From positions 186,001-250,000 of the forward strand of contig NZ_CP084469.1 in the NCBI RefSeq assembly GCF_020405205.1: a stretch of DNA of 64,000 bases, read 5' to 3'. Within the stretch, counting starts at the first letter, position 1. Every line of letters starts with the position of its first letter. The stretch comes from Natrinema salinisoli. GTDB lineage: Archaea > Halobacteriota > Halobacteria > Halobacteriales > Natrialbaceae. The notes under the pieces are model-generated. The model was not told the DNA's origin and searched no databases. It saw nothing but the letters and a program-made list of their open reading frames with translations. A program made the translations under genes and the position numbers. Below, piece after piece: positions 1-64,000 of the stretch.

Positions 1-1386
1 GGACGGGACCGACCGGAATCACCGCGTACGATCCGCTGGTACTCGCTACCGTCGACGGCCGAACGGCCGTCCACCCCGATCCGGACCACGAGGCGATCGC
101 CGAGATCGTCAGTGCGCTCGAGGAGGGCGAGTTATCACCCGACGACGCCGCTGCGGTCGTCGAACACGAGCCGGAGACGCGTTCGCTCCCCGTCCCCGAA
201 ACCGGTCCGTTGGCCGCCGGCCGACGCGACGTTCTCGGGCCGTGCGGATGGGTCAACCCGCTGGCCACCGATGACTACGACCTCGTCTCGCCCGAGCGCG
301 ACGCGAGCGGCGTCCGCGATATCGGGTTGCTCGGACGCGGGCCGCGGGGACGCGGCCGCCGACGAGGAGGTCGGAGAAACCTGGGCCGAGATCCGCGAGA
401 CGGACGGCGAGCCGGTCGTCGTCGTCAACGCCAACGACACTGACGACAGACAGGGGATCGACCGACTGCTCCTTGAAAGCGCCCCGATTGCCGTCCTCGA
501 CGGAATCGCGGCGATCGCCGACCACGTCGGCGCAGCGGACGCAGTGATCTACGTCAACGAGACCGAGACGGCGCTCCACCGCCACCTCGGCGCGGCTGTC
601 GACGCGGCCGCCGACGACCTCCCGGTCGTTCCGCAGCTGGTCGCCGGTCCGGACGAGTACCGCGCCGGCGCGCCGACCGCGGCGCTCGAGGCGCTCGAAG
701 GAAACGACCGAGTCGAGCCGCGAATCCAACCGCCGTCGCCGGCGGTCCACGGCCTGTACGGCCGGCCGACGGCGGTCCACTCCGTCCGAACGGTGCTGCA
801 GGTCCGACGGGCGCTGCGGGACGATGCGACCGGCGCCGACCCCGGCACCCGCCTGTTCACCGTCACCGGCGACGTGGCGGCACCGGCGACCGTCGAACTC
901 GCCGATGGCGACACGCTCGAGTCCGTTCTCGAGGCCGTCGACCTCGAGGGGTCGCTCAAGATGGCCGCCGTGGGCGACGTCTTCGGTGGGATCACCCGGA
1001 CGCTCGACGTGGACGCGACGCGGCGCGCGCTGAGCGCGGCCGATCTCGGGACGGAGGGCGTGATCGAGTTGCTGAACGACGACCGGTGTGCGGTTGCGAC
1101 CGCCGGCGAGCGTGCGCGGTTCGCCGCCACCGAGAACAGCGGTCGCTGCGTCCCCGGGCGCGAGGGGACGAAACAGCTCACCGAACTCCTGCGCGACGTC
1201 TATCAGGGCTCGTTCGATCTCGCGAAGATCCGCGAACTGGGCCGGACGATGGAGCGGACGAGCAACTGCCGGATCGGCGCGAATGCGCCGCGTCCGGTGA
1301 TGACGGCGATGGACGAGTTCGAACCCGAGTTCCGCGCGCACGCCGACGGCCGCTGTCCCAGCGGCACCTGTACTGAGAAACTATGA
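1..1386 (+). pseudogene. NuoF-like (NADH dehydrogenase 51-kDa type) subunit, 5' truncated, apparent frameshift
   Basis: The gene enters from the left edge in frame 3 and continues in frame 1 after an apparent one-base insertion, most simply in the GGGG run at 346-349. Removing one G joins ...LLGRGPR to DAAADEEVGETW. The NuoF backbone is recognisable: VVVNAND, then QPPSPAVHGLYGRPT, and a C-terminal helical Fe-S domain. Key motifs are degenerate: the flavin loop GRGGAGFPTG is replaced, the CGEETAL NADH loop reads AGAPTAAL, and the N3 cluster segment reads ENSGRCVPGREG, so two of four cysteines are absent; the distal Cys (SNCRIG) is kept. It overlaps the next gene by ATGA, so the two are translationally coupled. 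By context it is the partner of the formate dehydrogenase-like subunit. It could be a true pseudogene, a sequencing error in a live gene, or a structural remnant. Confidence 0.75.
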
Positions 1387-4300
1387 GTACGAACACGAAC
1401 GCGAACGAGACGCTTCCAGGCGTTCCAGACCTCACTGATCCGCAAGAAGAGACGCCGGTCACGGCCGAATTCGAGACCGGGACCGCGAACGATCCGGACG
1501 TCGGCACTCGCAACGCCGAGCCGACGACCGTAACGGTCGACGGTGAGCCGGTGACCGTCCCGCCGGGGTCGACGATCATCGACGCGATGCAGTCGCTCGA
1601 CGACGACGTCGTCAGCGTCGATCCCGGCGCGGACGCCGTCGAGGACGACGCCGACGTGCCCGCGCTCTGTTACTACGACCGCGACGGCGACTGTAGCGAC
1701 GAGATCGGGCCGCGCAGCGAGTGTCGGACCTGCATGGTCGAAACCGAGGAACACGGACTCGTTCCGTCGTGTTCGTTCCCGGCGGAGGACGGGCTCACCG
1801 TCGAGACGGACACGCCCGACGCCGAGGAGAGTCGCAGCGTCAACCTCGACCTCGTCCTCTCGAACCACAACCTCCGGTGTACGACTTGCAACGGCAACGG
1901 CCGGTGTGAACTCCAGAGCGCGGCGATCAGCGAAGACGTCGATCACCCGCGCTACGGCGTCTTCGACGAGCGCGACCGGTACGAACCGCTCGACGACACG
2001 TCGTCGTTCATCCAGATCGACCGCAACAAGTGCATCCTCTGTAATCGGTGCGTCGACGGCTGCAACGACGTGCAGGCCGAGGGCGTCCTTCGCATCGAAG
2101 GTCACGGCGAGGACACCCGCATCGGCTTCCAGTCCGACGCCGAGACGATGGCCGACTCCGACTGCGTCTCCTGTGGCCACTGCGCGACGGTCTGTCCGAC
2201 CGGCGCATTGACCGAAAAGGGGATCGGCGGTGCCGCGACACTGCCGCTGCCCGGCTTCACTCAGCGCAACTCGATCGGGAACGTGATCGAACACGAAGAC
2301 GCGGAGACCCTCGACGATCGGACGTCACCTAACCGATCGTCAGGGCCGGGCGGCGACCTCACGGTCGGTACCGGCGCGACCATGAACGGCGGGCAGCGCG
2401 GCGTCGCGGGATTCATGGAGCAAGCGAAACGAAAATTCGGGAAAGCGGCCAGCGACTACGGACGGAAGGCGTTCCTCGCCGGCGAGCACACCGCGGAATC
2501 GATCGCGGCCAATACGCTTCCCGAGGGGTACCTGTTCGACATCGCCGACGCGGTCAGCGACTACCGGCTGAGCAAAATCGACAAGGCGGAGACGACCTGC
2601 GGGTTCTGCGCCGTCGGCTGTCGCTTCGAGATGTGGGGGACGGACGACGAGTCGCTCGGTGTCGTCCCCGTCGACGACCCCGACGACGCGCCCGCGAACA
2701 ACTTCTCGACCTGCGTGAAAGGGAAGTTCGGCCACGAGTTCGCCAACAGCGAGAACCGACTCACGACCCCGCTCGTCCGCAACGAGAACGGCGACCTCGA
2801 GGAAGCCACGTGGGACGAGGCGCTGGATCTCGTCGCCGAACGACTCACCGAGATTCAAGAGGAACACGGGATCGACGCGGTCGGCAGTCTCGCGTCCTCG
2901 AAGGGAAGCAACGAGGAGGCCTACCTCGTCCAGAAGTTCGCCCGGCAAGTTCTGGGCTCCAAGAACATCGACAACTGCGCGCGACTCTGTCACTCGTCGA
3001 CGGTGGCGGCGCTCCAGCAGACGGTCGGGTTCGGCGCGATGACCAACCGTATCAACGAGGACGTCGGCGAGGCCGACGCCTACCTCATCAGCGGCTCGAA
3101 CACCACGGAATCCCACCCGGTACTGGCGACTCGCATCAAGCAGAACGTCAGGGACGGGGCCGACCTCGTCGTCTTCGATCCGCGGAAGGTCGGCATCGCC
3201 GAGCACGCCGACCAGTACACCCGGACCACCCCCGGCTACGACGTGACGTGGCTCAACGGGCTGATCCGGTACATCATCGAACACGACCTCCACGACGAGG
3301 ACTTCATCGAACGCAACACGAAGAACTTCGACGAGCTGAAGGAGAAGGTCCAGGCCTTCACCCCGGAAAAAGTCGAAGAACTCGCCGGCGTCCCCCCCGA
3401 GGAGCTGGCATCGGCCGCCGAGACGCTCGCCGAGGCCGACTCCGTCGTGTTCGGCTGGGCGATGGGCATGACCCAGCAGAGCACCGGGACGGACAACCTG
3501 CTGGCGATGGCCGATCTCGCGCTCGTGCTGGGCCAGCTCGGCAAACCCGGCGCCGGCCTCTCGCCGTTCCGCGGCCAGAACAACGTCCAGGGCGGCGGCG
3601 GGGACATGGGAACGCTCCCCGGCAGTCTCCCCGGCTATCAGGATCCGGCCGACGACGACGTCGGCGAGAAGTTCGCAGACGTGTGGGGCGAGCGCCCGCC
3701 GGAAGAACCCGGTCTCAAAGTGCCGGAGATGCTCGCGGAGGCCCACGAGGGCAACCTCGAGGGCATGTACATCGTCGGCGAGAACCCCGCGCTCTCGGAG
3801 CCCGACATCGATCACGCGGGCGAAGCGCTCGCGGGTCTCGAGTTCCTCGTCGTGCAGGACATCTTCATGACCGAGACCGCCGAGCACGCCGACGTGATCC
3901 TGCCGGCGGCGACCTCGCCGGAGAAACACGGCACGTTCACCAACACCGAGCGCCGCATCCAGCGGGTCCGTCCGAGTACGGAGCCGCCGGGGAAGGCAAA
4001 GCAGGACTGGGAGATCACCCAGGCGCTGGCGAACCGACTCGGCTACGACTGGGACTACGACCACCCGAGCGAGATCATGGACGAGATCGCCGATCTCGCT
4101 CCCATCTACGGCGGCGTGAGCTACGATCGCCTCGAGGAGGGCGAGGAACACGGCCTCCAGTGGCCGGTCCCCGACGAGGACCACCCCGGAACCCCCTACC
4201 TCTACGACTACGAGGAAGGGAACTTCAACTTCGACGACGGGAAAGCGCGGTTCGTGCCCGCAGACGGCGGTCATCCCGGAGAGCTTCCCGACGAGGAGTA

Positions 4301-4724
4301 CCCGCTCACGCTCACCTCCGGGCGCGTGCTCTACCACTGGCACACGGGCCAGATCACCCGCCGCGTCGAGGGGCTGATGAGCCACGTCGGCGAGAGCTTC
4401 GTCGAGATCCACCCTGCGACGGCCGCCGACCTCGGCGTCGAAGACGGCGAGTACGTCCGCGTCGAATCCCGGCGCGGCGAGATCGTCGTGAAGGCCCAGG
4501 TCACCGAGCGCGTCGGCGAGGGGACGCTGTTCATCCCCATGCACTTCGCGACCGGTGCGGTCAACAAACTCACGCAGGAATCGTTCGACCCGCAGGCCGG
4601 CATTCCGGAGTACAAAATCTCCAGCGTCCGGCTCGAGGCGCTCGGTGCTGACACCGACGAAACGGTGTTGCAGACGCCGGACGTCGTCTCGAGCAGCGGG
4701 CCGCACATCGCCAGCGACGACTGA
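1383..4724 (+). CDS. fdhA: Formate dehydrogenase alpha subunit, NuoG-type N-terminus plus molybdopterin domain
   Basis: This 1113-residue protein has the layout of NAD-linked FDH alpha subunits. A [2Fe-2S] ferredoxin domain spans about residues 50-150, a His-Cys cluster motif NHNLRCTTCNGNGRC lies near 160, and two [4Fe-4S] sites follow (CILCNRCVDGC near 216, CVSCGHCATVCP near 260). A linker of about 100 residues leads to the molybdopterin domain, which starts with TTCGFCAVGC near 403. The segment ARLCHSSTVAAL places a cysteine (about Cys536), not selenocysteine, as the Mo/W ligand. A cofactor-binding C-terminal domain begins near 975. The expected reaction is oxidation of formate to CO2, or of a related substrate, in the cytoplasm; there is no Tat signal. 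Start is the ATG overlapping the upstream stop. Substrate is inferred from family only, and haloarchaeal members are often annotated fdhA without biochemistry. Confidence 0.88.
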   Translation: MSTNTNANETLPGVPDLTDPQEETPVTAEFETGTANDPDVGTRNAEPTTVTVDGEPVTVPPGSTIIDAMQSLDDDVVSVDPGADAVEDDADVPALCYYDRDGDCSDEIGPRSECRTCMVETEEHGLVPSCSFPAEDGLTVETDTPDAEESRSVNLDLVLSNHNLRCTTCNGNGRCELQSAAISEDVDHPRYGVFDERDRYEPLDDTSSFIQIDRNKCILCNRCVDGCNDVQAEGVLRIEGHGEDTRIGFQSDAETMADSDCVSCGHCATVCPTGALTEKGIGGAATLPLPGFTQRNSIGNVIEHEDAETLDDRTSPNRSSGPGGDLTVGTGATMNGGQRGVAGFMEQAKRKFGKAASDYGRKAFLAGEHTAESIAANTLPEGYLFDIADAVSDYRLSKIDKAETTCGFCAVGCRFEMWGTDDESLGVVPVDDPDDAPANNFSTCVKGKFGHEFANSENRLTTPLVRNENGDLEEATWDEALDLVAERLTEIQEEHGIDAVGSLASSKGSNEEAYLVQKFARQVLGSKNIDNCARLCHSSTVAALQQTVGFGAMTNRINEDVGEADAYLISGSNTTESHPVLATRIKQNVRDGADLVVFDPRKVGIAEHADQYTRTTPGYDVTWLNGLIRYIIEHDLHDEDFIERNTKNFDELKEKVQAFTPEKVEELAGVPPEELASAAETLAEADSVVFGWAMGMTQQSTGTDNLLAMADLALVLGQLGKPGAGLSPFRGQNNVQGGGGDMGTLPGSLPGYQDPADDDVGEKFADVWGERPPEEPGLKVPEMLAEAHEGNLEGMYIVGENPALSEPDIDHAGEALAGLEFLVVQDIFMTETAEHADVILPAATSPEKHGTFTNTERRIQRVRPSTEPPGKAKQDWEITQALANRLGYDWDYDHPSEIMDEIADLAPIYGGVSYDRLEEGEEHGLQWPVPDEDHPGTPYLYDYEEGNFNFDDGKARFVPADGGHPGELPDEEYPLTLTSGRVLYHWHTGQITRRVEGLMSHVGESFVEIHPATAADLGVEDGEYVRVESRRGEIVVKAQVTERVGEGTLFIPMHFATGAVNKLTQESFDPQAGIPEYKISSVRLEALGADTDETVLQTPDVVSSSGPHIASDD

Positions 4725-5080
4725 GTCCGACGGCTCGTCGCTGCGCTCGAGCCCGGTAGCGTTCTCCGCGCTCGAGAGTGGAAGACGGAAACCAAAAGGA
4801 CGTTGCCGTGGCCGCCGCGTGGACGGCAACCGTCTCTGCTCGAGGCCGCATACGCGTTTCCGAGCGTGCCAGCGGAGATGCAGGCGCTGTTCGAATAGGT
4901 CACCGCGGAGTTCAGCGGCGACGAGTCGCCCGCAAGGCGATTTTCTCGCCGTTTGCTTCTGCGGGGTCACGATACCGTCGTCGTGGTATGGACTACCGCC
5001 GGACCGCTCGCAGAACTCGAAACTGTTCGATCCGGTACCGTCGGCCGAGCTCCCGAGTCGTCGGGTCTCCAGTGTCTCCG
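4725..5080. other. Intergenic stretch without convincing gene
   Basis: About 356 bases between fdhA and a convergent small gene. Several frames are open but show arginine/serine-rich shadow translation. One short reading (about 4827-4898, plus strand) ends in AYAFPSVPAEMQALFE and looks more protein-like, possibly the remnant of a gene end, but nothing upstream continues it. No tRNA-like fold or clear T-run terminator was seen. Confidence 0.4.
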
Positions 5081-5410
5081 TTACTCGTCGCGATCCGTGC
5101 TCCCTCGAAGCCACGATTCGAGTCGATCCACGACAGCCTCTGCGATCGCCTCGCCGATGCGGTCGGGGGCGTCGGAGAGGTCCCAGAGGTAGTCGCCGGT
5201 CCGGGTGACGGTCACCCAGTCGACGTAGTCGCGGCGGTCCAGCTCGAGCAGGAGGTCCTCGAGGACGGACTCGTTCACGCGACAGCCCAGCGCGTCCTCG
5301 ATCGCGGTGGTGAGCTGGGCCGTCGTCGCGATGACGCGGTCCTCGAGGCTGCTATCGATAGTCGTGGGGCCGGTCGTCGGGGAGGGCGGGGATGGCGGCC
5401 GGTGTGGCAT
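5081..5410 (-). CDS. Small acidic hypothetical protein, possible winged-helix
   Basis: A 109-residue acidic protein not recognised by family. The first 20 residues are proline/threonine-rich and probably disordered. From about residue 22 (SSLEDRVIATTAQLTTAIED) it is predicted helical and ends with an amphipathic helix. The pattern of helices followed by a YVDWVTVTRTGDYLWDL strand pair resembles a winged-helix fold, which is an inference only. It is convergent with fdhA and stands alone. Codon use is haloarchaeal, and no competing ORF on the other strand has normal composition. Confidence 0.55.
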   Translation of the reverse strand: MPHRPPSPPSPTTGPTTIDSSLEDRVIATTAQLTTAIEDALGCRVNESVLEDLLLELDRRDYVDWVTVTRTGDYLWDLSDAPDRIGEAIAEAVVDRLESWLRGSTDRDE

Positions 5411-5686
5411 TCTCGACCGCTGGATTCGGCGTGGTCGTTATAGGTTTGATGATAGTCCCCGGAGCACACCGGATCCGGCCCCCGAAATCGAAGCGACCTC
5501 GCGAACTCTCAGTTCCGTCGTCTGCTGCCGTCCGACCCGACGGTTTCGGCTTCCGCCTCGAACGCGTCTCTGTTGCGTTCACCTGTTTCGGAAGACATCC
5601 TCCATCACGTCATCGATCGAGCTGTCGCCGGAGAACGGCGGACCTCCACGACCGTCCGGAGGTCGGTGACCCTCGCGGCCCGGAGT

Positions 5687-7033
5687 TCAGTCGGTCCCGA
5701 CCAGTTTGTAACCGCCCCCGTCGGTGTCGATCCCATCGTCAGATCGCTCCTCGTCTCCCTCCGGCGGATTCGGCGCGCGCTCGGCGTAGTAGATCGCCCC
5801 GTCGACCACGCGTGGCGTGCTCGAGACGTGCCCCTCGTTGTCGACCCGCCAGACTTCGTCGCCGGTTCGCTTCTCGAGCGCGTAGACGCCGCCGTCCCGG
5901 GAGCCGGCCACGACCCGCTCGTCGCAGACGATCGGACACCCGAAGAACCAGTCGTCCGCTTCGAACGACCAGTGTCGCTCGCCGGACTGGGCGTCGAGCG
6001 CGTACAGGTTGGTGTCGTGGCTGCCGATAAACACCGTGTCCAATTCGGGATCGAGCGCCGGACCCGACATCACCAGATCGCCCGTCTGGAACGACCAGTC
6101 TTCGGTGCCGTCCTCGAGGTCGACCCGGTAAACGTAGCCGTCCCACGACCCGAAGTAAGCGCCGCCGTCGTAGGTCGCGATCGGCCCCTTTATTTCGCCG
6201 TCGTTGGCGTCGCTGCCCCGGGTATCGAACGACCAGGCGAACTCCAGGTCCGGGTAGGACCACCCGTAGAGCTTTCCGTCGTTCGACCCGCAGACGAGCC
6301 GTCCGACCTCGAGATCGATCGCCGGCGTCGAGTGGGGGTGGTCGGTCGGCCGGTGCTCCGGGTCCTCCCAGACGACGGAGCCGTCGTTCGCGTCGATGAC
6401 GAACGTGCTCCCCTCGGGGTCGGGGTACTCGACTGCCATCACGAGCCGGCCGTCGTGGTAGAGCGGACTCGACCCGATGGCGCCGCCGAGTTTCGTCTGC
6501 CAATCGATATCGCCCGTCTCGGCGTCGACGGCGTAGAGTACCCCGTCGTACGCGCCGACGTACACCCGGCCGTCGGCGACGGCGGGCGTGCCGTGAATCC
6601 CGCGATCACCGGTATTCGTTCCGGTCCGCCAGCGCTCCTCGCCGTCCGGGTCGAGAGCGACCAGATAGCCGGTGTCGCCCGGGAAGACGACGCCGCCGTC
6701 CGGCAGGGGAACGGCGCTCGCCTTCGCGGCGGTGTGCGAGCCCGTATTGAGCCGGTCGAGGCGCCACTCCCGGGTCACGTCGTCCGGAACCGTGACGTCG
6801 GGGTAGTAGCCCCATCGCTCGAGCGACCGCCTGAACTGGGCGACGCCGTCCGGAACCGTTTGCTCGAGTCCGGTCTCGACCCGCGGAATCGGTTCGCGCT
6901 CGGCTCGCCCGAGACAGCCGGCCAGTCCGGCGGTCGCGGTGACCGCGCCGGCGGCCGCCGTGAGAACTCGGCGTCGACTGTGGGCGGTTTCGAGCGCCCC
7001 CGCAGTTGGATGTGAATCGTCTGCCATCGTCAC
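5687..7033 (-). CDS. PQQ-like beta-propeller lipoprotein, exported
   Basis: The 448-residue protein starts with a twin-arginine signal (SRRRVLTAAAG near residues 19-29) followed by a lipobox-like AGC, so it is probably a Tat-exported, lipid-anchored surface protein. The body is built of repeated PQQ/BamB-type blades: GVVFPGDTGYLVALDPDGEE, GRVYVGAYDGVLYAVDAETG, DTVFIGSHDTNLYALDAQSG and similar, each with an A/V-L-D/DAxxG turn. About seven blades can be counted. These propellers may scaffold proteins or bind a quinone cofactor; no active site is evident, so activity cannot be assigned. It is a single gene with no obvious operon partner, as the neighbouring MaoC gene lies 127 bases upstream. Confidence 0.85.
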   Translation of the reverse strand: MTMADDSHPTAGALETAHSRRRVLTAAAGAVTATAGLAGCLGRAEREPIPRVETGLEQTVPDGVAQFRRSLERWGYYPDVTVPDDVTREWRLDRLNTGSHTAAKASAVPLPDGGVVFPGDTGYLVALDPDGEERWRTGTNTGDRGIHGTPAVADGRVYVGAYDGVLYAVDAETGDIDWQTKLGGAIGSSPLYHDGRLVMAVEYPDPEGSTFVIDANDGSVVWEDPEHRPTDHPHSTPAIDLEVGRLVCGSNDGKLYGWSYPDLEFAWSFDTRGSDANDGEIKGPIATYDGGAYFGSWDGYVYRVDLEDGTEDWSFQTGDLVMSGPALDPELDTVFIGSHDTNLYALDAQSGERHWSFEADDWFFGCPIVCDERVVAGSRDGGVYALEKRTGDEVWRVDNEGHVSSTPRVVDGAIYYAERAPNPPEGDEERSDDGIDTDGGGYKLVGTD

Positions 7034-7160
7034 GAGGCACTCGCTCGAGGGGGACGTGTTTTGTGTTGTTCGAAGAGCTACTGACCGTCAGTAACCGCTG
7101 GTCGCAGAATCGACGTACTGCGTCGGCGGTTCGGACAGTCCTCGCGCCGACGCTCTCCCG

Positions 7161-7811
7161 TTACGCGTCTGGTGACTCGTTGATGACGACGACGGCCTCC
7201 CCGTCGATGACGGAGTCGCCGTCCTCTCCGACGACCGTCGTGTGCAGCCGGTAGCGATCGTCACCCAGCGACTCGACGATCTCGCAGTCGGCCGTGACCG
7301 TTTCGCCGATCCGAACCGGACTCACGAACTCGAGGTCCTGAGAGAGGTAGACCGTAACGCCGGGGAACCGAGCCAGTGCGGCGCTGATCGTCCCCGCGAC
7401 GAGCGTCCCGTGGACGATCTGGCCGTCGAACAGGGTCAGCTCGGCGAACTCGGGCTCGAGGTGGAGCCGGTTGGTGTCGCCGGAGACCTGTGCGAACGCG
7501 GTGACGTCGGTCTCGGCGATCGGCTTGCGAAAGCGAACGTAGTCGCCGACGCCGAGCGAATCGTAGTCGTCCGTCGACCGCTCCATGACCCAGTTCTCGT
7601 CACCGAACGCGACCTCGGCGGCGGACGTCGTCGTCGTATCCGTCTCCGGCCGAGTCGGTGAGTCCTCGTCCGAGGAACTGAACCCCATCGCTGCGAGGAA
7701 GGCGTTGTTGGCTTCGAGGTAGCTATTGAACACGTGTTTCGAGATGCTGGACCACTGCTCGGTCGAGGCTGTGGCGGTGACATCGTCGGTGTCCGGACAT
7801 TGACTACTCAT
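7161..7811 (-). CDS. MaoC-like (R)-enoyl-CoA hydratase with N-terminal extension
   Basis: The C-terminal part (about residues 80-216) is a hot-dog hydratase. It has the MaoC Asp/His pair in SGDTNRLHLEPEFAELT and the GQIVHGTLVAG helix, as in PhaJ-type (R)-specific enoyl-CoA hydratases that feed polyhydroxyalkanoate synthesis. An N-terminal extension of about 60 residues (STEQWSSISKHVFNSYLEAN and after) is helical and followed by a Thr/Asp-rich linker. I chose ATG at 7811 (MSSQCPDTDD) because the 16 residues upstream in the same frame do not look haloarchaeal. The reaction is hydration of trans-2-enoyl-CoA in the cytoplasm. No pha genes lie nearby. Confidence 0.85.
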   Translation of the reverse strand: MSSQCPDTDDVTATASTEQWSSISKHVFNSYLEANNAFLAAMGFSSSDEDSPTRPETDTTTTSAAEVAFGDENWVMERSTDDYDSLGVGDYVRFRKPIAETDVTAFAQVSGDTNRLHLEPEFAELTLFDGQIVHGTLVAGTISAALARFPGVTVYLSQDLEFVSPVRIGETVTADCEIVESLGDDRYRLHTTVVGEDGDSVIDGEAVVVINESPDA

Positions 7812-8093
7812 AGGTGTTGATAGGTACCATTTGACGGAAGGTGTGATTCCAAGTAGCAATTACTGTGGTTGCCACCTTCGTCGTATCGCCAAATTATATT
7901 GGAGCCCGTTCGCTGACTGTCACGAAATGTGACGGGTACCTAGACGAGATAGCGCCGAACAGTTCGGGGTGGGGATGGGATTCCGATCCCGGGTCCACAC
8001 TCCCGATGAGAGCGACGGATATCCCGGACGGACTCCCACTACGGGGCTGTCATCGTCCGGCGACGGCGTTCGTGACTGGCACCGCTCACGGAG

Positions 8094-8921
8094 TCACGCT
8101 GCGGGAAGCTCCTCGAGGAAGTCGGTCGTCGCCCTGTTGAACGCGCGCGGCCGATCCTGATTGACGAGGTGGCCCGAATCGGCCAGTTCCAGCTGGTCGC
8201 CGTGGGCGACTTCCGAGGCGATCTCTCGCCCCTGTCGCTTGACGAGCGGCGCTTCCTGATCGCCGTGGACGACGAGCGTCGGCGTTTCGACGCCCGTGAG
8301 CTCGGGCGGATCGTACCGGTAGAGCGCGCCGAAGATTTTTCTGAATTCGCTCGAGGAGACGTTGCCGACCTGCTCGATCGCCGCGTTCCTGACCTCGGGG
8401 TCGACCGACAGCCACCGCTCGCCGGTCGTCGCCTGAATCGAGTACAGCATCGATCGGAACGTTCCCTCCGAGCCCGAGAGCGACAGCGAGGCCGACAGGG
8501 CCGGGAGCGGCGACCAGAACGATTTCAGTTCGGTCGGCATGTCCACTGGCGGCATCGACCGCACTGCACCACCCAGGATCGCACCCGCCGCGTCGGTCGG
8601 ATGGCGATCGAGGTACTCCTGGACGACCATCGATCCCAGCGAGAGCCCACAGAGGATCGGCCGTTCGATCTCGAGCGTCGAGAAGAGGGCCTCCAGATCG
8701 TCGGTGAAGAGACCGATCGAGTAGCTGTCCGGAGCCGTCACACCGGTCTTGCCGTGTCCCCGAACGTCGATCGTGACGACCCGATAGTCGTCGGCGAAGT
8801 GGTCGATCTGTGGCTCCCAGGCCGTGCCGTCCATCCAGCCGCCGTGGACGAACACCAGCGGCGGACCGTCACCGCTCGTCTCGTAATAAATAGTCCCGTC
8901 CTCGAGTTCGAGTTCTGCCAT
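8094..8921 (-). CDS. Alpha/beta-fold hydrolase
   Basis: A 275-residue alpha/beta hydrolase of typical length. Visible motifs are the oxyanion segment FVHGGWMDG (about residue 25), the GHGKTG strand-turn, the nucleophile elbow GLSLGS (Ser near 95), an Asp in VVHGDQEAPL and the catalytic His in DSGHLVNQDRP near the end. It is cytoplasmic. It belongs to the broad family of esterases, haloperoxidase-like enzymes and 3-oxoadipate enol-lactonases, so substrate is unknown. It sits alone between an intergenic gap of 282 bases (7812-8093, no gene visible) and the NCS2 permease gene on the same strand. Confidence 0.85.
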   Translation of the reverse strand: MAELELEDGTIYYETSGDGPPLVFVHGGWMDGTAWEPQIDHFADDYRVVTIDVRGHGKTGVTAPDSYSIGLFTDDLEALFSTLEIERPILCGLSLGSMVVQEYLDRHPTDAAGAILGGAVRSMPPVDMPTELKSFWSPLPALSASLSLSGSEGTFRSMLYSIQATTGERWLSVDPEVRNAAIEQVGNVSSSEFRKIFGALYRYDPPELTGVETPTLVVHGDQEAPLVKRQGREIASEVAHGDQLELADSGHLVNQDRPRAFNRATTDFLEELPAA

Positions 8922-9023
8922 ACCGCGAGTAATGGCTTGCTCACTATTAGGCGCGTGGTTGCGCTAGCGGGGGGTGAAACGGGAGCGAAACGATATTTCG
9001 GACCGACAGTTCAGAAACGGGAG

Positions 9024-10610
9024 TCAGTCGTCGCTTCGCGTCTCCGTCCGGATCCAGCGGTCCCAGAACGAGTCGAACTCGGCTTCGTCTTCGGTGATGC
9101 GGTCCCACGCCGCGAGGCCGCGTTCCGCTCGCGAGCCCGGAATCGTGTTGTCGAGGACGAGTGCGGCGAGCCCGCCGACGGCCATGCCGGTCGAGCCGAT
9201 GATGTAGATCGTGTCGACGACGGCCTGCCCGATGGCTTCGATCAGGACGCCGGTTCCCGCCACGACGCCGAGGGCGCCGACCAGCGAGTCGATGGCCGGC
9301 TCGAGACCGACGGCGTCGCGGAAGGCGATCGTGCTCTCGAAGTTGCCCATGTACGCCGGAATCGCGAGGCCGACGAAGAGGGCGAAGCCGACGACGAAGG
9401 TGTTGCGCGAGGAGTCGAGGTCGACGTGGCGGAGATTGGAGATCCCGACGGCGACGATCTGGCCGAACATGGCGATGAACAGGCCGCCGACGATCGGATC
9501 CGGGATCGTGGCGATCAGTTGCCCGAAGTAGCCGACGAAGCCGACGAACAGCATGATGACCGCGCCGATCTGGACGACGTACCGCGACGCGACGCCGGTC
9601 AGGCCGATCGCGCCGATATTCTCGGAGTAAGAGGTCGAGCCGGCGGTGCCCATCACGCCCGAGAAGACGTTCATCAGTCCCTCCATCCCGATGCCGTGGT
9701 TGATCCGTTTGCCGCTCGGAGCCCCCGAGCCGGTGATGTTGGCCACCGCGTAGTAGTCGCCGATGCTCTCGACGATCGAGGCGAGCACGCCGGCGAACAT
9801 CCCGATGACGAACGCGGTCGTCACCTGTGGGATTCCCCACTGGAAGGGATAGATCGGCAGCAGGGGCTGGGTGTCGGCGACCCGTCCGAGATCGACGAAC
9901 CCCGGATGGCCGCTGGCGATCACGCCGGAGACTGACAGTGCGGCCGCGACGGCCCAGGCGATGATCAGCGCTAGGATGACCGGGTAGAGTCGGAACGCCC
10001 TGTGTTTGACGTCGAGATACTGCGAGAACAGCAGGATGAGCCCGAGCGTGAGGCCGAGCAGCCACCAGCTCTGGTTCGCCGCGGTGATCTGCGGTGCGCC
10101 GAACAGCGACAAGCCGATCAGCGCGATCGTCGGTGCGATAACGACGGGCGAGAGGTACCGTCGGAGCCGGCCGACCAGTCCGAAGTAGCCCATCGCGACT
10201 TCGGCGATCGAGGCGACGATGATCGCCCCCTGTAACTGCAGCAGTGCGGCTTCCCAGCTCGGTTGCCCCGAGACGCCGCCGGCGCTGACGACGCCGACGA
10301 TGGCGAGCGCGGGCGCGAGCATGGAGAACGGCGCGCCCTGCACGATCGGGTACCGGTTGCCGAACGTCGTCTGGGCGAGCGTCGCGATCCCGGAGACGAC
10401 GAAGAACGTCCCGACGAACCGGGCGGTCACACCGGGGGGCATCTCCATCGCCCCGGCCAGTATCAGCGGGACCGCGATGTTCGCGCCGACCATCGTCAGG
10501 TAGTGCTGAATCCCGAGCACCATCGATTCGCCCAGCGGCGGCTGTTCGTCGATTCCGTATTCGATACCGTCACCGACGGATTCGTCAGCGACTGGCTCGT
10601 CCCCCGTCAT
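9024..10610 (-). CDS. NCS2-family xanthine/uracil permease
   Basis: A 528-residue integral membrane protein with about 12-14 hydrophobic segments. It begins after a 25-residue acidic cytoplasmic leader with PLGESMVLGIQHYLTMVGAN, the signature start of nucleobase:cation symporter-2 permeases, and contains the QGAPFSMLAPALA segment where these carriers have a Q-G core motif. The conserved substrate-site region follows near SGAPSGKRINHGIGMEGLMN, with the G-x-x-G-S-T-S segment after it (VMGTAGSTSYSENIGAIGLT). The predicted role is proton- or sodium-coupled uptake of uracil, xanthine or urate. Exact specificity cannot be read from the sequence. It is a single gene. Confidence 0.92.
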   Translation of the reverse strand: MTGDEPVADESVGDGIEYGIDEQPPLGESMVLGIQHYLTMVGANIAVPLILAGAMEMPPGVTARFVGTFFVVSGIATLAQTTFGNRYPIVQGAPFSMLAPALAIVGVVSAGGVSGQPSWEAALLQLQGAIIVASIAEVAMGYFGLVGRLRRYLSPVVIAPTIALIGLSLFGAPQITAANQSWWLLGLTLGLILLFSQYLDVKHRAFRLYPVILALIIAWAVAAALSVSGVIASGHPGFVDLGRVADTQPLLPIYPFQWGIPQVTTAFVIGMFAGVLASIVESIGDYYAVANITGSGAPSGKRINHGIGMEGLMNVFSGVMGTAGSTSYSENIGAIGLTGVASRYVVQIGAVIMLFVGFVGYFGQLIATIPDPIVGGLFIAMFGQIVAVGISNLRHVDLDSSRNTFVVGFALFVGLAIPAYMGNFESTIAFRDAVGLEPAIDSLVGALGVVAGTGVLIEAIGQAVVDTIYIIGSTGMAVGGLAALVLDNTIPGSRAERGLAAWDRITEDEAEFDSFWDRWIRTETRSDD

Positions 10611-10746
10611 CGATTCTCGTCGGATAACGACGAGGGGCGTTCAAAGAGATGTTGATCCGGTTTCTCCGTTCCCGTCGGATGCTCGGACTCGCGAATCGAG
10701 AAACGCGAGCTCCGCCTCGAGGCCGACGGCGGCTCCGACGAGCCTA

Positions 10747-12984
10747 TTACTGTCGTTCCGTCGCCGCGGTCTCGGCCGCAGTTCGAACCGTTTCGACCGA
10801 CAGGGACGAGAGGTCCACCAGTTCGCCGTCGGTTTCGCTCGCGACCAGTTCCGAAAGCCCCGCCCGGGAGTCGTCGCCGGCATCGACGACGATCACGCGA
10901 GTGTCGCTCGCGGCGAGCGCTCGAGCCGCGGTTCGCGTCGCCTCGGTCGGACTCCCGTCGGCGACGTTCGCGCGGCCGTCGGTGACGAGAACGACGACCG
11001 ACGCGTCGGTGTCGGCACGCTCGAGGACCCGCCGCGAGGTTTCGAGGCCGGCCGGTAACGGCGTCCGGTCGCCGGAGGGCAGGTCCTTGAGGTGGCGGGC
11101 GGCCAGCGAGACGCTGTCGGTCGGCGGGAGCAGGACGTCGGCGTCCTCGCCGGCGAAGGCGACGAAGGAGACCTGATCGCGGTGTTCGTAGCTGTCGCGC
11201 AGGAGCTCGAGGACGACGCCCTTGGCGGTCCGCATCGCCGGGCGCATCGAGGCGCTGGCGTCGACGGCGAAGACGATCGTCACCGAGGTGTCGCCGGTGC
11301 GGACGGACTGTCGCAGGTCCCGTTCCTCGACCCGCGATTCGCCGCGGGACGCGGCCGATCGAACCGACGCCGCGGCGTCGATCGCCCCGTCGCCGGACGC
11401 GGGTTCTGTGCGGACGCGAGCGCCTCGGTTGTCCGTGCTCGGTGCCGTGCTCGCTCGAGAGCCCGTTCCGGCCGCGCTCTCAGTGTGTTCAGCGGCCGGC
11501 GTCTCGAGGTCCGGTGCCCGCGCGTCGCCCACGCCGGCTCGCTGCTGACCCGGGACGAGCGGCTGGGTGGTTTCGTCGTCTCCCTCGTCGTCCGGCGAGT
11601 CGTCCGACTCGGAGTCCTGTTCGTTCGAATCGCCGTCCGACCCTCCGTCACCGGCTTCAGCGGGCTGCTGATTCGGCGATGCCGGTCGGTCACCGTCCTC
11701 CGGCTGCTGGCCACCTTCGGTATCGTCGCCATCGGGTTCGGAGTCGTCGCCGCTCGAGTCGCCACCGTCGCCGCCGCCCTCACCGTCGCTCCCGTCGGAA
11801 CCGTCCTCGTCGCCGCTCTCCCGATCGCCGTCCTCACGCTGGCTTCCGTCCTCGGCGTCGGCGCTCGAGTCACCCTCGTCGTTCCCGTCGCCCTCGTCAC
11901 CTGCGTCACCGTCGTCGGACTCGTTTCCCTCGCCTTCCTCAGGCGACTCCTGGTCGAACCGATCCTCGAGCAGGTCGTCGAGATCCGGTTCGTCCTCGAA
12001 GGGCGTACTCCGGAGGCGGTGGGGGAGCGCGTACGTCGCGGCCTCGTGAATGTCGGACTCGATGACCGTTTCCCGGCCCTCGAGGGCGGCCAGCGTCATG
12101 GCGGTTCGAGCCGTCGCCACGTCGCCGCGGTGGCCGTCGACGCCGGCCTCGAGACAGAGCTCGGCGATTTCGGCTTTGAAGTCGGCCGGGAGGTCGACGC
12201 TCGGGAGGCGGTCGCGGGCCGCGGCGAGGTCGTCGCGAAGGGTCTCGACCTCGTCGCTGTACTTCGCCGACGGGTCCGTTCCGTTGTCGCCGTTGACCGC
12301 GAGCGCCCGGTCGATAATCTCGACCCGATCGTCGATCTCCCGGCAGCCCTCGACGCTGGCCTGGAGGGCGAAGCGGTCCCGAAGCTGGGGACGCAAGTCG
12401 CCCTCCTCGGGGTTCATCGTCCCGATGAGGGTGAAATTAGCGGGATGAGAGACGCTGATCCCGTCGCGTTCGACGGTGTTGACGCCGCTCGCGGCCGCGT
12501 CGAGGATCACGTCGACGAGGTGACCGTCCAGCAGGTTGACCTCGTCCACGTAGAGAATACCGCGGTTCGCACGGGCGAGCAACCCTGGATCGAAATCGGC
12601 CTCGCCCGCCAGCGCGTCCTCGACCGAGAGGGTGCCGACCACTCGATCTCGAGTCGCGCCCAGCGGCAGGGTGACGAGCGGGACGGAACGCGCCTCGACC
12701 GGCATGTCCTCGGGGTCGCGGTCGCGACAGTCTTCGCACTGCTGGCTCGCATCGTCGGGCGAACAGCCGTACGGACAGTCCGCGACGGCCCGCTGCTCGG
12801 GGAGGAGATCGACGAGCGCCCGCACGGCGGTGGACTTCGCAGTCCCCTTCTCGCCGACGATGAGGGAGCCGTCAAGGCCGTCGTTTACGGCGACGGCGAG
12901 CAGCACGCGCTTCAACTCGTCCTGTCCGACGATCGCTGGAAAGGGGAGTGACGACAGCTTTTTGTCCTCGGACTCTGCAACCAT
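10747..12984 (-). CDS. ChlI-ChlD fusion: AAA+ and VWA chelatase subunit partner of CobN
   Basis: 745 residues combining a BchI/ChlI-like AAA+ ATPase and a ChlD/CobT-like VWA domain. The Walker A is VGEKGTAKST (about residues 42-51), Walker B is GILYVDEVNLL, and a Cys-rich insertion CPYGCSPDDASQQCEDC in the AAA+ part may bind zinc. A very acidic low-complexity linker (about 320-490) follows, then a VWA domain with MIDAS motif DASAS and VTDGRAN. Such fusions power cobalt insertion by CobN in the late pathway. It is divergent from cobN across only 34 bases, which fits joint regulation. The start at 12984 is supported by a TATA-like TTTAAAAA box 26 bases upstream, giving a leaderless mRNA. Confidence 0.9.
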   Translation of the reverse strand: MVAESEDKKLSSLPFPAIVGQDELKRVLLAVAVNDGLDGSLIVGEKGTAKSTAVRALVDLLPEQRAVADCPYGCSPDDASQQCEDCRDRDPEDMPVEARSVPLVTLPLGATRDRVVGTLSVEDALAGEADFDPGLLARANRGILYVDEVNLLDGHLVDVILDAAASGVNTVERDGISVSHPANFTLIGTMNPEEGDLRPQLRDRFALQASVEGCREIDDRVEIIDRALAVNGDNGTDPSAKYSDEVETLRDDLAAARDRLPSVDLPADFKAEIAELCLEAGVDGHRGDVATARTAMTLAALEGRETVIESDIHEAATYALPHRLRSTPFEDEPDLDDLLEDRFDQESPEEGEGNESDDGDAGDEGDGNDEGDSSADAEDGSQREDGDRESGDEDGSDGSDGEGGGDGGDSSGDDSEPDGDDTEGGQQPEDGDRPASPNQQPAEAGDGGSDGDSNEQDSESDDSPDDEGDDETTQPLVPGQQRAGVGDARAPDLETPAAEHTESAAGTGSRASTAPSTDNRGARVRTEPASGDGAIDAAASVRSAASRGESRVEERDLRQSVRTGDTSVTIVFAVDASASMRPAMRTAKGVVLELLRDSYEHRDQVSFVAFAGEDADVLLPPTDSVSLAARHLKDLPSGDRTPLPAGLETSRRVLERADTDASVVVLVTDGRANVADGSPTEATRTAARALAASDTRVIVVDAGDDSRAGLSELVASETDGELVDLSSLSVETVRTAAETAATERQ

Positions 12985-13018
12985 ACTTGAGCTAATACAA
13001 TAGAGGTTTAAAAACTCG
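12985..13018. promoter_or_regulatory. 34-bp divergent promoter between chlID and cobN
   Basis: The whole space between the two start codons is 34 bases. TTTAAAAA at 13007-13014 is centred about 26 bases upstream of the chlID ATG, the spacing of a haloarchaeal leaderless promoter. For cobN the AT-rich TAATACAA stretch near 12993-13000 lies at the matching distance. A quasi-palindrome CTAATACAATAG (12992-13003) lies between them. Both promoters must overlap, so one bound factor could control both genes. Confidence 0.6.
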
Positions 13019-16000
13019 ATGACAACGATTGGGATCTATACTGCGACGGAGAACGAACTCGGCTCGATCGGCCGGGCCGCCGAGCGTCTCGAGGATATCG
13101 AACTCGAGGTCCGCTCGGAGAGCGACCTCGAGGACGAGGCCGACGTCGAGGAGTTCGTCGAGGAATTGCACGACGCCGCGGCGGCGATCTTCTGGCTGCA
13201 CGGGGCCGAAGACAGCATGCCCGGCTACGACTACGCGACGGGCGCACTCGAAGAGGCGGGCGTGCCGCTGATCGTCAAAGCGACCGGCGACGCCTTCGCG
13301 TTCGAGGACACGACGGTTTCGGACGGGCATCGCGACCGCGTCTACGACTACCTCGAGAAGGGCGGGACGATCAACGTCGCGAACCTGTGTCGGTTCCTCG
13401 CGGCCGAGTACGAGGGCCGCGATATCGAGTACGACGAGCCCACCGAACTCCCCACGGAGGGCGTCTACCACCCCGATCATCCGGGAATCGAGTACGAGGA
13501 CCTGCTCGAAACCCACGACCCGGACAAACCCACGGTCGCCGTCTGGTTTTACGAATCACACTGGACACACGAGAACACCCGCTACGTGGACGCGCAGGTC
13601 CGGGCGCTCGAGGAACAGGGGGCGAACGCCCTGCCGTTCTTCTGTAATCCTGCAACGGACACCGACGAACAGGAAGACGCCGAGTGGGTGACGGACAACT
13701 GGTTGATCGACGACGGCGGGAATTCGATCGTCGACGCCGTGCTCTCCTCGTTCATGTTCTCTCTCTCGATGGACGAGCGCGGCCGCAGCGCCAGCGACGA
13801 AGGCAGCGGTGCGGAGGACGTCTTCCTCGATCGGCTCGGCGTTCCCGTTCTGCAGACGGTCACCACGATGCGCTCGCGGTCGCGCTACGAATCCAGCGAC
13901 ACGGGCGTGATGGGCTTCGAACTCGCCCTCTCCGTGGCGCTGCCGGAGTTCGACGGCAACGTGATCACGCACCCCATTTCCGGCAAGGAGCGAACCGACG
14001 ACGAGGCCGGCATCGGCTCCGCGCCGAAACACCACTTCCCCATCGAGGACCGGATCGACCACGCCACCCGACTGGCGGTCAACTGGGCCGAACTTCGGCA
14101 CACGCCGAACGAGGAGAAACAGGTCGCCGTCGTCCTCCACAACTACCCGCCGAGCGACGACGGGATCGGGACCGCGTTCGGCCTCGACTCGCCGGAGTCG
14201 ACGGTAAATTTGCTCGAGGAACTCGAGGAGCGGGGGTACGATCTCGGTGACGGCATGCCCGACAGCGGGCAGTCGCTCGTCGAGAAGCTGACCGCACAGC
14301 TCACGCTCGAGGACCGGTGGGTCGCGCCGGAGGACGTTCGCGACCTGTCGGTCGACGTGGTCTCCTCGGATACGTACGAAGAGTGGTTCAGCGATACCGA
14401 CGAGCGCTTTCAGGAGAACATCATCGAAGAATGGGGCGACGTACCGGACCGCCCGTTCGCGATTCCGGGCGTCGAGTTCGGGAACGTCCTCGTGACGGTC
14501 CAGCCACCGCGCGGGTTCGGGATGGATCCCTCGAAGGTCTACCACGATTCGAACCTGCAGCCGCCACACGACTACTACGCCTTCTACGGCTGGCTCCGGA
14601 ACACGTTCGAGACTAACGCGGTCGTCCACCTCGGAACCCACGGCAGCCTCGAGTGGCTCCCCGGCAAGACCGTCGGACTTAACGGCGAGAGCGCACCCGA
14701 CCAACTGATCGACGATATCCCGAACGTCTATCCCTACATCGTCAACAACCCCGGCGAAGGAACGCAGGCCAAGCGCCGTTCGTATGCGGCGATCGTCGAC
14801 TACCTGACCCCCGTCATGCGGAACGCGGGCACGTACGACGAGCTTTCAGAACTCGAGGAACTCGCCAACCAGTACCGCGAGGCCGGAATGGAGGACGCCC
14901 GGAGCGACGACGGCGAACACCTCGCGGATCTCATGCGGGAGAAAGTCGAGGAACTCGACCTCGCCGTCGAGTTAGGTATCACCGGCACGATCGACGAGAA
15001 GACCGACGTTCGCGGGCCCGACGAGGCCGGTTCGACGCTCGCGGAAGGCGATATCGAGGGAGACGAGGTCGATATCGACGAACTGGTCGAACGGATCCAC
15101 GAGTACCTCACGGACGTGAAGACGACCCAGATCAGGCTCGGGCTGCACACCATGTCCGAGCCGCCGGAGGGCGAGCGCCTGACCGAGTATCTGGTCGCCT
15201 TGACGCGCCTCGAGAACCCTGGCGCGCCGAGCCTGCGCGAGAGCGTGGCCGGCGCGTTGGGCGTCGACTACCAGACGATGCTCGACTCGCCCGGCGAGTA
15301 CGCTGAGGACCTCGGAATGACGCACGCCGAGGCCGCGGACATCGTCTACGAGACCAGCGTCGACCTGATCGAGACGCTCGCCGAGCACGACTTCGACATC
15401 CCGGTCTCGGAGCGCGAGGCGGGGCCGGACGACGAGGTGAACATGAATCTCCTCGTGGTCGACCTCGAGACGATCGGCGACGGGCGCGCGAAATCCGGCG
15501 CGCACAACGATCTCCGGGAGGCTCTGGCCTACATCTGCGAGGAGGCCCAGCCCCGCGTACAGGGCGCGGAGGACGAGATTCCCCGCACTGCAGACGCGCT
15601 CTCGGGCGAGTACGTGCCGCCGGGCGGCTCCGGCGCGCCGACCCGCGGCGGGGTGGACCTGCTGCCGACCGCGCGGAACTTCTACACGCTCGACCCGCGC
15701 AAGGTGCCGGCGAAGGCCGCCTGGCAGGTCGGCAGCGAGGTCGCGGAGGGCGTCCTCGAGCGCCACCACAGCGAAAACGACGAGTACCCCGAGGAGATCG
15801 GCGTGGTCGCCTGGGGGACGCCGACCGTGCGCACCCGCGGCGAGACCATCGCCCAGGTGCTCGCGATGATGGGCGTCGAACCGCAGTGGACCGACGCTGG
15901 ACGGATCGACGACGTCGAACCGATTCCGCTCGAGGAGCTCGACCGACCCCGAATCGACGTGACGACGCGCGTCTCCGGGCTCTTCCGGGACGCGTTCCCG

Positions 16001-16915
16001 GCCGCGGCGGGCGTCATCCACGACGCCGTCGACGCGGTCGTCGACCTCGACGAGCCCCACGAGATGAACTACGTGAAGAAACACGTCGAGGAGGAGCAGG
16101 CGGAACTCGAAGAAGAAGAGGGCCTCGACGAATCGGATGCACGAAAAGCGGCGAAACACCGCGTCTTTACGACCCGGCCCGGCGGCTACGGTGCCGGGAC
16201 GAACAAGGCCGTCGACGAGGGCAACTGGGACGACCGCTCCGATCTGGCCGAGGTGTACGTCCAGTGGGGCGGCTACGCGATGGGGTCGAGGGGGCGCGTC
16301 TCGGACGCCCACAACGCCTTCGAACGTCGGCTTTCGAGCGTCGACGCGACGGTCAAGATCGAGGACACGATGGAACAGGACGAGTTCGACTCCTCGGACT
16401 GGTACGCCTTCCACGGCGGCTTCATCTCCGCCGTCTCGGAGATCTCGGGCGAAGAACCCGCCTCCTACGTCGGCGACTCCTCCGATCCGGACAACGTCGA
16501 CGTCTACACGAACGAGGAGAAGGTCCGCAAGGCGATGCGCTCGCGCGTGCTGAATCCCGACTGGCTCGAGTCCATGGAGGACCACGGCTACAAGGGCGCG
16601 GGCGACCTCTCGACGACGGTCGACGTGACGCTGGGCTGGGATGCCACCACTGGCGTCGTGAGCGACACCCTCTGGGAGGAGGTCGCCGAGAAGTTCGCCT
16701 TCGACGAGGATCGGCAGGACTGGATGCGCGACGTCAATCCGTGGGCGCTCGAGTCCATCACGGACACCCTGCTCGAGGCGGTCGAGCGGGACCTCTGGGA
16801 CGCCGACGACGAGACGATCGACCGACTGCGCGATCTCAATCTCGAGGTCGAGGGCGATCTCGAGGCGCGGACGACCAACGAGGGCGTCGGCGCGGAGGCG
16901 TCGACCGATGACTAA
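13019..16915 (+). CDS. cobN: Cobaltochelatase large subunit CobN
   Basis: The 1298-residue length matches the CobN/BchH family. Recognisable features are NIANLCRFLA-like segment (TINVANLCRFLAAEYEG near 120), VNWAELRHTPNEEKQVAVVL, HLGTHGSLEWLPGKT (around 541) and the C-terminal block with GGYAMGSRGRVSD. With the ATPase partner it inserts Co2+ into hydrogenobyrinic acid a,c-diamide in the aerobic/late route. It heads the cobN-cbiC-cbiE gene set and diverges from chlID. A charged coiled stretch (EEEQAELEEEEGLDESD) lies near residue 1025. It is cytoplasmic. The start ATG sits directly after the 34-base divergent promoter. Confidence 0.95.
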   Translation: MTTIGIYTATENELGSIGRAAERLEDIELEVRSESDLEDEADVEEFVEELHDAAAAIFWLHGAEDSMPGYDYATGALEEAGVPLIVKATGDAFAFEDTTVSDGHRDRVYDYLEKGGTINVANLCRFLAAEYEGRDIEYDEPTELPTEGVYHPDHPGIEYEDLLETHDPDKPTVAVWFYESHWTHENTRYVDAQVRALEEQGANALPFFCNPATDTDEQEDAEWVTDNWLIDDGGNSIVDAVLSSFMFSLSMDERGRSASDEGSGAEDVFLDRLGVPVLQTVTTMRSRSRYESSDTGVMGFELALSVALPEFDGNVITHPISGKERTDDEAGIGSAPKHHFPIEDRIDHATRLAVNWAELRHTPNEEKQVAVVLHNYPPSDDGIGTAFGLDSPESTVNLLEELEERGYDLGDGMPDSGQSLVEKLTAQLTLEDRWVAPEDVRDLSVDVVSSDTYEEWFSDTDERFQENIIEEWGDVPDRPFAIPGVEFGNVLVTVQPPRGFGMDPSKVYHDSNLQPPHDYYAFYGWLRNTFETNAVVHLGTHGSLEWLPGKTVGLNGESAPDQLIDDIPNVYPYIVNNPGEGTQAKRRSYAAIVDYLTPVMRNAGTYDELSELEELANQYREAGMEDARSDDGEHLADLMREKVEELDLAVELGITGTIDEKTDVRGPDEAGSTLAEGDIEGDEVDIDELVERIHEYLTDVKTTQIRLGLHTMSEPPEGERLTEYLVALTRLENPGAPSLRESVAGALGVDYQTMLDSPGEYAEDLGMTHAEAADIVYETSVDLIETLAEHDFDIPVSEREAGPDDEVNMNLLVVDLETIGDGRAKSGAHNDLREALAYICEEAQPRVQGAEDEIPRTADALSGEYVPPGGSGAPTRGGVDLLPTARNFYTLDPRKVPAKAAWQVGSEVAEGVLERHHSENDEYPEEIGVVAWGTPTVRTRGETIAQVLAMMGVEPQWTDAGRIDDVEPIPLEELDRPRIDVTTRVSGLFRDAFPAAAGVIHDAVDAVVDLDEPHEMNYVKKHVEEEQAELEEEEGLDESDARKAAKHRVFTTRPGGYGAGTNKAVDEGNWDDRSDLAEVYVQWGGYAMGSRGRVSDAHNAFERRLSSVDATVKIEDTMEQDEFDSSDWYAFHGGFISAVSEISGEEPASYVGDSSDPDNVDVYTNEEKVRKAMRSRVLNPDWLESMEDHGYKGAGDLSTTVDVTLGWDATTGVVSDTLWEEVAEKFAFDEDRQDWMRDVNPWALESITDTLLEAVERDLWDADDETIDRLRDLNLEVEGDLEARTTNEGVGAEASTDD

Positions 16916-16975
16916 CGACGAACGCGAACGCGTTCGGCCGACGGACGATATGCGAGGCCCGGAGAGTGATTCCCG

Positions 16976-17728
16976 ATGAGTGACCAGCAACAGGAGTTCG
17001 AGAACGAGTACGCGGATCTGGGCGCAACGACGCAGAACGCGATGGACATCGCCGAGACGAGCATGGACATCGTCCGGCAGTTCGTGCCGGACGAGACGTT
17101 GGCCGATCGGGTCCGCCAGAAGTCGGTCCACTCGATGGGCGACATCGAGTTCCAGCACCTGATCGAGTTCACCGGGAGCGACGAACTCGGGGACGACGAG
17201 GACGCTCCGGTTCGGGCCGGCGCTCGAGCCGTCCTCGACGAGGCGACGATCGTGACCGACATCACGATGTCGAAGGCCGGCATCACGGGCCGCGGCCACA
17301 ACTGCGAGAAGCGCAAGGCGATCGGCAACGGCGCGGAGCTGGCCGAAGAGACGGGGATGACCCGGACCGCGGCTTCGGTGCTCGAGCTCGACAAACAGGG
17401 CGTCTACGACGGCGCGATCGCGACGATCGGCAACGCGCCGACGGCTGCCTTCGCGCTGGCGGACTGCATCGAGGACGGCACTCGGCCGGCCGCGATCGTC
17501 GCGACACCCGTCGGCTTCGTCAAGGCCGAGGAGAGCCGCCAGCGAATCCGCGAGGTCAGCGAGGAGTACGACGTCCCGGCGATCACGAACGTCGGCCGGC
17601 GCGGCGGCAGCGGCCTCGCCGCAGCGCTGACGAACGAACTGATCCACGTCGCGAAGGACGTCCGGACCGACGAGATCGACCTCGAGCTCGACACCGAAAC
17701 GCGGGCCGCGGACGGCCGGAACCGATGA
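16976..17728 (+). CDS. cbiC: Precorrin-8X / cobalt-precorrin-8 methylmutase
   Basis: 250 residues, CbiC/CobH family. The family signatures HSMGDIEFQHLIEF, TDITMSKAGI, IGNAPTAAFALADCI and AAIVATPVGFVKAEESR are intact. The enzyme moves the C11 methyl group to C12, giving (cobalt-)hydrogenobyrinate. The conserved His of the family is present in VHSMGD (about residue 51). It lies 60 bases after cobN, and its stop overlaps the cbiE start by ATGA, so cbiC and cbiE are co-translated. The C-terminal tail after VAKDVRTDEID is acidic and dispensable-looking. Confidence 0.95.
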   Translation: MSDQQQEFENEYADLGATTQNAMDIAETSMDIVRQFVPDETLADRVRQKSVHSMGDIEFQHLIEFTGSDELGDDEDAPVRAGARAVLDEATIVTDITMSKAGITGRGHNCEKRKAIGNGAELAEETGMTRTAASVLELDKQGVYDGAIATIGNAPTAAFALADCIEDGTRPAAIVATPVGFVKAEESRQRIREVSEEYDVPAITNVGRRGGSGLAAALTNELIHVAKDVRTDEIDLELDTETRAADGRNR

Positions 17729-18519
17729 GCGGCGAGTACGACCTCGACGCGGGACCGGATCCGGCCAGGTTCGCGGCGGGGGCAGCCGAGCCGGACATCG
17801 ACGAAGCGACGGACGACCCGGTCTACGCCGTCGGCGTCGGCCCGGGAAACACCGAGTATCTCACCCCGCGAGGCGAGCGGGCGATTCGCGAGGCGGACGT
17901 CGTCATCGGCTTCACGACCGTCGTGGAGTTCGTCGAGGACGAGACGGACGCCGACCTGCTGACCTGCGGCTACAAGGACGAGGCCGAAGCGCTCGAGGAA
18001 TTCGGCGAGCGCGTCGCCGCCGGCGAGTCGGGGACTGCTGTCGCGATGGGCGATCCAAACCACTCGGGATACCAGTTCGTCGGGAAGGTACAGGACACGG
18101 TAGAGCGCCACGATACCGAAATTCCGGTTCGCATCGTTCCCGGTATCTCGTCGCTCCAGATGGCGGCGAGCCGCGCCCGGACACCGATGGAAGATACCGA
18201 GTTCGTCACGCTCCACAAGAGCGGCGACCTCGAGTCGGACATGGATCGGCTCGCTGCCGCCGTGGACGACCGCCACCTGCTGGTGCTCCCGCGGCCGTAC
18301 GATCGGATGCCAGGCGATATCGCGGACTTCCTGCTCGAACACGGTGCCGACCCCGATCTCGAGGCGCTGGTGCTCGAGAAGCTCACCCACGACGACGAGC
18401 AGATCCACCGGTTTACGCTCGCGGAACTGGCCGAGCACGCCGGCGGGAGCGGGAAAGAGGACACACCGTTTTCCGATCTGGTCGTGCTCGCGGTTCGACA
18501 GCCGATCTCCGTGGGATAG
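17725..18519 (+). CDS. cbiE: Cobalt-precorrin-7 (C5)-methyltransferase CbiE
   Basis: 264 residues. An N-terminal acidic extension of about 33 residues precedes a tetrapyrrole methylase fold with VYAVGVGPGNTEYLTPR, the SAM loop AMGDPNHSGYQ and IVPGISSLQMAASR. CbiE adds a methyl at C5 and works with CbiT, which is encoded separately at 24614. It overlaps cbiC by four bases. The sequence ends cleanly at a conserved VVLAVRQP strand. The separate CbiE and CbiT arrangement is typical of the archaeal pathway, whereas CobL is a fusion. Confidence 0.93.
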   Translation: MSGEYDLDAGPDPARFAAGAAEPDIDEATDDPVYAVGVGPGNTEYLTPRGERAIREADVVIGFTTVVEFVEDETDADLLTCGYKDEAEALEEFGERVAAGESGTAVAMGDPNHSGYQFVGKVQDTVERHDTEIPVRIVPGISSLQMAASRARTPMEDTEFVTLHKSGDLESDMDRLAAAVDDRHLLVLPRPYDRMPGDIADFLLEHGADPDLEALVLEKLTHDDEQIHRFTLAELAEHAGGSGKEDTPFSDLVVLAVRQPISVG

Positions 18520-18612
18520 GCGTCGTATTCGTGTTTCGGACGATTTCAGGGGCACATCTCTCACCGTTCTCTTCCCACGATCGAATCGTTCGAAGCCGTT
18601 AAATTAGAAATG

Positions 18613-18618
18613 TTTATC
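18613..18618 (+). promoter_or_regulatory. TATA-like box deciding the ICMT-family start
   Basis: TTTATC is centred about 27 bases before the ATG at 18643, which fits a leaderless transcript and argues against the in-frame ATG at 18610, which would place the box inside the coding region. Confidence 0.5.
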
Positions 18619-18642
18619 AGAAATCACTTCGCGCATGCAGCT

Positions 18643-19227
18643 ATGCTATTTGATTTGCAACGGCCGCACCTGTACGTCTTCTTCGGGGCGATCGCTGTCT
18701 GGGTCGTATCCAACCTGAGCATCGGATTGCGGTATCGAAATAGGGACACTGCTTCGCAGGATCGGGGATCAAAACGCGCGATCGCCGTCGCCACATCTGG
18801 CGGTATTATTGGTGCTACACTCCTTCCCAAAGTGATGCCCGCTCCGGAACTCCCGCGTCGCCTGGCCGCGTTCTGGATCGGGATTGGACTCGTGGTGTTC
18901 GGTGTACTGCTCCGTCAATACGCTGTTCGGACGCTTAGCGAGTACTTTTCGCTCGAAGTGTCGGTCGAGGAGACAGACACCGTTGTCAAATCGGGGCCCT
19001 ATCGATGGGTTCGCCATCCATCGTACACCGGCGAGCTGGCGACGGTGATCGGGGTTGGGGTCGCGATCGGCAACTGGCTGAGTCTCGGATTCGTGACGCT
19101 CGCCGGCCTACTCGGCTACGGGTATCGCATCCGTGTTGAAGAGCAAGTCCTCCGAGAAACGCTAGGTGATTCCTACGAAGCCTACGCGAAACGGACGCCC
19201 TATCGGCTCATTCCGGGCCTCTGGTAA
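18643..19227 (+). CDS. Isoprenylcysteine carboxyl methyltransferase-family membrane protein
   Basis: 194 residues with about five membrane segments. The C-terminal half carries the ICMT/NnrU-like SAM-binding pattern: GPYRWVRHPSYTGELATVIG, then a helix and RVEEQVLRETLGDSYEAYAK followed by TPYRLIPGLW. Archaeal members methylate unknown small molecules or protein termini at the membrane; substrate is not predictable. The start at 18643 was chosen from promoter spacing; an in-frame ATG 33 bases upstream would add 11 residues. It follows cbiE by 123 bases but has its own promoter and no evident link to B12 synthesis. Confidence 0.85.
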   Translation: MLFDLQRPHLYVFFGAIAVWVVSNLSIGLRYRNRDTASQDRGSKRAIAVATSGGIIGATLLPKVMPAPELPRRLAAFWIGIGLVVFGVLLRQYAVRTLSEYFSLEVSVEETDTVVKSGPYRWVRHPSYTGELATVIGVGVAIGNWLSLGFVTLAGLLGYGYRIRVEEQVLRETLGDSYEAYAKRTPYRLIPGLW

Positions 19228-19256
19228 CGATCATCTGCCGCGAAACGGCGATACCC

Positions 19257-19424
19257 TCACTCGTCGCCTTCGTATTCCCGCAGCACCGACGAGACGGTGT
19301 TCGACACTTCTTCGAGCGCGACGGCGTTGGTCTTCCTGAGGTCGTCGTCGTCCTGTGCCTGGCCCAGATGTCGGAGCGCCTCCCTGAGGTGTCGTTCGGT
19401 GTCGGACCCGTTTTCGTCGGTCAT
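19257..19424 (-). CDS. Small hypothetical protein, 55 residues
   Basis: A short ORF with strongly haloarchaeal composition: it starts MTDENGSDTERHLREALRHL and ends VLREYEGDE. It is predicted to be two amphipathic helices joined by a short Asp-rich turn. It is too short for a fold assignment. The acidic composition and GC-rich third positions, plus its isolated position between convergent and divergent genes, favour a real gene. It lies on the same strand as the DUF1802 gene, about 60 bases downstream of it. Confidence 0.6.
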   Translation of the reverse strand: MTDENGSDTERHLREALRHLGQAQDDDDLRKTNAVALEEVSNTVSSVLREYEGDE

Positions 19425-19484
19425 AGTTCGAGCGACGGGTCGTAACCGACTCGAGCGGTTAAGTTCGTCGGTGGTGTGGGTCCC

Positions 19485-20039
19485 TCACTCGAGGGCGTCC
19501 CGGACCGCGGCCCGGCGTTCCGCGAAGGTCGGTTCGTCCAGCACCGGCGTGGTCGACTCGAGATCGACATCGACCGCGTCAGTCAGTTCGATCCAGGCGC
19601 GACAGCCCCGGTAGCTGCCCCGCTCCTCGATGAGCCGCGGCGACTCGAGTGCCGAAACCCGGAGCAACAGCACCCGCAGGTCGTCGTCCGGATCGTGCTT
19701 GTCGCGCAGGCCGTCGGGGGTGTAGACGTAGTGGCGCGCGAGGGCCTCGAGATCGTCGCTCGGGACCGTGTACTCCTCGCGAACCTCGGCGACGGCGCGG
19801 ATCGGTACTCCGTCCTCGGGTTTGGCGCTCGCCCGGTGGTAATAGTCCTCGTACCGGGGCTGGTATCGATCCGGTTCCTGATGGGTGTAGGCCGGATAGA
19901 GAACGAAACGGTCGTCGATCGTTCCCGGATCGAGCGTCGGGTGGCGCACGAGTACCGTCTGGTCGCCGTCGATCAAGGCGTTGACCACGCCGGCGCGTTC
20001 TTTCAGCGCAGCGATGGCGGCGGTCGAAGCGTCGGACAT
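19485..20039 (-). CDS. DUF1802 family protein
   Basis: 184 residues. The N-terminal ALKERAGVVNALIDGDQTVL and RFVLYPAYTHQEPDRYQPRY match the DUF1802 pattern (a repeated LLR/G-DQxxLxR strand and a YPxxxHQ segment). Family function is unknown; it is cytoplasmic. I prefer the ATG at 20039 (MSDASTAAIAAL), since the nine codons upstream are proline/arginine-rich. The gene lies back to back with an M20 hydrolase gene, 116 bases apart, so the two promoters share that gap. Confidence 0.8.
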   Translation of the reverse strand: MSDASTAAIAALKERAGVVNALIDGDQTVLVRHPTLDPGTIDDRFVLYPAYTHQEPDRYQPRYEDYYHRASAKPEDGVPIRAVAEVREEYTVPSDDLEALARHYVYTPDGLRDKHDPDDDLRVLLLRVSALESPRLIEERGSYRGCRAWIELTDAVDVDLESTTPVLDEPTFAERRAAVRDALE

Positions 20040-20155
20040 AGCTGTCGGGCGAGCCAACGGCGGCACGCACTAACCCGGTTTCGACTCTCCGGTCTCCCGA
20101 CGGGTGTCCTATCGGCGTCCAAGAAGCTAAGGGTATCCGCGGTACGGATTCGGGC

Positions 20156-21382
20156 ATGCTATCGATCGACGAGGAGCGATTCCGCGAGAGCTTCGAGACC
20201 TACTCCGAAATCGGTGCGACCGACGCGGGCGGACTCGACCGTCTCGCCCTGACGGACGAGGACAGGCGGGCTCGAAACCGATTCGTCGACGATCTGAACG
20301 CGCTCGGGCTGGAGGTTCGAATCGACGAGATTGGGAACGTCTTCGGGCGTCGCGAGGGAACGGATCCGGATGCGGATCCGGTCCTGATCGGATCCCATCT
20401 CGACTCCCAGCCGTCAGGCGGCCGGTTCGACGGCCAGCTCGGCGTCCTCTCGGCACTGGAAGCGCTCCGAACTCTGGCGGATCAGGGAATCGAGACGGAG
20501 CGCCCGATCGAGATCGTCAACTGGACGAACGAGGAGGGCTCCCGCTTCCAGCACGCGATGCTCGGCAGTGCGGTGGTCACCGGAGAAACGGATCTCGAGA
20601 CCGCGCTGGACATGACCGACGACGACGGCGTCCGGCTCGGCGACGAACTCGAGCGCATCGGCTACGACGGCGACCACCCGGTCGACCTCGGCGACGTTCA
20701 CGGCCACGTCGAACTCCACATCGAACAGGGACCGACGCTGGCGGCCCACGGAAACGCCGTCGGTGTCGTCGAGGGGGTCTACGGGATCTCCTGGTTGGAC
20801 GTGACGATACGCGGCGAGTCCGATCACGCCGGACCGACGCCGATGCACGCTCGGCGCGACGCGATGGCGGCCGCAGCCGACGCCGTCAGCGCGATCAACG
20901 GGCTCCCGACGCGCCTCTCCGCGGACGCGGTGGCGACCGTGGGCGAGTTCGACCTCGAACCGGACTCGATCAACGTGATACCGAACCAGGCGGAATTTTC
21001 CGTCGACCTCCGGTCCGCGGACGACGACGTCGTCGATCGGGCCGTCGACCGAACGAAGCGCGAGATCGAGGCGGCCTGCGACCGCCACGGGACGAGCGCC
21101 GACGTCGAGGACGTGTGGCGGATCCCTCGTACCGAGTTCGATGCGAGCGTCTGCGATGTCCTCGCTTCGGCTGCGGAAACCGTCGGTGTCGACTACGAAC
21201 GCCTCGTCAGTGGCGCGGGCCACGACGCGAAGTACGTCAGCGACATTGCGCCGACTGCGATGCTCTTCGTGCCGTCGGTCGAGGGGCGGACTCACACCGA
21301 ATCCGAATACACCGCGTGGGAGGACTGCGTCGCCGGGGCAAACGTCTACGCCAACGCGGCTCTCGCCCTCGCCCGCGACTGA
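20156..21382 (+). CDS. M20-family Zn hydrolase, N-carbamoyl-amino acid / allantoate amidohydrolase type
   Basis: 408 residues, typical for HyuC/AllC amidohydrolases. Metal-site motifs are visible: GSHLDSQPSGGRFDGQLGV (His and Asp ligands), NWTNEEGSRFQ (bridging Glu), HIEQGPTLA and the C-terminal SGAGHDAKYVSDIAPTAMLF (His ligand), with the dimerisation domain between. The reaction is hydrolysis of an N-carbamoyl or ureido group with release of CO2 and ammonia. Substrate (allantoate, ureidoglycolate, N-carbamoyl-beta-alanine) cannot be settled; the NCS2 permease about 10 kb away is not an obvious partner. Single gene. Confidence 0.88.
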   Translation: MLSIDEERFRESFETYSEIGATDAGGLDRLALTDEDRRARNRFVDDLNALGLEVRIDEIGNVFGRREGTDPDADPVLIGSHLDSQPSGGRFDGQLGVLSALEALRTLADQGIETERPIEIVNWTNEEGSRFQHAMLGSAVVTGETDLETALDMTDDDGVRLGDELERIGYDGDHPVDLGDVHGHVELHIEQGPTLAAHGNAVGVVEGVYGISWLDVTIRGESDHAGPTPMHARRDAMAAAADAVSAINGLPTRLSADAVATVGEFDLEPDSINVIPNQAEFSVDLRSADDDVVDRAVDRTKREIEAACDRHGTSADVEDVWRIPRTEFDASVCDVLASAAETVGVDYERLVSGAGHDAKYVSDIAPTAMLFVPSVEGRTHTESEYTAWEDCVAGANVYANAALALARD

Positions 21383-21440
21383 CCGCAGCGAGAACGCAGC
21401 CGACGGTCTCCTGATTCACCGACGGGTTGAAGTCCTCCTG

Positions 21441-21456
21441 TCGTTACCCAACGACA
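21441..21456 (+). promoter_or_regulatory. Inverted repeat upstream of cbiA
   Basis: GTCGTT-ACCC-AACGAC, perfect six-base arms with a four-base loop at about 21440-21455, just before a short leader ORF. It could be an operator or a leader RNA hairpin for cbiA. No B12 riboswitch consensus was recognised. Confidence 0.3.
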
Positions 21457-21531
21457 ATGACTGTTGACGAGATGACGGACGCGGTCCGTAAGGCAAACGG
21501 ATTCGATCGAACCCCGGGAGAAGACCGATGA
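21457..21531 (+). CDS. Possible 24-residue leader ORF of cbiA
   Basis: A short reading frame, MTVDEMTDAVRKANGFDRTP plus four residues, whose TGA overlaps the cbiA ATG as ATGA. This is the same coupling seen between real genes in this window. It could be a translated leader that couples ribosome entry to cbiA. It could equally be chance, as no homologue was recognised. Confidence 0.3.
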   Translation: MTVDEMTDAVRKANGFDRTPGEDR

Positions 21532-22835
21532 AGGGATTCGTCCTCGGGGGCGTCAGTTCCGGTGTCGGAAAGACGGTCACGACGCTGTCGATTATTCAGG
21601 CGCTCGCGGACGCCGGCCACGAGGTCCAGCCGGCCAAGGCGGGTCCGGACTTCATCGATCCGAGTCACCACGAGGCGGTCGCGGGCCGCCCCTCCCGCAC
21701 CCTCGATAGCTGGCTCGAAGGGGAAGACGGCCTCCGCCGGAACTACCGGCGCGGCGAGGGGGATATCTGCGTCGTCGAGGGCGTGATGGGGCTCTACGAC
21801 GGGGACGGCTCGAGCACCGCCATGGTCGCGGAGGCCCTCGACCTCCCCGTCGTCCTCGTGGTAGACGCGAAGGCGGGTATGGAGAGCGTCGCGGCGACCG
21901 CCCTCGGGTTTCGCGAATACGCCGCCACCATCGGGCGCGATATCGAGGTCGCCGGAGTCATCGCGCAGCGCGCCCACGGCGGCCGCCACGAGCAGGGGAT
22001 TCGGGACGCCCTCCCCGACGATCTCGCGTTCTTCGGTCGAATCCCGCCGAACGACGACCTCGAGATCCCCGATCGACACCTCGGGCTCGAGATGGGCGCG
22101 GAAGCGGCCCTGCCGAAAGACGCCCTGCGGGAGGCCGCCGAGTCGCTCGCGGCCGATCGGCTGGCTGCAGTCGCGAGCGAACCGCCCGCCCCCGAAACGC
22201 CGATCGAACCTGCGGAGTCGGTCGACGCCACGATCGCCGTCGCCAGCGACGCCGCCTTTTGCTTCCGGTATCCGGCGACGATCGAACGGTTCCGCGAGCG
22301 GGCCGACCTGGTCACGTTCTCGCCGGTCGCGGGCGACCCCGTCCCGGACGCCGACGGCGTCTACCTGCCCGGCGGCTACCCCGAACTCCACGCCGAGGAA
22401 CTCGAGTCGGCCGGTACGCTCACCGAACTCGGCGAGCGGGCCGCCGAGGGACTGCCGGTCCTTGGGGAGTGCGGCGGCCTGATGGCCATGAGTCGATCGC
22501 TGACGACCGCCGAGGGCGACCGCAGCGAGATGGCCGGAATTCTCCCCGCCGATGTCACGATGCACGACCGCTATCAGGCGCTCGATCACGTCGAGCTCGA
22601 GGCCGCCGAGGGAACGCTGACCGCCGACGCCGGCGAGACGATTCGGGGTCACGAGTTCCACTACTCGAGCGCCGACGTCGACGGCGACGCCCGCTTCGCC
22701 TTCGAGACGGTCCGGGGCGACGGCATCGACGGGGAGCACGACGGTCTGACTGAACACGAGTCGCTCGGCACGTACGTCCACGTTCACGCGGAAAGCGGGG
22801 CGTTCGATCGGTTCCTCGAGCGTCTCGAACAGTGA
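21528..22835 (+). CDS. cbiA: Cobyrinic acid a,c-diamide synthase
   Basis: 435 residues. The N-terminal ATP-binding domain starts GFVLGGVSSGVGKTVTTLSI (P-loop), with PAKAGPDFIDPSHHE and VEGVMGLYDG. The C-terminal class-I glutamine amidotransferase domain has the nucleophile motif LGECGGLMAMS (Cys near residue 314) and a His in HEFHYSS. It amidates the a and c side chains of cobyrinate or hydrogenobyrinate using glutamine and ATP. It is separated from the other B12 genes and probably has its own promoter. ATG overlaps the stop of a 24-residue frame. Confidence 0.94.
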   Translation: MKGFVLGGVSSGVGKTVTTLSIIQALADAGHEVQPAKAGPDFIDPSHHEAVAGRPSRTLDSWLEGEDGLRRNYRRGEGDICVVEGVMGLYDGDGSSTAMVAEALDLPVVLVVDAKAGMESVAATALGFREYAATIGRDIEVAGVIAQRAHGGRHEQGIRDALPDDLAFFGRIPPNDDLEIPDRHLGLEMGAEAALPKDALREAAESLAADRLAAVASEPPAPETPIEPAESVDATIAVASDAAFCFRYPATIERFRERADLVTFSPVAGDPVPDADGVYLPGGYPELHAEELESAGTLTELGERAAEGLPVLGECGGLMAMSRSLTTAEGDRSEMAGILPADVTMHDRYQALDHVELEAAEGTLTADAGETIRGHEFHYSSADVDGDARFAFETVRGDGIDGEHDGLTEHESLGTYVHVHAESGAFDRFLERLEQ

Positions 22836-22926
22836 CGGTTCAGTACCTTGATCTCAGGACAGTCGCTGTGGGTTTCGCGGACGTCCCTCGTGTGGACCCG
22901 TCTCGGTGACCAGATAGCTAATCGTG

Positions 22927-22943
22927 TTTCGTTCCGAACGAAA
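22927..22943. promoter_or_regulatory. Perfect inverted repeat upstream of TraB-RDD gene
   Basis: TTTCGTTC-C-GAACGAAA, eight-base arms, lies just upstream of GTATAA (22952-22957), the best TATA candidate for the ATG at 22984. The position fits an operator. A transcription end for cbiA is less likely because no T-run follows. Confidence 0.4.
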
Positions 22944-22983
22944 TGCTGAAAGTATAACTGTACTATATCTAAACTGAGTGCCG

Positions 22984-24360
22984 ATGACCAAACTCAGGAT
23001 ATTCGGGTCGGTTCATTTCAATACTCGGAGCGTTGTCGAAGACGATCTTCGGGAGTTCTCGGAGGGAGCGGACGCGATCGCGGTCGAACAGCCTCAACTG
23101 GGGGAGACGCCCCGCTCGGCAGTCGGGCTCGTCCTCCGGTATCCGTTCTTTTTCATCGGACTACAGCTACTGTTCGTCTTCGTACAAATACCGTTGCTCG
23201 CGCTGTTCAACCGCGACTTGCGGTCCGTCGAGCAAATCGCCGTCCGTGAGGTCGCACAGGGCCGACCGATCCACCGGGTTGATCGCCATCCGCTCGGGAT
23301 CCTGTCGGAGCGGAGTCACGGATGGATCGTCGGCAACTGGCTCGCGTTCGCCGCGCTCGCCGTCTGGTTGCCGACCGAGACGCTCGTTGCAACTGGACTC
23401 GCCATCGGTTTGCTGGTAGTAGTAACGGTTCGTGCCCTGTACGGGATCCGGCTCCCGACGGTCGCGGCGGCTGTAGTGCTGACCGCGTTAGCATACTGGC
23501 TGCTGATCGTCGACCCCTTTATGAACGACATGATGGGCGGTCTCGTCGCTTTGACCTTCCTGATTGCGGGACTCGGTCTCGTCAAGATTACGCTCGAGGC
23601 GCGAAACGAGGTGATGCTCGAGGACGTCGCGACGCTGGCGGCGGCAAACGACTACGAGCGGATCTGTCTCGCGACGGGATACAACCACGTCCCGGGGATG
23701 GTCGAACGAGCCTCCGCTCACGGGCTGACGACGGTGGACGTCTTCAAACCGGCGTTCCGTGCGACGGGGCAGATGCTCGATCCCGAAGCGGTTCTCGAGT
23801 CCGACGGAACCGACGTTCGCCCCGATATGGAAACGGCTGGAAGCGTCCTCTTTCGACGGGCCGGAGCAACGGGTATCGACTGGCTCGTAATCGCCGTCAT
23901 CGCGGTCGCGTTCCCCGTGGTTCTCGTCGCGACCGACAGTGCATATCCGCTCGGCAGTGACGCACTTCTGGGAGGCCTCATTCTGCTCTGGTGTCTCCTG
24001 TCGCCGCCGGCGTACTTTGTCGTCGGTGAAGCGAAGTACGGGCAGACCCTCGGGAAGTCACTTCTCGATCTGACCGTGGTCCGGATCGACGGCTCACCGA
24101 GTACGCCGGGTGACGCGATTATCCGGACGGTGTTGCACCCCCTCGATTTCCTCCCGATCGGCTATGTCCTCGGCGCGATCGTTGTCGCCACGACTGACCA
24201 CGGACAGCGACTCGGCGACCTCGTTGCTGGAACGACCGTGGTGAAAACCGAAAAAGTACCCGAGGCCTCGACAGTCGACGACGAGAACCGGAGTCCGAAC
24301 CCCGGTGTTCCCAGAGTGGACGCTGACGATTCGGTTCGACCCCGGACGACCGACCGGTGA
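22984..24360 (+). CDS. TraB-like domain fused to RDD-family membrane domain
   Basis: 458 residues. The N-terminus FGSVHFNTRSVVEDDLREFS, followed by DAIAVEQPQ, resembles the start of TraB/PrgY-type domains. After a membrane region (about residues 45-200) the TraB-like ARNEVMLEDVATLAA and LATGYNHVPGMVE return, so the TraB part seems split around membrane helices. The C-terminal third (about 295-425) is an RDD domain with an Arg/Asp pattern (FRRAGATGIDWLVIAVIAV, GQTLGKSLLDLTVVR, GQRLGDLVAGTTVVK). Function is unknown; TraB proteins may be peptidases or signal inhibitors. ATG at 22984 is favoured over GTG at 22978 by TATA spacing. Confidence 0.7.
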   Translation: MTKLRIFGSVHFNTRSVVEDDLREFSEGADAIAVEQPQLGETPRSAVGLVLRYPFFFIGLQLLFVFVQIPLLALFNRDLRSVEQIAVREVAQGRPIHRVDRHPLGILSERSHGWIVGNWLAFAALAVWLPTETLVATGLAIGLLVVVTVRALYGIRLPTVAAAVVLTALAYWLLIVDPFMNDMMGGLVALTFLIAGLGLVKITLEARNEVMLEDVATLAAANDYERICLATGYNHVPGMVERASAHGLTTVDVFKPAFRATGQMLDPEAVLESDGTDVRPDMETAGSVLFRRAGATGIDWLVIAVIAVAFPVVLVATDSAYPLGSDALLGGLILLWCLLSPPAYFVVGEAKYGQTLGKSLLDLTVVRIDGSPSTPGDAIIRTVLHPLDFLPIGYVLGAIVVATTDHGQRLGDLVAGTTVVKTEKVPEASTVDDENRSPNPGVPRVDADDSVRPRTTDR

Positions 24361-24575
24361 TTGATTGTTCCGGCCGTGCAGCGACTTCCACCCCTGAAGC
24401 GACGACCGCTGGCCGACCAACTCCGTCTCATCACCGGATTTTGTCCGGCGTGGGTCGCGTGATTACATTTATAATTTCGATCATGGGTCCGTCTTAACCG
24501 AACAGTCCGTTCAGGTTCGGCAACTCTCGTTGTCCTACTCCAACTCTACATGGGCAATCGCAGTTGTTCTACACC

Positions 24576-24591
24576 AAACAAAATTGTTTTA
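24576..24591 (+). promoter_or_regulatory. TATA-overlapping palindrome before the cbiT operon
   Basis: AAACAA-AA-TTGTTT (24576-24589) is a perfect inverted repeat overlapping the TATA-like TTTTA (24587-24591), which lies about 25 bases before the cbiT ATG. A protein on this site would block initiation, so it is a candidate operator for the B12 operon. A second, weaker repeat, CCGAAC...GTTCGG, lies at about 24499-24521. Confidence 0.5.
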
Positions 24592-24613
24592 GGGCCGGGC
24601 TCTGTTCCAACGG

Positions 24614-25231
24614 ATGATGCCACCCATCGCGCTTCCACACGATGCGAAGGCCGGACCGACCAAGTCGGAGGTCCGCGCCGTCGTCCGCTCGAAGCTCGCG
24701 CTCGAGCCGGACGACCACTTCGCGGAGGTCGGCTCCTGTACCGGAGCCATCACGATCGAGGCCGCACAGCGGGCCGGACGGGTGACCGCTCTCGAGCGGA
24801 AACCCGAGCGACTCGAGACGACGGAGCGGAACCTCGCCGCGAACGAGGAGTCGGTACGGGCCGACGTCGAACTGCGAAACGCGGAAGCACCCGAGGGGCT
24901 GCCCGACGACGCCGACGCGCTCTTCCTGGGCGGAAGCCGGAACTTCGAGGCGGTACTCGATCACGCCGTCGAGACCGAAATCGACCGCGTGATCATGAAC
25001 GTCTCGCGGCTCGAGGTCGCCGGGAAGGCGACGGAGGCCTTCCGCGAGCGGGACTTGCTCGAGGAGGTCGTCCAGTTCCAGGTGAGCCACGGCTACGAGC
25101 TCGCCGGGGCGACGAGTTTCAACTCGGACAACCCGGTGTACATGCTGGTCGGGAGCGCGACGCCCGACGAGGAGACTGCGGAAGACGACGGCGAGCGAGT
25201 CGCCGCGGACGGGGGGAGCGCCGCCCAATGA
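24614..25231 (+). CDS. cbiT: Cobalt-precorrin-6B (C15)-methyltransferase, decarboxylating
   Basis: 205 residues, Rossmann methyltransferase. The CbiT signatures are LPHDAKAGPTKSEVRAVVRS, the SAM motif FAEVGSCTGAITIEAAQ and the post-II strand ALFLGGSRN. It methylates C15 and decarboxylates the C12 acetate. It is the first gene of the main B12 operon and shares ATGA with cbiL. A second in-frame ATG follows immediately. The acidic C-terminal tail (about 25 residues) is low-complexity. Confidence 0.93.
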   Translation: MMPPIALPHDAKAGPTKSEVRAVVRSKLALEPDDHFAEVGSCTGAITIEAAQRAGRVTALERKPERLETTERNLAANEESVRADVELRNAEAPEGLPDDADALFLGGSRNFEAVLDHAVETEIDRVIMNVSRLEVAGKATEAFRERDLLEEVVQFQVSHGYELAGATSFNSDNPVYMLVGSATPDEETAEDDGERVAADGGSAAQ

Positions 25232-26058
25232 CGCTCTACGGCGTCGGCCTCGGCCCCGGCGAGGCCGACCTCGTCACGGTACGCGGGAAGGAGGTCCTCG
25301 AGAACGCAGACGTGGTCTACTCGCCGGGCCGCCTCTCCCGGACGGTCGCGTTGAAACACGTCGACGAGTCGAAAATCGGGGATCTAGACTTCCCCATGAC
25401 GAAAGACGAGGAGAAGCTGCGAACGGCGTGGAAGGAGGCGGCCGCAGAGATTGCCCCGAACGCACGCGACGGCGACGTCGCCTTCGTCACGCTGGGCGAT
25501 CCGAACGTCTACTCGACGTTCGGTCACCTCCGACGGACGATCGACGCCTTTCATTCGGACGTCGAACTGGAGATCGTTCCCGGCGTGAGCGCGGTGACGG
25601 CCTTCGCGACCGCGATGGGGGTCGAGATCGAAGCCGGCGCGGGGCTCTCCTTGCGGGAGGCCGCGTCCGGCCACAGCCCGACCGGCCCGGACCGGATGAT
25701 CCTATTCAAGGTCACCGACGCACCGGCGACCCACGAGGGCCTCGTCGAGGCCGGCTACGACGTGACCTACGGCCGCCGGCTGTTCATGGAACAGGGCGAG
25801 ACGATCGTCACCGACGACCCCGAGGAGATCGACGAGCGCGATTACTACACGCTCGCGTACGCCGAGAAGGAAGACCTCGAGGTCGAGCAGGCGACGGCGG
25901 CCTTCGAAACCGACGGCAGCGATTCCGAAACGTCGGGCGAGGACGACTCGACGGCGAACGGTGAGCCGGTGACCGACGGAGGGAAGCGAGTCGACCTCGA
26001 GCACGCTGAAGGTTGCGAGGGCGGCGACTGTGGCGGACACCGCGGAGGACACCGATGA
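25228..26058 (+). CDS. cbiL: Cobalt-factor II C20-methyltransferase with Cys/His-rich tail
   Basis: 276 residues from the ATG overlapping the cbiT stop. LYGVGLGPGEADLVTVRGKE, VVYSPGRLS and ALGDPNVYSTF-like VTLGDPNVYSTFGHLRR are classic CbiL/CobI motifs, followed by IVPGVSAVTAFATAMGV. It adds the C20 methyl group to cobalt-factor II. After the enzyme core (ends near residue 230) comes an acidic linker and a tail EGCEGGDCGGHRGGHR with two Cys and two His, a plausible metal-binding extension not needed for catalysis. It overlaps cbiF by ATGA. Confidence 0.94.
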   Translation: MTLYGVGLGPGEADLVTVRGKEVLENADVVYSPGRLSRTVALKHVDESKIGDLDFPMTKDEEKLRTAWKEAAAEIAPNARDGDVAFVTLGDPNVYSTFGHLRRTIDAFHSDVELEIVPGVSAVTAFATAMGVEIEAGAGLSLREAASGHSPTGPDRMILFKVTDAPATHEGLVEAGYDVTYGRRLFMEQGETIVTDDPEEIDERDYYTLAYAEKEDLEVEQATAAFETDGSDSETSGEDDSTANGEPVTDGGKRVDLEHAEGCEGGDCGGHRGGHR

Positions 26059-26954
26059 CTGACGACGAGACACCCAACGACCCGCAGGACGCGATCGACT
26101 CCCAGGGCGAAGCTCGCCGCGAGGAACTGGACGACCGGATCTTCGAGCACAGCGCCGGGGACGAACAGGAGGGCATTCCCTTCGTCGGCGCCGGCCCCGG
26201 CAACCCGCGCCTGCTGACCGTGGCGGGGAAGGAACTGCTCGAGGAGGCCGACCTCGTCGTTCACGCGGGCTCGCTGGTCAACAGCGAACTGCTGGACGAG
26301 TACTGCAGCCACGCCGAACTGGTGAACTCCGTCGGGAAGGACCTCGAGGAACTGATCCCGCTGATGCGGGACGCCTACGAGGACGGCGACAACGTCGTCC
26401 GCCTGCACAGCGGCGATCCCGCGATTTACGGCGCAGCACTCGAGCAGATGGACGCGCTGGAGCACGAGGGCGTGCCGACCCACTTCGTTCCCGGCGTCAC
26501 CTCGGCGTTCGCGGCCAGCGCGACGCTGCGGACCCAACTGACGCTCAACGAGGTCTCGAATCACGTCGCCTTCACCCGACCGCAGGGCAAGACCCTGACG
26601 CCCGAGGAGGACCACATCTCCGACTTCGTGGAGATGGGCGACGTGACGACCTGCATCTATCTCGGGACCCACGCGGTTCGGGACACGATGGATCGGTTGC
26701 TCGAGGACGACCACGACCCCGAGACGCCGGTCGCGGTGATCTACCACGCCTCGTGGCCGGACGAGGACGTGATCATCGGCTCGATCGGCGACATCGCGGA
26801 CAAGGTCGAGGAGGCGGGCTACCGCGCCTCGGCGCTGGTCGTCATCGGTGATGCCGTGACCGGCGCGGGCTACGAGCGCTCGTTCCTCTACGGCGACTGG
26901 GCCAATCGGGGATCGTCGGGAGAGTCCGGCGAGACGGAGGCGAGTGATGACTGA
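26055..26954 (+). CDS. cbiF: Cobalt-precorrin-4 C11-methyltransferase
   Basis: 299 residues. An acidic N-terminal extension (about 38 residues) precedes PFVGAGPGNPRLLTVAGKEL, DLVVHAGSLVN, the SAM loop RLHSGDPAIYGA and FVPGVTSAFAASATL, all CbiF/CobM motifs. It methylates C11 of cobalt-precorrin-4. ATG at 26055 is chosen because it overlaps the cbiL stop; an upstream in-frame Met would translate Arg-rich shadow sequence. A one-base gap separates its stop from the next small ORF. Confidence 0.94.
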   Translation: MTDDETPNDPQDAIDSQGEARREELDDRIFEHSAGDEQEGIPFVGAGPGNPRLLTVAGKELLEEADLVVHAGSLVNSELLDEYCSHAELVNSVGKDLEELIPLMRDAYEDGDNVVRLHSGDPAIYGAALEQMDALEHEGVPTHFVPGVTSAFAASATLRTQLTLNEVSNHVAFTRPQGKTLTPEEDHISDFVEMGDVTTCIYLGTHAVRDTMDRLLEDDHDPETPVAVIYHASWPDEDVIIGSIGDIADKVEEAGYRASALVVIGDAVTGAGYERSFLYGDWANRGSSGESGETEASDD

Positions 26955-26955
26955 G

Positions 26956-27084
26956 ATGGCTCGAAGTCGCTACCGCGAACACGGTGAAAGCCCCCAGCCC
27001 TTTCAATCCCACCCGAGCGGTGGACTGGACGGGTCGATCGAACGTGGAACGGACAATTTCGGTACGACAGCAATCAACCAATGA
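26956..27084 (+). CDS. Possible 42-residue ORF, or repeat-derived spacer, between cbiF and cbiG
   Basis: The frame starts one base after the cbiF stop (MARSRYREHGESPQPFQSHP...) and ends with TGA overlapping the cbiG ATG, an exact operon fit. However, by count only about 57% of third positions are G or C, far below the neighbours, and the product is not acidic. The segment GGTGAAAGCCCCCAGCCC (about 26987-27004) looks like a dispersed intergenic motif I recall vaguely from haloarchaea, so this may be inserted repeat DNA that keeps translational coupling. Confidence 0.35.
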   Translation: MARSRYREHGESPQPFQSHPSGGLDGSIERGTDNFGTTAINQ

Positions 27085-28079
27085 GTTCAGGAACTGAGAA
27101 CGCGGACACGACGGACGAATCGGGATCGGACTCCGGCGGCGGCCACTGTTCGACGGCGGATTCGGACGGCGAAGTCGCCGAGGAGATCGCGATCATCTCC
27201 TTCGGCCGGAAGATGGACACCGCCGAGGAGATCAAAGCCGAGATCGGCGATCGCTACGAGGCGATCGACATCATCGAGTACCACGGCGACGTCTTCGAGG
27301 AGCATTGGGGCGAGTACGACTGCTTCATCGGCCTGATGGCCTCCGGGATCGCGATGCGGAAGACGGCCCACCTGCTCGACGACAAGTGGGAGGATCCCGC
27401 GATCTGCGTCGTCGACGAGGAACTGACGTGGGCCATCCCGATCACGGGCGGCCACCACGGTGCGAACCAGGTCGCACAGGATCTTGCGACGATGGGGGCC
27501 GTCCCGGCGATGACCACCGCCAGCGAGGCGGCGGGCAAGCAGGGCGTCGAGTCCCGCGCGAAGGCGATGGACACCCACGTCGTCAACGGCGACTCGACGG
27601 TCAAGACGAACCTCGCCGTCCTCGACGAGAACCTCGGTCCCGTGGCCCGGCTCGACGGGCCGAAAGCCGTCCTCGTCGGCGACGACGTGACGGTTCTCAA
27701 GCGCAACAAGGACGACGGGATCGTCCTCGGCACCGGTAGCGTCTCCGGTGCGAGCAAAGAGGCCTTCCTCGCGGCCTGGGAAGAAGCCCTCGAGCAGACC
27801 GATTACGACGTCGACGACGTCGAGTTCGTCGGGACCGCGACCCGGAAAGAGGACGAGGAGGGGCTGCTCGAGGCCGCCCAGGAACTCGACCTCGGCGTGG
27901 TCGCCTTCGACAAGGAGACGCTGCTCGAACACGAGGGGCCGACGCCCTCGAAGTCGAAGGAGCTGATCGGCTGGCCCGGCGTCTCCGAGGCCTCCGCGAT
28001 CGCGGGCGGTGCCGAACGGGAACTGGTCCTCGAGAAGATCAGTTACGAGAACGAAGTCACGGTGGCGATCGGTCGATGA
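27081..28079 (+). CDS. cbiG: Cobalt-precorrin-5A hydrolase
   Basis: 332 residues, CbiG family, with AIISFGRKMDTAEEIKAEIG near the start, DCFIGLMASGIAMRKTAHLL, ITGGHHGANQVAQDLA and the C-terminal CbiG domain (LGTGSVSGASKEAFLAAWEE, GTATRKEDEEGLLEAA, and PSKSKELIGWPGVSEASAIA). It opens the delta-lactone ring and releases the C2 unit as acetaldehyde, the step that contracts the ring in the anaerobic route. The N-terminal 35 residues are Ser/Asp-rich with GGGHCST, holding one His and one Cys. It overlaps cbiH1 by ATGA. Confidence 0.94.
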   Translation: MSSGTENADTTDESGSDSGGGHCSTADSDGEVAEEIAIISFGRKMDTAEEIKAEIGDRYEAIDIIEYHGDVFEEHWGEYDCFIGLMASGIAMRKTAHLLDDKWEDPAICVVDEELTWAIPITGGHHGANQVAQDLATMGAVPAMTTASEAAGKQGVESRAKAMDTHVVNGDSTVKTNLAVLDENLGPVARLDGPKAVLVGDDVTVLKRNKDDGIVLGTGSVSGASKEAFLAAWEEALEQTDYDVDDVEFVGTATRKEDEEGLLEAAQELDLGVVAFDKETLLEHEGPTPSKSKELIGWPGVSEASAIAGGAERELVLEKISYENEVTVAIGR

Positions 28080-28969
28080 GTTCGGACGCCGAGGCCACCG
28101 AGATGGACGCGACCGCGGACGCCGCCGGCGGCACCCCCGACGACCACGGAACCCTCTACGTCGTCGGCATCGGCCCCGGCCTGCCGGAGCACATGACCAA
28201 GCGGGCCAAGGAGGTCATCGAGTCCTCGGAGGTCGTCATCGCCTCGAGCCTCTACCAGGAGTTCCTGCGCGACGACGGCACCCTGTTGCCGGAAGCGGAG
28301 ACGGACGAGGACGGCATCGCCGTTCGAGACGACGGCTTCGAGCAGGAGATCGTCCGCTCGACGATGGGCCGGCAGATCGAACTCGCCCGCGCGGCGTTCG
28401 AATACGTCCGCGAAGGGAAGGACGTGGCTCACGTTTCCGGCGGCGATCCCTCGGTCTACGGCAAGTCCGATCTCATCTTCAAAATGGCCGAGGAGGAGGA
28501 CGCCACGGACGTTCCGATCGAGATCGTTCCCGGCCTGACGGCGGCGCTCGGCGGGTCGGCCAACGTCGGCGCGCCGCTGTGCAACGACTTCTGTACGGTC
28601 TCGCTGTCGGACAAGTGGCGCGGCTGGGACGAGATCGAGGAGAAGCTGCGGGCGGCGGCGATCAGCGACTTCGTGATCGTCCTCTACAACTGCTGGCGCA
28701 ACTACGAGAAGGCGGTCGACATCGTCCGCGAGGAGCGGACCGACGACGCCTACGTGGCCATCGTCAACGACGCCGGCCGCGCGGACGCCGGCCGAAACGG
28801 CGAGAGCCAGTTCATCACAACCCTCGGCGAGGCCGCCGACCACGACGACAAGGTGTCGGGGATGGGCACCTCGCTGATCATCGGCAACCACGAGACCGAA
28901 ACCTGGCGCAACGACGACCGAACGTACCTCGTCACCCCGCGCGGCGGGCGTGACGTCGACGACTTCTGA
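28076..28969 (+). CDS. cbiH: Cobalt-precorrin-3 C17-methyltransferase, first copy
   Basis: 297 residues, tetrapyrrole methylase fold: LYVVGIGPGLPEHMTKRAKE, VSGGDPSVYGKSDLI and IVPGLTAALGGSANVGAPLC with DFCTVSLSDKWRGWDEIEEK, as in CbiH/CobJ. It is one of two adjacent CbiH-like proteins. This copy has Cys residues in APLCNDFCT and the motif VLYNCWRNYEKA, where the second copy has ITIYNPWSRKR. The latter is the commoner CbiH form, so this copy is the more divergent one. N-terminal 25 residues are acidic. Confidence 0.88.
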   Translation: MSSDAEATEMDATADAAGGTPDDHGTLYVVGIGPGLPEHMTKRAKEVIESSEVVIASSLYQEFLRDDGTLLPEAETDEDGIAVRDDGFEQEIVRSTMGRQIELARAAFEYVREGKDVAHVSGGDPSVYGKSDLIFKMAEEEDATDVPIEIVPGLTAALGGSANVGAPLCNDFCTVSLSDKWRGWDEIEEKLRAAAISDFVIVLYNCWRNYEKAVDIVREERTDDAYVAIVNDAGRADAGRNGESQFITTLGEAADHDDKVSGMGTSLIIGNHETETWRNDDRTYLVTPRGGRDVDDF

Positions 28970-28987
28970 TACAGACGATACACAACC

Positions 28988-30031
28988 ATGAGTACGGATA
29001 CCAACGCGGACGCCGACGCCGAATCGACTTCCAAATGCGGAGCCTCCTCGAGCACGGAGAGCAGCACCAACGAGGCGAGTACCGACACCTCGAGCTCGAA
29101 GTGCGGCGCATCGAGCAGCACCGAGGACTCGAGCGGCTCCAAGTGCGGAGCCTCCTCGAGCTCCTCGTCGTCCTCGAGTAGCTGTGGTGCCTCGAGTTCC
29201 GACGACAGCGGCTCTAACGAGAAGGAGGTCGGCTCCACCGTCGACGACTTCGACGCCGAACCGGGCAAACTGAGCGCCGTCGGCCTCGGTCCCGGCCATC
29301 CGGAGGGGATAACCGACCGCGCAAAGACGGCGCTGCTCGAGGCCGACCACATCGTCGGTTACACGACCTACATCGACCTCATTCCGGACGAGATCACGGA
29401 GGAAGCCGACGAGCTGTACGACACGCCGATGTGTGGCGAAGTCTCCCGCACCGAGGAAGCCATCGACCGCGCGCTGGCGGGCAACGACGTCGCCATCGTC
29501 GGCAGCGGCGACCCCAACGTCTACGCGCTGGGCGGCCTCGCACTCGAGATCCTCGAGTCAAAGGGCGCGACGGCGTCGATGGTCGACTTCGAGGCCGTGC
29601 CGGGCGTCCCGGCGGCCCAGTCCTGTGCGGCCCGGCTGGGCGCACCGCTCGTCAACGACACCGTCTCGATCTCGCTGTCGGACCATCTCGTCCCGATGCC
29701 CGAGATCGAGTCCCGACTCCACTCCGCGGCAAAGGAGTCCTTCACGATCACGATCTACAACCCCTGGAGCCGCAAGCGCCGGGAGAACTTCGAGAAGGCC
29801 TGCGAGATCCTGCTGGCCCACCGCGACGCGGACACGCCCGTCGGCATCGTCCACGGCGCCGGCCGCGACGACGAGCAGGTGATGATCACCGAACTCGGCG
29901 AACTCGAGGAGCTCGGGGAGAGCGAGATCATCGACATGACGACGACGATCGTCGTCGGCAACGAGGAAACCTACGTCTGGGACGACCGGATGGTCACGCC
30001 GCGGGGCTACGAGACGAAGTACGACTACTGA
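28988..30031 (+). CDS. cbiH: Cobalt-precorrin-3 C17-methyltransferase, second copy, CGASSS repeats at N-terminus
   Basis: 347 residues. The core (from about residue 95) has LSAVGLGPGHPEGITDRAKT, VGYTTYIDLI, VGSGDPNVYALGGLALEI and FEAVPGVPAAQSCAARLGAP, then SLSDHLVPMPEIESRLHSAA and TIYNPWSRKRRENFEKA, typical CbiH. The first 90 residues are unusual: four CGASSS units with Cys at 17, 39, 53 and 66, separated by Ser/Thr/Asp/Glu-rich sequence including a run of ten Ser. This part is presumably disordered. It may bind or hand over cobalt, or make a redox contact, which is speculation. It lies 18 bases after the first copy. Confidence 0.92.
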   Translation: MSTDTNADADAESTSKCGASSSTESSTNEASTDTSSSKCGASSSTEDSSGSKCGASSSSSSSSSSCGASSSDDSGSNEKEVGSTVDDFDAEPGKLSAVGLGPGHPEGITDRAKTALLEADHIVGYTTYIDLIPDEITEEADELYDTPMCGEVSRTEEAIDRALAGNDVAIVGSGDPNVYALGGLALEILESKGATASMVDFEAVPGVPAAQSCAARLGAPLVNDTVSISLSDHLVPMPEIESRLHSAAKESFTITIYNPWSRKRRENFEKACEILLAHRDADTPVGIVHGAGRDDEQVMITELGELEELGESEIIDMTTTIVVGNEETYVWDDRMVTPRGYETKYDY

Positions 30032-30054
30032 GCGGAATTCGGAGCACATCAACA

Positions 30055-30321
30055 ATGTCACGATACGAAGTTACCATCGAGAAGGACGCCTGCGACGGCA
30101 TCTTCGCCTGTCTGACCCGCGACCCGCGATTCGTCGAGGGCGAGGACGGCCTCGCGACGATCGACCCCGGCGCGGACCCGGTCTACGACTGCGAGGGCGA
30201 AGTCACTGACACCGAAGACCGGGTCGTCGCGACGTTCGACGACGACCGCATCGACGAAGCCCAGCAGGCCGCCGCGGCGTGCCCGACGGACGCGATCGTC
30301 GTCGAGGAGGTGGGCGAATGA
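30055..30321 (+). CDS. Ferredoxin-like protein in B12 operon
   Basis: 88 residues. The pattern is CDGIFAC at Cys13 and Cys19 (position 16 is Ile) and ACPTDAI at Cys76, which fits a single-cluster ferredoxin of the [3Fe-4S] type, or a [4Fe-4S] cluster with Cys46 as an unusual fourth ligand. A 30-residue acidic insertion, typical of halophilic ferredoxins, lies between. It lies between cbiH2 and the next gene, with an ATGA overlap to the latter. It could supply electrons for a B12 step such as a reductase or CbiX-type chemistry; this is inferred from position. Confidence 0.8.
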   Translation: MSRYEVTIEKDACDGIFACLTRDPRFVEGEDGLATIDPGADPVYDCEGEVTDTEDRVVATFDDDRIDEAQQAAAACPTDAIVVEEVGE

Positions 30322-31019
30322 GCGACGCGGACTCCGCGACCGAGATCGAGGTGCCGTCCGATCCGCTCGCCGGCCACGCCGCGACGGCGTACTTCTGGGG
30401 CCACGTCGCCGGCAGCGGGGACGTCTCGGACGGTAGCATCGAGGTCGTCACCAACGATGAGGAGTCGGCACAGGTGCTCGCCGCGATCGCCGGCGGCGAC
30501 CTCGAGCACGAGACGACCACCCGCGACTACGCTCACGACACGTCCATTACGCGAACCGAGGAGGAGTACACGCTCTCGATCGGCAGTGAGGACGGCGACG
30601 ATGCCGGCCTGTTGGGCCGCAGCGGCGCGCTCGGGCTTCCCGTCGACGGGCGCGGCAACTACCGCTTCGGCGCGTTCTCGAACTACGACCGAGAACTGCT
30701 CCGCGGGCTGCTCGAGGGCTGTGGAACTATCTGCTTCAAGTCCTCGAGCGGCACCGTCGGCATCTCCTTCGTCCACGACGATCGGGAGTTGCTCGAGTTC
30801 GCACAGGATTTGATAGCGGACTGCCCAATTGATGCTCCGATGGGCGACCTCTCGGAAACGTCCTCGGGCGGCTACTGGTTCGGCGTCGACGACGACGCCG
30901 CGCCCGAGTTCGGGACGTGGTTGTACGAGAACTGCGAGGAGACGGGCCTGTTCGCGCCGAGTCGGCGCCGCAAGCTCGAGCGGAGCCTCGAGCAGGCCGA
31001 GGCGTACGACGGCGAGTAG
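30318..31019 (+). CDS. Two-motif LAGLIDADG-fold-like protein in B12 operon, probably non-catalytic
   Basis: 233 residues; no function is known to me. Two halves look alike in pattern. Near residues 26-36, FWGHVAGSGDV is followed by strands and a helix (EVVTNDEESAQVLAAI). Near 127-137, LLRGLLEGCGT is followed by ISFVHDDRELLEFAQDLI. Both fit a LAGLIDADG helix followed by a saddle of strands, as in monomeric homing endonucleases and WhiA. The acidic catalytic residue before the final Gly is Ser34 in the first and Cys135 in the second, so cleavage is unlikely. A basic C-terminal helix (SRRRKLERSLEQ) may aid nucleic-acid binding. It is co-translated with the ferredoxin, 30 bases before cbiX. A regulator or RNA-binding role is inferred. 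Confidence 0.7.
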   Translation: MSDADSATEIEVPSDPLAGHAATAYFWGHVAGSGDVSDGSIEVVTNDEESAQVLAAIAGGDLEHETTTRDYAHDTSITRTEEEYTLSIGSEDGDDAGLLGRSGALGLPVDGRGNYRFGAFSNYDRELLRGLLEGCGTICFKSSSGTVGISFVHDDRELLEFAQDLIADCPIDAPMGDLSETSSGGYWFGVDDDAAPEFGTWLYENCEETGLFAPSRRRKLERSLEQAEAYDGE

Positions 31020-31049
31020 CCAGCTGAACGATCGAGACATTCGATACCG

Positions 31050-32282
31050 ATGAGCACACCCGACCAGACCACACACGCACCCGCAGCCGGGTTCGACGAC
31101 GAGGCCGTCCTCCTGATCGGCCACGGCTCCCGGCGCGAGAAGTCCAACGAACAGGTCCGCGAACTGGCCGCAGACCTCGAGTCGCGGCTGGGAATCCCGG
31201 TCGATGCCGCGTTCCTCGAGCTCGCGGAACCGGCGATCGACGAGGCGTTCGCCGAGCTCGCGCCAGTCACGTCGCAGGTGACGGTCGTCCACTGTTCGCT
31301 GTTCGCGGCGAGCCACGTCAAGAACGACGTGCCGCTCGCGATCGAGCAGGCCCGGGCCGAGCACGACCTCGAGATCAACAACGGCGCGCATCTCGGGGTC
31401 CATCCGGCTATCCTCGACCTGCTGGACGACCGCGCCGCCGCCGTCGAGCGCGAACTGGGCGTCGACCGCGAGGACGACGACGTCGCGGTCGTCGTCTGCG
31501 GACGGGGCTCGAGCGATCCCGACGCCAACGGCGACGTCCACAAGCTGGCCCGGTTGCTGTACGAGGGCCGCGAGTTCGACCGCGTCGAGGCCTCGTTCAT
31601 CGGCGTCACGGAGCCGACGCTCGAGGACACCCTCCACGGGCTCTCGAAGCACCGCCCCGACGCGGTCGTCGTGTTGCCGTACATGCTCGGCGACGGCGTC
31701 CTCACGCAGCGAGTGCGGGACTGGACAGCGGAATTCGACGAGGACTATCCGTACGTCGACGCGCTGGCCGGGGACCCGCTCGGAACCGATTCCCGACTGC
31801 TCGACGTCTTCGCCGACCGCTGGGAGGAAGCCCGCACCGAAAGCGTCGAGATGTCCTGTGACACGTGCAAGTACAAGGTCGACCTCGAGGGCTACGAGGA
31901 GGACGTCGGCGGCGCTCGAGCCATGCTTCGCGCGCTGGCCCACCAGGAGGCTCACGCCGACCGTGACGATATCGACGAGGAACCCGACAGCCACGACGCG
32001 CCCGAAAAGCACGTCGCGGTCTGTACCAACCAGACCTGCGCCAAGATGGGATCGCCGGCGGTCCTCGAGCGCCTGCGTCAAGAGGTGCGGGACTCGGAGC
32101 ACTGCGACGCCCGCATCACGCGGACGTCGTGTCTGGGACGCTGTGGCGACGGGCCGATGGTCGCGGTCTACCCCGACGGAATCTGGTACGGCGGCGTCGA
32201 GGACGACGACGCCGACCGGATCGTGGGCGACCATCTGGATCGGGATCGCATCGTGAGCGAGCTCGTCGACCAAACGTTATGA
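31050..32282 (+). CDS. cbiX: Sirohydrochlorin cobaltochelatase with C-terminal [2Fe-2S] thioredoxin-like domain
   Basis: 410 residues. The chelatase part (about 15-275) has two CbiX-type halves: VLLIGHGSRREKSNEQVREL with the metal-binding His, and VVVCGRGSSDPDANGDVHKL, then PTLEDTLHGLSKHRPDAVVV and LPYMLGDGVLTQRV. A Cys motif CDTCKYKV lies near 271. The C-terminal domain carries AVCTNQTCAKMGSPAVLERL and TSCLGRCGDGPMVAVYPDG, the four-Cys pattern of thioredoxin-like [2Fe-2S] ferredoxins. It inserts cobalt early, into sirohydrochlorin. It is the end of the continuous B12 operon. Confidence 0.92.
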   Translation: MSTPDQTTHAPAAGFDDEAVLLIGHGSRREKSNEQVRELAADLESRLGIPVDAAFLELAEPAIDEAFAELAPVTSQVTVVHCSLFAASHVKNDVPLAIEQARAEHDLEINNGAHLGVHPAILDLLDDRAAAVERELGVDREDDDVAVVVCGRGSSDPDANGDVHKLARLLYEGREFDRVEASFIGVTEPTLEDTLHGLSKHRPDAVVVLPYMLGDGVLTQRVRDWTAEFDEDYPYVDALAGDPLGTDSRLLDVFADRWEEARTESVEMSCDTCKYKVDLEGYEEDVGGARAMLRALAHQEAHADRDDIDEEPDSHDAPEKHVAVCTNQTCAKMGSPAVLERLRQEVRDSEHCDARITRTSCLGRCGDGPMVAVYPDGIWYGGVEDDDADRIVGDHLDRDRIVSELVDQTL

Positions 32283-32324
32283 TCGGCAGGCATTTCTCTC
32301 GCGGTCGTAAATCCACCCGCAGTA

Positions 32325-32708
32325 ATGGATGGAAACAAATCGACGGCGTCGCTTGCGGCATACTACGCCATCCTCGTCGTGTTCGGTGCGATGATGCTGG
32401 TCCCGGATCCGACGGGCATGCTCAACGTCCTCGTTGCGATCGCCGCTCTCGGTATCGTCGGGGTCGCGCTGATCGACGGATCGGTTCGCGAACTGCGCCC
32501 GGGAATCGGTGCACTGTACGCGTTCGGCATCATTGCGTCGGTCGGCGTCTGGATTCTGCAGAACTACCTCTTGGCTTCCGAGGTGTACGGGACCGTCGTC
32601 GAAATCATTGCGGTACTTTCCCTCCCTGTCCTGCTCGGCACGTACCTGGTCGCCCGACATCGTGGGACCGACGGCTACCGTTCACTCGCCCATCGGACGA
32701 GGGAGTAG
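32325..32708 (+). CDS. Small four-helix membrane protein
   Basis: 127 residues with about four hydrophobic segments (AYYAILVVFGAMMLV, VLVAIAALGIVGVALI, ALYAFGIIASVGVWIL, VVEIIAVLSLPVLLGTYLVA). No family was recognised. It lies 42 bases after cbiX on the same strand, so it may be in the operon or have its own promoter; nothing else ties it to B12. C-terminal RHRGTDGYRSLAHRTRE is cytoplasmic by the positive-inside rule. Confidence 0.65.
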   Translation: MDGNKSTASLAAYYAILVVFGAMMLVPDPTGMLNVLVAIAALGIVGVALIDGSVRELRPGIGALYAFGIIASVGVWILQNYLLASEVYGTVVEIIAVLSLPVLLGTYLVARHRGTDGYRSLAHRTRE

Positions 32709-32796
32709 ACGCAGCACCGACTCCCCCGGCGACTTCTCACGACGGGGTTGCACCGATATCGATCGAACGAAACAATAGAACACGTTATCGACACGT

Positions 32797-33168
32797 ATGA
32801 GCTGTTACGAAATCGAAGCGCTACGACTCGGACTGATGAACGTCCTCGGCGTCGGGGACGACAGCACCCGCGATCACGCGGAGAAAGAACTCGAGGGCCA
32901 TCTCGAGGGCCCCATCCAGGGCCTCGCGGAGGCCGACAGCCTCGCGGAGATCGAGCGCCACCTCGATGCGGCGCTGGTCGATCTCGAGGAGGAAGTCGCC
33001 GCAATGGACAGCGACGACCCCGAGTACGATTACACGCGGGGACGACTACTGGCGGTCCGCGATGCCGAGCGAGCGGTCCAGCGACTGAGCGTGCAGGGCG
33101 AGAGCATCGTGGACGGGCTCGGCGACGCGCACGACACCCTCCACGAGACCTTTCCGGTAGAGGAGTAA
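32797..33168 (+). CDS. DUF3209 family protein of B12 cluster
   Basis: 123 residues, helical. MSCYEIEALRLGLMNVLGVG followed by DSTRDHAEKELEGH matches DUF3209, a family I recall next to B12 or chelatase genes in haloarchaea. It has one Cys at position 3 and several Glu/His (EIERHLDAAL). It is cytoplasmic and its stop is two bases before the next ATG, so it is co-translated with the beta-propeller protein. Function is unknown; the pairing suggests a role in the same pathway. Confidence 0.82.
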   Translation: MSCYEIEALRLGLMNVLGVGDDSTRDHAEKELEGHLEGPIQGLAEADSLAEIERHLDAALVDLEEEVAAMDSDDPEYDYTRGRLLAVRDAERAVQRLSVQGESIVDGLGDAHDTLHETFPVEE

Positions 33169-33170
33169 TC

Positions 33171-34466
33171 ATGGCCGACACTGCCGATACCGAACGCGAC
33201 CTGCCCCTCGAGTTCCGATCGGTCCCGCTCGGCGAGATCGAGACGGCCCGGAGTCGTCACATGTGGACCCGATCCGCGGTCAGCGTGGCCGACTCTGGCG
33301 ACCTCGTCGTGACCGGCCAGTGGGACGGGACGGTCACCGCCCGCGACGCCGACTCGCTCGAGACGCGGTGGACGGTCGATCACCCGGACCACGCGGTCGG
33401 AATCACGTCGCTCTCGAACGACGGTGAAGACGGCAGCGACGAGACGGTCGTCGTCGCCGGACGCGGCGAAACCGGAACGATCGCGGCCTACGACGCCGAG
33501 ACGGGCGACCGGCGCTGGCGGTACGACACCGTCGACGACGTGGGCGAGGCGGTCAAGGACACCGTCTTCTACCTGCCCTACGTGGTCGCGCTCGAGACGG
33601 GCACCGACGCGGACGGTACCGAACGACTCTACGCCGCCGCACGACGGTACGAACGCGACGGCGACCACCGCCAGTGGCACAGCACCGTCTACGCGTTCGA
33701 CCCCGACGGATCGGTCCGCTGGACCGACGAGACCGACGCCTCGCCGATCGCGATCGATCTCGACGCCGACGGCGAGCGCCTCGCGGTCGGCTACAACCGC
33801 TGTATGGGCGACCACGACACCGGCCTCGTGGTGCTCGAGGCCGAGTCGGGCGACCGACTGTGGAGCTGGGATCCCGGCACGGAGGGAGATCGCCGCGTCG
33901 GCGACGTCTCCTTCGACGGTGAGTCGATCGCCGTCTCGAGTCACGGGGACAAGCGCGGGTACCTGCTCGGCCCCGGTGGTGCCGAGCGCTGGCGCGTCGA
34001 CCTCGCAGTCGAGACCGAAATCGATGACGAGACCCTGTACGCCTATCCGAACCACGTCTACACGAACGACAGTCGCGTGGCGTTCGTGACCGGCAACACC
34101 TACGCGGTAGAGAGCCGCGAGACCGAGAGCCGACACCCGAACGAACACCGGGTCGCCGCGTTCGATGCGGACGGTGACCTCATCTGGGACGACGAGGTTC
34201 GGGGCTTCGTTCACGGCCTCGCCGCCGACGGCGGGCGACTCGTCGCGCCCTGCGCCCAGAACTTCCGGGTCCGTGATCCGGATACTCACGCCGTCCGCTG
34301 GTTCGACCTCGAGTCAGGCGCGAGCGGGTGCGAGCGCCTCGACGGGATCGCGACGGCGGCCGCCGTCGAAGAGGGAACGGTTGCTGCCATCGAGGAACCC
34401 GTCGAGTACCACGACGAGGGCCAGACGCGCGGCGAGTACGCGCTTCGCGTCGGCTCGCTCGAGTAG
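33171..34466 (+). CDS. Cytoplasmic PQQ/WD-like beta-propeller protein next to DUF3209
   Basis: 431 residues, no signal peptide. Propeller repeats are visible: VSVADSGDLVVTGQWDGTVT, VVVAGRGETGTIAAYDAETG, ...TVYAFDPDGSVRWTDETD, ...LVVLEAESGDRLWSWDPG. Blade-closing Trp and ADxxG turns recur. Start ATG at 33171 follows the DUF3209 stop by two bases. It differs from the exported paralogue at 5687-7033 in lacking a Tat signal. It may act as a scaffold in the B12 gene set; no catalytic residues were seen. A weak T-run (TTTTCTCT, 34483 on) after the stop may end transcription. Confidence 0.82.
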   Translation: MADTADTERDLPLEFRSVPLGEIETARSRHMWTRSAVSVADSGDLVVTGQWDGTVTARDADSLETRWTVDHPDHAVGITSLSNDGEDGSDETVVVAGRGETGTIAAYDAETGDRRWRYDTVDDVGEAVKDTVFYLPYVVALETGTDADGTERLYAAARRYERDGDHRQWHSTVYAFDPDGSVRWTDETDASPIAIDLDADGERLAVGYNRCMGDHDTGLVVLEAESGDRLWSWDPGTEGDRRVGDVSFDGESIAVSSHGDKRGYLLGPGGAERWRVDLAVETEIDDETLYAYPNHVYTNDSRVAFVTGNTYAVESRETESRHPNEHRVAAFDADGDLIWDDEVRGFVHGLAADGGRLVAPCAQNFRVRDPDTHAVRWFDLESGASGCERLDGIATAAAVEEGTVAAIEEPVEYHDEGQTRGEYALRVGSLE

Positions 34467-34573
34467 CGCCGTCGATCGATCGTTTTCTCTGGTGCAATTC
34501 TGCGAGAGTGTCGGCTAGTCGCACACGCAAGGCCAATCCCCACAACGCTCACTGGCGTCCGTTCGTCCGTATA

Positions 34574-35749
34574 ATGAGCGAGAATTCTCCACGTGACGGC
34601 CGCGAGGGCCGTTCGGATCCCGAGCGGGTCGAACGCTCCTCGAGCCGTCCCGACGATGCCGAACGCACGATCGGCCCCTCGCGCCGGGTGATGACCGACG
34701 GCGGACAGGCGGAGATGGAAGAACCGGAAGAGGCCACTGAGGAGACGCCCGACGGTCAGGAAGCCGAGCAGGAAGAAGGCGAAGAGGAAGATTCGGAAGA
34801 AGAGGAAGCCGAGCAAGAAGAAGGGGAAGACGAAGAACCGGAAGAGGAGGAGGCTGAGGGAGAAGGCGAAGAAGAGCAATCGGAGACAGAAGAAGAGGAA
34901 GCTAAAGAGGGAGAATCCGAGGAAGAAGAGCGAGAAGGCACCGGGAACCTCGTTGAGGACGATCGCGAGGAAGGTCACGCCGAAGACGCCGAAGCGGTCT
35001 ACGAGGGCGACGACGCGTCCGGCGTGCTCCACCTCGATCTCGACGGTCTCTTCCTCGACGTCCTCGGCCTCGAGGTGAACCTGAACCCGGTTCAGCTCGA
35101 CGTTTCGGCGCGGCCGGGCGGAAACAATCTGCTCGGGAACTTGCTGTCTGCAGTGACGGGGTTACTGGACGGTCCCGGTGCCCTGCTCGACAAGGTGAAG
35201 TCGCTCCTGAGCAAACCGGTGGAGCTGCTGAAGAAGGTCCCGGGGAAGGCGAAGGAGTTCCTCAGTGGGCTCTTAGAGCGGCCGAAAGAGTTCCTCAGTG
35301 GACTTCTGGAACGGCCAAAGGAGTTCCTCAGCGGATTGGCGAGCAAGTCGAAGGAGTCACTCGGAAATCTATTCAGCAAGCTGAAAGGAATCCTCGGCAA
35401 ACCCGTGGAGTGGCTCCGCGGGCTGTTCGGCGGTGAGCCCGCGGAAGGCGACGAGGAGGCGTCCGAAGAAGCGACCGGCGAAGGGGACGAACCCGAACCG
35501 GCGGAAGCGGACGCAGAAGGGGCGGACGAAGAGGAAGAAGAAGCGGAATCGCCCGGCCGGATCTCCGCTGCCGGCAGCTGGCTGAAGGAGAAACTCGCCG
35601 GACTCGTTCCCAGTTTCCCCGTCGAGGAACTCGTGGCGATGGTCGTCAGTCAGGTGATCGAACAACTGATCGAGCAGCTGGAACCGGAAGCTGAGCAGGA
35701 GGACGAGGCGAGTGACCAGCCCGAAGCAGCGTCACAGGAGGCAGCCTAA
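34574..35749 (+). CDS. Acidic protein with LDLLGL-type domain and 11-residue amphipathic repeats
   Basis: 391 residues, no signal peptide. Residues about 45-130 are almost only Glu/Asp/Gly. Around 150-205 a domain reads LHLDLDGLFLDVLGLEVNLN, then LDVSARPGGNNLLGNLLSAV and LLDGPG, which resembles an uncharacterised motif common in exported bacterial proteins (usually with LLCAV). It is followed by four units of KEFLSGLLERP-type hendecads (about 227-270), a predicted amphipathic helix, then an acidic stretch and a C-terminal helix SQVIEQLIEQLEPEAEQ. Start at 34574 was chosen because upstream codons in the frame are shadow of the previous gene. It begins a four-gene series. Confidence 0.75.
   Translation: MSENSPRDGREGRSDPERVERSSSRPDDAERTIGPSRRVMTDGGQAEMEEPEEATEETPDGQEAEQEEGEEEDSEEEEAEQEEGEDEEPEEEEAEGEGEEEQSETEEEEAKEGESEEEEREGTGNLVEDDREEGHAEDAEAVYEGDDASGVLHLDLDGLFLDVLGLEVNLNPVQLDVSARPGGNNLLGNLLSAVTGLLDGPGALLDKVKSLLSKPVELLKKVPGKAKEFLSGLLERPKEFLSGLLERPKEFLSGLASKSKESLGNLFSKLKGILGKPVEWLRGLFGGEPAEGDEEASEEATGEGDEPEPAEADAEGADEEEEEAESPGRISAAGSWLKEKLAGLVPSFPVEELVAMVVSQVIEQLIEQLEPEAEQEDEASDQPEAASQEAA
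34740..34960 (+). repeat. Polypurine low-complexity tract in acidic gene
   Basis: Almost all bases on the plus strand are A or G, interrupted by single C or T, encoding Glu/Gly/Asp runs. Strand composition is extremely asymmetric compared with the surrounding genes, which could favour triplex formation or slippage. Confidence 0.7.
35252..35383 (+). repeat. Tandem 33-bp repeat encoding 11-residue helix units
   Basis: Four units of 33 bases at 35252, 35285, 35318 and 35351, each encoding K-E-F/S-L-S/G-G/N-L-L/F-x-x-x. The first three differ at few positions; the fourth is diverged. Confidence 0.8.
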
Positions 35750-35751
35750 TC

Positions 35752-36285
35752 ATGAGCGAAGAATCCGAAACCCAGTCACTGAGTCAGCGCATCGACTTCG
35801 AGAAAATCACAGAAAACATCGACGTGAACGATCTAATCGAGGGCACCCAGTGGGAAGACGAGATCGACGAGGACCAGCCCCTCGGAGAGGCCCTCGGCGC
35901 CCAGGTCGGTGCGCTAATCGGTCGAAAGATCGGCGAATCCATCGGCCGGACGATCGGTGATATGGTCATCGACGAACTGTTCGGGTCCGACGAGGAGGAA
36001 GCCGAGGAAGGGGCGGAAGACGAGGAAGAAGAGGGTGAGGACGGGGAAGAAGAAGCCGAGGAAGGGGCGGAAGACGAGGAAGAAGAGGGTGAGGACGAGG
36101 AAGAAGAAGCCGAGGAAGGGGCGGAAGACGAGGAAGACGAAGCTGAGGAAGAATCCGAGGCAGCGGACGAGGAGAGTGGGGAACAGGCGGACGACGAAGC
36201 GGCGTCCAGTGATGAAGACGCCGACGAGGGGACGGACGAAGCGGAGGACGAGGACCCGGCCGAAGTCGAAGCCGAGGAGGACTAA
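35752..36285 (+). CDS. Acidic glycine-zipper protein
   Basis: 177 residues. The first 75 residues form a structured part ending in a glycine zipper, LGEALGAQVGALIGRKIGES followed by IGRTIGDMV, with Gly every fourth position on a helix that is hydrophobic on one face. The rest is an extremely acidic tail including a tandem 18-residue repeat AEEGAEDEEEEGEDGEEE. The zipper could pack in membranes or assemble oligomers. It follows the previous stop by two bases, so it is co-translated. The zipper is related in pattern to that of the next gene. Confidence 0.75.
   Translation: MSEESETQSLSQRIDFEKITENIDVNDLIEGTQWEDEIDEDQPLGEALGAQVGALIGRKIGESIGRTIGDMVIDELFGSDEEEAEEGAEDEEEEGEDGEEEAEEGAEDEEEEGEDEEEEAEEGAEDEEDEAEEESEAADEESGEQADDEAASSDEDADEGTDEAEDEDPAEVEAEED
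36001..36147 (+). repeat. Tandem 54-bp repeat in acidic tail
   Basis: Two near-identical 54-base units start at 36001 and 36055 and a partial third at 36109. They differ by very few bases, which implies recent duplication or ongoing slippage. Confidence 0.8.
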
Positions 36286-36336
36286 CCATGGAACGGAATC
36301 AGGGGCTCGACACCGGACCGCCGATCCCCGCTCGAG

Positions 36337-37239
36337 GTGAGCGCCGTGAGTGAGAGCGGGCTGAAGGAACTCGTGACGCAGGAAGTGAGCAACCAGCTCG
36401 ACGTCGCCGACATGCTCGGCGACGGAGACATCGAGGACAGCATCGACGGCGGCGAGGTCGGCGCAGCGGTCGGTCGCGAGTTCGGTGAACGCTTCGGTCG
36501 CGAACTGGGCGCGGCCATCGGCCGCGGAATCCACGAATCGATCGCGAAAGGAATCGAAGAGGGGAAAGACCGCAAGGAGATACAGTCGGACCTCGTGACC
36601 GCGATCCGGAACGGCTTCCGAGAGTCAATCGATGAAAACGAGGCAACGGAATCGGTCCAGTCGCTGGCCCAGGACGTCACCGAGGGGAGCGGCGTCGAGG
36701 GGCTTGTGGACGGTCTCGGCGGCGACGAGAGCGAGGAACCCACCGAAGACGAGTCGGAGAGCGAGGAGCAGACGGAATCCAAAGACGAGGAACGGGCGGA
36801 CGAAGCGGGAGAGGGGGACGACGAGAGCGCCGAAAACGGCGAAACGGGAGCCAAAGAGTCGGTCACGGAAGCCGCGGGCAGCGCCAAAGAATCGGTCGAA
36901 GGAGCTGCCGGGAAGGCCAAAGAAACGATCGCAGGAAGTGACGAGGAGTCGGAAGCCGGCGAGGAGACGGACGCCGAAGCCGACTACGAAGCCGAAGCGT
37001 CCGACGAAGACGAGTCGGAACCGTCCATGGAGGACCTCGAGGATCTCAGGAAGGACACGCTCGAGGACTTCCTGGGGGTGATGTCCTACAGCGACCTCCA
37101 GTCGGTCGCCAAGGACGTCGGCGTGAAAGCGAACCTCAGCCGTGAGAAGATGACCAACGAAATCATCGCAACCGTGACGGAGGAAGGGTCGGACGACGAC
37201 TCGGACTCCGAGTCCGAGCAGGAGGCGGAAGCCGAGTGA
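36337..37239 (+). CDS. Acidic glycine-zipper protein with C-terminal SAP-like domain
   Basis: 300 residues from GTG at 36337; GTG at 36346 (MSESGLKELVTQEVSNQLDV) is an alternative. A glycine-zipper helix (VGAAVGREFGERFGRELGAA, about residues 45-65) is followed by a helical part, a long acidic linker with AKESV repeats, and a C-terminal segment from about 235: DLRKDTLEDFLGVMSYSDLQ, then SVAKDVGVKANLSREKMTNE. The latter has the helix-turn-helix look of SAP/Rho-N or LEM-like domains, which bind nucleic acid or protein. A 22-residue frame from ATG at 36288 ends at the start and may be a leader. Function is unknown. Confidence 0.7.
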   Translation: MSAVSESGLKELVTQEVSNQLDVADMLGDGDIEDSIDGGEVGAAVGREFGERFGRELGAAIGRGIHESIAKGIEEGKDRKEIQSDLVTAIRNGFRESIDENEATESVQSLAQDVTEGSGVEGLVDGLGGDESEEPTEDESESEEQTESKDEERADEAGEGDDESAENGETGAKESVTEAAGSAKESVEGAAGKAKETIAGSDEESEAGEETDAEADYEAEASDEDESEPSMEDLEDLRKDTLEDFLGVMSYSDLQSVAKDVGVKANLSREKMTNEIIATVTEEGSDDDSDSESEQEAEAE

Positions 37240-37317
37240 GAGATCGAACGCATCACCCCTGCTTCGGCCGGGGGCGAACGACGCAACCAGCGCCGCGGTG
37301 ATATCGGGGACCCACCT

Positions 37318-38184
37318 ATGAGCGAATCGCAACTACGCGACCGAGTGGACGACGTACTGAACGACGCCGACGCCTCGAGCGGATCCATGATCGGCGGGTC
37401 CGACTCCGAGCATGCGAACGAGTCGGCCGAGACGGATCTTCTCGAGACGGCAACGGAGGCGAGCGACATCCTCGAGTCGACCGAGCCCGACGAGTTGCTC
37501 GCAGCGGTCGGCCTGGACACCCTCGAGGACGGAACGGAACCGGACTCGATTCCGGCGGCCATCGCTCGTGGTGACCAGGAGAACCTCGAGGACCTCCAGC
37601 GATTGCTCCACCTCGCGAAACTCGCCCACCGCGCGGACGAGGACGGTCTCGACGGAGCCGTTGGTGACCTCCGAGAAGCCATCGACGAACGGGCAGCCGC
37701 AACTGCCGACGAGGCGGAGACCGACCGGGAGGAAGGGGCCGCTACGTCGACGGAGGACGCGGACGAGGGGACCGAATCAGTGAGTGCAGACGAAGACGCA
37801 ACCGCCAGTGACGAGACGAGCGACGACCTCGGAGACCGTCTCCGGTCCTCCTTCGAGCAGTTCGGCGACGAGATCCAGCAGCTCAAGGACCGGCTCGAGT
37901 CGGCGAATGCCGGTTCCGCCAGCAGCGAGACGGCGGACGATGCGGACGGAGCGACCGCCGACGCCGAGGGAGCGGACGAAGTCACAGGCGAGGAAGCGGA
38001 AACCGACGACGAGCCGGAGGAGGTCGACGAAGGGCCACTCGGCTCGGGGCTCGGCGGCGGTGGGGATCGCGGGACGGTATCCGGCGGTCCCAGCCGCCAC
38101 TCCACGATGGCACCGCCGCCGTCCCAACGAGCGGACATGCGCGGCCCTGTTCGGCACTCGACGATGCCGGCCAAGCACCGATAG
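37318..38184 (+). CDS. Acidic hypothetical protein with duplicated RHSTM motif
   Basis: 288 residues. It opens with a helical region of about 125 residues (SQLRDRVDDVLNDAD...LEDLQRLLHLAKLAHRA...LREAIDERAA), then a long acidic linker with a coiled segment (LGDRLRSSFEQFGDEIQQLK). The last 35 residues change abruptly to Gly then basic, with two copies of a short motif: PSRHSTMAPPP and PVRHSTMPAKHR. I vaguely recall similar Arg-x-STM endings in other haloarchaeal acidic proteins. It is the fourth gene of the series, 78 bases after the third. No fold or function is assigned. Confidence 0.7.
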   Translation: MSESQLRDRVDDVLNDADASSGSMIGGSDSEHANESAETDLLETATEASDILESTEPDELLAAVGLDTLEDGTEPDSIPAAIARGDQENLEDLQRLLHLAKLAHRADEDGLDGAVGDLREAIDERAAATADEAETDREEGAATSTEDADEGTESVSADEDATASDETSDDLGDRLRSSFEQFGDEIQQLKDRLESANAGSASSETADDADGATADAEGADEVTGEEAETDDEPEEVDEGPLGSGLGGGGDRGTVSGGPSRHSTMAPPPSQRADMRGPVRHSTMPAKHR

Positions 38185-38283
38185 CGCGGTTCGTTTTCAC
38201 TACAGCGCTTGACAGTGACGGACCGGGACAGTGTCGGCTATTTCCCGCTGAAGCCTTATTCTGGTACTTGTGGACGGTCACCT

Positions 38284-38748
38284 ATGACGAGACACATCAG
38301 CGAGACACAGGTCCACCACTGGTTGGACGACACGGCCATTCGGAACGTGACGTCCCACACGGACGAAGACACCGAATTCAACTTTCAGGTCGAACTCTCG
38401 CAATTGCCGGTTCACGTCATCAAGGAAGACGAGTTCGGCTCGGTTCGGATCGTCGGCCGCAGCGGATTCGACACCGAACGGGCCAGAAATCTGCTCCGAG
38501 ACGATCAGCGGCGCGGCGAGTTACTCGAGTACGTCGGGCCGATGCTGGCGGCGACGCCGGGCTTTTACACGTTTCTCGACGAGGACGGCGTCTCCTGTCA
38601 GTTGCGGGAGGCGGAGACGGTGCAGGTCGAGTATCGAGTCTATCCCGACGGTGCTTCCCAGCAGGCGCTGATGGACGGGATCATGGCTATTGCGACGAGT
38701 ATGCGGTACGTCCAGAACGTCGTGGTAGCGGTGGCGGCCGCCGAGTGA
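38284..38748 (+). CDS. DUF2299-like / YbjN-fold protein
   Basis: 154 residues, cytoplasmic. ISETQVHHWLDDTAIRNVTS, then FNFQVELSQLPVHVIKEDEF, suits the chaperone-like alpha/beta fold of DUF2299 and YbjN proteins, which are small dimers with unknown roles. ATG at 38284 is chosen because the upstream in-frame part reads through the preceding intergenic DNA. It lies about 100 bases after the acidic operon and may be a separate transcript. Confidence 0.65.
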   Translation: MTRHISETQVHHWLDDTAIRNVTSHTDEDTEFNFQVELSQLPVHVIKEDEFGSVRIVGRSGFDTERARNLLRDDQRRGELLEYVGPMLAATPGFYTFLDEDGVSCQLREAETVQVEYRVYPDGASQQALMDGIMAIATSMRYVQNVVVAVAAAE

Positions 38749-38873
38749 TACAATAGCGGTTCGACCGTTTCGACTATCGTAACCGGAAGCAGTTACTGTT
38801 TTACCCAGAACGGTCGATCGAGAGCGGCCCGTAACCGTTCGCGGGTTCTTCGAGCAGTACGTTTATGGGATTG

Positions 38874-38902
38874 TATTCCATCGTTATTCCCAGTATGGAA
38901 TA
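38874..38902. promoter_or_regulatory. Inverted repeat overlapping tupA start
   Basis: TATTCCAT (38874-38881) and ATGGAATA (38895-38902) form perfect eight-base arms 13 bases apart; the second arm contains the tupA ATG. TTTATG at about 38861-38866 is a TATA candidate. Bound protein here would block initiation or early transcription. The operon encodes a ModE-type regulator that is the natural candidate. Confidence 0.5.
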
Positions 38903-39818
38903 TCGTCGCCGGGAAGTACTGGGTGCGAGCGCCGCGGGGATCGCTGCGGCTGTCGCAGGGTGTGTCGGGTCGGGCAGTGAGGGCGACGAAGTGGGGGTCG
39001 CGGGCGAGGAGTTGGCGCTCGCGACGACGACCAGCACGTACGATACGGGGCTGCTCGACGAGATCAACGCCGCGTTTCAGGAGCGGTTCGGAACGCGGGT
39101 CGCGCCGAACGCACAGGGAACGGGTGCCGCGATCGAGTCGGCGCGCAACGGCAACGCGGACGTCATTCTGGTCCACGCTCGCTCGCAGGAGGACGAGTTC
39201 ATGCGAGACGGCTATGGGGTCAACCGGCGCGACCTGATGTTCAACGACTTCGTGATCGTCGGTCCGAGCGACGACCCGGCGGGCGTCGGCGATACCGAGC
39301 AGGCGACGGCTGCCTTCGAGGCCATCGCGAACGCGCAAGCTCCGTTCGTCTCGCGCGGAGACGACTCAGGAACGCACACCAAGGAGCTGGCGATCTGGGA
39401 CGCGGCCGGCGTCGAGCCCGGCGGCGAGTGGTACCAGGAACTCGGTCAGGGGATGGGAAACACGCTGAACAACGCGAGCGAGTCGGAGTCGTATACGCTC
39501 GCAGATCGCGGGACCTATCTCTCGATGCAGGACAACGTCGACCTCGAGATCCTGCTGCAGGGACCGATCGAGGGCGGCCCGGAACTGCTGGCGAACCCAT
39601 ACGGGATCATGGCGGTCAATCCCGAGATCCACTCGAACGTCAACTACCAGCTGGCGATGGCGTACATCGGGTTCGCCACGAGTCCGGCGGGACAGGACGT
39701 GATCTCGAACTACACCGCGGACGGGCAACAGCTGTTCTACCCCGAGGCGCTATCGGAGGATCCGAACTTCCAGCAGTACGTCCCGGAGGGGTGGCAGTCG
39801 GAGGCCGATAGCGAGTGA
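38895..39818 (+). CDS. tupA: Tungstate ABC transporter substrate-binding lipoprotein
   Basis: 307 residues. Tat-like leader [13 protein letters not shown] with lipobox AGC at about residue 22, so it is anchored outside the membrane. The mature part starts [20 protein letters not shown], the TupA signature, with [20 protein letters not shown] and [14 protein letters not shown], and [15 protein letters not shown], typical of the oxyanion pocket. It captures tungstate (possibly molybdate) for a cofactor such as that of FDH-like enzymes. ATG at 38895 matches the promoter. It begins the tupABC-modE operon. Confidence 0.92.
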
Positions 39819-39857
39819 TCGTCAGGCCCACTTTCAGAACGGAACGACCCACTACCA

Positions 39858-40529
39858 ATGTCATTCGAGTCCATCGCCGATCCCACGTATCTCCGGAGTA
39901 TCGGCCGGGTTTCACTGACGGTCAGCCTGACAGCCGTCCTCTTGAGTACCCTCCTCAGTCTGCCGATCGCGTTCGCCGTCGGGTTCGCGGAGTTCCGGGG
40001 CAAGCGGCTGATCACGGCCGTCATCAACACCGGGATGGGCTTTCCGAGCGTCGTCGTCGGACTGCTCGTTCTGATGGCGCTCTCGAGCAGCGGGCCGCTC
40101 GGATCGCTGGAACTCGTCTACACGCCCGAGGCGATGATCCTCTCGCAGTGCGTGCTCGCCGCACCGGTGATCACCGGCGTCGCGCTGTCGGCGGTCGAGA
40201 GCGTCGACGACGCCGTTCGGGACGCGGCCTACGGCGTCGGTGGGACTCGCGCCGATGTCGCCCTGATCACCCTCAAGGAAGCGCGGTACGGGGTCATCAC
40301 TGGCATTCTCGCCGGCTTCGGCCGTGCGATCAGCGAGGTCGGGTCCGTCCTCATCGTCGGGGGCAACATCGCCTACGCCGACGGGACGTCGAAAACCCGC
40401 ACGATCACGACCGCGATCACGCTCGAGACGAGGCGGGGCGAGTTCGAGACTGCGCTGGTACTCGGTGCGGTCCTGCTGGCGCTCGTCTTGCTCGTCAACG
40501 GAGTCGTCATGCGACTCGGAGGGCGATAA
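39858..40529 (+). CDS. tupB: Tungstate ABC transporter permease
   Basis: 223 residues with about five membrane helices. [39 protein letters not shown] and [20 protein letters not shown] are typical of TupB/WtpB-type permeases, and the cytoplasmic EAA loop reads [20 protein letters not shown]. It lies 39 bases after tupA. Confidence 0.93.
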
Positions 40530-40548
40530 TTGTGCGACCGACCGCGAC

Positions 40549-40556
40549 GGAGGTGA
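40549..40556 (+). promoter_or_regulatory. Strong Shine-Dalgarno deciding a GTG start for tupC
   Basis: GGAGGTGA lies seven bases before GTG at 40564 and supports that codon as the start; no ATG exists at the N-terminus of the ATPase. Confidence 0.65.
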
Positions 40557-40563
40557 CCGCGTC

Positions 40564-41367
40564 GTGAATCTCGACCTCGACGACGTCTCCTACGGCGTCG
40601 ACGGAACGGCGATCCTGTCCGACGTCTCGCTGTCGGTCGGCTCGGGCGAGGTAGTGACGGTCATCGGGCCCTCGGGGGCCGGCAAGACGACCCTGTTGCG
40701 GCTGGCGGCGCTGTTCGAACGGCCGACCGGCGGCGTACTCCGCTGTGACGGAACCGATCCGTGGGCGCTATCTCGCGAGGACCGCCTCGCGGTCCGGCGG
40801 CGGATCGGGATGGTGTTCCAGCGTGCGAGCCTCTTCGAGACCTCGGTAGCCCGCAACGTCGATATCGGACGACGGATCCGTCGGTCCTGGCCCCAGCGCC
40901 TGCGCGGGTTCGGACGCCGCCTCGCGGACCGGGTGCTTCGAGACGAGCCGAGCGTCGACGACCGGGTCCTCGAGGCCCTCGAACTGGTCGGGCTCGGGGA
41001 CACGTGGGATCGCGACGCTGCAGCGTTGTCCGGCGGCGAGGCCCAGCGGGTGTCGTTCGCCCGCGCGCTCGCGACCCGGCCGGACCTGCTCGTCCTCGAC
41101 GAGCCGACCTCCGATCTCGACCCGCGGAACACGGCGATCCTCGAGCAGGCGATCGATCGGGCGCGCGAGCGGGGCCACGGCGTCTTGCTCGCGACCCACG
41201 ACATGCACCAGGCCGAGCGGATCTCTGACCGGATCGCCTTCCTGCTCGATGGTGAGCTGGTCGAGACCGGGCCGGCCGAGCGGGTCTTCGAGAACCCGCG
41301 CGACGAGCGGACTGCCCGGTTCGTCCGCGGCGATCTGTTGTACGATGACAACGAACTTCTGGCCTGA
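40564..41367 (+). CDS. tupC: Tungstate ABC transporter ATPase
   Basis: 267 residues from GTG. ABC motifs are in order: Walker A GPSGAGKTTLLRL (about residue 38), Q-loop in MVFQRASLFET, signature LSGGEAQRVSFARAL, Walker B LLVLDEPTSDLD and H-loop ATHDMHQAERIS. A 25-residue Arg-rich insertion (RRSWPQRLRGFGRRLADRVL) lies between the Q-loop and the signature, longer than in most TupC proteins. It energises TupAB. Stop is 18 bases before the regulator gene. Confidence 0.93.
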   Translation: MNLDLDDVSYGVDGTAILSDVSLSVGSGEVVTVIGPSGAGKTTLLRLAALFERPTGGVLRCDGTDPWALSREDRLAVRRRIGMVFQRASLFETSVARNVDIGRRIRRSWPQRLRGFGRRLADRVLRDEPSVDDRVLEALELVGLGDTWDRDAAALSGGEAQRVSFARALATRPDLLVLDEPTSDLDPRNTAILEQAIDRARERGHGVLLATHDMHQAERISDRIAFLLDGELVETGPAERVFENPRDERTARFVRGDLLYDDNELLA

Positions 41368-41385
41368 CGACGAACGGCGAGTCGA

Positions 41386-42120
41386 ATGGAAAAGGAGTTC
41401 GACCCCTACCTCCGGATCGACGACGTCACCGTCGATCGGAGCGACGTCGAGATGCTGCGCGCGATCGACGACCGCGGGTCGCTGTCGGGCGCAGCCGAGT
41501 CGCTCGAGCGGTCGTATCCACGCCTCCAGCAGCGGGTCGTCGAACTCGAGGACGCGATCGGCCCGCTGGTCGAGCGCACCCGCGGCGGGGCCGACGGCGG
41601 CGGTAGTTCCCTGACGGCGACGGCGCGAGACCTGCTGGCGCGCTTCGACCGGCTGGTCGCGGCCTACGAGGGCGTCGCCCGCGTCGACGAGACGGTACTC
41701 GAGGGGGCGCTCGTCGATCGCGACGGCGAACTCGCGACCGTCGAGACCGGCGTCGGGGAGATTCTGGCTGTCGTCCCGGCCGACGCCGTGAGTGCGTCCG
41801 TGACGATCCGATCGGACGCTGTCAGTCTGCACGCACCCGACGACGTGCCCCGGGCCGAGGGGACGAGCGTCCGAAACCGGTTTCCGGGGACCGTCTCGTG
41901 GCTCGAGGCCGGCGATGCCGTCGTTCGGGTGGGGGTCGAACTCGCCAGCGACGAGAGCGGCGACGGATCCGTCGACACCGAACTCGTGGCGCTGGTCACC
42001 CGCCGGAGCGTCGAGGCGCTGGGGCTCGAGCCGGGTCGGTCGATCGTCGCATCGGTGAAGGCGACGGCGGCGCGCGGTGTCGCGACGGAGAAGCGGAGAC
42101 GGAACGGCGATAGCGACTAA
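41386..42120 (+). CDS. ModE-type molybdate/tungstate-responsive regulator
   Basis: 244 residues. The N-terminal winged helix (about 15-90) has ModE/LysR-like features: EMLRAIDDRGSLSGAAESLE followed by SYPRLQQRVVELEDAIG. The C-terminal part (about 170-230) is one TOBE-like oxyanion-binding module (SVRNRFPGTVSWLEAGDAVV and TRRSVEALGLEPGRSIVASV). It likely binds molybdate or tungstate and controls tupABC through the palindrome at the tupA start. It is the last gene of that operon. Confidence 0.85.
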   Translation: MEKEFDPYLRIDDVTVDRSDVEMLRAIDDRGSLSGAAESLERSYPRLQQRVVELEDAIGPLVERTRGGADGGGSSLTATARDLLARFDRLVAAYEGVARVDETVLEGALVDRDGELATVETGVGEILAVVPADAVSASVTIRSDAVSLHAPDDVPRAEGTSVRNRFPGTVSWLEAGDAVVRVGVELASDESGDGSVDTELVALVTRRSVEALGLEPGRSIVASVKATAARGVATEKRRRNGDSD

Positions 42121-42149
42121 AGACCCGTCGTCGGGGTCACGTATTCGAC

Positions 42150-42440
42150 CGTTCGAGAACTGCTGTTTCTGGGACGAGTGGACCTTGTGTCGACGACGAA
42201 TCGACAGTTCCGCTCGCGCTGGCAACACTGAGACACCACGCCCTCCCCATCCGATTCGCTCGGTCTTTCTTCCCTCGCTCATCCACTGGAAGACGCGGTA
42301 CGTCTTCCAAGCCTTCGCTCACGAAGTTCGCGAAGACCTCTCACGGCTCGCTCGGCCGCCCTCACTAGCGTTCGGTCGGCCGACAGCACGCGCCACCGCA
42401 GAGAGGGTTCCACAATTTCGTCGAGCCCCAACCCTTTCTC
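42150..42440 (+). repeat. Dispersed hairpin-rich intergenic repeat, copy A
   Basis: The 342-base gap 42121-42462 contains no gene. It shares ordered blocks with 61180-61480: GCTGTTTCTG, CTGGCAACAC, CCACGCCCTCCCCA-x-CCGATT, GCTCGGTC...CCTCGCTCATCC, CGCTCAC-x-A-x-GTTCGC and CGGCCGACAGC-x-CGC-x-CACCG. It has internal hairpins, GGAAGACG-CGGTA-CGTCTTCC (42288-42308) and a repeat of CTTCGC/GCGAAG just after. Its content is typical of a haloarchaeal dispersed intergenic element; no ORF with coding composition is present. Confidence 0.65.
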
Positions 42441-42462
42441 GAGGGGGGTCGTATCCCCGCCC

Positions 42463-42885
42463 ATGTACGATTCCATTCTGGTGGCAACCGACGGCAGCGA
42501 GGCCGCGGCGACGGCGATCGATCACGCGATCGCGCTCGCACAGCGCTTCGACGCGCCGCTGTACGGGATCGCCGTCGTCGACGAACGGACCGAGTACGAT
42601 ACGGGTATCGTCGATCCCGAGGAGGCCCGGCGACACCTCGAGGAGCGCGCGGCGGGCTGGCTCGCGGACCTCGAGACGACGGCGACGGACGGTGACGTGT
42701 CCGTCGAAACGACGGTTCGATCGGGCGTTCCCCACGAGGAAATTCTCGACTACGCGGCCGAGCGCGATGCGGATGCGGTCGTGCTCGGCTCCCGGGGCCG
42801 CTCGTCGTTCAAGGGCGCGCTGCTCGGCAGTACCGTCGACAGGGTCGTCAGGACGGCGGACCGTCCCGTGCTGGTCGTCGGCTAA
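42463..42885 (+). CDS. Universal stress protein (UspA fold)
   Basis: 140 residues: YDSILVATDGSEAAATAIDH at the start and LGSRGRSSFKGALLGSTVDR, followed by VVRTADRPVLVV, the ATP-binding GxSxxG-S-like loop of ATP-binding Usp proteins (here G-x2-G-x9-G-S). It is a cytoplasmic nucleotide-binding protein of unknown specific role. It is first of two Usp genes. Confidence 0.9.
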   Translation: MYDSILVATDGSEAAATAIDHAIALAQRFDAPLYGIAVVDERTEYDTGIVDPEEARRHLEERAAGWLADLETTATDGDVSVETTVRSGVPHEEILDYAAERDADAVVLGSRGRSSFKGALLGSTVDRVVRTADRPVLVVG

Positions 42886-42983
42886 CGTGGAGTCCGACCC
42901 AGCGGTCGGTCGTCCGCCAGGGGTCGAAGCGAACGGGTAGTGGAGGGAGAACATTTACCTCCGCTGTCGTGTGAACTACCCGT

Positions 42984-43484
42984 ATGTCACTGCTCGTCCC
43001 CTTCGACGGCTCGATACTGGCGACGAAAGCGCTCGAGCGTGCCTCGACCTTCGGCGACCTGCTCGACGAGGACGTCGTCGTCCTGACGGTGATCCCGGAC
43101 GACCCCGAGTACGCTCAGGAACGAGGGTGGATTACGCAGGGCGAGCCGTTCGATGCGGAGGCGATCGCCGAGGGAATGCAGACTCGGGCGCTCGAGGTCG
43201 CCCCGGAAGCGACGGTCCGGATAGAACGAGTCAGCTCCGACGAGCCGACGGCGACGTCGACGACGAACGTCGTTCGGGAGATCCGCCGCGTCGCGGGCGA
43301 GGTGGAGGCGTCGGTCGTCTTCATCGGCTCGGAGAACGCGGGGTCGGTCATCGCACCGCAGTCGAGCGTCGGTAGCCCGGTCGCGAACGACCAGCGATAC
43401 GACGTCTACGTCGTTCGCCACCCGGACGTCGGGGCCGACGCCGAGGACGTCGCCGATATCGACTCGACGACGGACGATCTCTAG
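42984..43484 (+). CDS. Universal stress protein, divergent
   Basis: 166 residues: SLLVPFDGSILATKALERAS, then EDVVVLTVIPDDPEYAQERG. The C-terminal GSENAGSVIAPQSSVGSPVA with VANDQRYDVYVVRH replaces the usual ATP-loop, so ATP binding is doubtful. An acidic tail follows. It lies 98 bases after the first Usp gene. Confidence 0.82.
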   Translation: MSLLVPFDGSILATKALERASTFGDLLDEDVVVLTVIPDDPEYAQERGWITQGEPFDAEAIAEGMQTRALEVAPEATVRIERVSSDEPTATSTTNVVREIRRVAGEVEASVVFIGSENAGSVIAPQSSVGSPVANDQRYDVYVVRHPDVGADAEDVADIDSTTDDL

Positions 43485-43626
43485 ACGGTCTGCGTTCGGG
43501 TCTCGACCGCGTTGGCCGATCGAGCGGCGTTCGCGGATGCGCCGGGTGGCCGTGCTCGCCCCCGCCCACCGGCTTGCGATTCGGAGGAACGTTTATTCCC
43601 CTGAGTGACCACGGTTCGGACGAGAT

Positions 43627-45627
43627 ATGGTCGATCGGAACGGGTGGGATCGAGACGCGTCCGAGTCCACCGGCCCCACCTACACCCCGCCCGAGTCGTT
43701 CGTCGAGCAGGCGAACGTCGCCGATCCGGGGATCCACGACGAGTTCGAAGCGGAGTGGCCCGACTGCTGGGAGCGTGCAGCCGCCCTCCTCTCGTGGGAG
43801 GAGGCGTACGATACCGTCCTCGAGGACGAGGACGCGCCCTTCTACCGCTGGTTCGCGAACGGACGCCTCAACGCCTCGTACAACTGTCTGGACAGGCACC
43901 TCGAGTCGGGGCGAAAGAACCACGCGGCCATCCGCTGGGAGGGCAAGCAAGGTGAGCGCCGGACCTACACCTATCGGGACCTCTACGTCGAGGTCAACGA
44001 GTTCGCGGCGGCGCTGCGGGATCGCGGCGTCGAGGAAGACGACGTCGTGACGATTTACTTGCCGATGATCCCGGAACTGCCGATCGCGATGCTGGCCTGT
44101 GCCCGCATCGGCGCGCCTCACAGCGTCGTCTTCGCCGGGCTCTCGGCGGACGCGCTCGCGACGCGGATGGACGCCGCGGAGAGCGAGTATCTGGTCACCT
44201 GTGACGGCTACTACCGGCGGGGTGATGCCTTCAATCAGAAGAGCAAGGCCGACAACGCCCGCATCGATCTCGAGCAGGACGTCCGAACGGTCGTGGTCGA
44301 TCGCCTCGGCGACGACCTGCCACACGTCCTCGGCGAGAACGAGTGGGATTACCACGCCCTTCGCGAGGAGTTCGCGGGCGAAACCGTCGAACCGGTCTCG
44401 CGGGACGCCGAGGACATGCTGTTCCTGATGTACACCTCGGGGACGACCGGCGAGCCGAAGGGCGTCGTTCACTCGACGGGGGGTTACCTCGCCCACGTCG
44501 CGTGGACGAGCCACGCCGTCCTCGACGTCAAACCCGAGGACACCTACTGGTGTGCCGCCGATATCGGCTGGATTACCGGCCACTCCTACATCGTCTACGG
44601 CCCGCTCGCGCTGGGGACGACGACCGTCATGTACGAGGGGACACCGGACTATCCCGACCGGGATCGGCTCTGGGAGATCGTCGACCGGAACGCCGTGGAC
44701 GTCTTCTACACGGCCCCGACGGCCATTCGCGCGTTCATGAAGTGGGGCTCGGATTACCCCGCACGACACGACCTGTCCTCGCTGCGCCTGCTCGGCACCG
44801 TCGGGGAGCCGATCAGTCCCCGGCCCTGGAAGTGGTATCGCGAACACATCGGCGGCGGCGAGTGTCCAGTCGTGGACACCTGGTGGCAGACCGAAACCGG
44901 CGCGGTCACGATTTCGACGCTGCCGGGAATCGACGACATGAAACCGGGCTCCGCCGGCCCGCCGCTACCCGGAATCGATGCGCGCATCGTCGACGAGGCG
45001 GGCGAGGACGTCGATCCAGGCGAGACCGGCTACCTCACGATCGGTCGCCCGTGGCCGGGGATGGCCCGAACGCTCTACGACAACGACGAGCGGTTCGTCG
45101 CGGAGTACTGGCAGCGGTTCTCCGAGCCCGCCGAGGACGAGTGGCGCTACTTCAGCGGGGATACCGCCCGGATCGACGACGACGGCTACATCACCGTCCT
45201 CGGCCGGATCGACGACGTAATCACCGTCTCCGGCCACCGCCTCGGGACGATGGAGGTCGAACACGCGATCGCCGACGTGGACGGGGTCGCCGAAGCCGCC
45301 GTCGTCGGCCGCTCGAGCGAAACCGGTGACACCGAGATCTACGCGTACGTGAGCACCGAGAGCGGCTACGATTCCGACGCCGAGATTCGGCGGGCGATCC
45401 TCGACAACATCGAGTCCGCGATCGGCCCGATCGCCCGACCTGCCGCAGTGATATTCACACCGGAGCTCCCCAAGACCCGCTCGGGGAAGATCATGCGCCG
45501 ACTGCTCGAGGACGTCGCCAACGGCGAAGAGCTGGGGGACACGAGTGCGCTCCGAAACCCGGAGATCGTCGGCGAGATCCAGGCCGAGATCGGGACGGAC
45601 GGCGACCGAGACGAGCCCGGCCGATGA
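43627..45627 (+). CDS. acs: Acetyl-CoA synthetase, first copy
   Basis: 666 residues, AMP-forming Acs family. FVEQANVADPGIHDEFEAEW opens a family N-terminus, followed by YNCLDRHLESG, MYTSGTTGEPKGVVHSTGG (P-loop), GWITGHSYIVYGPL, DTWWQTETGA, and ITVSGHRLGTMEVEHA. The C-terminal KTRSGKIMRRLLED contains the catalytic Lys that is often acetylated. It activates acetate (or propionate) to acyl-CoA with ATP. A TATA-like GTTTATTCC (43590-43598) lies about 32 bases before the ATG. It is separated from its paralogue at 48247 by a regulator gene. Confidence 0.93.
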   Translation: MVDRNGWDRDASESTGPTYTPPESFVEQANVADPGIHDEFEAEWPDCWERAAALLSWEEAYDTVLEDEDAPFYRWFANGRLNASYNCLDRHLESGRKNHAAIRWEGKQGERRTYTYRDLYVEVNEFAAALRDRGVEEDDVVTIYLPMIPELPIAMLACARIGAPHSVVFAGLSADALATRMDAAESEYLVTCDGYYRRGDAFNQKSKADNARIDLEQDVRTVVVDRLGDDLPHVLGENEWDYHALREEFAGETVEPVSRDAEDMLFLMYTSGTTGEPKGVVHSTGGYLAHVAWTSHAVLDVKPEDTYWCAADIGWITGHSYIVYGPLALGTTTVMYEGTPDYPDRDRLWEIVDRNAVDVFYTAPTAIRAFMKWGSDYPARHDLSSLRLLGTVGEPISPRPWKWYREHIGGGECPVVDTWWQTETGAVTISTLPGIDDMKPGSAGPPLPGIDARIVDEAGEDVDPGETGYLTIGRPWPGMARTLYDNDERFVAEYWQRFSEPAEDEWRYFSGDTARIDDDGYITVLGRIDDVITVSGHRLGTMEVEHAIADVDGVAEAAVVGRSSETGDTEIYAYVSTESGYDSDAEIRRAILDNIESAIGPIARPAAVIFTPELPKTRSGKIMRRLLEDVANGEELGDTSALRNPEIVGEIQAEIGTDGDRDEPGR

Positions 45628-45759
45628 GGGTTCGCTGATTCAATTCACGCGAAATCGTTTATTTTCCTCGACCCGTAGTAGAATCGTGCTGTCGAGACAG
45701 ATACCGCCGAGAGGCGATACAATTATGTTCGCGTCTCTAGAAAGTGCGAACCAGAACTG

Positions 45760-47979
45760 ATGAGCCTCGAGGGGACTGGGAGGGCGGTGCTCACACGTCG
45801 GGAGTACGAATCGCTGCTCGACGCGGCCGAAACCTACCGCGAGGCGCTGGTGATCCGACTCTGTGGGGACGTCGGGCTTCGGCCGGCCGAGTTACCGCGG
45901 CTCACGATCGACGACATCGAGCAGGTGCGGATCGATCCGCCGCGGTACCTGATGCGGGTCCCGACCGACGACGACCGGGGAACCCGCACCGCGTACCTGC
46001 CGACCCGCGTCGAGCGCGAACTCCGGCGGTACGCCCGCAGCAACGACCTCTCGACCGACGACCGGATATTTACCGTCACGCCACGCCGGCTCCAGATGCT
46101 GGTTTCGGACGTCGCCACTCGTGCGAGCGATCTGTTCGACGAACCCGAGCTCGCCGACGCCTCTACCAGCGACCTCCGGCAGTACTTCGCTCACACCGCA
46201 CTGGTCGACCACGACGTCAATCCGCGCGTCGTCAAGGCTACGGGCGGCTGGCAGAGCTTTGAAGCCCTCGAGTCGTACCTCCCCGAGCCGGCGGACGCCG
46301 AGATCGTCGACGCCTTCGACGCCGTCGAGGGGCCGTCGAGCCCTCGCTCGGGCGACCCCCAACCCGGTCGGGCGGTGGGCGACGACAGCGTCGTCAGACT
46401 GTTACTGGCGGCCAGCGACCGGTACGCGCTCGTTCGCCTCGACGCCGACGGCTACGTCGAGCGCTGGAACCGCAGCGCGGCCGCGCTGTTCGGGTATCGG
46501 GCGAGCGAAATCGTCGGCACGCACGTCTCGACGTTCTACACCGACGAGGCCGTCGACGCCGGCGTTCCCGATCGGACGCTCTCGAGGGCGCTCGAGGAAT
46601 CGGGCGTCGAAACCGACGGATGGCGGGTTCACGAGGACGGCTCGCAGTTCCACGCGACCGAAGTCGTCTCGCCCCTGCGGGACGACCAGGGAACGCATCA
46701 CGGCTTCGCCGTCTTCGTCCGTGACGGGACCGCCGCCCACGAGGAACTCGAAGCCGTTCGCGACCGGAGGGACGAACTCGACGGCCTGTACGCGGTCGCC
46801 CGGCGTCACCGCGCGGTAACCCGGGCGCTGCTCGAATCGACCGACCACGAGGAGGTCGAAACCGCGACCTGTGCCGCACTCACCGACGGCCGGGCCTACG
46901 AGTTCGCCTGGATCGACCGGGCGACGATCTCGGATCGCCGCCGGGAGTGGCGTGCGGCCAGCGGCATCGACCCCGGTTCGGTCGACCGGGTCGTTCCCGA
47001 TGCGTGGCGCGACGACGGGTCGACGGTGTCACTCGATCGCTCGCCCCCGGGAGACGACGGCGGGTCGGGGTCGGACGGGCAGGTGAGCGTCGCGGACGAC
47101 GTCACGGCGACCCTCGACGGCGACACCTCGTTCGATGGAACCGTCGCGAGAGTCTCCCTCGCCTACGGCGACACCGTCTACGGGACGCTCTCGGTCGCGA
47201 CCGAACGCGACGGTGCGTTCGAGGACGACGAGCGGACGTGGCTCGCGACGATCGGCCGGCAGGTCGGGTACGCCATCGCCGCCATCCGCCGACGGAACCT
47301 CCTGCTCTCGGACCGCGTCGTCGAACTCGAGATCGCCTGCCGGGACGATGGATCGTTCTTCGTCGACGCCTCGCGCCGGCTCGACTGCCGGTTCGAACTC
47401 GACTCGCTGGTCCCGATCGGGGAGTCGACCCAGCTCTCCTACGTCCGACTCGAGGGGGCGTCGCCGGCCGACGTCTTCGAGCTCGCCGACGACGCACCCT
47501 GGATCGAGGACTGTCGGCTGGTCGAGACCGACGAGGACGGGTGGCGCGTCGAGTTCGTCGTTCAGGGATCGTCCCCGGTTCTCACGTTGACCGAATACGG
47601 CGTCACCGTCCACGAGGCGGTCTTCGAGGGCGGATCGGCGACGATCACCGGCGATTGCGCGGCCGACGCCGACCTCCGGACGATCGTCGACGGGCTTCGC
47701 TCCGCGTTCCCCGACTCGGAACTCCTCGGAAAACGGGAAGCCGAACGGGCCGTCCAGACGGCCCGCGAGTTCCGCGAGGGCCTCGAAGACCGGTTGACGG
47801 ACCGTCAGGAGGCCGCGCTCCGGGCGGCGTACTTCGGCGGCTACTACGACTGGCCCCGGGAGAGCACGGCCGAGGAAGTCGCCGACGCGATGGGGGTCTC
47901 CTCGCCGACCCTGCACAACCACCTGCGGAAAGGCCAACACGAGTTACTCCGAACGTTCTTCGATGAACCGGGCGGCTGA
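45760..47979 (+). CDS. Integrase-like domain fused to PAS-GAF-Bat regulator
   Basis: 739 residues. The N-terminal 180 residues resemble a tyrosine recombinase catalytic domain: GLRPAELPRL (Arg41), SDLRQYFAHT (Arg140; Ser137 where His is usual), GGWQSFEALESYL (Trp164, Tyr173). Next come PAS (about 210-325), GAF (about 345-520), a Bat-type domain (about 525-670) and HTH_10 (QEAALRAAYFGGYYDWPRES, near 690). Bat proteins are haloarchaeal transcription activators that sense light, oxygen or metabolites. It sits between two acs genes, so control of acetate use is likely. Strand cleavage would need the missing His. Confidence 0.85.
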   Translation: MSLEGTGRAVLTRREYESLLDAAETYREALVIRLCGDVGLRPAELPRLTIDDIEQVRIDPPRYLMRVPTDDDRGTRTAYLPTRVERELRRYARSNDLSTDDRIFTVTPRRLQMLVSDVATRASDLFDEPELADASTSDLRQYFAHTALVDHDVNPRVVKATGGWQSFEALESYLPEPADAEIVDAFDAVEGPSSPRSGDPQPGRAVGDDSVVRLLLAASDRYALVRLDADGYVERWNRSAAALFGYRASEIVGTHVSTFYTDEAVDAGVPDRTLSRALEESGVETDGWRVHEDGSQFHATEVVSPLRDDQGTHHGFAVFVRDGTAAHEELEAVRDRRDELDGLYAVARRHRAVTRALLESTDHEEVETATCAALTDGRAYEFAWIDRATISDRRREWRAASGIDPGSVDRVVPDAWRDDGSTVSLDRSPPGDDGGSGSDGQVSVADDVTATLDGDTSFDGTVARVSLAYGDTVYGTLSVATERDGAFEDDERTWLATIGRQVGYAIAAIRRRNLLLSDRVVELEIACRDDGSFFVDASRRLDCRFELDSLVPIGESTQLSYVRLEGASPADVFELADDAPWIEDCRLVETDEDGWRVEFVVQGSSPVLTLTEYGVTVHEAVFEGGSATITGDCAADADLRTIVDGLRSAFPDSELLGKREAERAVQTAREFREGLEDRLTDRQEAALRAAYFGGYYDWPRESTAEEVADAMGVSSPTLHNHLRKGQHELLRTFFDEPGG

Positions 47980-48145
47980 CCGATCGCGTATCGACGCCTG
48001 CCACTGGCGGTGAACTAAGTCTCTAGACGTGCCGGCCTGTAGTGTCAATCTGATGTTGCTCTCGGCCGAGTCGACGAGGACCCAACCCGTCGCGCCGGCG
48101 ACGAACCGGGGTGTGACCGGTCCGCCGATCGATTATCACACCCTA

Positions 48146-48160
48146 ATATAGTCATTATAT
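48146..48160. promoter_or_regulatory. AT-rich inverted repeat upstream of second acs
   Basis: ATATA-GTCAT-TATAT lies in an AT-rich island about 90 bases before the second acs start, with TTTACTAAG (48212-48220) as TATA candidate. The position fits an activator site, possibly for the Bat-type protein encoded just upstream. Confidence 0.35.
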
Positions 48161-48246
48161 GCTAGATTCTCCTCTCACTATCGGGTCGATTTTGCACAAC
48201 TAGAGGCCGTCTTTACTAAGTGGGTTATCCATTGAGTGGGTGTACC

Positions 48247-50226
<1,980 letters not shown>

Positions 50227-50284
50227 CACTACCAATTCGATTTTCGAGAATGACAGACGACACGAGAATACGATTCGCAAACAT

Positions 50285-50749
50285 ATGACAGATAATAACA
50301 GCCACGATTCGACTGACAACCGGACCGCAACGGACGGGGGGGTGGCCGGACAACCCGGTCAATCCCACCGAGATACCGACTATCTCAGTGCGGAGGTGAA
50401 CTTGCTGAACCCGAGCACGCCGTTCATGCGCGACCACCTTCGTATCGTCTGGACGGGCTTCGTGATCTGGTTCGTCATTGTCTTCGGACCGGTAACGCTG
50501 ACGCGGCTCGCACCCGGCGTAATGACGACGCAGCTTCCCGTCATCGGGTTCCCGCTGCACTACTTCCTGGTTGCGACCGTCGCGCCGACCGGTGCGTTGA
50601 TCCTCTCGTTCTGGTACTCCCGCAAGCGCGACGCGCTCGACGCGAAGTACGGCATCGATCATCAGACCACCGAAGAAACCGGTCGCAGCGGCGGGGACGC
50701 CGCGGCGACCGACGGCGGTGAGCGCACCGACGGAGGTGTCGACGAATGA
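50285..50749 (+). CDS. DUF4212 small subunit of a sodium/solute symporter
   Basis: 154 residues. A polar N-terminus of about 55 residues is followed by two membrane helices (IVWTGFVIWFVIVFGPVTLT and LHYFLVATVAPTGALILSFW), with a charged C-terminal tail. DUF4212 proteins are fixed partners of VC_2705-type SSS transporters. ATG overlaps the carrier start by ATGA, which shows tight coupling. Confidence 0.9.
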   Translation: MTDNNSHDSTDNRTATDGGVAGQPGQSHRDTDYLSAEVNLLNPSTPFMRDHLRIVWTGFVIWFVIVFGPVTLTRLAPGVMTTQLPVIGFPLHYFLVATVAPTGALILSFWYSRKRDALDAKYGIDHQTTEETGRSGGDAAATDGGERTDGGVDE

Positions 50750-52431
50750 CGGGCGCTGCGAACGTCGTTCTCCAGAGTGGCCTCCTTCCGGAGGGCCTGA
50801 ACGTCTCGTTCAAGCTCGTTCCGGCCATCCTGGTCCTCTCGATGTTGCTCCTGTTCCTCGCGATCGGCTTCGTCTTCCGCGTGGCCGACACCGAGAACAT
50901 GTGGGTCGCGGGACGATCCATCGGGAACGTCGAGAACGGGATGGCGATCGGTGCCAACTGGATGTCGGCCGCTTCGTATCTCGGGATGGCAGCGCTGATC
51001 GCACTGTCGGGCTTCTACGGCCTGGCGTTCGTCGTCGGCTGGACGACGGGCTACTTCATCCTGCTGATCTTCATGGCCGCACAGCTGCGCCGGTTTGGGA
51101 AGTACACCGCGCCGGACTTCGTCGGAGACCGCTTCAACTCCGACGCCGCACGCGCGATCGCGGCCATCACGACGTTCCTCATCGGGTTCGTCTACGCGAT
51201 CGGCCAGGCCCGCGGCATGGGCCTCGTCGGTCTGTACATCTTCGGTGACATCGGCCTCCCGGGACTCTCCGGCTACCAGTCGATGGTCGTCTTCATGATG
51301 GCCATCACGGTCGGCTACCTGACGCTCTCGGGGATGCTGGGCGCGACCAAGAACATGGCCGTCCAGTACACCATCCTCATCATCGCGTTCATCGCCGGCC
51401 TCTACGTCGTCGGTTTCACGGGCGGGTACTCCACGGTGCTCCCCCAGATCGAGTACGGGATGCTGATCAGCGAACTCGGTAGCGAGTTCAGCGAACCCTT
51501 CGTGAGCGGGAGCTACTACTTATGGATAGCCACGTGTTTCTCGTTGATCGTCGGGACCTGCGGGCTACCGCACGTGCTCGTGCGGTTCTACACGGTCGAA
51601 AGCGAGCGCACCGCTCGCTGGTCGACGGTGTGGGGCCTGTTCTTCATCTGCCTGCTGTACTGGAGCGCCCCCGCGTTCGCGGCCTTCGGGACCGACCTCT
51701 ACGGCGCGAACGTCGGTGAAGTGTACGGTGATCCCGGCATGAGTAGTGCTGCAGGTGACGTCATCGTCGTGCTCGCGGCCCAGCTGGCGGAACTGCCGCA
51801 GTGGTTCGTCGGGCTCATCGCGGCAGGCGGTATCGCTGCGGCGATCGCGACGGTCGCCGGACTGTTCATCGCCGGCTCGTCGGCCATCTCCCACGACATC
51901 TACACGAACATCATCAACCCCGACGCCACGCAGCGCCAGCAGATCCTCGTCGGCCGCCTGAGCATTATCGCGCTGGGCGTGCTGACGACGCTCGCTGCAT
52001 TGGACCCCGCGGCACCCATCGCCGCGCTGGTGTCCTACGCGTTCTCGCTCGCCGGCTCGGTGCTGTTCCCGATGTTCTTCCTCGGTATGTGGTGGGAGAA
52101 CACGAACCGTCAGGGAGCGCTCGCCGGTATGACCACTGGCCTCGTCATCTGGTTCATCCCGATGATCAACGAGGTCGTTCCCAACTATCTCGGTGGCGTC
52201 GAAGGGCCGTTCTCCGCAGCGCTGTCACAGTGGGTGCCCGCAATCGGCTCCGCGCTGATCGCAGTGCCGATCGTCTTCGCAATCACTATCGCTGTCTCGG
52301 CGGCAACCGACGAACCGCCGATGGAAACGAAACGGGTCGTGCGCCAGTGTCACAGCCCCGAACCGATGACCCAACAGCAGACGGCGGAAGACGTCGTCAC
52401 TGATGGTGGCGAAACGCCAGCAGACGACTAA
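50746..52431 (+). CDS. Sodium:solute symporter, ActP/VC_2705-like
   Basis: 561 residues with about 13 membrane helices. WVAGRSIGNVENGMAIGANW and GLPHVLVRFYTV are SSS-family signatures, with YTAPDFVGDRF and IEQYGLLISELG-like regions as in acetate permeases (ActP). It would import acetate or a related monocarboxylate with Na+. It follows acs directly. A Usp gene starts two bases after its stop. Confidence 0.9.
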   Translation: MTGAANVVLQSGLLPEGLNVSFKLVPAILVLSMLLLFLAIGFVFRVADTENMWVAGRSIGNVENGMAIGANWMSAASYLGMAALIALSGFYGLAFVVGWTTGYFILLIFMAAQLRRFGKYTAPDFVGDRFNSDAARAIAAITTFLIGFVYAIGQARGMGLVGLYIFGDIGLPGLSGYQSMVVFMMAITVGYLTLSGMLGATKNMAVQYTILIIAFIAGLYVVGFTGGYSTVLPQIEYGMLISELGSEFSEPFVSGSYYLWIATCFSLIVGTCGLPHVLVRFYTVESERTARWSTVWGLFFICLLYWSAPAFAAFGTDLYGANVGEVYGDPGMSSAAGDVIVVLAAQLAELPQWFVGLIAAGGIAAAIATVAGLFIAGSSAISHDIYTNIINPDATQRQQILVGRLSIIALGVLTTLAALDPAAPIAALVSYAFSLAGSVLFPMFFLGMWWENTNRQGALAGMTTGLVIWFIPMINEVVPNYLGGVEGPFSAALSQWVPAIGSALIAVPIVFAITIAVSAATDEPPMETKRVVRQCHSPEPMTQQQTAEDVVTDGGETPADD

Positions 52432-52433
52432 CA

Positions 52434-52889
52434 ATGTACGAGAAAATACTCGTTCCGACGGACGGCAGTACGACCTCGAAGGCGGCCGTCGAACACGCGG
52501 TCGACCTCGCCGAGAAGTACGAAGCCGGACTCCACGCGCTGTACGTGATCGACACCGACTCGATGAGTCTGAGCCTCGGCGCCGAACAGCTCGATCGCAT
52601 CGAACAGGGCCAGTACGGCGAAATGACCGAAGTGCGAGAGCGGGCCGAAAAAGCCACCGGCTACGTCGCCGACCGTGCTCGAGAGCGCGGCCTCGAGACC
52701 GTCGAGCACGTCTCGGCCGGGAAACCCCACTCGCTCATCGCCGACTACGTCGAGGACAACGGCATCGACCTCGTCGTGATGGGATCCCACGGGCGGTCGG
52801 GCATCCGACGGGCGCTGCTCGGTAGCGTCACCGAACGGACGCTCCGGTCGACGCACACGCCGGTTCTGGTCGTCGACGCAGAGGAGTAG
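52434..52889 (+). CDS. Universal stress protein downstream of symporter
   Basis: 151 residues: KILVPTDGSTTSKAAVEHAV, DLVVMGSHGRSGIRRALLGS with VTERTLRSTHTPVLVV, a complete ATP-binding Usp loop (G-S-x-G-R-S-G-x9-G-S). It is coupled to the SSS gene, as Usp proteins are often linked to transporters in haloarchaea. A T-run (TTTTTT, 52911-52916) after the stop may terminate the operon. Confidence 0.92.
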   Translation: MYEKILVPTDGSTTSKAAVEHAVDLAEKYEAGLHALYVIDTDSMSLSLGAEQLDRIEQGQYGEMTEVRERAEKATGYVADRARERGLETVEHVSAGKPHSLIADYVEDNGIDLVVMGSHGRSGIRRALLGSVTERTLRSTHTPVLVVDAEE

Positions 52890-52910
52890 CGACAACCGAT
52901 CCGCAGCTCG

Positions 52911-52916
52911 TTTTTT
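52911..52916 (+). terminator. T-run after acs/SSS/Usp operon
   Basis: Six T residues about 22 bases after the Usp stop, the usual archaeal termination pattern, at the end of a same-strand gene series. Confidence 0.45.
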
Positions 52917-53014
52917 GCGACACTCACTGGCTAGCGGCGGCAGTATCGAGACCGATCGGCAAGCGGTACCGCCAGCAGGATCAGTGGTGGATTGCGAAGC
53001 CAGACTCGGTGACG

Positions 53015-53233
53015 CTACTGTTGCTGGCTGGTCGCTAGGTCGAAGTTCCAGAGGAAGCCGAAGTACGCGACGATTCCGGCGAGCATGAGCAGATAGTACA
53101 CCGTGGTCGGGGGCTCGAGGAAGTAGTTAATGAGCTCGACCAGCGTCACCCAGACGACCGCGAACGCGAGATCGGTCAGTATCCCCCAGCGTTCTTCGCG
53201 GGCGGTCGCTATCCACTCGCGAACGTCCGTCAT
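53015..53233 (-). CDS. Small two-helix membrane protein
   Basis: 72 residues: a short amphipathic start (TDVREWIATAREERWGILTD), then two membrane helices (LAFAVVWVTLVELINYFL and YYLLMLAGIVAYFGFLWNFD). No functional family is recalled with confidence. The start ATG at 53233 leaves a clean acidic N-terminus; longer reading in the same frame is shadow of the cupin region. Confidence 0.7.
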   Translation of the reverse strand: MTDVREWIATAREERWGILTDLAFAVVWVTLVELINYFLEPPTTVYYLLMLAGIVAYFGFLWNFDLATSQQQ

Positions 53234-53325
53234 CGGCCGATCACCGCGCTCTCGGACTGAGTCATCACGTGAGTGTTTCGCAGGGGGCCGAAAAAGCCTA
53301 TCGACGTCTCGACGACCGCGCCGGG

Positions 53326-53716
53326 TCACTCGTCGTAGAACTCGTCGACGTCGCTCTCGGGAAAGGCCGGCGTCGCCGCGGAGACGTACTCGAGGGTGGT
53401 ATCGCCGGTGTTCTCGAGGCCGTGTTCGGTGTTCGCCGGGATGTGAACCAGATCGCCGGCCTGGACCGCACGCTCGTCGTCGCCGACGGTCATCACGCCC
53501 TTGCCGGCGACGATGACGTACACCTGCTCGGAATCGTGTTCGTGACGGACCTGCCGTGCCCGGTTCGACGTCGACCCAGGTGATCGTCAGGTCGGTTTCC
53601 GCGGCGTCTTGCCGGGGGTGCAGGATGTGAGAAACGAGCCCGTCGTCTCGACTCAGTGCCGGCACGTCGGATTTGTTCACGGATCTAATAGGGTTAAAAT
53701 ACATCTTTCCTGTCAT
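53326..53716 (-). pseudogene. Cupin protein, apparent frameshift
   Basis: The N-terminal part (from about 53716) reads NKSDVPALSRDDGLVSHILH and ITWVDVEPG; the C-terminal part in another frame reads RQVRHEHDSEQVYVIVAGKG, then VGDDERAVQAGDLVHIPANT and EHGLENTG. Joined, they form one complete small cupin of about 129 residues with the HxHxxxxQ metal-type motif. The break is at the CCC run at 53559-53561 (one extra base, or two missing). Start is uncertain: ATG at 53716, ATG at 53704 or a GTG further in. It may be a sequencing error. Confidence 0.7.
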
Positions 53717-53742
53717 AACTATTCTGCCGATCCGCCGCGTCG

Positions 53743-54231
53743 TCACTCCTCCCAGTAGTCCGTCTCGTCGTCGATGCGGTAGTAGCCCTCGAGCGAGCGT
53801 TCCTCGCGGCCGCCCGGCGGCGAGCCGACGTAGACGCCGAACTTGTCCATCTCCGGGTAGACCGTCACGTCCGGCTCGTTCATCGTCGAGATAGCGAGAT
53901 ACCGGAGCGGTTCGTCGCCGTCGTTGACGACTCTGTGGCCGCCCTGCTCGTTCGCCGGGAACGTCGCGTAGTCGCCGGCCGTCAGGGGCTCGAGACCGTC
54001 CGGCGTCTCGAGTTTCCCCTCGCCCGCCAGCACGTAGATCGCTTCCTCGTTGGCCGTGTGGTAGTGGTACGGCCACGACCGACTTCCGGCGGGGAGCTCG
54101 TAGAGGCTACAGCCGAGGTCGGACGCGTCGACGGCGTTCGAGAGTTCCTTCCGCCGGAAGGTGGCTTCCCCGTGGTCGTACTCGTCCCACTTGACGTCGG
54201 ATTGGTTCGTCTTTCGCATACCGTACTTCAT
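53743..54231 (-). CDS. Cupin-domain protein
   Basis: 162 residues with a conserved cupin barrel: SRSWPYHYHTANEEAIYVLA (motif 1, HxH...E) and GDYATFPANEQGGHRVVNDG (motif 2, G...P...H). Metal-binding residues His/His/Glu/His are present. It might be an isomerase, an enzyme of sugar or amino-acid metabolism, or a sensor; cupins of this size cannot be resolved. ATG at 54231, or the internal ATG at 54219. Same strand as the frameshifted cupin gene, 26 bases upstream of it; not evidently a duplicate. Confidence 0.88.
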   Translation of the reverse strand: MKYGMRKTNQSDVKWDEYDHGEATFRRKELSNAVDASDLGCSLYELPAGSRSWPYHYHTANEEAIYVLAGEGKLETPDGLEPLTAGDYATFPANEQGGHRVVNDGDEPLRYLAISTMNEPDVTVYPEMDKFGVYVGSPPGGREERSLEGYYRIDDETDYWEE

Positions 54232-54425
54232 TCACATCAATTACGTATGGTTTTGTGTCGTAGTCTCAGTTCATAGGTCTACTGCCAGTGCGTCACCGCG
54301 GTTCCGGCACTCGTCTCGAGGCATGACGGTAAGTTCCCAACCCGATCCATCGTGAGCCGAATCCGATCGGGCAGCAGCGGGCGGAAAACGAAACCCCCTA
54401 ACCGCCGCCGAGAGTGGATGTGACC

Positions 54426-54995
54426 ATGCACGACGATAGCGAGGTCGCCGTCCTCCGGCTCGGCCACCGTCCCGGCCGGGACGACCGGATGACGACCCAC
54501 GTCGGCCTGACAGCCCGGGCGCTGGGAGCCGACCGCGTCCTCTTTCCCGACAACGCCGGCCAGTCGCTCGAGACCGTGACGGACATCACCGACCGGTTCG
54601 GCGGTCCCTTCGAAGCCGAACTCACCGGGTCACCGCAGGGAGTCATCAACAACTGGGAGGGTCGGGTCGTCCACCTCACGATGTACGGCGAGCGCGTTCA
54701 GGATGTCGAGGCGGATATCCGAGCGGCACACGCGACCGAGGGAGAACCGCTCCTGCTCGTCGTCGGCTCCGAGAAGGTTCCCTTCGACGTCTACGAGGCG
54801 GCCGACTGGAACGTCGGCGTCACCAACCAGCCTCACTCCGAAGTGGCCGGACTGGCCGTCTTCCTCGACCGGCTGTTCGAGGGGCGCGAACTCGAGCAGG
54901 AGTGGGACGACGCAGACCGGCACGTGATCCCGAAAGAGACCGGCAAGCGGGTCGAGCCGGTCGACGGCGACGAGGAGCACAGCGCCGACGAGTGA
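54426..54995 (+). CDS. tRNA (cytidine(56)-2'-O)-methyltransferase Trm56
   Basis: 189 residues, SPOUT-fold. EVAVLRLGHRPGRDDRMTTH at the start with VGLTARALGADRVLFPDNAG is the aTrm56 signature, followed by EAELTGSPQGVINNWEGRVV, VHLTMYGERV and LLVVGSEKVPFDVYEAADWN. The C-terminal VTNQPHSEVAGLAVFLDRL supplies the knot and SAM-binding region. It methylates the ribose of C56 in the T-loop of tRNAs. ATG at 54426 (MHDDSEV) is preferred over an upstream in-frame ATG at 54414. Confidence 0.93.
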   Translation: MHDDSEVAVLRLGHRPGRDDRMTTHVGLTARALGADRVLFPDNAGQSLETVTDITDRFGGPFEAELTGSPQGVINNWEGRVVHLTMYGERVQDVEADIRAAHATEGEPLLLVVGSEKVPFDVYEAADWNVGVTNQPHSEVAGLAVFLDRLFEGRELEQEWDDADRHVIPKETGKRVEPVDGDEEHSADE

Positions 54996-55001
54996 AGACG
55001 T

Positions 55002-55631
55002 CTATCGCCAGGACTCTCCCGAAAACAGCCGTAACGGCCGAGGAATCTCGTTCCAGAGGCGGTCGATCGATCCCGTCGATGGGTCGCGGACGGTATAGCG
55101 GTTGTCGACCTGTCGGATGGGGCCGCCGCCTCGCTCCTCAAGTGTCCGCTTGACCGCCTCGACGGAGAGTCCCGTCCGGGTGGCGATCGTTTCGGCTGCA
55201 AGTGGTGTCGCCGATTCGTGAAGCGTCGTGGCGATCAGTTCTTCCGCCGGACTGTCGGGAGGGGTGATCCCACGTCGCCACTCGTAGCAGGCGTCGAAGA
55301 CGAACCACACGCCGATGCAGCAAAACGAGACGTATACCAACGAGAACGAAGTGTTGAGAAACCACGCGCCGTAGCCCGCGACACCGACTCCGATGACGAT
55401 CCCCGAAACGTACTCCGGGACGCCGGCGGCCGATTGCACAGCCTCGATCGTCCGGACCGCGATCATACCACCGGCGACAGCAGGGAGTGACGGCCATCCG
55501 ATTCCGGTGAACGCGGACAGTGAGACGAGACCGACCCAGAATACGATTACCGACCAGTCGTCGGCCAGTTCGGACCATATCTCGCAGACGAAGGCTCGTC
55601 CCATATCGGTTCTAAATATCTTCCGCCACAT
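55002..55631 (-). CDS. Membrane protein with C-terminal winged helix, copy 1
   Basis: 209 residues. Three to four membrane helices in the N-terminal half (WSVIVFWVGLVSLSAFTGIG, GGMIAVRTIEA..., SGIVIGVGVAGYGAWFLNTS, LVYVSFCCIGVWFVFDACYE) are followed by a winged-helix domain (LIATTLHESATPLAAETIAT, RTGLSVEAVKRTLEER, YTVRD). It is a paralogue in layout of the next gene. It may be a membrane-bound transcription regulator. A second in-frame ATG, nine codons in, could be the true start. It is convergent with trm56. Confidence 0.75.
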   Translation of the reverse strand: MWRKIFRTDMGRAFVCEIWSELADDWSVIVFWVGLVSLSAFTGIGWPSLPAVAGGMIAVRTIEAVQSAAGVPEYVSGIVIGVGVAGYGAWFLNTSFSLVYVSFCCIGVWFVFDACYEWRRGITPPDSPAEELIATTLHESATPLAAETIATRTGLSVEAVKRTLEERGGGPIRQVDNRYTVRDPSTGSIDRLWNEIPRPLRLFSGESWR

Positions 55632-55688
55632 ATTCGGTCCGAATAAATCCGCCTGAACCGGAACCTGTCCGGTACAAATTTCGAGTGA

Positions 55689-56342
55689 TCAGCCCGCCGG
55701 CCGAAACAGACGGAACGGCCGAAGAAGTCGACTGACGGCTTTTCTTGCGATATTTCGGACGAACGCGATCCCACCCATCTCGTCCTCGTCGATCGCGTAT
55801 CCGTTCCCGACTCGCTCGATCGGTCCCGAATCGCCGTGGATCTCGAGCAAGCGTTCGAAATCCCCGTCCAGAAGTCCGGTGCGGTCACATATCTCTGCTT
55901 TCGCGAGCGGCCGGTCGGCCGCGCGGAGTTCCTCGAGCAGCCAGCGGTTGTGCTCGCTGACGAGGAGGACCTCGTCTTTCGTCATGTCGTCCTCGTCACG
56001 CGTAGTTTCGTCCCCGGTACGCCACGTGTACAGCCCATCGAGGCAGATCCAGAACCCGATGGCGAGCAACGACCCGCCGAACAGGCGACCGCCGTCCCGG
56101 AGTTGAACGATGCCAGCAGCGACGGCGAACCCACCGAAGGCGATTCCGGCGATACCCGGACCGATATCGAAGCGCTCGAGGAGCGGTTCGGCAAGCGGCG
56201 TCACGACTGCGGCCCCGAGGATGGTTCCGACCAGGCTCGCGTCTACTCCGAGCCGGAGGAGCACGCCAGCGACGCCAGCGGAAACGACGATATCGGACAG
56301 ATCGACCCGGTCGCGAAACCGGCCGAGCGACTCGCGGATCAT
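55689..56342 (-). CDS. Membrane protein with C-terminal winged helix, copy 2
   Basis: 217 residues with the same layout as the gene just downstream: N-terminal membrane helices (LSDIVVSAGVAGVLLRLGVD, VGTILGAAVVTPLAE..., GIAGIAFGGFAVAAGIVQLR, GSLLAIGFWICLDGLYTW) and a C-terminal winged helix (LVSEHNRWLLEELRAADRPL, AKAEICDRTGLLDGDFERLL, and ERVGNGYAID). The Arg-rich C-terminus follows. Sequence identity to copy 1 is low but order and length match. The gene pair is probably one transcript. Confidence 0.75.
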   Translation of the reverse strand: MIRESLGRFRDRVDLSDIVVSAGVAGVLLRLGVDASLVGTILGAAVVTPLAEPLLERFDIGPGIAGIAFGGFAVAAGIVQLRDGGRLFGGSLLAIGFWICLDGLYTWRTGDETTRDEDDMTKDEVLLVSEHNRWLLEELRAADRPLAKAEICDRTGLLDGDFERLLEIHGDSGPIERVGNGYAIDEDEMGGIAFVRNIARKAVSRLLRPFRLFRPAG

Positions 56343-56468
56343 CCTATTGGTGGTTCAACATGATGGCTACTAAGCGTATCGTTCGCACGATCGATGAGCT
56401 GTCGATCGGTACGCCCGCTAGATGTAAGCGAGGAAAACCTTTTATCGTGACTCTCGGTATCACGATAC

Positions 56469-58043
56469 ATGAACCTGGACGCAGTCGATGACTCCGCACT
56501 GAACGGCAACGTCGCGAAACTGTTCGACCAGACCGCGGCCCATCACGGAGATGCGCAGGCGATGGAACACCACGGTCGGCGCTGGACCCACGACGAGGTA
56601 CGTGTCTGGACCGCGGAACTGGCCGGCGGGCTTCACGATATCGGCCTCGAACCCGGCGACCGAATGCTTCTCTTCCTGCCGAACTGTCCGCAGTACCTCA
56701 TCGCCTCGATCGGTGCGTTCAAAGCCGGCGTCGTGATCTCGCCGGTCAACCCGCAGTACAAGCGCCGCGAGGTGGCCTACCAGCTCGAGGATACGGACGC
56801 GAAAGCAATCGTCACCCACCCGGCGCTACGGGAGGTGGTCGACGAGGCGACCGAGGACGCCGACACGGACCTCGAAATCATCACGATCCAAAGCGAGGAC
56901 TGGCCCCGGGACCCGGACGATCACGCGTTCGAAGAACTTCGGGGCGAACCCACCTTAGTCGACCGCGCGGACGACGACGTCGCGCTGCTGCCCTACACGT
57001 CCGGGACGACCGGCGATCCGAAGGGCGTCCAGCTCACCCACGCCAACACGCGAGCACAGCTCGTGTGGCCGCTGACCGCCTCCAACGTCGACGTCGAACC
57101 CGAAGACGTCCGCAGCCTCACCTGGCTCCCGCTGTACCACATCACCGGCTTCACCCACACCGCGCTCCAGCCGCTAGTCGGCGGCGGCCGGCTTTACTTC
57201 CGCAGCGCGCTCGAGTGGGACGCCCAAGAGTGCATGCAACTGATCGAGGACGAGGGGATCACGCACTTCGTCGGCGTGACGACGATGTACGCGGACATGG
57301 TCGAAGCAGAGGATTTCGGCGAGTACGATCTCACCAGCCTCGAGTCGGCGTCGGAGGGCGGCGCGAAGCTCTCGGCTGCGGTTCAGGAGCGGTTCGAGAA
57401 AACCGCCGGCGTGGACATCTCGGAGGGGTACGGGCTCACCGAGACCCACGGGGCGACCCACACCCAGAGCGGTTCGACGTTCGGCCTACAACACGGCACG
57501 ATCGGCCAGCCCCTGCGGATGACCGACTGCAAGATCGTCGACGATTCGGGCGAGGAGGTCGGCCCCGGGGAGGAGGGCGAACTCCTCGTTCGCGGCCCGC
57601 AGGTGATGACGGGCTATCACAACCTGCCAGCGGCCACGGACGCCGCCTTCACCGAGAACGGCTACTTCCGGACCGGCGACGTCGCCCGCCGTGACGGCAA
57701 CAACTACTACGAGATCGTCGACCGGAAGAAACACGTCATCGTCTCCGCCGGCTACAACGTCTACCCCAGCGAGCTCGAGGGCCTCCTGCTCGAGCACGAG
57801 GCCGTCGCGGACGCCGCCGTCGTCGGGATCCCGGACGAGCGGCGCAACGAAGTGCCGAAGGCGTTCGTCATCCCCGTCCCGGGTGTCGAACCCGGCAGCG
57901 ACATGACGAGTGAGGAGATCAAACAGTTCTGTCTCGAGGAAGTCGCCGAGTACAAACACCCCCGCGAGGTCGAGTTCATCGATGAACTCCCGCGGACGAC
58001 CAGCGGGAAGGTGCAAAAGTACAAACTCGAAGAGGAGGAGTAG
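56469..58043 (+). CDS. Acyl-CoA ligase (AMP-forming)
   Basis: 524 residues. Class I adenylate-forming motifs are complete: YTSGTTGDPKGVQLTHANTR (P-loop), SEGYGLTETHGATHTQ, YFRTGDVARRDGNNYYEIVD, RKKHVIVSAGYNVYPSELEG and the C-terminal Lys in PRTTSGKVQKYKLEEEE. It probably activates a medium- or long-chain fatty acid or aromatic acid. Family members without peptide tags are cytoplasmic in archaea. A TATA-like TTTTATCG (about 56440-56447) lies about 26 bases before the ATG. Confidence 0.92.
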   Translation: MNLDAVDDSALNGNVAKLFDQTAAHHGDAQAMEHHGRRWTHDEVRVWTAELAGGLHDIGLEPGDRMLLFLPNCPQYLIASIGAFKAGVVISPVNPQYKRREVAYQLEDTDAKAIVTHPALREVVDEATEDADTDLEIITIQSEDWPRDPDDHAFEELRGEPTLVDRADDDVALLPYTSGTTGDPKGVQLTHANTRAQLVWPLTASNVDVEPEDVRSLTWLPLYHITGFTHTALQPLVGGGRLYFRSALEWDAQECMQLIEDEGITHFVGVTTMYADMVEAEDFGEYDLTSLESASEGGAKLSAAVQERFEKTAGVDISEGYGLTETHGATHTQSGSTFGLQHGTIGQPLRMTDCKIVDDSGEEVGPGEEGELLVRGPQVMTGYHNLPAATDAAFTENGYFRTGDVARRDGNNYYEIVDRKKHVIVSAGYNVYPSELEGLLLEHEAVADAAVVGIPDERRNEVPKAFVIPVPGVEPGSDMTSEEIKQFCLEEVAEYKHPREVEFIDELPRTTSGKVQKYKLEEEE

Positions 58044-58107
58044 GTCGGCGACCCCGTCAGTGTGTTCGTTCGACGAACGGATCGTGCAGATTGGAACGCC
58101 CTACTCG

Positions 58108-58290
58108 TCAACAGAAGTACACCCAGAACGAATGGCCGTCCGGACACGCGACTGTGGTATGGTCGCCGAAGAGCGCGACGGACCGTCTGACTTCCAGTTC
58201 GGCGTCCGGAGTCGGAATCGAGACGGCCGTTTCTCGCTCGCAGTAGGGACAAGACACGGCAGCCAGCTCCCGCTTCGGAGTCGTCGCCAT
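58108..58290 (-). CDS. Small zinc-ribbon-like protein
   Basis: 60 residues with CPYCERETAVSI (C-x2-C) near residue 14 and VACPDGHSFWVYFC near the end (C-x-x-x-H). It looks like a small haloarchaeal zinc ribbon. Its start follows the cupin gene's stop by two bases on the same strand, so the two are coupled. Confidence 0.72.
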   Translation of the reverse strand: MATTPKRELAAVSCPYCERETAVSIPTPDAELEVRRSVALFGDHTTVACPDGHSFWVYFC

Positions 58291-58292
58291 CG

Positions 58293-58682
58293 TTAGTCCT
58301 CCATCCTGGTCGCCATGTGGTCGAAGACGTCCATGTGCTCCTCGTGCGGGCTAAAGAGGACGAACTCCGCGTCGTCGTCGCCGACCCAGAGGGTGTGGCC
58401 CGGCGGCCAGTACACGAGATCGCCGGCCTCGTCTACCTCCTCGGAGCCGTCGGAATACTGGACCGTAATTTCGCCATCGATCACGTACCCCCAGTGTGGG
58501 CACTGACACGTATCGTCGTGCAGTCCCTCCAGGAGGGGCGTGAGATCGGTTCCGGCGCTGATCTGGAAGTGTTCTGCGGCCATCTCGTCGTCTTCGGTTG
58601 CCCCACCGAAGCCCGCTTGATGTTGGACCACTGCATCCGGCGTTTCCATGACTACTGCTAGCTCTTCTTTGGATTGGTTCAT
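58293..58682 (-). CDS. Cupin-domain protein
   Basis: 129 residues from MNQSKEELAVVMETPDAVVQ. The cupin pattern is CPHWGYVIDGEITVQYSDGS and GDLVYWPPGHTLWVGDDDAE, with a downstream CxCPHWG. Usual H-x-H is replaced by CPHWGY, so the metal site is altered. It is cotranscribed with the zinc-ribbon gene. ATG at 58691 is an alternative start, three codons earlier. Function is unknown. Confidence 0.8.
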   Translation of the reverse strand: MNQSKEELAVVMETPDAVVQHQAGFGGATEDDEMAAEHFQISAGTDLTPLLEGLHDDTCQCPHWGYVIDGEITVQYSDGSEEVDEAGDLVYWPPGHTLWVGDDDAEFVLFSPHEEHMDVFDHMATRMED

Positions 58683-58881
58683 CGTATTCAACTCGAATTC
58701 GTCACGTAGCGTTACGGGGGAGTAGCGTAAGTAGGCACCTCGTGACGGTCAGTCAGCCGCTGACCAGTCTGCAGCCGATGACCGAGACCATCGATTGCCA
58801 GGACACACTGCCGAAAAAACGGATCTACTGTCACGCACTCCCACCAAAACGCTTTTGCCCACAAACTTGAGAGTTGAAGTC

Positions 58882-59157
58882 ATGTACGAAATGTCACGAG
58901 AGATACTCTACGTGATCGTCGGTATTCCGATACTCGCAATCCTCGGGTACGTTATGGTCGTCCTGTTGGCGGTGAACCCGTTCGGATTCTTGATACTCGG
59001 GATCTTCCTCCTCCTCGTCGCACTCGCAGTCGATTCGTTGAAATCGGACGGCGAGCCGCCGGCCCGGATCAACTGTTCGGAGTGTGGCGCACCCAACGAA
59101 CCCGACCGAGACCAGTGTAAACACTGCGAGGTGTCCCTCGAGTCCGCCGCCGACTGA
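58882..59157 (+). CDS. Membrane-anchored zinc-ribbon protein
   Basis: 91 residues: one long hydrophobic region (ILYVIVGIPILAILGYVMVV and GFLILGIFLLLVALAVDSL), probably two helices, then a zinc ribbon NCSECGAPNEPDRDQCKHCE (CxxC...CxxC). ATG at 58882 is supported by a TATA-like CGCTTTTGCC about 30 bases upstream; an in-frame Met follows three codons later. Role is unknown. Confidence 0.8.
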   Translation: MYEMSREILYVIVGIPILAILGYVMVVLLAVNPFGFLILGIFLLLVALAVDSLKSDGEPPARINCSECGAPNEPDRDQCKHCEVSLESAAD

Positions 59158-59170
59158 ACGTTACCCCAAC

Positions 59171-59347
59171 CGAGCGGTCACTCCGTCTCGTAGTATCGGA
59201 CGCCTCGTGACTTCGTAGGACGCGTTGCCTCGCTTCTCGAACGTCCTCACCGCCCCCAGCGTATCGAGCACCGCGCGTGATAGCGGACGTTCCCGACGCG
59301 CTCCGCTGCGATCGACAGCGGCGTCGCGGGTTCGATTTCCGCGAACA
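59171..59347 (-). pseudogene. Decayed 3' fragment of a metallo-hydrolase gene
   Basis: The 177 bases align with 59813-59990, the last 57 codons of the intact MBL gene, at high identity over shared blocks such as CCCCCAGCGTATCGAGCACC and CGACAGCGGCGT-x-GCGGGTTCGA. Small indels break the frame (ACCGCGCG against ACCGGCGCG). No 5' part is present. It is what remains of a duplicate copy. Confidence 0.75.
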
Positions 59348-59477
59348 GCCGTCATCTGTACTATCGGTTTCACTGTGTGATCTCCAGAACCCTGTTTTCG
59401 ACTTCGACGATGTCTCCACTGGCTTTTCGAACGAATATTATTTCGGTACTACACAGCTCTCCATCACGAAACGACAG

Positions 59478-59505
59478 TATTTATTTTATTAAAATTAAAT
59501 ATAGG
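59478..59505 (+). promoter_or_regulatory. AT-rich promoter island
   Basis: An unusually AT-rich run, TATTTATTTTATTAAAATTA and following, about 20 bases before the ATG at 59511. It contains several TATA-like elements and contrasts sharply with the GC-rich surroundings. Confidence 0.55.
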
Positions 59506-59510
59506 ATACG

Positions 59511-59741
59511 ATGATACGAGGACATCCACTCCATCCAGAAATACCAGTTGCCGGTTTTTTCCTGGTCGCTATCAAATTCACGTTCTCTATAGACGGCGGC
59601 TGGGTCTTCTGGATCCCCCTCGGCCCCCTCACAGTGATATTCATGTCGCATCTCATGTATGAGTTCACTGACAAATTCCTGGGAGTACGGATTGTCGATT
59701 GGTTCGCAGCGCGTTCTCCGAGTGATTCTGATCGAGACTAA
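59511..59741 (+). CDS. Small membrane protein with AT-rich promoter
   Basis: 76 residues: IPVAGFFLVAIKFTFSIDGG, then WVFWIPLGPLTVIFMSHLM, two membrane segments and a charged tail. It lies between the decayed MBL fragment and the intact MBL gene, i.e. in the space where a duplication decayed. Codon use is less GC-rich than the neighbours, which suggests recent arrival or low expression. No family was recognised. Confidence 0.55.
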   Translation: MIRGHPLHPEIPVAGFFLVAIKFTFSIDGGWVFWIPLGPLTVIFMSHLMYEFTDKFLGVRIVDWFAARSPSDSDRD

Positions 59742-59819
59742 CGGCCGGGTCGTAGTCGAGCGCTCGAGACACCGACGGGTCTCCGAATCACTGTCGGCAG
59801 CGACAACCCACTCGAGCGG

Positions 59820-60833
59820 TCACTGCGTCTCGTAGTACCGAACGCCGTCGTCGACCTCGTAGGAGACGGTCCCCTGCTTCTCGAGCGTCCCGAGCGCCCC
59901 CAGCGTATCGAGCACCGGCGCGTGATAACGGACGTTCCCGACGCGCTCCTCGGCGACCGACAGCGGCGTGGCGGGTTCGATTTCCGCGAGCGCCGACGCC
60001 GTCTCCTCGAGCAGCGTATCCAGTCGTTCCCGCGTGGTCTCGACGACGCGCTGAGGGTCCTCGAAGACGGGGCCGTGGCCGGGGAAGACGTGCGTTGCGG
60101 TCGTTTCGGTCAGCCGATCCATGGCCTCGTAGTAGGCCTCGACGGCGTCGTAGGCACCGGGATGGAAGCCGACCTGGAAGGCCCCGGCGCGAAACGGTTC
60201 GATGAGCGCGTCACCCGCGAAGAGCACGTCCGTCCCTCCTATCGTCGTCTCGAAACAGAGGTGGTCGATCTCGTGACCCGGCGTTTCGAAGACTGTGAAT
60301 TCGCGATCGCCGATGGAGAGGGGTTCGGAGGGGTCGATCGGCTGGGCGGTTTCGCGCTCGACCAGTCGCCGGTCCCGACGGCGGGAGTCGAGTTCCTCTT
60401 CGATCACCGTCTCGAGGGCGTCGCCGCTGTACCCGGCCGAGGTCGCCGTCTCTCGAAGCCCGGACTGGACGGCGTCCAGGTCGCCCTCGAGTCGTTCGAT
60501 CCCCGCCTTCGGTGCGTGAACCGTCGCGCCGGCGGCCCGCAGCGCGGGGAGCTGTCCGATGTGATCGCTGTGGATGTGGGTCACGACGACGTGGTCGACG
60601 TCGGCCGGTTCGTAGTCGTATTCGGCGAGTCCCTCGCGCAGTTCCGATTCGCCCTCGTGTTCGGACCCGCCGGTTTCGTCGGGCGCACCCGCGTCGATCA
60701 GGATCGGTTCCGGCCCCTCGAGCAGGTAGGCGGCGACGTGTTTTGGCGGCCAGGGAACGTCGAACTCGAGGCGGTGGATCCGCGAGTGGACGGCGTCGTC
60801 GCGAACGGCACGGCACGAAGCGTCGGGAGTCAT
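59820..60833 (-). CDS. MBL-fold metallo-hydrolase with winged-helix tail
   Basis: 337 residues. The beta-lactamase fold carries the metal motif VVTHIHSDHIGQLPALRAAG (HxHxDH, near residue 83), FETPGHEIDHLCFETT, LFAGDALIEPF and HVFPGHGPVF. The last 60 residues resemble a small winged helix (SVAEERVGNVRYHAPVLDTL, EKQGTVSYEV). It is of the glyoxalase II/flavorubredoxin-like class; substrate is not known. A fragment of a second copy is next to it. Confidence 0.9.
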   Translation of the reverse strand: MTPDASCRAVRDDAVHSRIHRLEFDVPWPPKHVAAYLLEGPEPILIDAGAPDETGGSEHEGESELREGLAEYDYEPADVDHVVVTHIHSDHIGQLPALRAAGATVHAPKAGIERLEGDLDAVQSGLRETATSAGYSGDALETVIEEELDSRRRDRRLVERETAQPIDPSEPLSIGDREFTVFETPGHEIDHLCFETTIGGTDVLFAGDALIEPFRAGAFQVGFHPGAYDAVEAYYEAMDRLTETTATHVFPGHGPVFEDPQRVVETTRERLDTLLEETASALAEIEPATPLSVAEERVGNVRYHAPVLDTLGALGTLEKQGTVSYEVDDGVRYYETQ

Positions 60834-60989
60834 TGTCTCGAACAGGTCGATCCAGCGGTATAAGCGTCGCGCTCGAGGGTGCCGACGGGTTCCGAAATCG
60901 TTGCAGTGATTTCTTCGCTGAACGATACGTGCAAGCGGTACCGTTACCGTTGGAAAGTCTTTACTGAGTTTGGAAATAGTATTGAGATA

Positions 60990-61160
60990 ATGGCTGACGA
61001 ATCGATACTGTTCCGGCTCAATATCATCATCGTCCTCCTGTGTAGTCTCCTTTTCGTACTGCTTTTTTCGGTACTTCCACCGGAGCTTTTGGCCGCCGGT
61101 CTAATTTTGTTCGTTCTCATCTCTCCCGTGATTCTCTGGCAGGTGTTTGGCGTATACTAG
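60990..61160 (+). CDS. Small two-helix membrane protein
   Basis: 56 residues from MADESILFRL. Two hydrophobic segments fill most of the protein (NIIIVLLCSLLFVLLFSVLP and LLAAGLILFVLISPVILWQV). It is AT-rich for this genome. No family is recognised; it may be a small membrane protein or, less likely, an artefact of hydrophobic composition. Confidence 0.5.
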   Translation: MADESILFRLNIIIVLLCSLLFVLLFSVLPPELLAAGLILFVLISPVILWQVFGVY

Positions 61161-61179
61161 TATAGAGAACCGTTCTCTG

Positions 61180-61490
61180 ACAGCTGTTTCTGAATCAATG
61201 ACCACGATAACCGTCCTGCTATTCTGGCAACACGGAATCGCCACGCCCTCCCCAGCCGATTTCTGCTCACGGGCGCGCAGCGTCCGTTCGCACGGTTCGC
61301 GGAACCTACGGTTCCGCGCTAACGCTCGGTCACTCCGTTCCCTCGCTCATCCCTCGCACAGTGTCGTCGGCCGGCCTCGCTGTGCTCGCGGTACCCTTCG
61401 GCCACCGCTCGCTTTCCGAGGCGCTCACTACGTTCGCACCTCGCGACACTCGGCCGACCGACAGCGCGCACCACCGGACACCGACTGACC
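61180..61490 (+). repeat. Dispersed hairpin-rich intergenic repeat, copy B
   Basis: The 457-base gap 61161-61617 before tfe lacks a gene. It shares blocks in order with 42150-42440 (GCTGTTTCTG, CTGGCAACAC, CCACGCCCTCCCCA, CCTCGCTCATCC, CGCTCACTACGTTCGC, CGACAGCGCGCACCACCG). The hairpin CGCGGAACC-TAC-GGTTCCGCG (61298-61318) has perfect arms but a sequence different from copy A, so structure may be preserved rather than sequence. Remaining bases, 61491-61579, show nothing clear. Confidence 0.65.
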
Positions 61491-61586
61491 GGTCCGTGGT
61501 TCATGGTGTTCGGTCAGTGGTTGCTCAGGGTTCAGTCCTGAGGATGCCGGATCGCGCGCCATCGCGGGCGGGGTGACTTGACAAGC

Positions 61587-61591
61587 TTTAA
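61587..61591 (+). promoter_or_regulatory. TATA-like box for tfe
   Basis: TTTAA about 29 bases before the tfe ATG at 61618, with a GAGGT-like sequence next to the ATG. Confidence 0.5.
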
Positions 61592-61617
61592 TGGCTCCAT
61601 GCCGTTACATAGAGGTA

Positions 61618-62142
61618 ATGGCTTTTGAGGACCTGCTCGAGGACCCGGTAATCCAGAAATATTTGCACGAGCTGGTCGGTCCCAAGGGGATGCCCGTCGC
61701 GGCGGCGCCCCCGGACGGCGAGGTGACTGACGAGGAGCTCGCGGAGGAACTGGACCTCGAGTTGAACGACGTGCGGCGCGCGCTGTTCATCTTGTATGAG
61801 AACGATCTCGCCACGTATCGGCGGCTGCGCGACGAGGACTCGGGGTGGCTGACCTACCTCTGGACCTTCGAGTACGACAACATTCCGGAGAACCTCGAGG
61901 AGGAGATGTACCGGCTCCGCGAGGCGCTCGACGAGCGCCGAGAGTACGAGCGCAACCACGAGTTCTACCTCTGCGAGATCTGTTCCATCCGTTTCGAGTT
62001 CGGCGAGGCGATGGACTTCAACTTCGAGTGCCCCGAATGCGGCTCGCCGCTGGAATCGATGGATAACAATAGACTGGTCACTGCGATGGACGACCGCCTC
62101 GACGACCTCGAGGACGAACTCAACATCGACGCGGACGCCTGA
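61618..62142 (+). CDS. tfe: Transcription initiation factor E (TFE alpha)
   Basis: 174 residues. The N-terminal extended winged helix (FEDLLEDPVIQKYLHELVGP, ...DEELAEELDLELNDVRRALF, and LYENDLATYRRLRDEDSGWL) and C-terminal zinc ribbon (YLCEICSIRFEFGEAMDFNF and ECPECGSPLESMD) define TFE alpha. It stabilises the open promoter complex of archaeal RNA polymerase with TBP and TFB. ATG at 61618 (MAFEDLLEDP) matches the family start. It shares its last base with the ATG of the next gene. Confidence 0.95.
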   Translation: MAFEDLLEDPVIQKYLHELVGPKGMPVAAAPPDGEVTDEELAEELDLELNDVRRALFILYENDLATYRRLRDEDSGWLTYLWTFEYDNIPENLEEEMYRLREALDERREYERNHEFYLCEICSIRFEFGEAMDFNFECPECGSPLESMDNNRLVTAMDDRLDDLEDELNIDADA

Positions 62143-62837
62143 TGGTCGTACTCGCAACCAAACTGTACGTCGACGGAGACGCCCGCGAGCGGTCCCTCGA
62201 TTCGCTGCGCTCGCTCGTGACCAACGAGATCGGCGAACTCGACGTGGAGTTCGAGATCGGCGTTCGTCACGACGATTTCCCGTCGGTGACGATCGAGGGC
62301 GAGGACGCCACCGTCGCGCGGAACGTCCTCCGCGAGGAGTTCGGCGAGATCGTCCCCGATCTCGAGGCCGGCGAGACCTACATCGGGACGCTCGAGTCCT
62401 GGGACGAGGACGGGTTCGTCCTCGACGCGGGACAGGGCGAGGGCGTGCGGATTCCGACCGACGAACTCGGTCTCGGCCCGGGATCGGCGACGCAGATCCG
62501 CGACCGCTATGGGCTGGTCCAGCATTTGCCCCTCCAGTTCGTCTACGGCGGCGATAGCGACGACGCAGATAGCGAGCCGTCCCGGCTCGCCGACGCCGAG
62601 CAGGACCGCCTCTACGAGTGGACCCGCGGCGACGGTCGGCTCAACGTCAACAGCGCGACCCGAGCCGAGGTACGGGCCACGCTCAACCGGGCGGGCCACG
62701 CACAGGACTACGTGACCGTGGAGCGCCTCGGCCTGCTCGAGCAGAGCGTCATCTGCACCGAAAACACCGATCCGCCGGGGCTGCTCGCGAGCGTCGGTGA
62801 GTACCTCCCGGCCGAACTCCGCTGTGTCGTTCCCTAG
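62142..62837 (+). CDS. DUF2110 family protein
   Basis: 231 residues. MVVLATKLYVDGDARERSLD and IGTLESWDEDGFVLDAGQGE match DUF2110, an archaeal family with N-terminal alpha/beta and C-terminal HhH-like stretch (LNVNSATRAEVRATLNRAGH). The latter resembles helix-hairpin-helix DNA-binding motifs. Its ATG overlaps the tfe stop (TGATGG), and tfe is often next to DUF2110 genes in haloarchaea, so a transcription-linked role is plausible but unproven. Confidence 0.85.
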   Translation: MVVLATKLYVDGDARERSLDSLRSLVTNEIGELDVEFEIGVRHDDFPSVTIEGEDATVARNVLREEFGEIVPDLEAGETYIGTLESWDEDGFVLDAGQGEGVRIPTDELGLGPGSATQIRDRYGLVQHLPLQFVYGGDSDDADSEPSRLADAEQDRLYEWTRGDGRLNVNSATRAEVRATLNRAGHAQDYVTVERLGLLEQSVICTENTDPPGLLASVGEYLPAELRCVVP

Positions 62838-62838
62838 C

Positions 62839-63609
62839 ATGAATCGACGGCTCGTTCTCGCGGCGGTCGCGGTCGCACTGCTCGCAGGGTTAGCGGGGTG
62901 TTCGGCGCTGTCCGGCGGGATATCCGACGAGCAACTCGATCGAGAGGGGAACTACAGCGACCTCCGCGACAGCGATGCCGACGTCGCCATCGATCTCGAG
63001 GACGGCAGCCTGATCGAAGACGGCGAGTTCCGGGCGGTCTACGACCTCAACGGTACGGGGGAACTGTCGCTGTACCGATCGTCGCTCTACCGCGACGAAC
63101 CGTTAGAGATCAACAGCGTCCGCTACTGGTACCCTAACGGTACCGAGCTAACGGGCTCGGAGCTCGAGGTCGAGCAAGGGCAATCGGAGACGACCGTCCA
63201 GGTACCCGACGAGAACGGGACGCTCGCGTTCTCGGGCGAGGCTGGACGGAAAACGTTCCAGTTGCCGGCGTACGTCGAGGGCTCCTACGAGGTCACGGTC
63301 CCCGAGGGCCATCGGACGTCGAACTTCCTGTTCGGAGACGTCGCGCCGAACGGCTACGAGCGCGAGGTCGTCGACGATCGCGAGCGTCTCTACTGGGAGA
63401 GCGTCGACACCACGATCTCGCTTCGATACTATCTCGCGCGGGATATCACGCTGTTCCTCGGCCTCGTGGGAGTCGTCGTCCTGTTCGGCGGGATCGGAAT
63501 CGCCTACTACTACCGGCAGGTCATACGGCTCCGCGAGGAGCGAGAGGAGTTCGGCCTCGACGTGGATGCCGGTGACGACTCGGACGGCGGACCGCCCGGC
63601 TTTCCGTGA
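62839..63609 (+). CDS. DUF5803 family lipoprotein/membrane protein
   Basis: 256 residues. N-terminal signal MNRRLVLAAVAVALLAGLAG with lipobox AGC at about residue 21, an extracellular beta-rich domain of about 165 residues (DLNGTGELSLYRSSLY, NSVRYWYPNGTELTG) and one C-terminal membrane helix (ITLFLGLVGVVVLFGGIGIA), then a short cytoplasmic tail. Haloarchaeal DUF5803 fits. ATG at 62839 follows the DUF2110 stop by one base. Function is unknown. Confidence 0.82.
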   Translation: MNRRLVLAAVAVALLAGLAGCSALSGGISDEQLDREGNYSDLRDSDADVAIDLEDGSLIEDGEFRAVYDLNGTGELSLYRSSLYRDEPLEINSVRYWYPNGTELTGSELEVEQGQSETTVQVPDENGTLAFSGEAGRKTFQLPAYVEGSYEVTVPEGHRTSNFLFGDVAPNGYEREVVDDRERLYWESVDTTISLRYYLARDITLFLGLVGVVVLFGGIGIAYYYRQVIRLREEREEFGLDVDAGDDSDGGPPGFP

Positions 63610-63655
63610 TCGATCGCCGCCGAGACGCCGTACTGGCTCCGAGACGAAATCGCCC

Positions 63656-64000
63656 TCAGGCGTGGATCGCCCGCTGATCGAGCCAGAGGACTTCTTCACC
63701 GTCGATATCGAGTCGGCCCTTGACGTGGGACGTGTCCAGTCTCGGGGCCTCGAGCGACGCAGTTCGAACCGTTCTGGTCACGTCGACGTCGTCGACCAGC
63801 CACCCGTAGTAGCGGCCGTCGTCGTCGGTGACCGAAAAGACGAGCAGTTTCGGGTCGTCGACGCGGGCCGACGTCCGGGACGTCGAGCCGAATATCCGGG
63901 GTAGGTCGACGACTCTGACCAGTTCGCCGGCGACGGTGATCGTCCCCGCGTTCCACGGATCGTCGGCGTCCGCCAGGGAGGTACCGTCCGTGACCTCGAG
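63656..64000 (-). CDS. CheW-like protein, C-terminal part, truncated by window edge
   Basis: 115 codons in frame from the right edge, with no start in the window. The sequence AGELVRVVDLPRIFGSTSRT, then PKLLVFSVTDDDGRYYGWLV and DDVDVTRTVRTASLEAPRLD matches a CheW-type SH3-like domain. CheW links receptors to the CheA kinase. It ends with DIDGEEVLWLDQRAIHA. Frame and hydrophobic pattern are good throughout. Convergent with the DUF5803 gene. Confidence 0.75.
   Translation of the reverse strand, partial: LEVTDGTSLADADDPWNAGTITVAGELVRVVDLPRIFGSTSRTSARVDDPKLLVFSVTDDDGRYYGWLVDDVDVTRTVRTASLEAPRLDTSHVKGRLDIDGEEVLWLDQRAIHA

Follow-up and report, generated by a model that had tools for sequence, protein, structure and literature searches.

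LAG in the cobalamin operon

Why does a haloarchaeal cobalamin operon carry a gene for a LAGLIDADG-fold protein, and what might that protein do there? The gene, termed LAG, was analyzed within the whole 64-kb stretch of DNA considered here (the window), which comes from a Natrinema-type haloarchaeon. It encodes a domesticated LAGLIDADG-fold protein of 233 aa (30318-31019, + strand, stop codon included), and the operon genes listed in this section, like the cbiT palindrome described below, lie on the same strand. Its ATG overlaps the stop codon of a ferredoxin gene (Fer4_15 in Pfam, 30055-30321) in an ATGA. The next gene is cbiX (31050-32282), which encodes the cobaltochelatase CbiX with a C-terminal 2Fe-2S thioredoxin-like domain at about 32001-32225. 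The genes cbiT, cbiL, cbiF, cbiG, cbiH1, and cbiH2 lie upstream in the same operon (24614-30031). Downstream are a gene for a DUF3209 protein that is co-inherited with LAG (32797-33168) and a PQQ-type beta-propeller gene of the cobalamin cluster (33171-34466). The operon order is cbiT-L-F-G-H1-H2-ferredoxin-LAG-cbiX-DUF3209-propeller. The RefSeq labels for LAG are 'hypothetical' or 'cobalamin biosynthesis protein'. The gene belongs to the operon of a central cofactor pathway and is conserved in the haloarchaea that make corrin de novo.

LAGLIDADG homology and fold

Judged by eye on LAG alone, the LAGLIDADG resemblance is weak. The Pfam LAGLIDADG_3 profile matched residues 123-166 with E = 0.0094 and 16.6 bits, below the cut-off of 22.5 bits. 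No match for LAG was found in NCBIfam, and a PDB sequence search with the LAG family profile returned nothing up to E = 10. The same Pfam profile matched 21 of 40 LAG homologues, with a best E-value of 2.7e-5. The family profile was aligned by hhalign to archaeal intein endonuclease domains found by PF14528, and the alignment covered 190 columns with E = 3e-7, the value for that single profile comparison. The score of 54.6 compared with a maximum of 0.98 among 60 column-shuffled controls and with 15.7 for the reversed profile. Both LAGLIDADG motifs and the C-terminal helix of LAG were included in this alignment.

The AlphaFold (AF2) model of LAG had a pLDDT of 89.5 and a pTM of 0.87. All 28 PDB fold matches of this model at E ≤ 1e-3 were LAGLIDADG proteins, led by I-Tsp061I (2dch, 1.1e-6) and WhiA (3hyi, 4.0e-6); the TM-scores against solved structures were moderate, at 0.4-0.6. 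Among predicted viral structures, the named matches were mostly endonucleases, inteins, or kinds of protein that often carry inteins. The most divergent homologue, a 38%-identical protein from genome G034, also gave a confident AlphaFold model, with I-DmoI and WhiA as its best matches. The profile alignment between the N-half and the C-half of LAG was not significant (E = 0.098), so the internal repeat is visible in the fold and absent from the sequence.

Fold and profile homology therefore show that LAG descends from LAGLIDADG endonuclease domains. The first-pass annotation had described two LAGLIDADG halves and a parallel to WhiA. Both points were borne out: the halves, each alpha-beta-beta-alpha-beta-beta with a LAGLIDADG helix, by the AlphaFold model, the PDB fold matches, and the profile alignment, with both modelled members matching LAGLIDADG structures and the homologues carrying the signal over both motifs, and the parallel by WhiA as the second-best PDB match.

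Catalytic positions and conserved cysteines

Both nine-residue motifs of LAG align to LAGLIDADG without gaps. Motif 1, FWGHVAGSG, comprises residues 26-34 (30393-30419) and places Ser33 at the catalytic position; motif 2, LRGLLEGCG, comprises residues 128-136 (30699-30725) and places Cys135 there. In homing endonucleases each motif ends in an acidic residue, and LAG has none at either. The replaced acids had been given as Ser34 and Cys135 in the first-pass annotation; Cys135 is correct, and the first position is Ser33.

Position 33 varied among the 40 homologues (Ser in 18, Asp in 13, Asn in 3, Gly in 3, Ala in 2, and one gap). On the family tree, Asp33 was common outside LAG's own clade and Ser was nearly fixed inside it; position 33 switched between Asp and another residue at least five times. 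Position 135 was Cys in 39 homologues and Ala in one, L080 of Halorubrum lacusprofundi, so Cys135 is not strictly required. The motif 2 acid was absent from all 40 members. Cys139 (codon at 30732-30734) was present in all 40, which gives a conserved CxxxC after motif 2. Judging from these residue patterns at positions 33 and 135, nuclease activity is very unlikely in any family member, and a different kind of metal site is conceivable. The invariant His73 was considered for such a site and rejected, because predicted secondary structure places it in the turn between beta3 and beta4, at a distance from Cys135.

Comparison with known LAGLIDADG proteins

Domesticated LAGLIDADG proteins are rare, with WhiA and yeast HO as examples, and the known ones act on DNA. 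The LAGLIDADG_3 domains of inteins (DOD-type) align with LAG end to end, over both halves and the C-terminal K..LE helix. Unlike inteins, LAG has no splicing domain, has lost the catalytic acids, and is a stand-alone operon gene; its C-half beta3-4 hairpin is short and has no basic residues. No Hint (splicing) domain was detected in Pfam scans of LAG and its homologues, which are stand-alone ORFs.

WhiA (DUF199; 3hyi from T. maritima and 8dy7 from S. venezuelae) accounted for PDB matches 2, 4, 6, and 12 of LAG. LAG and WhiA are both host genes for a single-chain fold with two LAGLIDADG motifs, and WhiA itself has no nuclease function. LAG differs from WhiA in being archaeal, in its location in a metabolic operon, in its lack of a C-terminal HTH, and in the CxxxC after motif 2. 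The archaeal, intron-encoded enzymes I-Tsp061I and I-DmoI share the monomeric two-motif fold and were the top PDB matches of the two modelled members (2dch for LAG and 2vs8 for the G034 homologue). These enzymes cut DNA with acids at both motifs, whereas LAG has neither the acids nor a basic saddle.

The LAGLIDADG origin of LAG appears to be unreported. The archaeal lineage, the cbi operon setting, the absence of an HTH, and the Asp-to-Cys change were likewise not found in the literature searched, which lay largely outside subscription journals.

Distribution and selection

In a profile search of 393 genomes of the phylum, LAG was confined to this haloarchaeal order. Within the order, LAG was present in 110 of 243 genomes and CbiG_N in 115. 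Both occurred in 109 genomes, LAG without CbiG in 1, CbiG without LAG in 6, and neither in 127 (Fisher p = 1.5e-60, with shared ancestry ignored). The single genome with LAG only had it at a contig edge, and one of the six with CbiG only, G140, was cut off by a contig end. LAG thus tracks de novo corrin synthesis, with cbiG in 109 of its 110 carriers. Its slot between ferredoxin and CbiX is nearly invariant, and the gene adjoins cbiX in nearly all of the haloarchaeal cbi clusters that were compared.

Pairwise dN/dS between LAG and its relatives was 0.09-0.20, which indicates purifying selection. Together with the fold, the lost acids, and the upkeep of the gene alongside corrin synthesis, this supports the reading of LAG as a domesticated LAGLIDADG protein. 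No LAG relative was found in viral contigs.

CbiX forms and a possible role in cobalt insertion

All LAG-containing loci that include CbiX have its 2Fe-2S form. Four LAG-less clusters (L126-L129, in genomes G033, G035, G061, and G201) also lack the ferredoxin, DUF3209, and propeller genes, and their CbiX has no 2Fe-2S domain but a long, His-rich C-terminal tail, which was read in L126 (L126:11472-12314), L127, and L129. In a fifth cluster, L125 of genome G131, only LAG is missing; the ferredoxin, DUF3209, and 2Fe-2S CbiX are kept, and the LAG slot is filled by an additional, His-tailed CbiX (L125:11711-12571). Haloarchaeal CbiX therefore occurs in two forms, 2Fe-2S and His-tailed, split by the presence of LAG, ferredoxin, and DUF3209, with both forms in L125. 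On a CbiG tree with long branches, the LAG-less states of L126-L129 and of G131 were two separate events.

In genome G034, the cbi cluster is dispersed and the 38%-identical LAG lies away from it, in a tight operon (L075:6445-9454, - strand) of a cation-efflux transporter, LAG, a rhodanese, and a second cation-efflux transporter. CbiX in this genome is still of the 2Fe-2S type. The contexts of L126-L129, G131, and G034 point to cobalt or metal handling. In bacterial CbiX-L, cobalt insertion does not require the extension with His-rich and Fe-S parts, whose His-rich part was proposed to serve as a metal store and delivery element (PMC7689651). The His-rich tail occupies the same genomic niche as LAG, both in the LAG-less clusters and as part of the CbiX found at the LAG position of G131. 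The tail is of low complexity, unlike the folded LAG protein, and their equivalence is one that we infer.

On this comparative evidence, we tentatively propose that LAG is an accessory of cobalt insertion that works with CbiX through a metal site rebuilt at the helix junction. A stand-alone LAGLIDADG endonuclease domain of the intein/DOD type would have been captured into the haloarchaeal cbi operon, would then have lost both the nuclease residues and the surface that binds DNA, and would have turned into a conserved auxiliary factor for making corrin de novo. LAG might partner CbiX by holding or delivering Co2+, and so do the job of the His-rich CbiX tail found in LAG-less clusters. The ancestral metal site where the two LAGLIDADG helices meet (position 33 and Cys135) would, together with Cys139, form the binding site. 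The first-pass annotation also suggested that LAG binds cobalamin intermediates, which it may do, although the comparative evidence leans to cobalt handling beside CbiX. The more specific proposal, that the endonuclease metal site was rebuilt by the Asp-to-Cys change and the new Cys to hold cobalt for CbiX, with no nucleic acid role left, is possible but doubtful. If true, it would make LAG a LAGLIDADG protein whose function has left nucleic acid altogether.

The conservation of Cys135 (39/40) and Cys139 (40/40) favors a cobalt role. Against it stand the variability of position 33 (Asp, Ser, Asn, Gly, or Ala), the replacement of Cys135 by Ala in L080, and the number of known independent LAG-less events, which is just two. 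The swap in G131 could also be a chance insertion, because that genome keeps its 2Fe-2S CbiX as well. The transporter operon of G034 is the only one of its kind and comes from a fragmented genome, and the substrate of cation-efflux proteins is not necessarily cobalt.

Electron transfer as an alternative role

LAG and the ferredoxin could instead serve electron transfer or Fe-S assembly, with LAG itself binding no free cobalt and acting as a scaffold or redox partner for the CbiX 2Fe-2S domain or for a corrin reduction step. In cbi clusters, LAG, ferredoxin, DUF3209, and the 2Fe-2S domain of CbiX tend to occur as a set or to be missing as a set, and the CxxxC after motif 2 is conserved, both of which fit such a role. 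However, G131 has the ferredoxin, DUF3209, and 2Fe-2S CbiX with no LAG, and LAG has just two conserved cysteines, one of which is replaced in L080. We regard this alternative as unlikely.

DNA-binding surface and the cbiT palindrome

LAG might also be a WhiA-like regulator that binds cbi DNA or RNA through its saddle and perhaps senses cobalt or a corrinoid; the first-pass annotation had suggested that it binds B12-gene DNA or RNA. The WhiA fold is shared, the C-terminal helix of LAG is basic (SRRRKL, with Arg216 and Lys219 invariant), and autoregulation is frequent among operon genes. Moreover, in one study the homing-endonuclease domain of a Mycoplasma WhiA was modelled in contact with an auxiliary DNA motif (PMC11701221).

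The saddle itself argues otherwise. Its charge, taken as a K/R count from sequence and not as electrostatics, was 0 in the C-half beta3-4 of LAG, with a family mean of 0.2, against 5-10 in inteins, haloarchaeal ones included. The N-half of LAG has 2 K/R against 14 D/E. By this count, LAG does not have the basic DNA-contacting beta saddle of a homing endonuclease. No WhiA family or HTH match was found in LAG or its homologues with Pfam or NCBIfam, and in the LAG model the C half is followed by one long C-terminal helix. In WhiA, the HTH domain is the part that reads the core site.

An operator-like palindrome precedes cbiT (24575-24592). Its sequence here, CAAACAAAATTGTTTTA, occurs just once in the genome when up to 3 mismatches are allowed, and it is conserved in nearly all loci that include the region upstream of cbiT. 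Five LAG-less clusters keep the palindrome with a closely similar core. It is also present in G034, but no such site was found in the stretch of that genome's LAG operon. The binder of the palindrome is thus independent of LAG. No riboswitch or other RNA was detected by Rfam over the 64-kb window at gathering scores. Since the palindrome persists without LAG, the saddle charge is lost, and an HTH is missing, the suggestion of DNA or RNA binding is not upheld, and a regulatory role is rather improbable, though LAG might still bind a different site or RNA.

The CbiD/CbiJ gap and other alternatives

Haloarchaeal B12 synthesis has two consecutive pathway gaps, CbiD and CbiJ, according to PMC8305020, and LAG bears on the question of which unassigned haloarchaeal B12 genes fill them. 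Four unassigned cluster genes of Haloferax volcanii, HVO_B0055 included, are proposed there as gap candidates. HVO_B0055 is listed as 'function unassigned', with no LAGLIDADG assignment in the main text. It lies between HVO_B0056 and cbiX1 (HVO_B0054), and on gene order alone it should belong to the LAG family.

In our survey, CbiD was absent in all 243 genomes of the order and CbiJ had no match above the cut-off in any of them, and neither family matched the LAG protein or any other protein of its genome. The two gaps are thus order-wide, though CbiG occurs in 115 genomes.

LAG could then be the missing CbiD methyltransferase or CbiJ reductase, as the order-wide gaps, the place of HVO_B0055 among the named candidates, and the tight LAG-CbiG co-occurrence would allow. 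However, LAG has no match to a SAM- or NAD(P)H-binding family, and its fold is unlike that of any known methyltransferase or reductase. In addition, the four clusters L126-L129 carry the other cbi genes without LAG, ferredoxin, DUF3209, or propeller, in genomes that also lack CbiD and CbiJ. LAG is therefore probably not the missing enzyme, unless the LAG-less lineages solved these steps separately or leave the pathway incomplete, and we consider this role quite improbable. These results suggest that LAG and its companions belong to cobalt insertion rather than to the CbiD/CbiJ gap.

LAG can hardly be a homing endonuclease of recent origin or one that is still active, or an inert remnant of such an enzyme, despite the homology to intein endonucleases and the retention of Asp33 in 13 of 40 members, given a motif 2 acid missing in 40/40, a dN/dS of 0.09-0.20, an operon position nearly fixed in haloarchaea, no intron or intein context, and no relative in viral contigs.

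Other members of the cobalamin clusters

Between cbiX and DUF3209, a small hydrophobic, probably membrane protein is encoded at 32325-32708; it was present in just two other compared loci (L001 and L003). The PQQ-type beta-propeller also belongs regularly to the cobalamin cluster, and in the split cluster of G034 it stays beside the ferredoxin (L131:6161-7462). In genome G080, the CbiG near LAG (L078) is strongly diverged (40%), and there is a second partial cbi cluster (L136) with its own CbiG and ferredoxin, which suggests cluster decay and replacement.

Follow-up and report, generated by a model that had tools for sequence, protein, structure and literature searches.

The stretch of DNA analysed here (the window, 64,000 nucleotides, C1:186001-250000 of the 4.7 Mb haloarchaeal genome G000) contains four consecutive genes on the plus strand, which we call A, B, C and D (Table 1). 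They are followed by a DUF2299-like gene (38284-38748) after D and flanked on the side of A by a gene for a PQQ propeller protein (33171-34466); the gaps A/B, B/C and C/D measure 2, 51 and 78 bases. An earlier note on this DNA had described four consecutive genes for proteins of 391, 177, 300 and 288 residues. The number of genes and the sizes of B, C and D are correct, while A has 352 residues: its start was placed at the ATG at 34691 and not at 34574 (391 residues), because the homologues at two other loci (L116 and L145) begin with MTDGGQAEM. All four proteins are acidic, with a D+E content of 31% (A), 49% (B), 31% (C) and 27% (D) as compared to a median of 20% for the 53 window genes encoding more than 100 amino acids. 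In searches against Pfam, NCBIfam and PDB sequences none of them has a relative above the cut-off, and the top PDB rows resemble matches to acidic or helical stretches. A plasmid search gave no match.

Table 1. Positions in the window of the four genes and of the features within them.
Feature	Position	Strand	Description
Gene A	34691..35749	+	352 aa; LDVLGL core behind an acidic N-terminus, then amphipathic helical repeats, an acidic linker and a helix at the C-terminus
Conserved core of A (SGVLHLDLDGLFLDVLGLEV...NLLGNLL)	35018..35176	+	13 invariant columns in 43 homologues
Amphipathic helix region of A	35126..35449	+	11-residue repeats around KEFLSGLLERP
C-terminal helix of A	35621..35680	+	AF2 block-mean pLDDT 78 and 84; the homologues listed end similarly
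Gene B	35752..36285	+	177 aa; the N-terminus is conserved and followed by a glycine zipper and an acidic tail
Glycine zipper of B	35881..35985	+	7 consecutive [LIVFMA]Gxx tetrads
Gene C	36337..37239	+	300 aa, starting with GTG; zipper and SAP/Rho-N-like end joined by an acidic linker
Zipper helix of C, residues 38-74	36448..36558	+	Helix in AF2, most of it with block-mean pLDDT 80-95; also seen in an alignment
SAP/Rho-N-like three-helix end of C, residues 231-286	37027..37194	+	Block-mean pLDDT 85-94 over most of it (predicted)
Gene D	37318..38184	+	288 aa; GvpI-related; profile of 42 D proteins matches proteins encoded at the gvpI position in gvp clusters
STMP-repeat tail of D (SRHSTMAPPPSQRADMRGPVRHSTMPAKHR)	38092..38181	+	Match to GvpI-position tail profile, E 3.2e-4

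Protein A combines an LDVLGL core, for which no Pfam, NCBIfam or PDB relative was found, with subsequent amphipathic repeats of 11 residues, in agreement with the LDLLGL-type domain plus amphipathic repeats described before. In the repeat region the identity at a lag of 11 residues is 0.37, and its helical hydrophobic power of 17.8 was matched by none of 5000 shuffled sequences. The AF2 model of A consists of helices only and is too poor for a structure search (pLDDT 62, pTM 0.27), with low confidence for the helices of the repeat region. The core is also found in short proteins with signal-like starts at two Chloroflexota loci, as well as at two Salipaludibacillus loci. No gvp genes lie near these copies in the stretches fetched, and the core by itself is therefore no gas-vesicle marker.

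B and C each contain an uninterrupted run of tetrads of the type [LIVFMA]Gxx, seven in B and six in C, and neither run length was reached in any of 100,000 shuffles. Profiles built from the N-termini of the two proteins converge on nearly identical protein sets (205 shared proteins of 213 and 209), although acidic stretches pulled into the profiles may have contributed to this convergence. B and C are thus most likely paralogues and their zipper regions one family; the earlier note had described two glycine-zipper helices of the same design. The regular GxxxG tetrads resemble the glycine zippers of Pfam (PF13488, PF13441). However, the scores of 13.8 and 12.9 stay below the respective cut-offs of 25 and 28.9, and the helix of B and C is highly charged, unlike a membrane segment. 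A self-assembling or membrane-surface structure had been suggested for the four proteins; the membrane part was rejected, since no test supports it and the zipper helices are heavily charged, and a link to a self-assembling structure is supported through the gas-vesicle system discussed below.

In the prediction for C, the zipper helix (residues 38-74) is followed by a second helix (79-100) and a disordered acidic linker, which leads to an end of three helices modelled with confidence. With Foldseek and VIA-align, this end gave small-fold matches to DEK, the Rho N-terminus, Tho1 and PIAS, with Z up to 6.9; the Foldseek E values above 2 are weak, the fold identity is consistent. A SAP-like end had been noticed in the sequence; in the model, the last 56 structured residues of C form a confidently predicted three-helix unit that resembles SAP and Rho-N. 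By prediction, residues 231-286 may have the fold of the helix-extension-helix domains of SAP and Rho N-terminal proteins, but they differ from these in lacking a match to the Pfam families (no SAP or Rho_N match of C at E<=0.1). A similarity of this end to the C-terminus of the protein encoded at the gvpC position in genome G034 (see below) was considered and rejected as too weak (domain E 0.57).

By profile comparison, D is related to the gas-vesicle protein GvpI. A profile of 37 tails of GvpI-position proteins yielded 68 matches at E<=1e-3 among 2766 proteins; the matches listed consist of D homologues and of the canonical GvpI of locus L131 (E 6e-13). In the reverse direction, a profile of 42 D proteins, selected by their location, gave 113 rows at E<=10 among the other predicted proteins, a count that includes duplicates from overlapping loci, and the 43 rows not adjoining C all proved on inspection to be D homologues or GvpI-position proteins. 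The mid region of D also matches longer GvpI-position proteins. A BLAST comparison of D with the GvpI-type protein of its own genome aligned the tail only (14/35 identical, 40% over 35 aa, E 0.001), the similarity outside the tail being weak. D carries two RHSTM copies; the earlier note had mentioned a RHSTM-ended tail. While the STMP-repeat tail is common to D and GvpI, there are also differences. D lacks the terminal RIYGxRF motif present in most of the GvpI-position tails shown; it is acidic, whereas the GvpI studied so far is described as positively charged (PMC7688916); and it is encoded 3' of C, not between gvpH and gvpJ. Furthermore, a separate GvpI-type protein is present at the GvpI position of the same genome (L117:6654-7712). 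For Natrialba magadii, the genome paper notes that GvpC, D and E are missing and that the GvpI homologue is extended by a long N-terminal part (PMC3403918).

The conservation of the gene order was surveyed by scanning named genomes with the alignment of A, whereby 80 of 84 loci were kept. These are mostly from Natrialbaceae (Natrinema, Natronorubrum, Natrialba, Natronococcus, Halopiger and others), followed by Haladaptatus, Halogranum, Haloprofundus, Halococcus and others. The synteny of the four genes is conserved: A-B-C-D occurs without any gvp gene in the flanks at 50 of the 80 loci and together with at least one gvp-type call at 5 more, including one (L197) where the call is a single GvpH/Hsp20-type match and may be an ordinary Hsp20. 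The other 25 loci, some of them cut by contig ends, carry the sets ABC (7), ABC+gvp (2), AB (3), AD+gvp (3), D+gvp (2), A, AC, BCD, BCD+gvp and gvp alone (1 each), or nothing (3). Since the flanks vary between loci (e.g. L196 and L225), we regard the cassette as a unit.

The position of the cassette relative to gvp clusters was assessed in a sample of 40 stretches chosen from other genomes. Cassette genes adjoin a gvp cluster in 16 of them (L080-L087, L091, L095, L096, L106, L107, L109, L113 and L114), and four (L110, L111, L112 and L115) contain neither cassette nor gvp genes by the clustering used. The usual gvp-linked order is gvpF-G-H, a D-like GvpI-type gene, gvpJ-K-L-M; gvpA and gvpO are divergent, while A, B and C are located past gvpO or inside the cluster. 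Homologues of A, B and C flank gvp clusters in several other haloarchaeal families, and in the own family homologues of B and C are found beside gvp genes in two relatives (L140 and L141). In G000 itself, the gvp cluster (L117; G000:C1 about 1,325-1,332 kb) lies ~1.1 Mb away from A-D and encodes M, L, K, J, the GvpI-type protein, H, G, F, A, N and O, with no gene between gvpA and gvpN.

The distribution of A follows that of gvpA closely. Among 243 genomes of the order, A is present in 83 and gvpA in 103; 82/83 A-positive but only 21/160 A-negative genomes have gvpA (Fisher p 2e-43, uncorrected for relatedness), and the lone A-positive genome without gvpA is 70% complete with a weak A match. 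Genomes containing B have gvpA in 82 of 84 cases, a count in which two weak matches in the gvp-negative genomes G104 and G215 are kept. Within the own family (125 genomes), gvpA is present in 112 and A in 108 genomes: every genome with A also has gvpA (108 of 108), and A is absent from each of the 13 genomes without gvpA. The four family genomes that have gvpA and no A are G005 and G281 (83% complete), both of which contain B, C and D, G271, where gvp genes are present and neither A nor B was matched, and G034.

The loss of the cassette together with gvp is specific and leaves the flanks intact. As a control, the adjacent propeller gene was followed; it is present in 102 of the 125 family genomes and persists in the gvp-negative genomes G006, G013, G027, G036, G274, G278 and G321, with 84-93% identity in the first three. 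In G027 the site is empty, 337 bases separating the genes for the propeller protein (92% identity) and a PstS-like protein (93% identity); in G013 a decayed fragment of C is found at the same site (E 4.8e-9), and in G006 the site is rearranged. This co-loss, the gvp-linked copies in several families, the GvpI tail of D and the mutual exclusion with GvpC described next make it very improbable that a common habitat or gene-transfer islands account for the link to gvp and that the cassette does an unrelated job, even though the cassette is often unlinked to gvp (the 50 of 80 loci above) and Fisher tests ignore phylogeny.

The haloarchaeal GvpC repeat (PF05465) was found in 11 of the 243 order genomes. 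Eight of these have multi-repeat genes in a gvpA-positive background, adjoining gvpA wherever both coordinates are listed; the three weak single matches (G103, which has no gvpA, and G109 and G123, single repeats away from the gvpA coordinates) were left out of the following count. Of the 103 gvpA-positive order genomes, A is then present in 82, GvpC in 8, neither of them in 13 and both in 0 (p 9e-7, uncorrected). Of the 13 with neither, six gvp loci were inspected (L128, L129, L133, L134, L143 and L144), and in three of them (L134, L143 and L144) a short zipper protein is encoded within or at the end of the gvp cluster. The A-negative genome G034 has a 416-residue gene without Pfam match between gvpA and gvpN, the place of gvpC. 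In the own family PF05465 matched in 0 of 125 genomes. As the built-in controls of this search were also unmatched, while the same model matched in 11 of the 243 order genomes, the absence of GvpC from the family leans on the order search and on the gvpA-gvpN junctions in L117 and L118.

The adjacency to gvp clusters, the co-occurrence and co-loss with gvpA, the exclusion of GvpC and the GvpI tail of D together argue that A-D are, with high probability, associated with the haloarchaeal gas-vesicle system. The earlier note had seen no match to gas-vesicle genes, which holds for the Pfam and NCBIfam searches and does not hold for synteny, co-occurrence and the GvpI-type tail. Of the two observations that it had named as speaking against its proposal, a lack of synteny is not borne out, the gene order being conserved; the other, a hit to a known structural system, has come about with the gas vesicles. 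Our preferred reading, to which we assign a probability of roughly 60%, is that A-D constitute a gas-vesicle accessory cassette of gvpC-less lineages, which probably stands in for GvpC as a module for shell coat and shape.

Whether A-D take over the coat and shape role of GvpC is, taken on its own, an even bet. Like GvpC, the cassette would be a partner of the gvpA shell, and the two occur in complementary sets of gvpA-positive genomes. GvpC consists of alpha-helical repeats with a globular end (PMC9372576), described as a helical rod with GvpN, GvpO, F, H, I and L as binding partners (PMC9372576, PMC7688916). In contrast, A-D have no GvpC repeat (no match to PF05465), several acidic proteins would divide the proposed role among them, the cassette frequently lies away from gvp, and GvpC shows no single-phase helical periodicity like that of A. 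Points against our preferred reading are also the 21 of 103 gvpA-positive genomes without A, 13 of which are also without a counted GvpC. According to two studies in Hbt. salinarum, loss of GvpI leads to very long vesicles and loss of GvpC to weak, misshapen ones, and GvpC binds GvpI (PMC7688916, PMC9372576).

In a shell-coat module, A would cover the outer face of the GvpA ribs via its amphipathic 11-residue helices, and its acidic segments might maintain the solubility of the vesicle at salt saturation. B and C could lock into an oligomeric scaffold via their tetrad zipper helices, and the SAP/Rho-N-like end of C may dock other partners, Gvp proteins or nucleic acid; this docking is proposed by analogy to the globular C-terminus of GvpC, a docking site for GvpN, GvpO, F, H, I and L. 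Through the STMP repeats that it has in common with GvpI, D would connect the coat with the GvpF/L/H/I assembly complex and restrict the length of the vesicles.

The fold that the end of C may have in common with DNA- and RNA-binding SAP and Rho N-terminal domains, and its long disordered acidic linker, would also suit a cassette that positions or tethers the vesicles, connecting them via C with nucleoid DNA or RNA and spacing or partitioning them. We consider this unlikely, since a small three-helix fold in common, at Foldseek E values above 2, is no proof of nucleic-acid binding and the exclusion of GvpC points rather to a role in coat or shape. Similarly improbable are early nucleation chaperones that keep the hydrophobic GvpA, GvpJ and GvpM soluble where gvpC is missing and are absent from the finished vesicle. 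Such a function would fit the very high acidity of the four proteins (27-49% D+E), the amphipathic helices of A and the relation of D to GvpI, which in Hbt. salinarum is part of the early GvpF-M complex and affects oligomerisation of GvpM, GvpK and GvpJ (PMC7688916); however, the gvpF-M set of the own genome is already complete, with a GvpI-type protein at the usual place (L117).

The main counter-fact to the reading as a gas-vesicle cassette comes from a 2015 review, which lists GvpC-less species, e.g. Natrialba magadii and Natrinema pellirubrum, as gas-vesicle negative and states that the expression of GvpC-less gvp clusters is not known (PMC4390858). For one Haloterrigena isolate, globules resembling gas vacuoles have been reported (PMC7066086). 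Although GvpC gives haloarchaeal gas vesicles shape and strength, many haloarchaea have gvp clusters without GvpC and are recorded as vesicle-free, and the cassette is a candidate for the missing component. It is conceivable, though unlikely, that GvpC-less haloarchaea make a distinct gas-vesicle-derived organelle with a standard GvpA shell, a coat of acidic zipper proteins and A, a second GvpI as shaper and perhaps a tie to nucleic acid via C. If so, it could form only under particular conditions or have a function distinct from buoyancy, and the scoring of these species as gas-vesicle negative would be explained. The Haloterrigena globules could presumably also be storage granules.

In the open-access papers searched the cassette is not mentioned, and we do not claim priority. 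Gas vesicles have been engineered via GvpC as acoustic sensors and display particles (PMC9501494), and a second coat unrelated to GvpC, if confirmed, would provide a new handle for such engineering. In some gvp-linked lineages A itself is considerably larger, reaching up to 840 residues with carboxypeptidase-regulatory/Ig-like domains N-terminal to the core (L084).

Three of the four genomes that encode short zipper proteins within gas-vesicle (gvp) gene clusters (L143, L144 and L134) lack A, the acidic cassette protein with the LDVLGL core; in the fourth (L124), A is present elsewhere in the genome. The conserved 112-residue protein, which gives weak zinc-ribbon-like matches, is a candidate for a further gas-vesicle gene. 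Of the proteins with the A core and signal-like starts, one comes from a haloarchaeon and two from Chloroflexota.

Features in stretches from other genomes (L-numbers; G, genome)
Feature	Location	Setting or content
Short zipper proteins, acidic tails	L143:4877-5287; L144:6632-7042; L134:7756-8436; L124:8671-9255	within gvp clusters
Conserved 112-residue protein	L084:7111-7446 and relatives	between gvpO and A
A, 840 residues	L084:7517-10039	three carboxypeptidase-regulatory/Ig-like matches ahead of core
A-core proteins, signal-like starts	L103:8784-9464; L200:5692-6210; L214:5662-6207	apart from gvp genes
416-residue gene	L137:10684-11934 (G034)	between gvpA and gvpN (GvpC place)
Gene C remnant, decayed	L232 (G013:C87:68000-79000), about 6664-6892	cassette site

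The 416-residue G034 gene was not matched by Pfam Halo_GVPC. The end of its product bears a faint likeness to the SAP-like end of the zipper protein C. In G013, a genome without gvpA, the cassette site holds a degraded remnant of gene C. The ABC cassette occurs three times in a single strain of Haladaptatus halobius (L205, L207, L211), with two of these copies being plasmid-borne.
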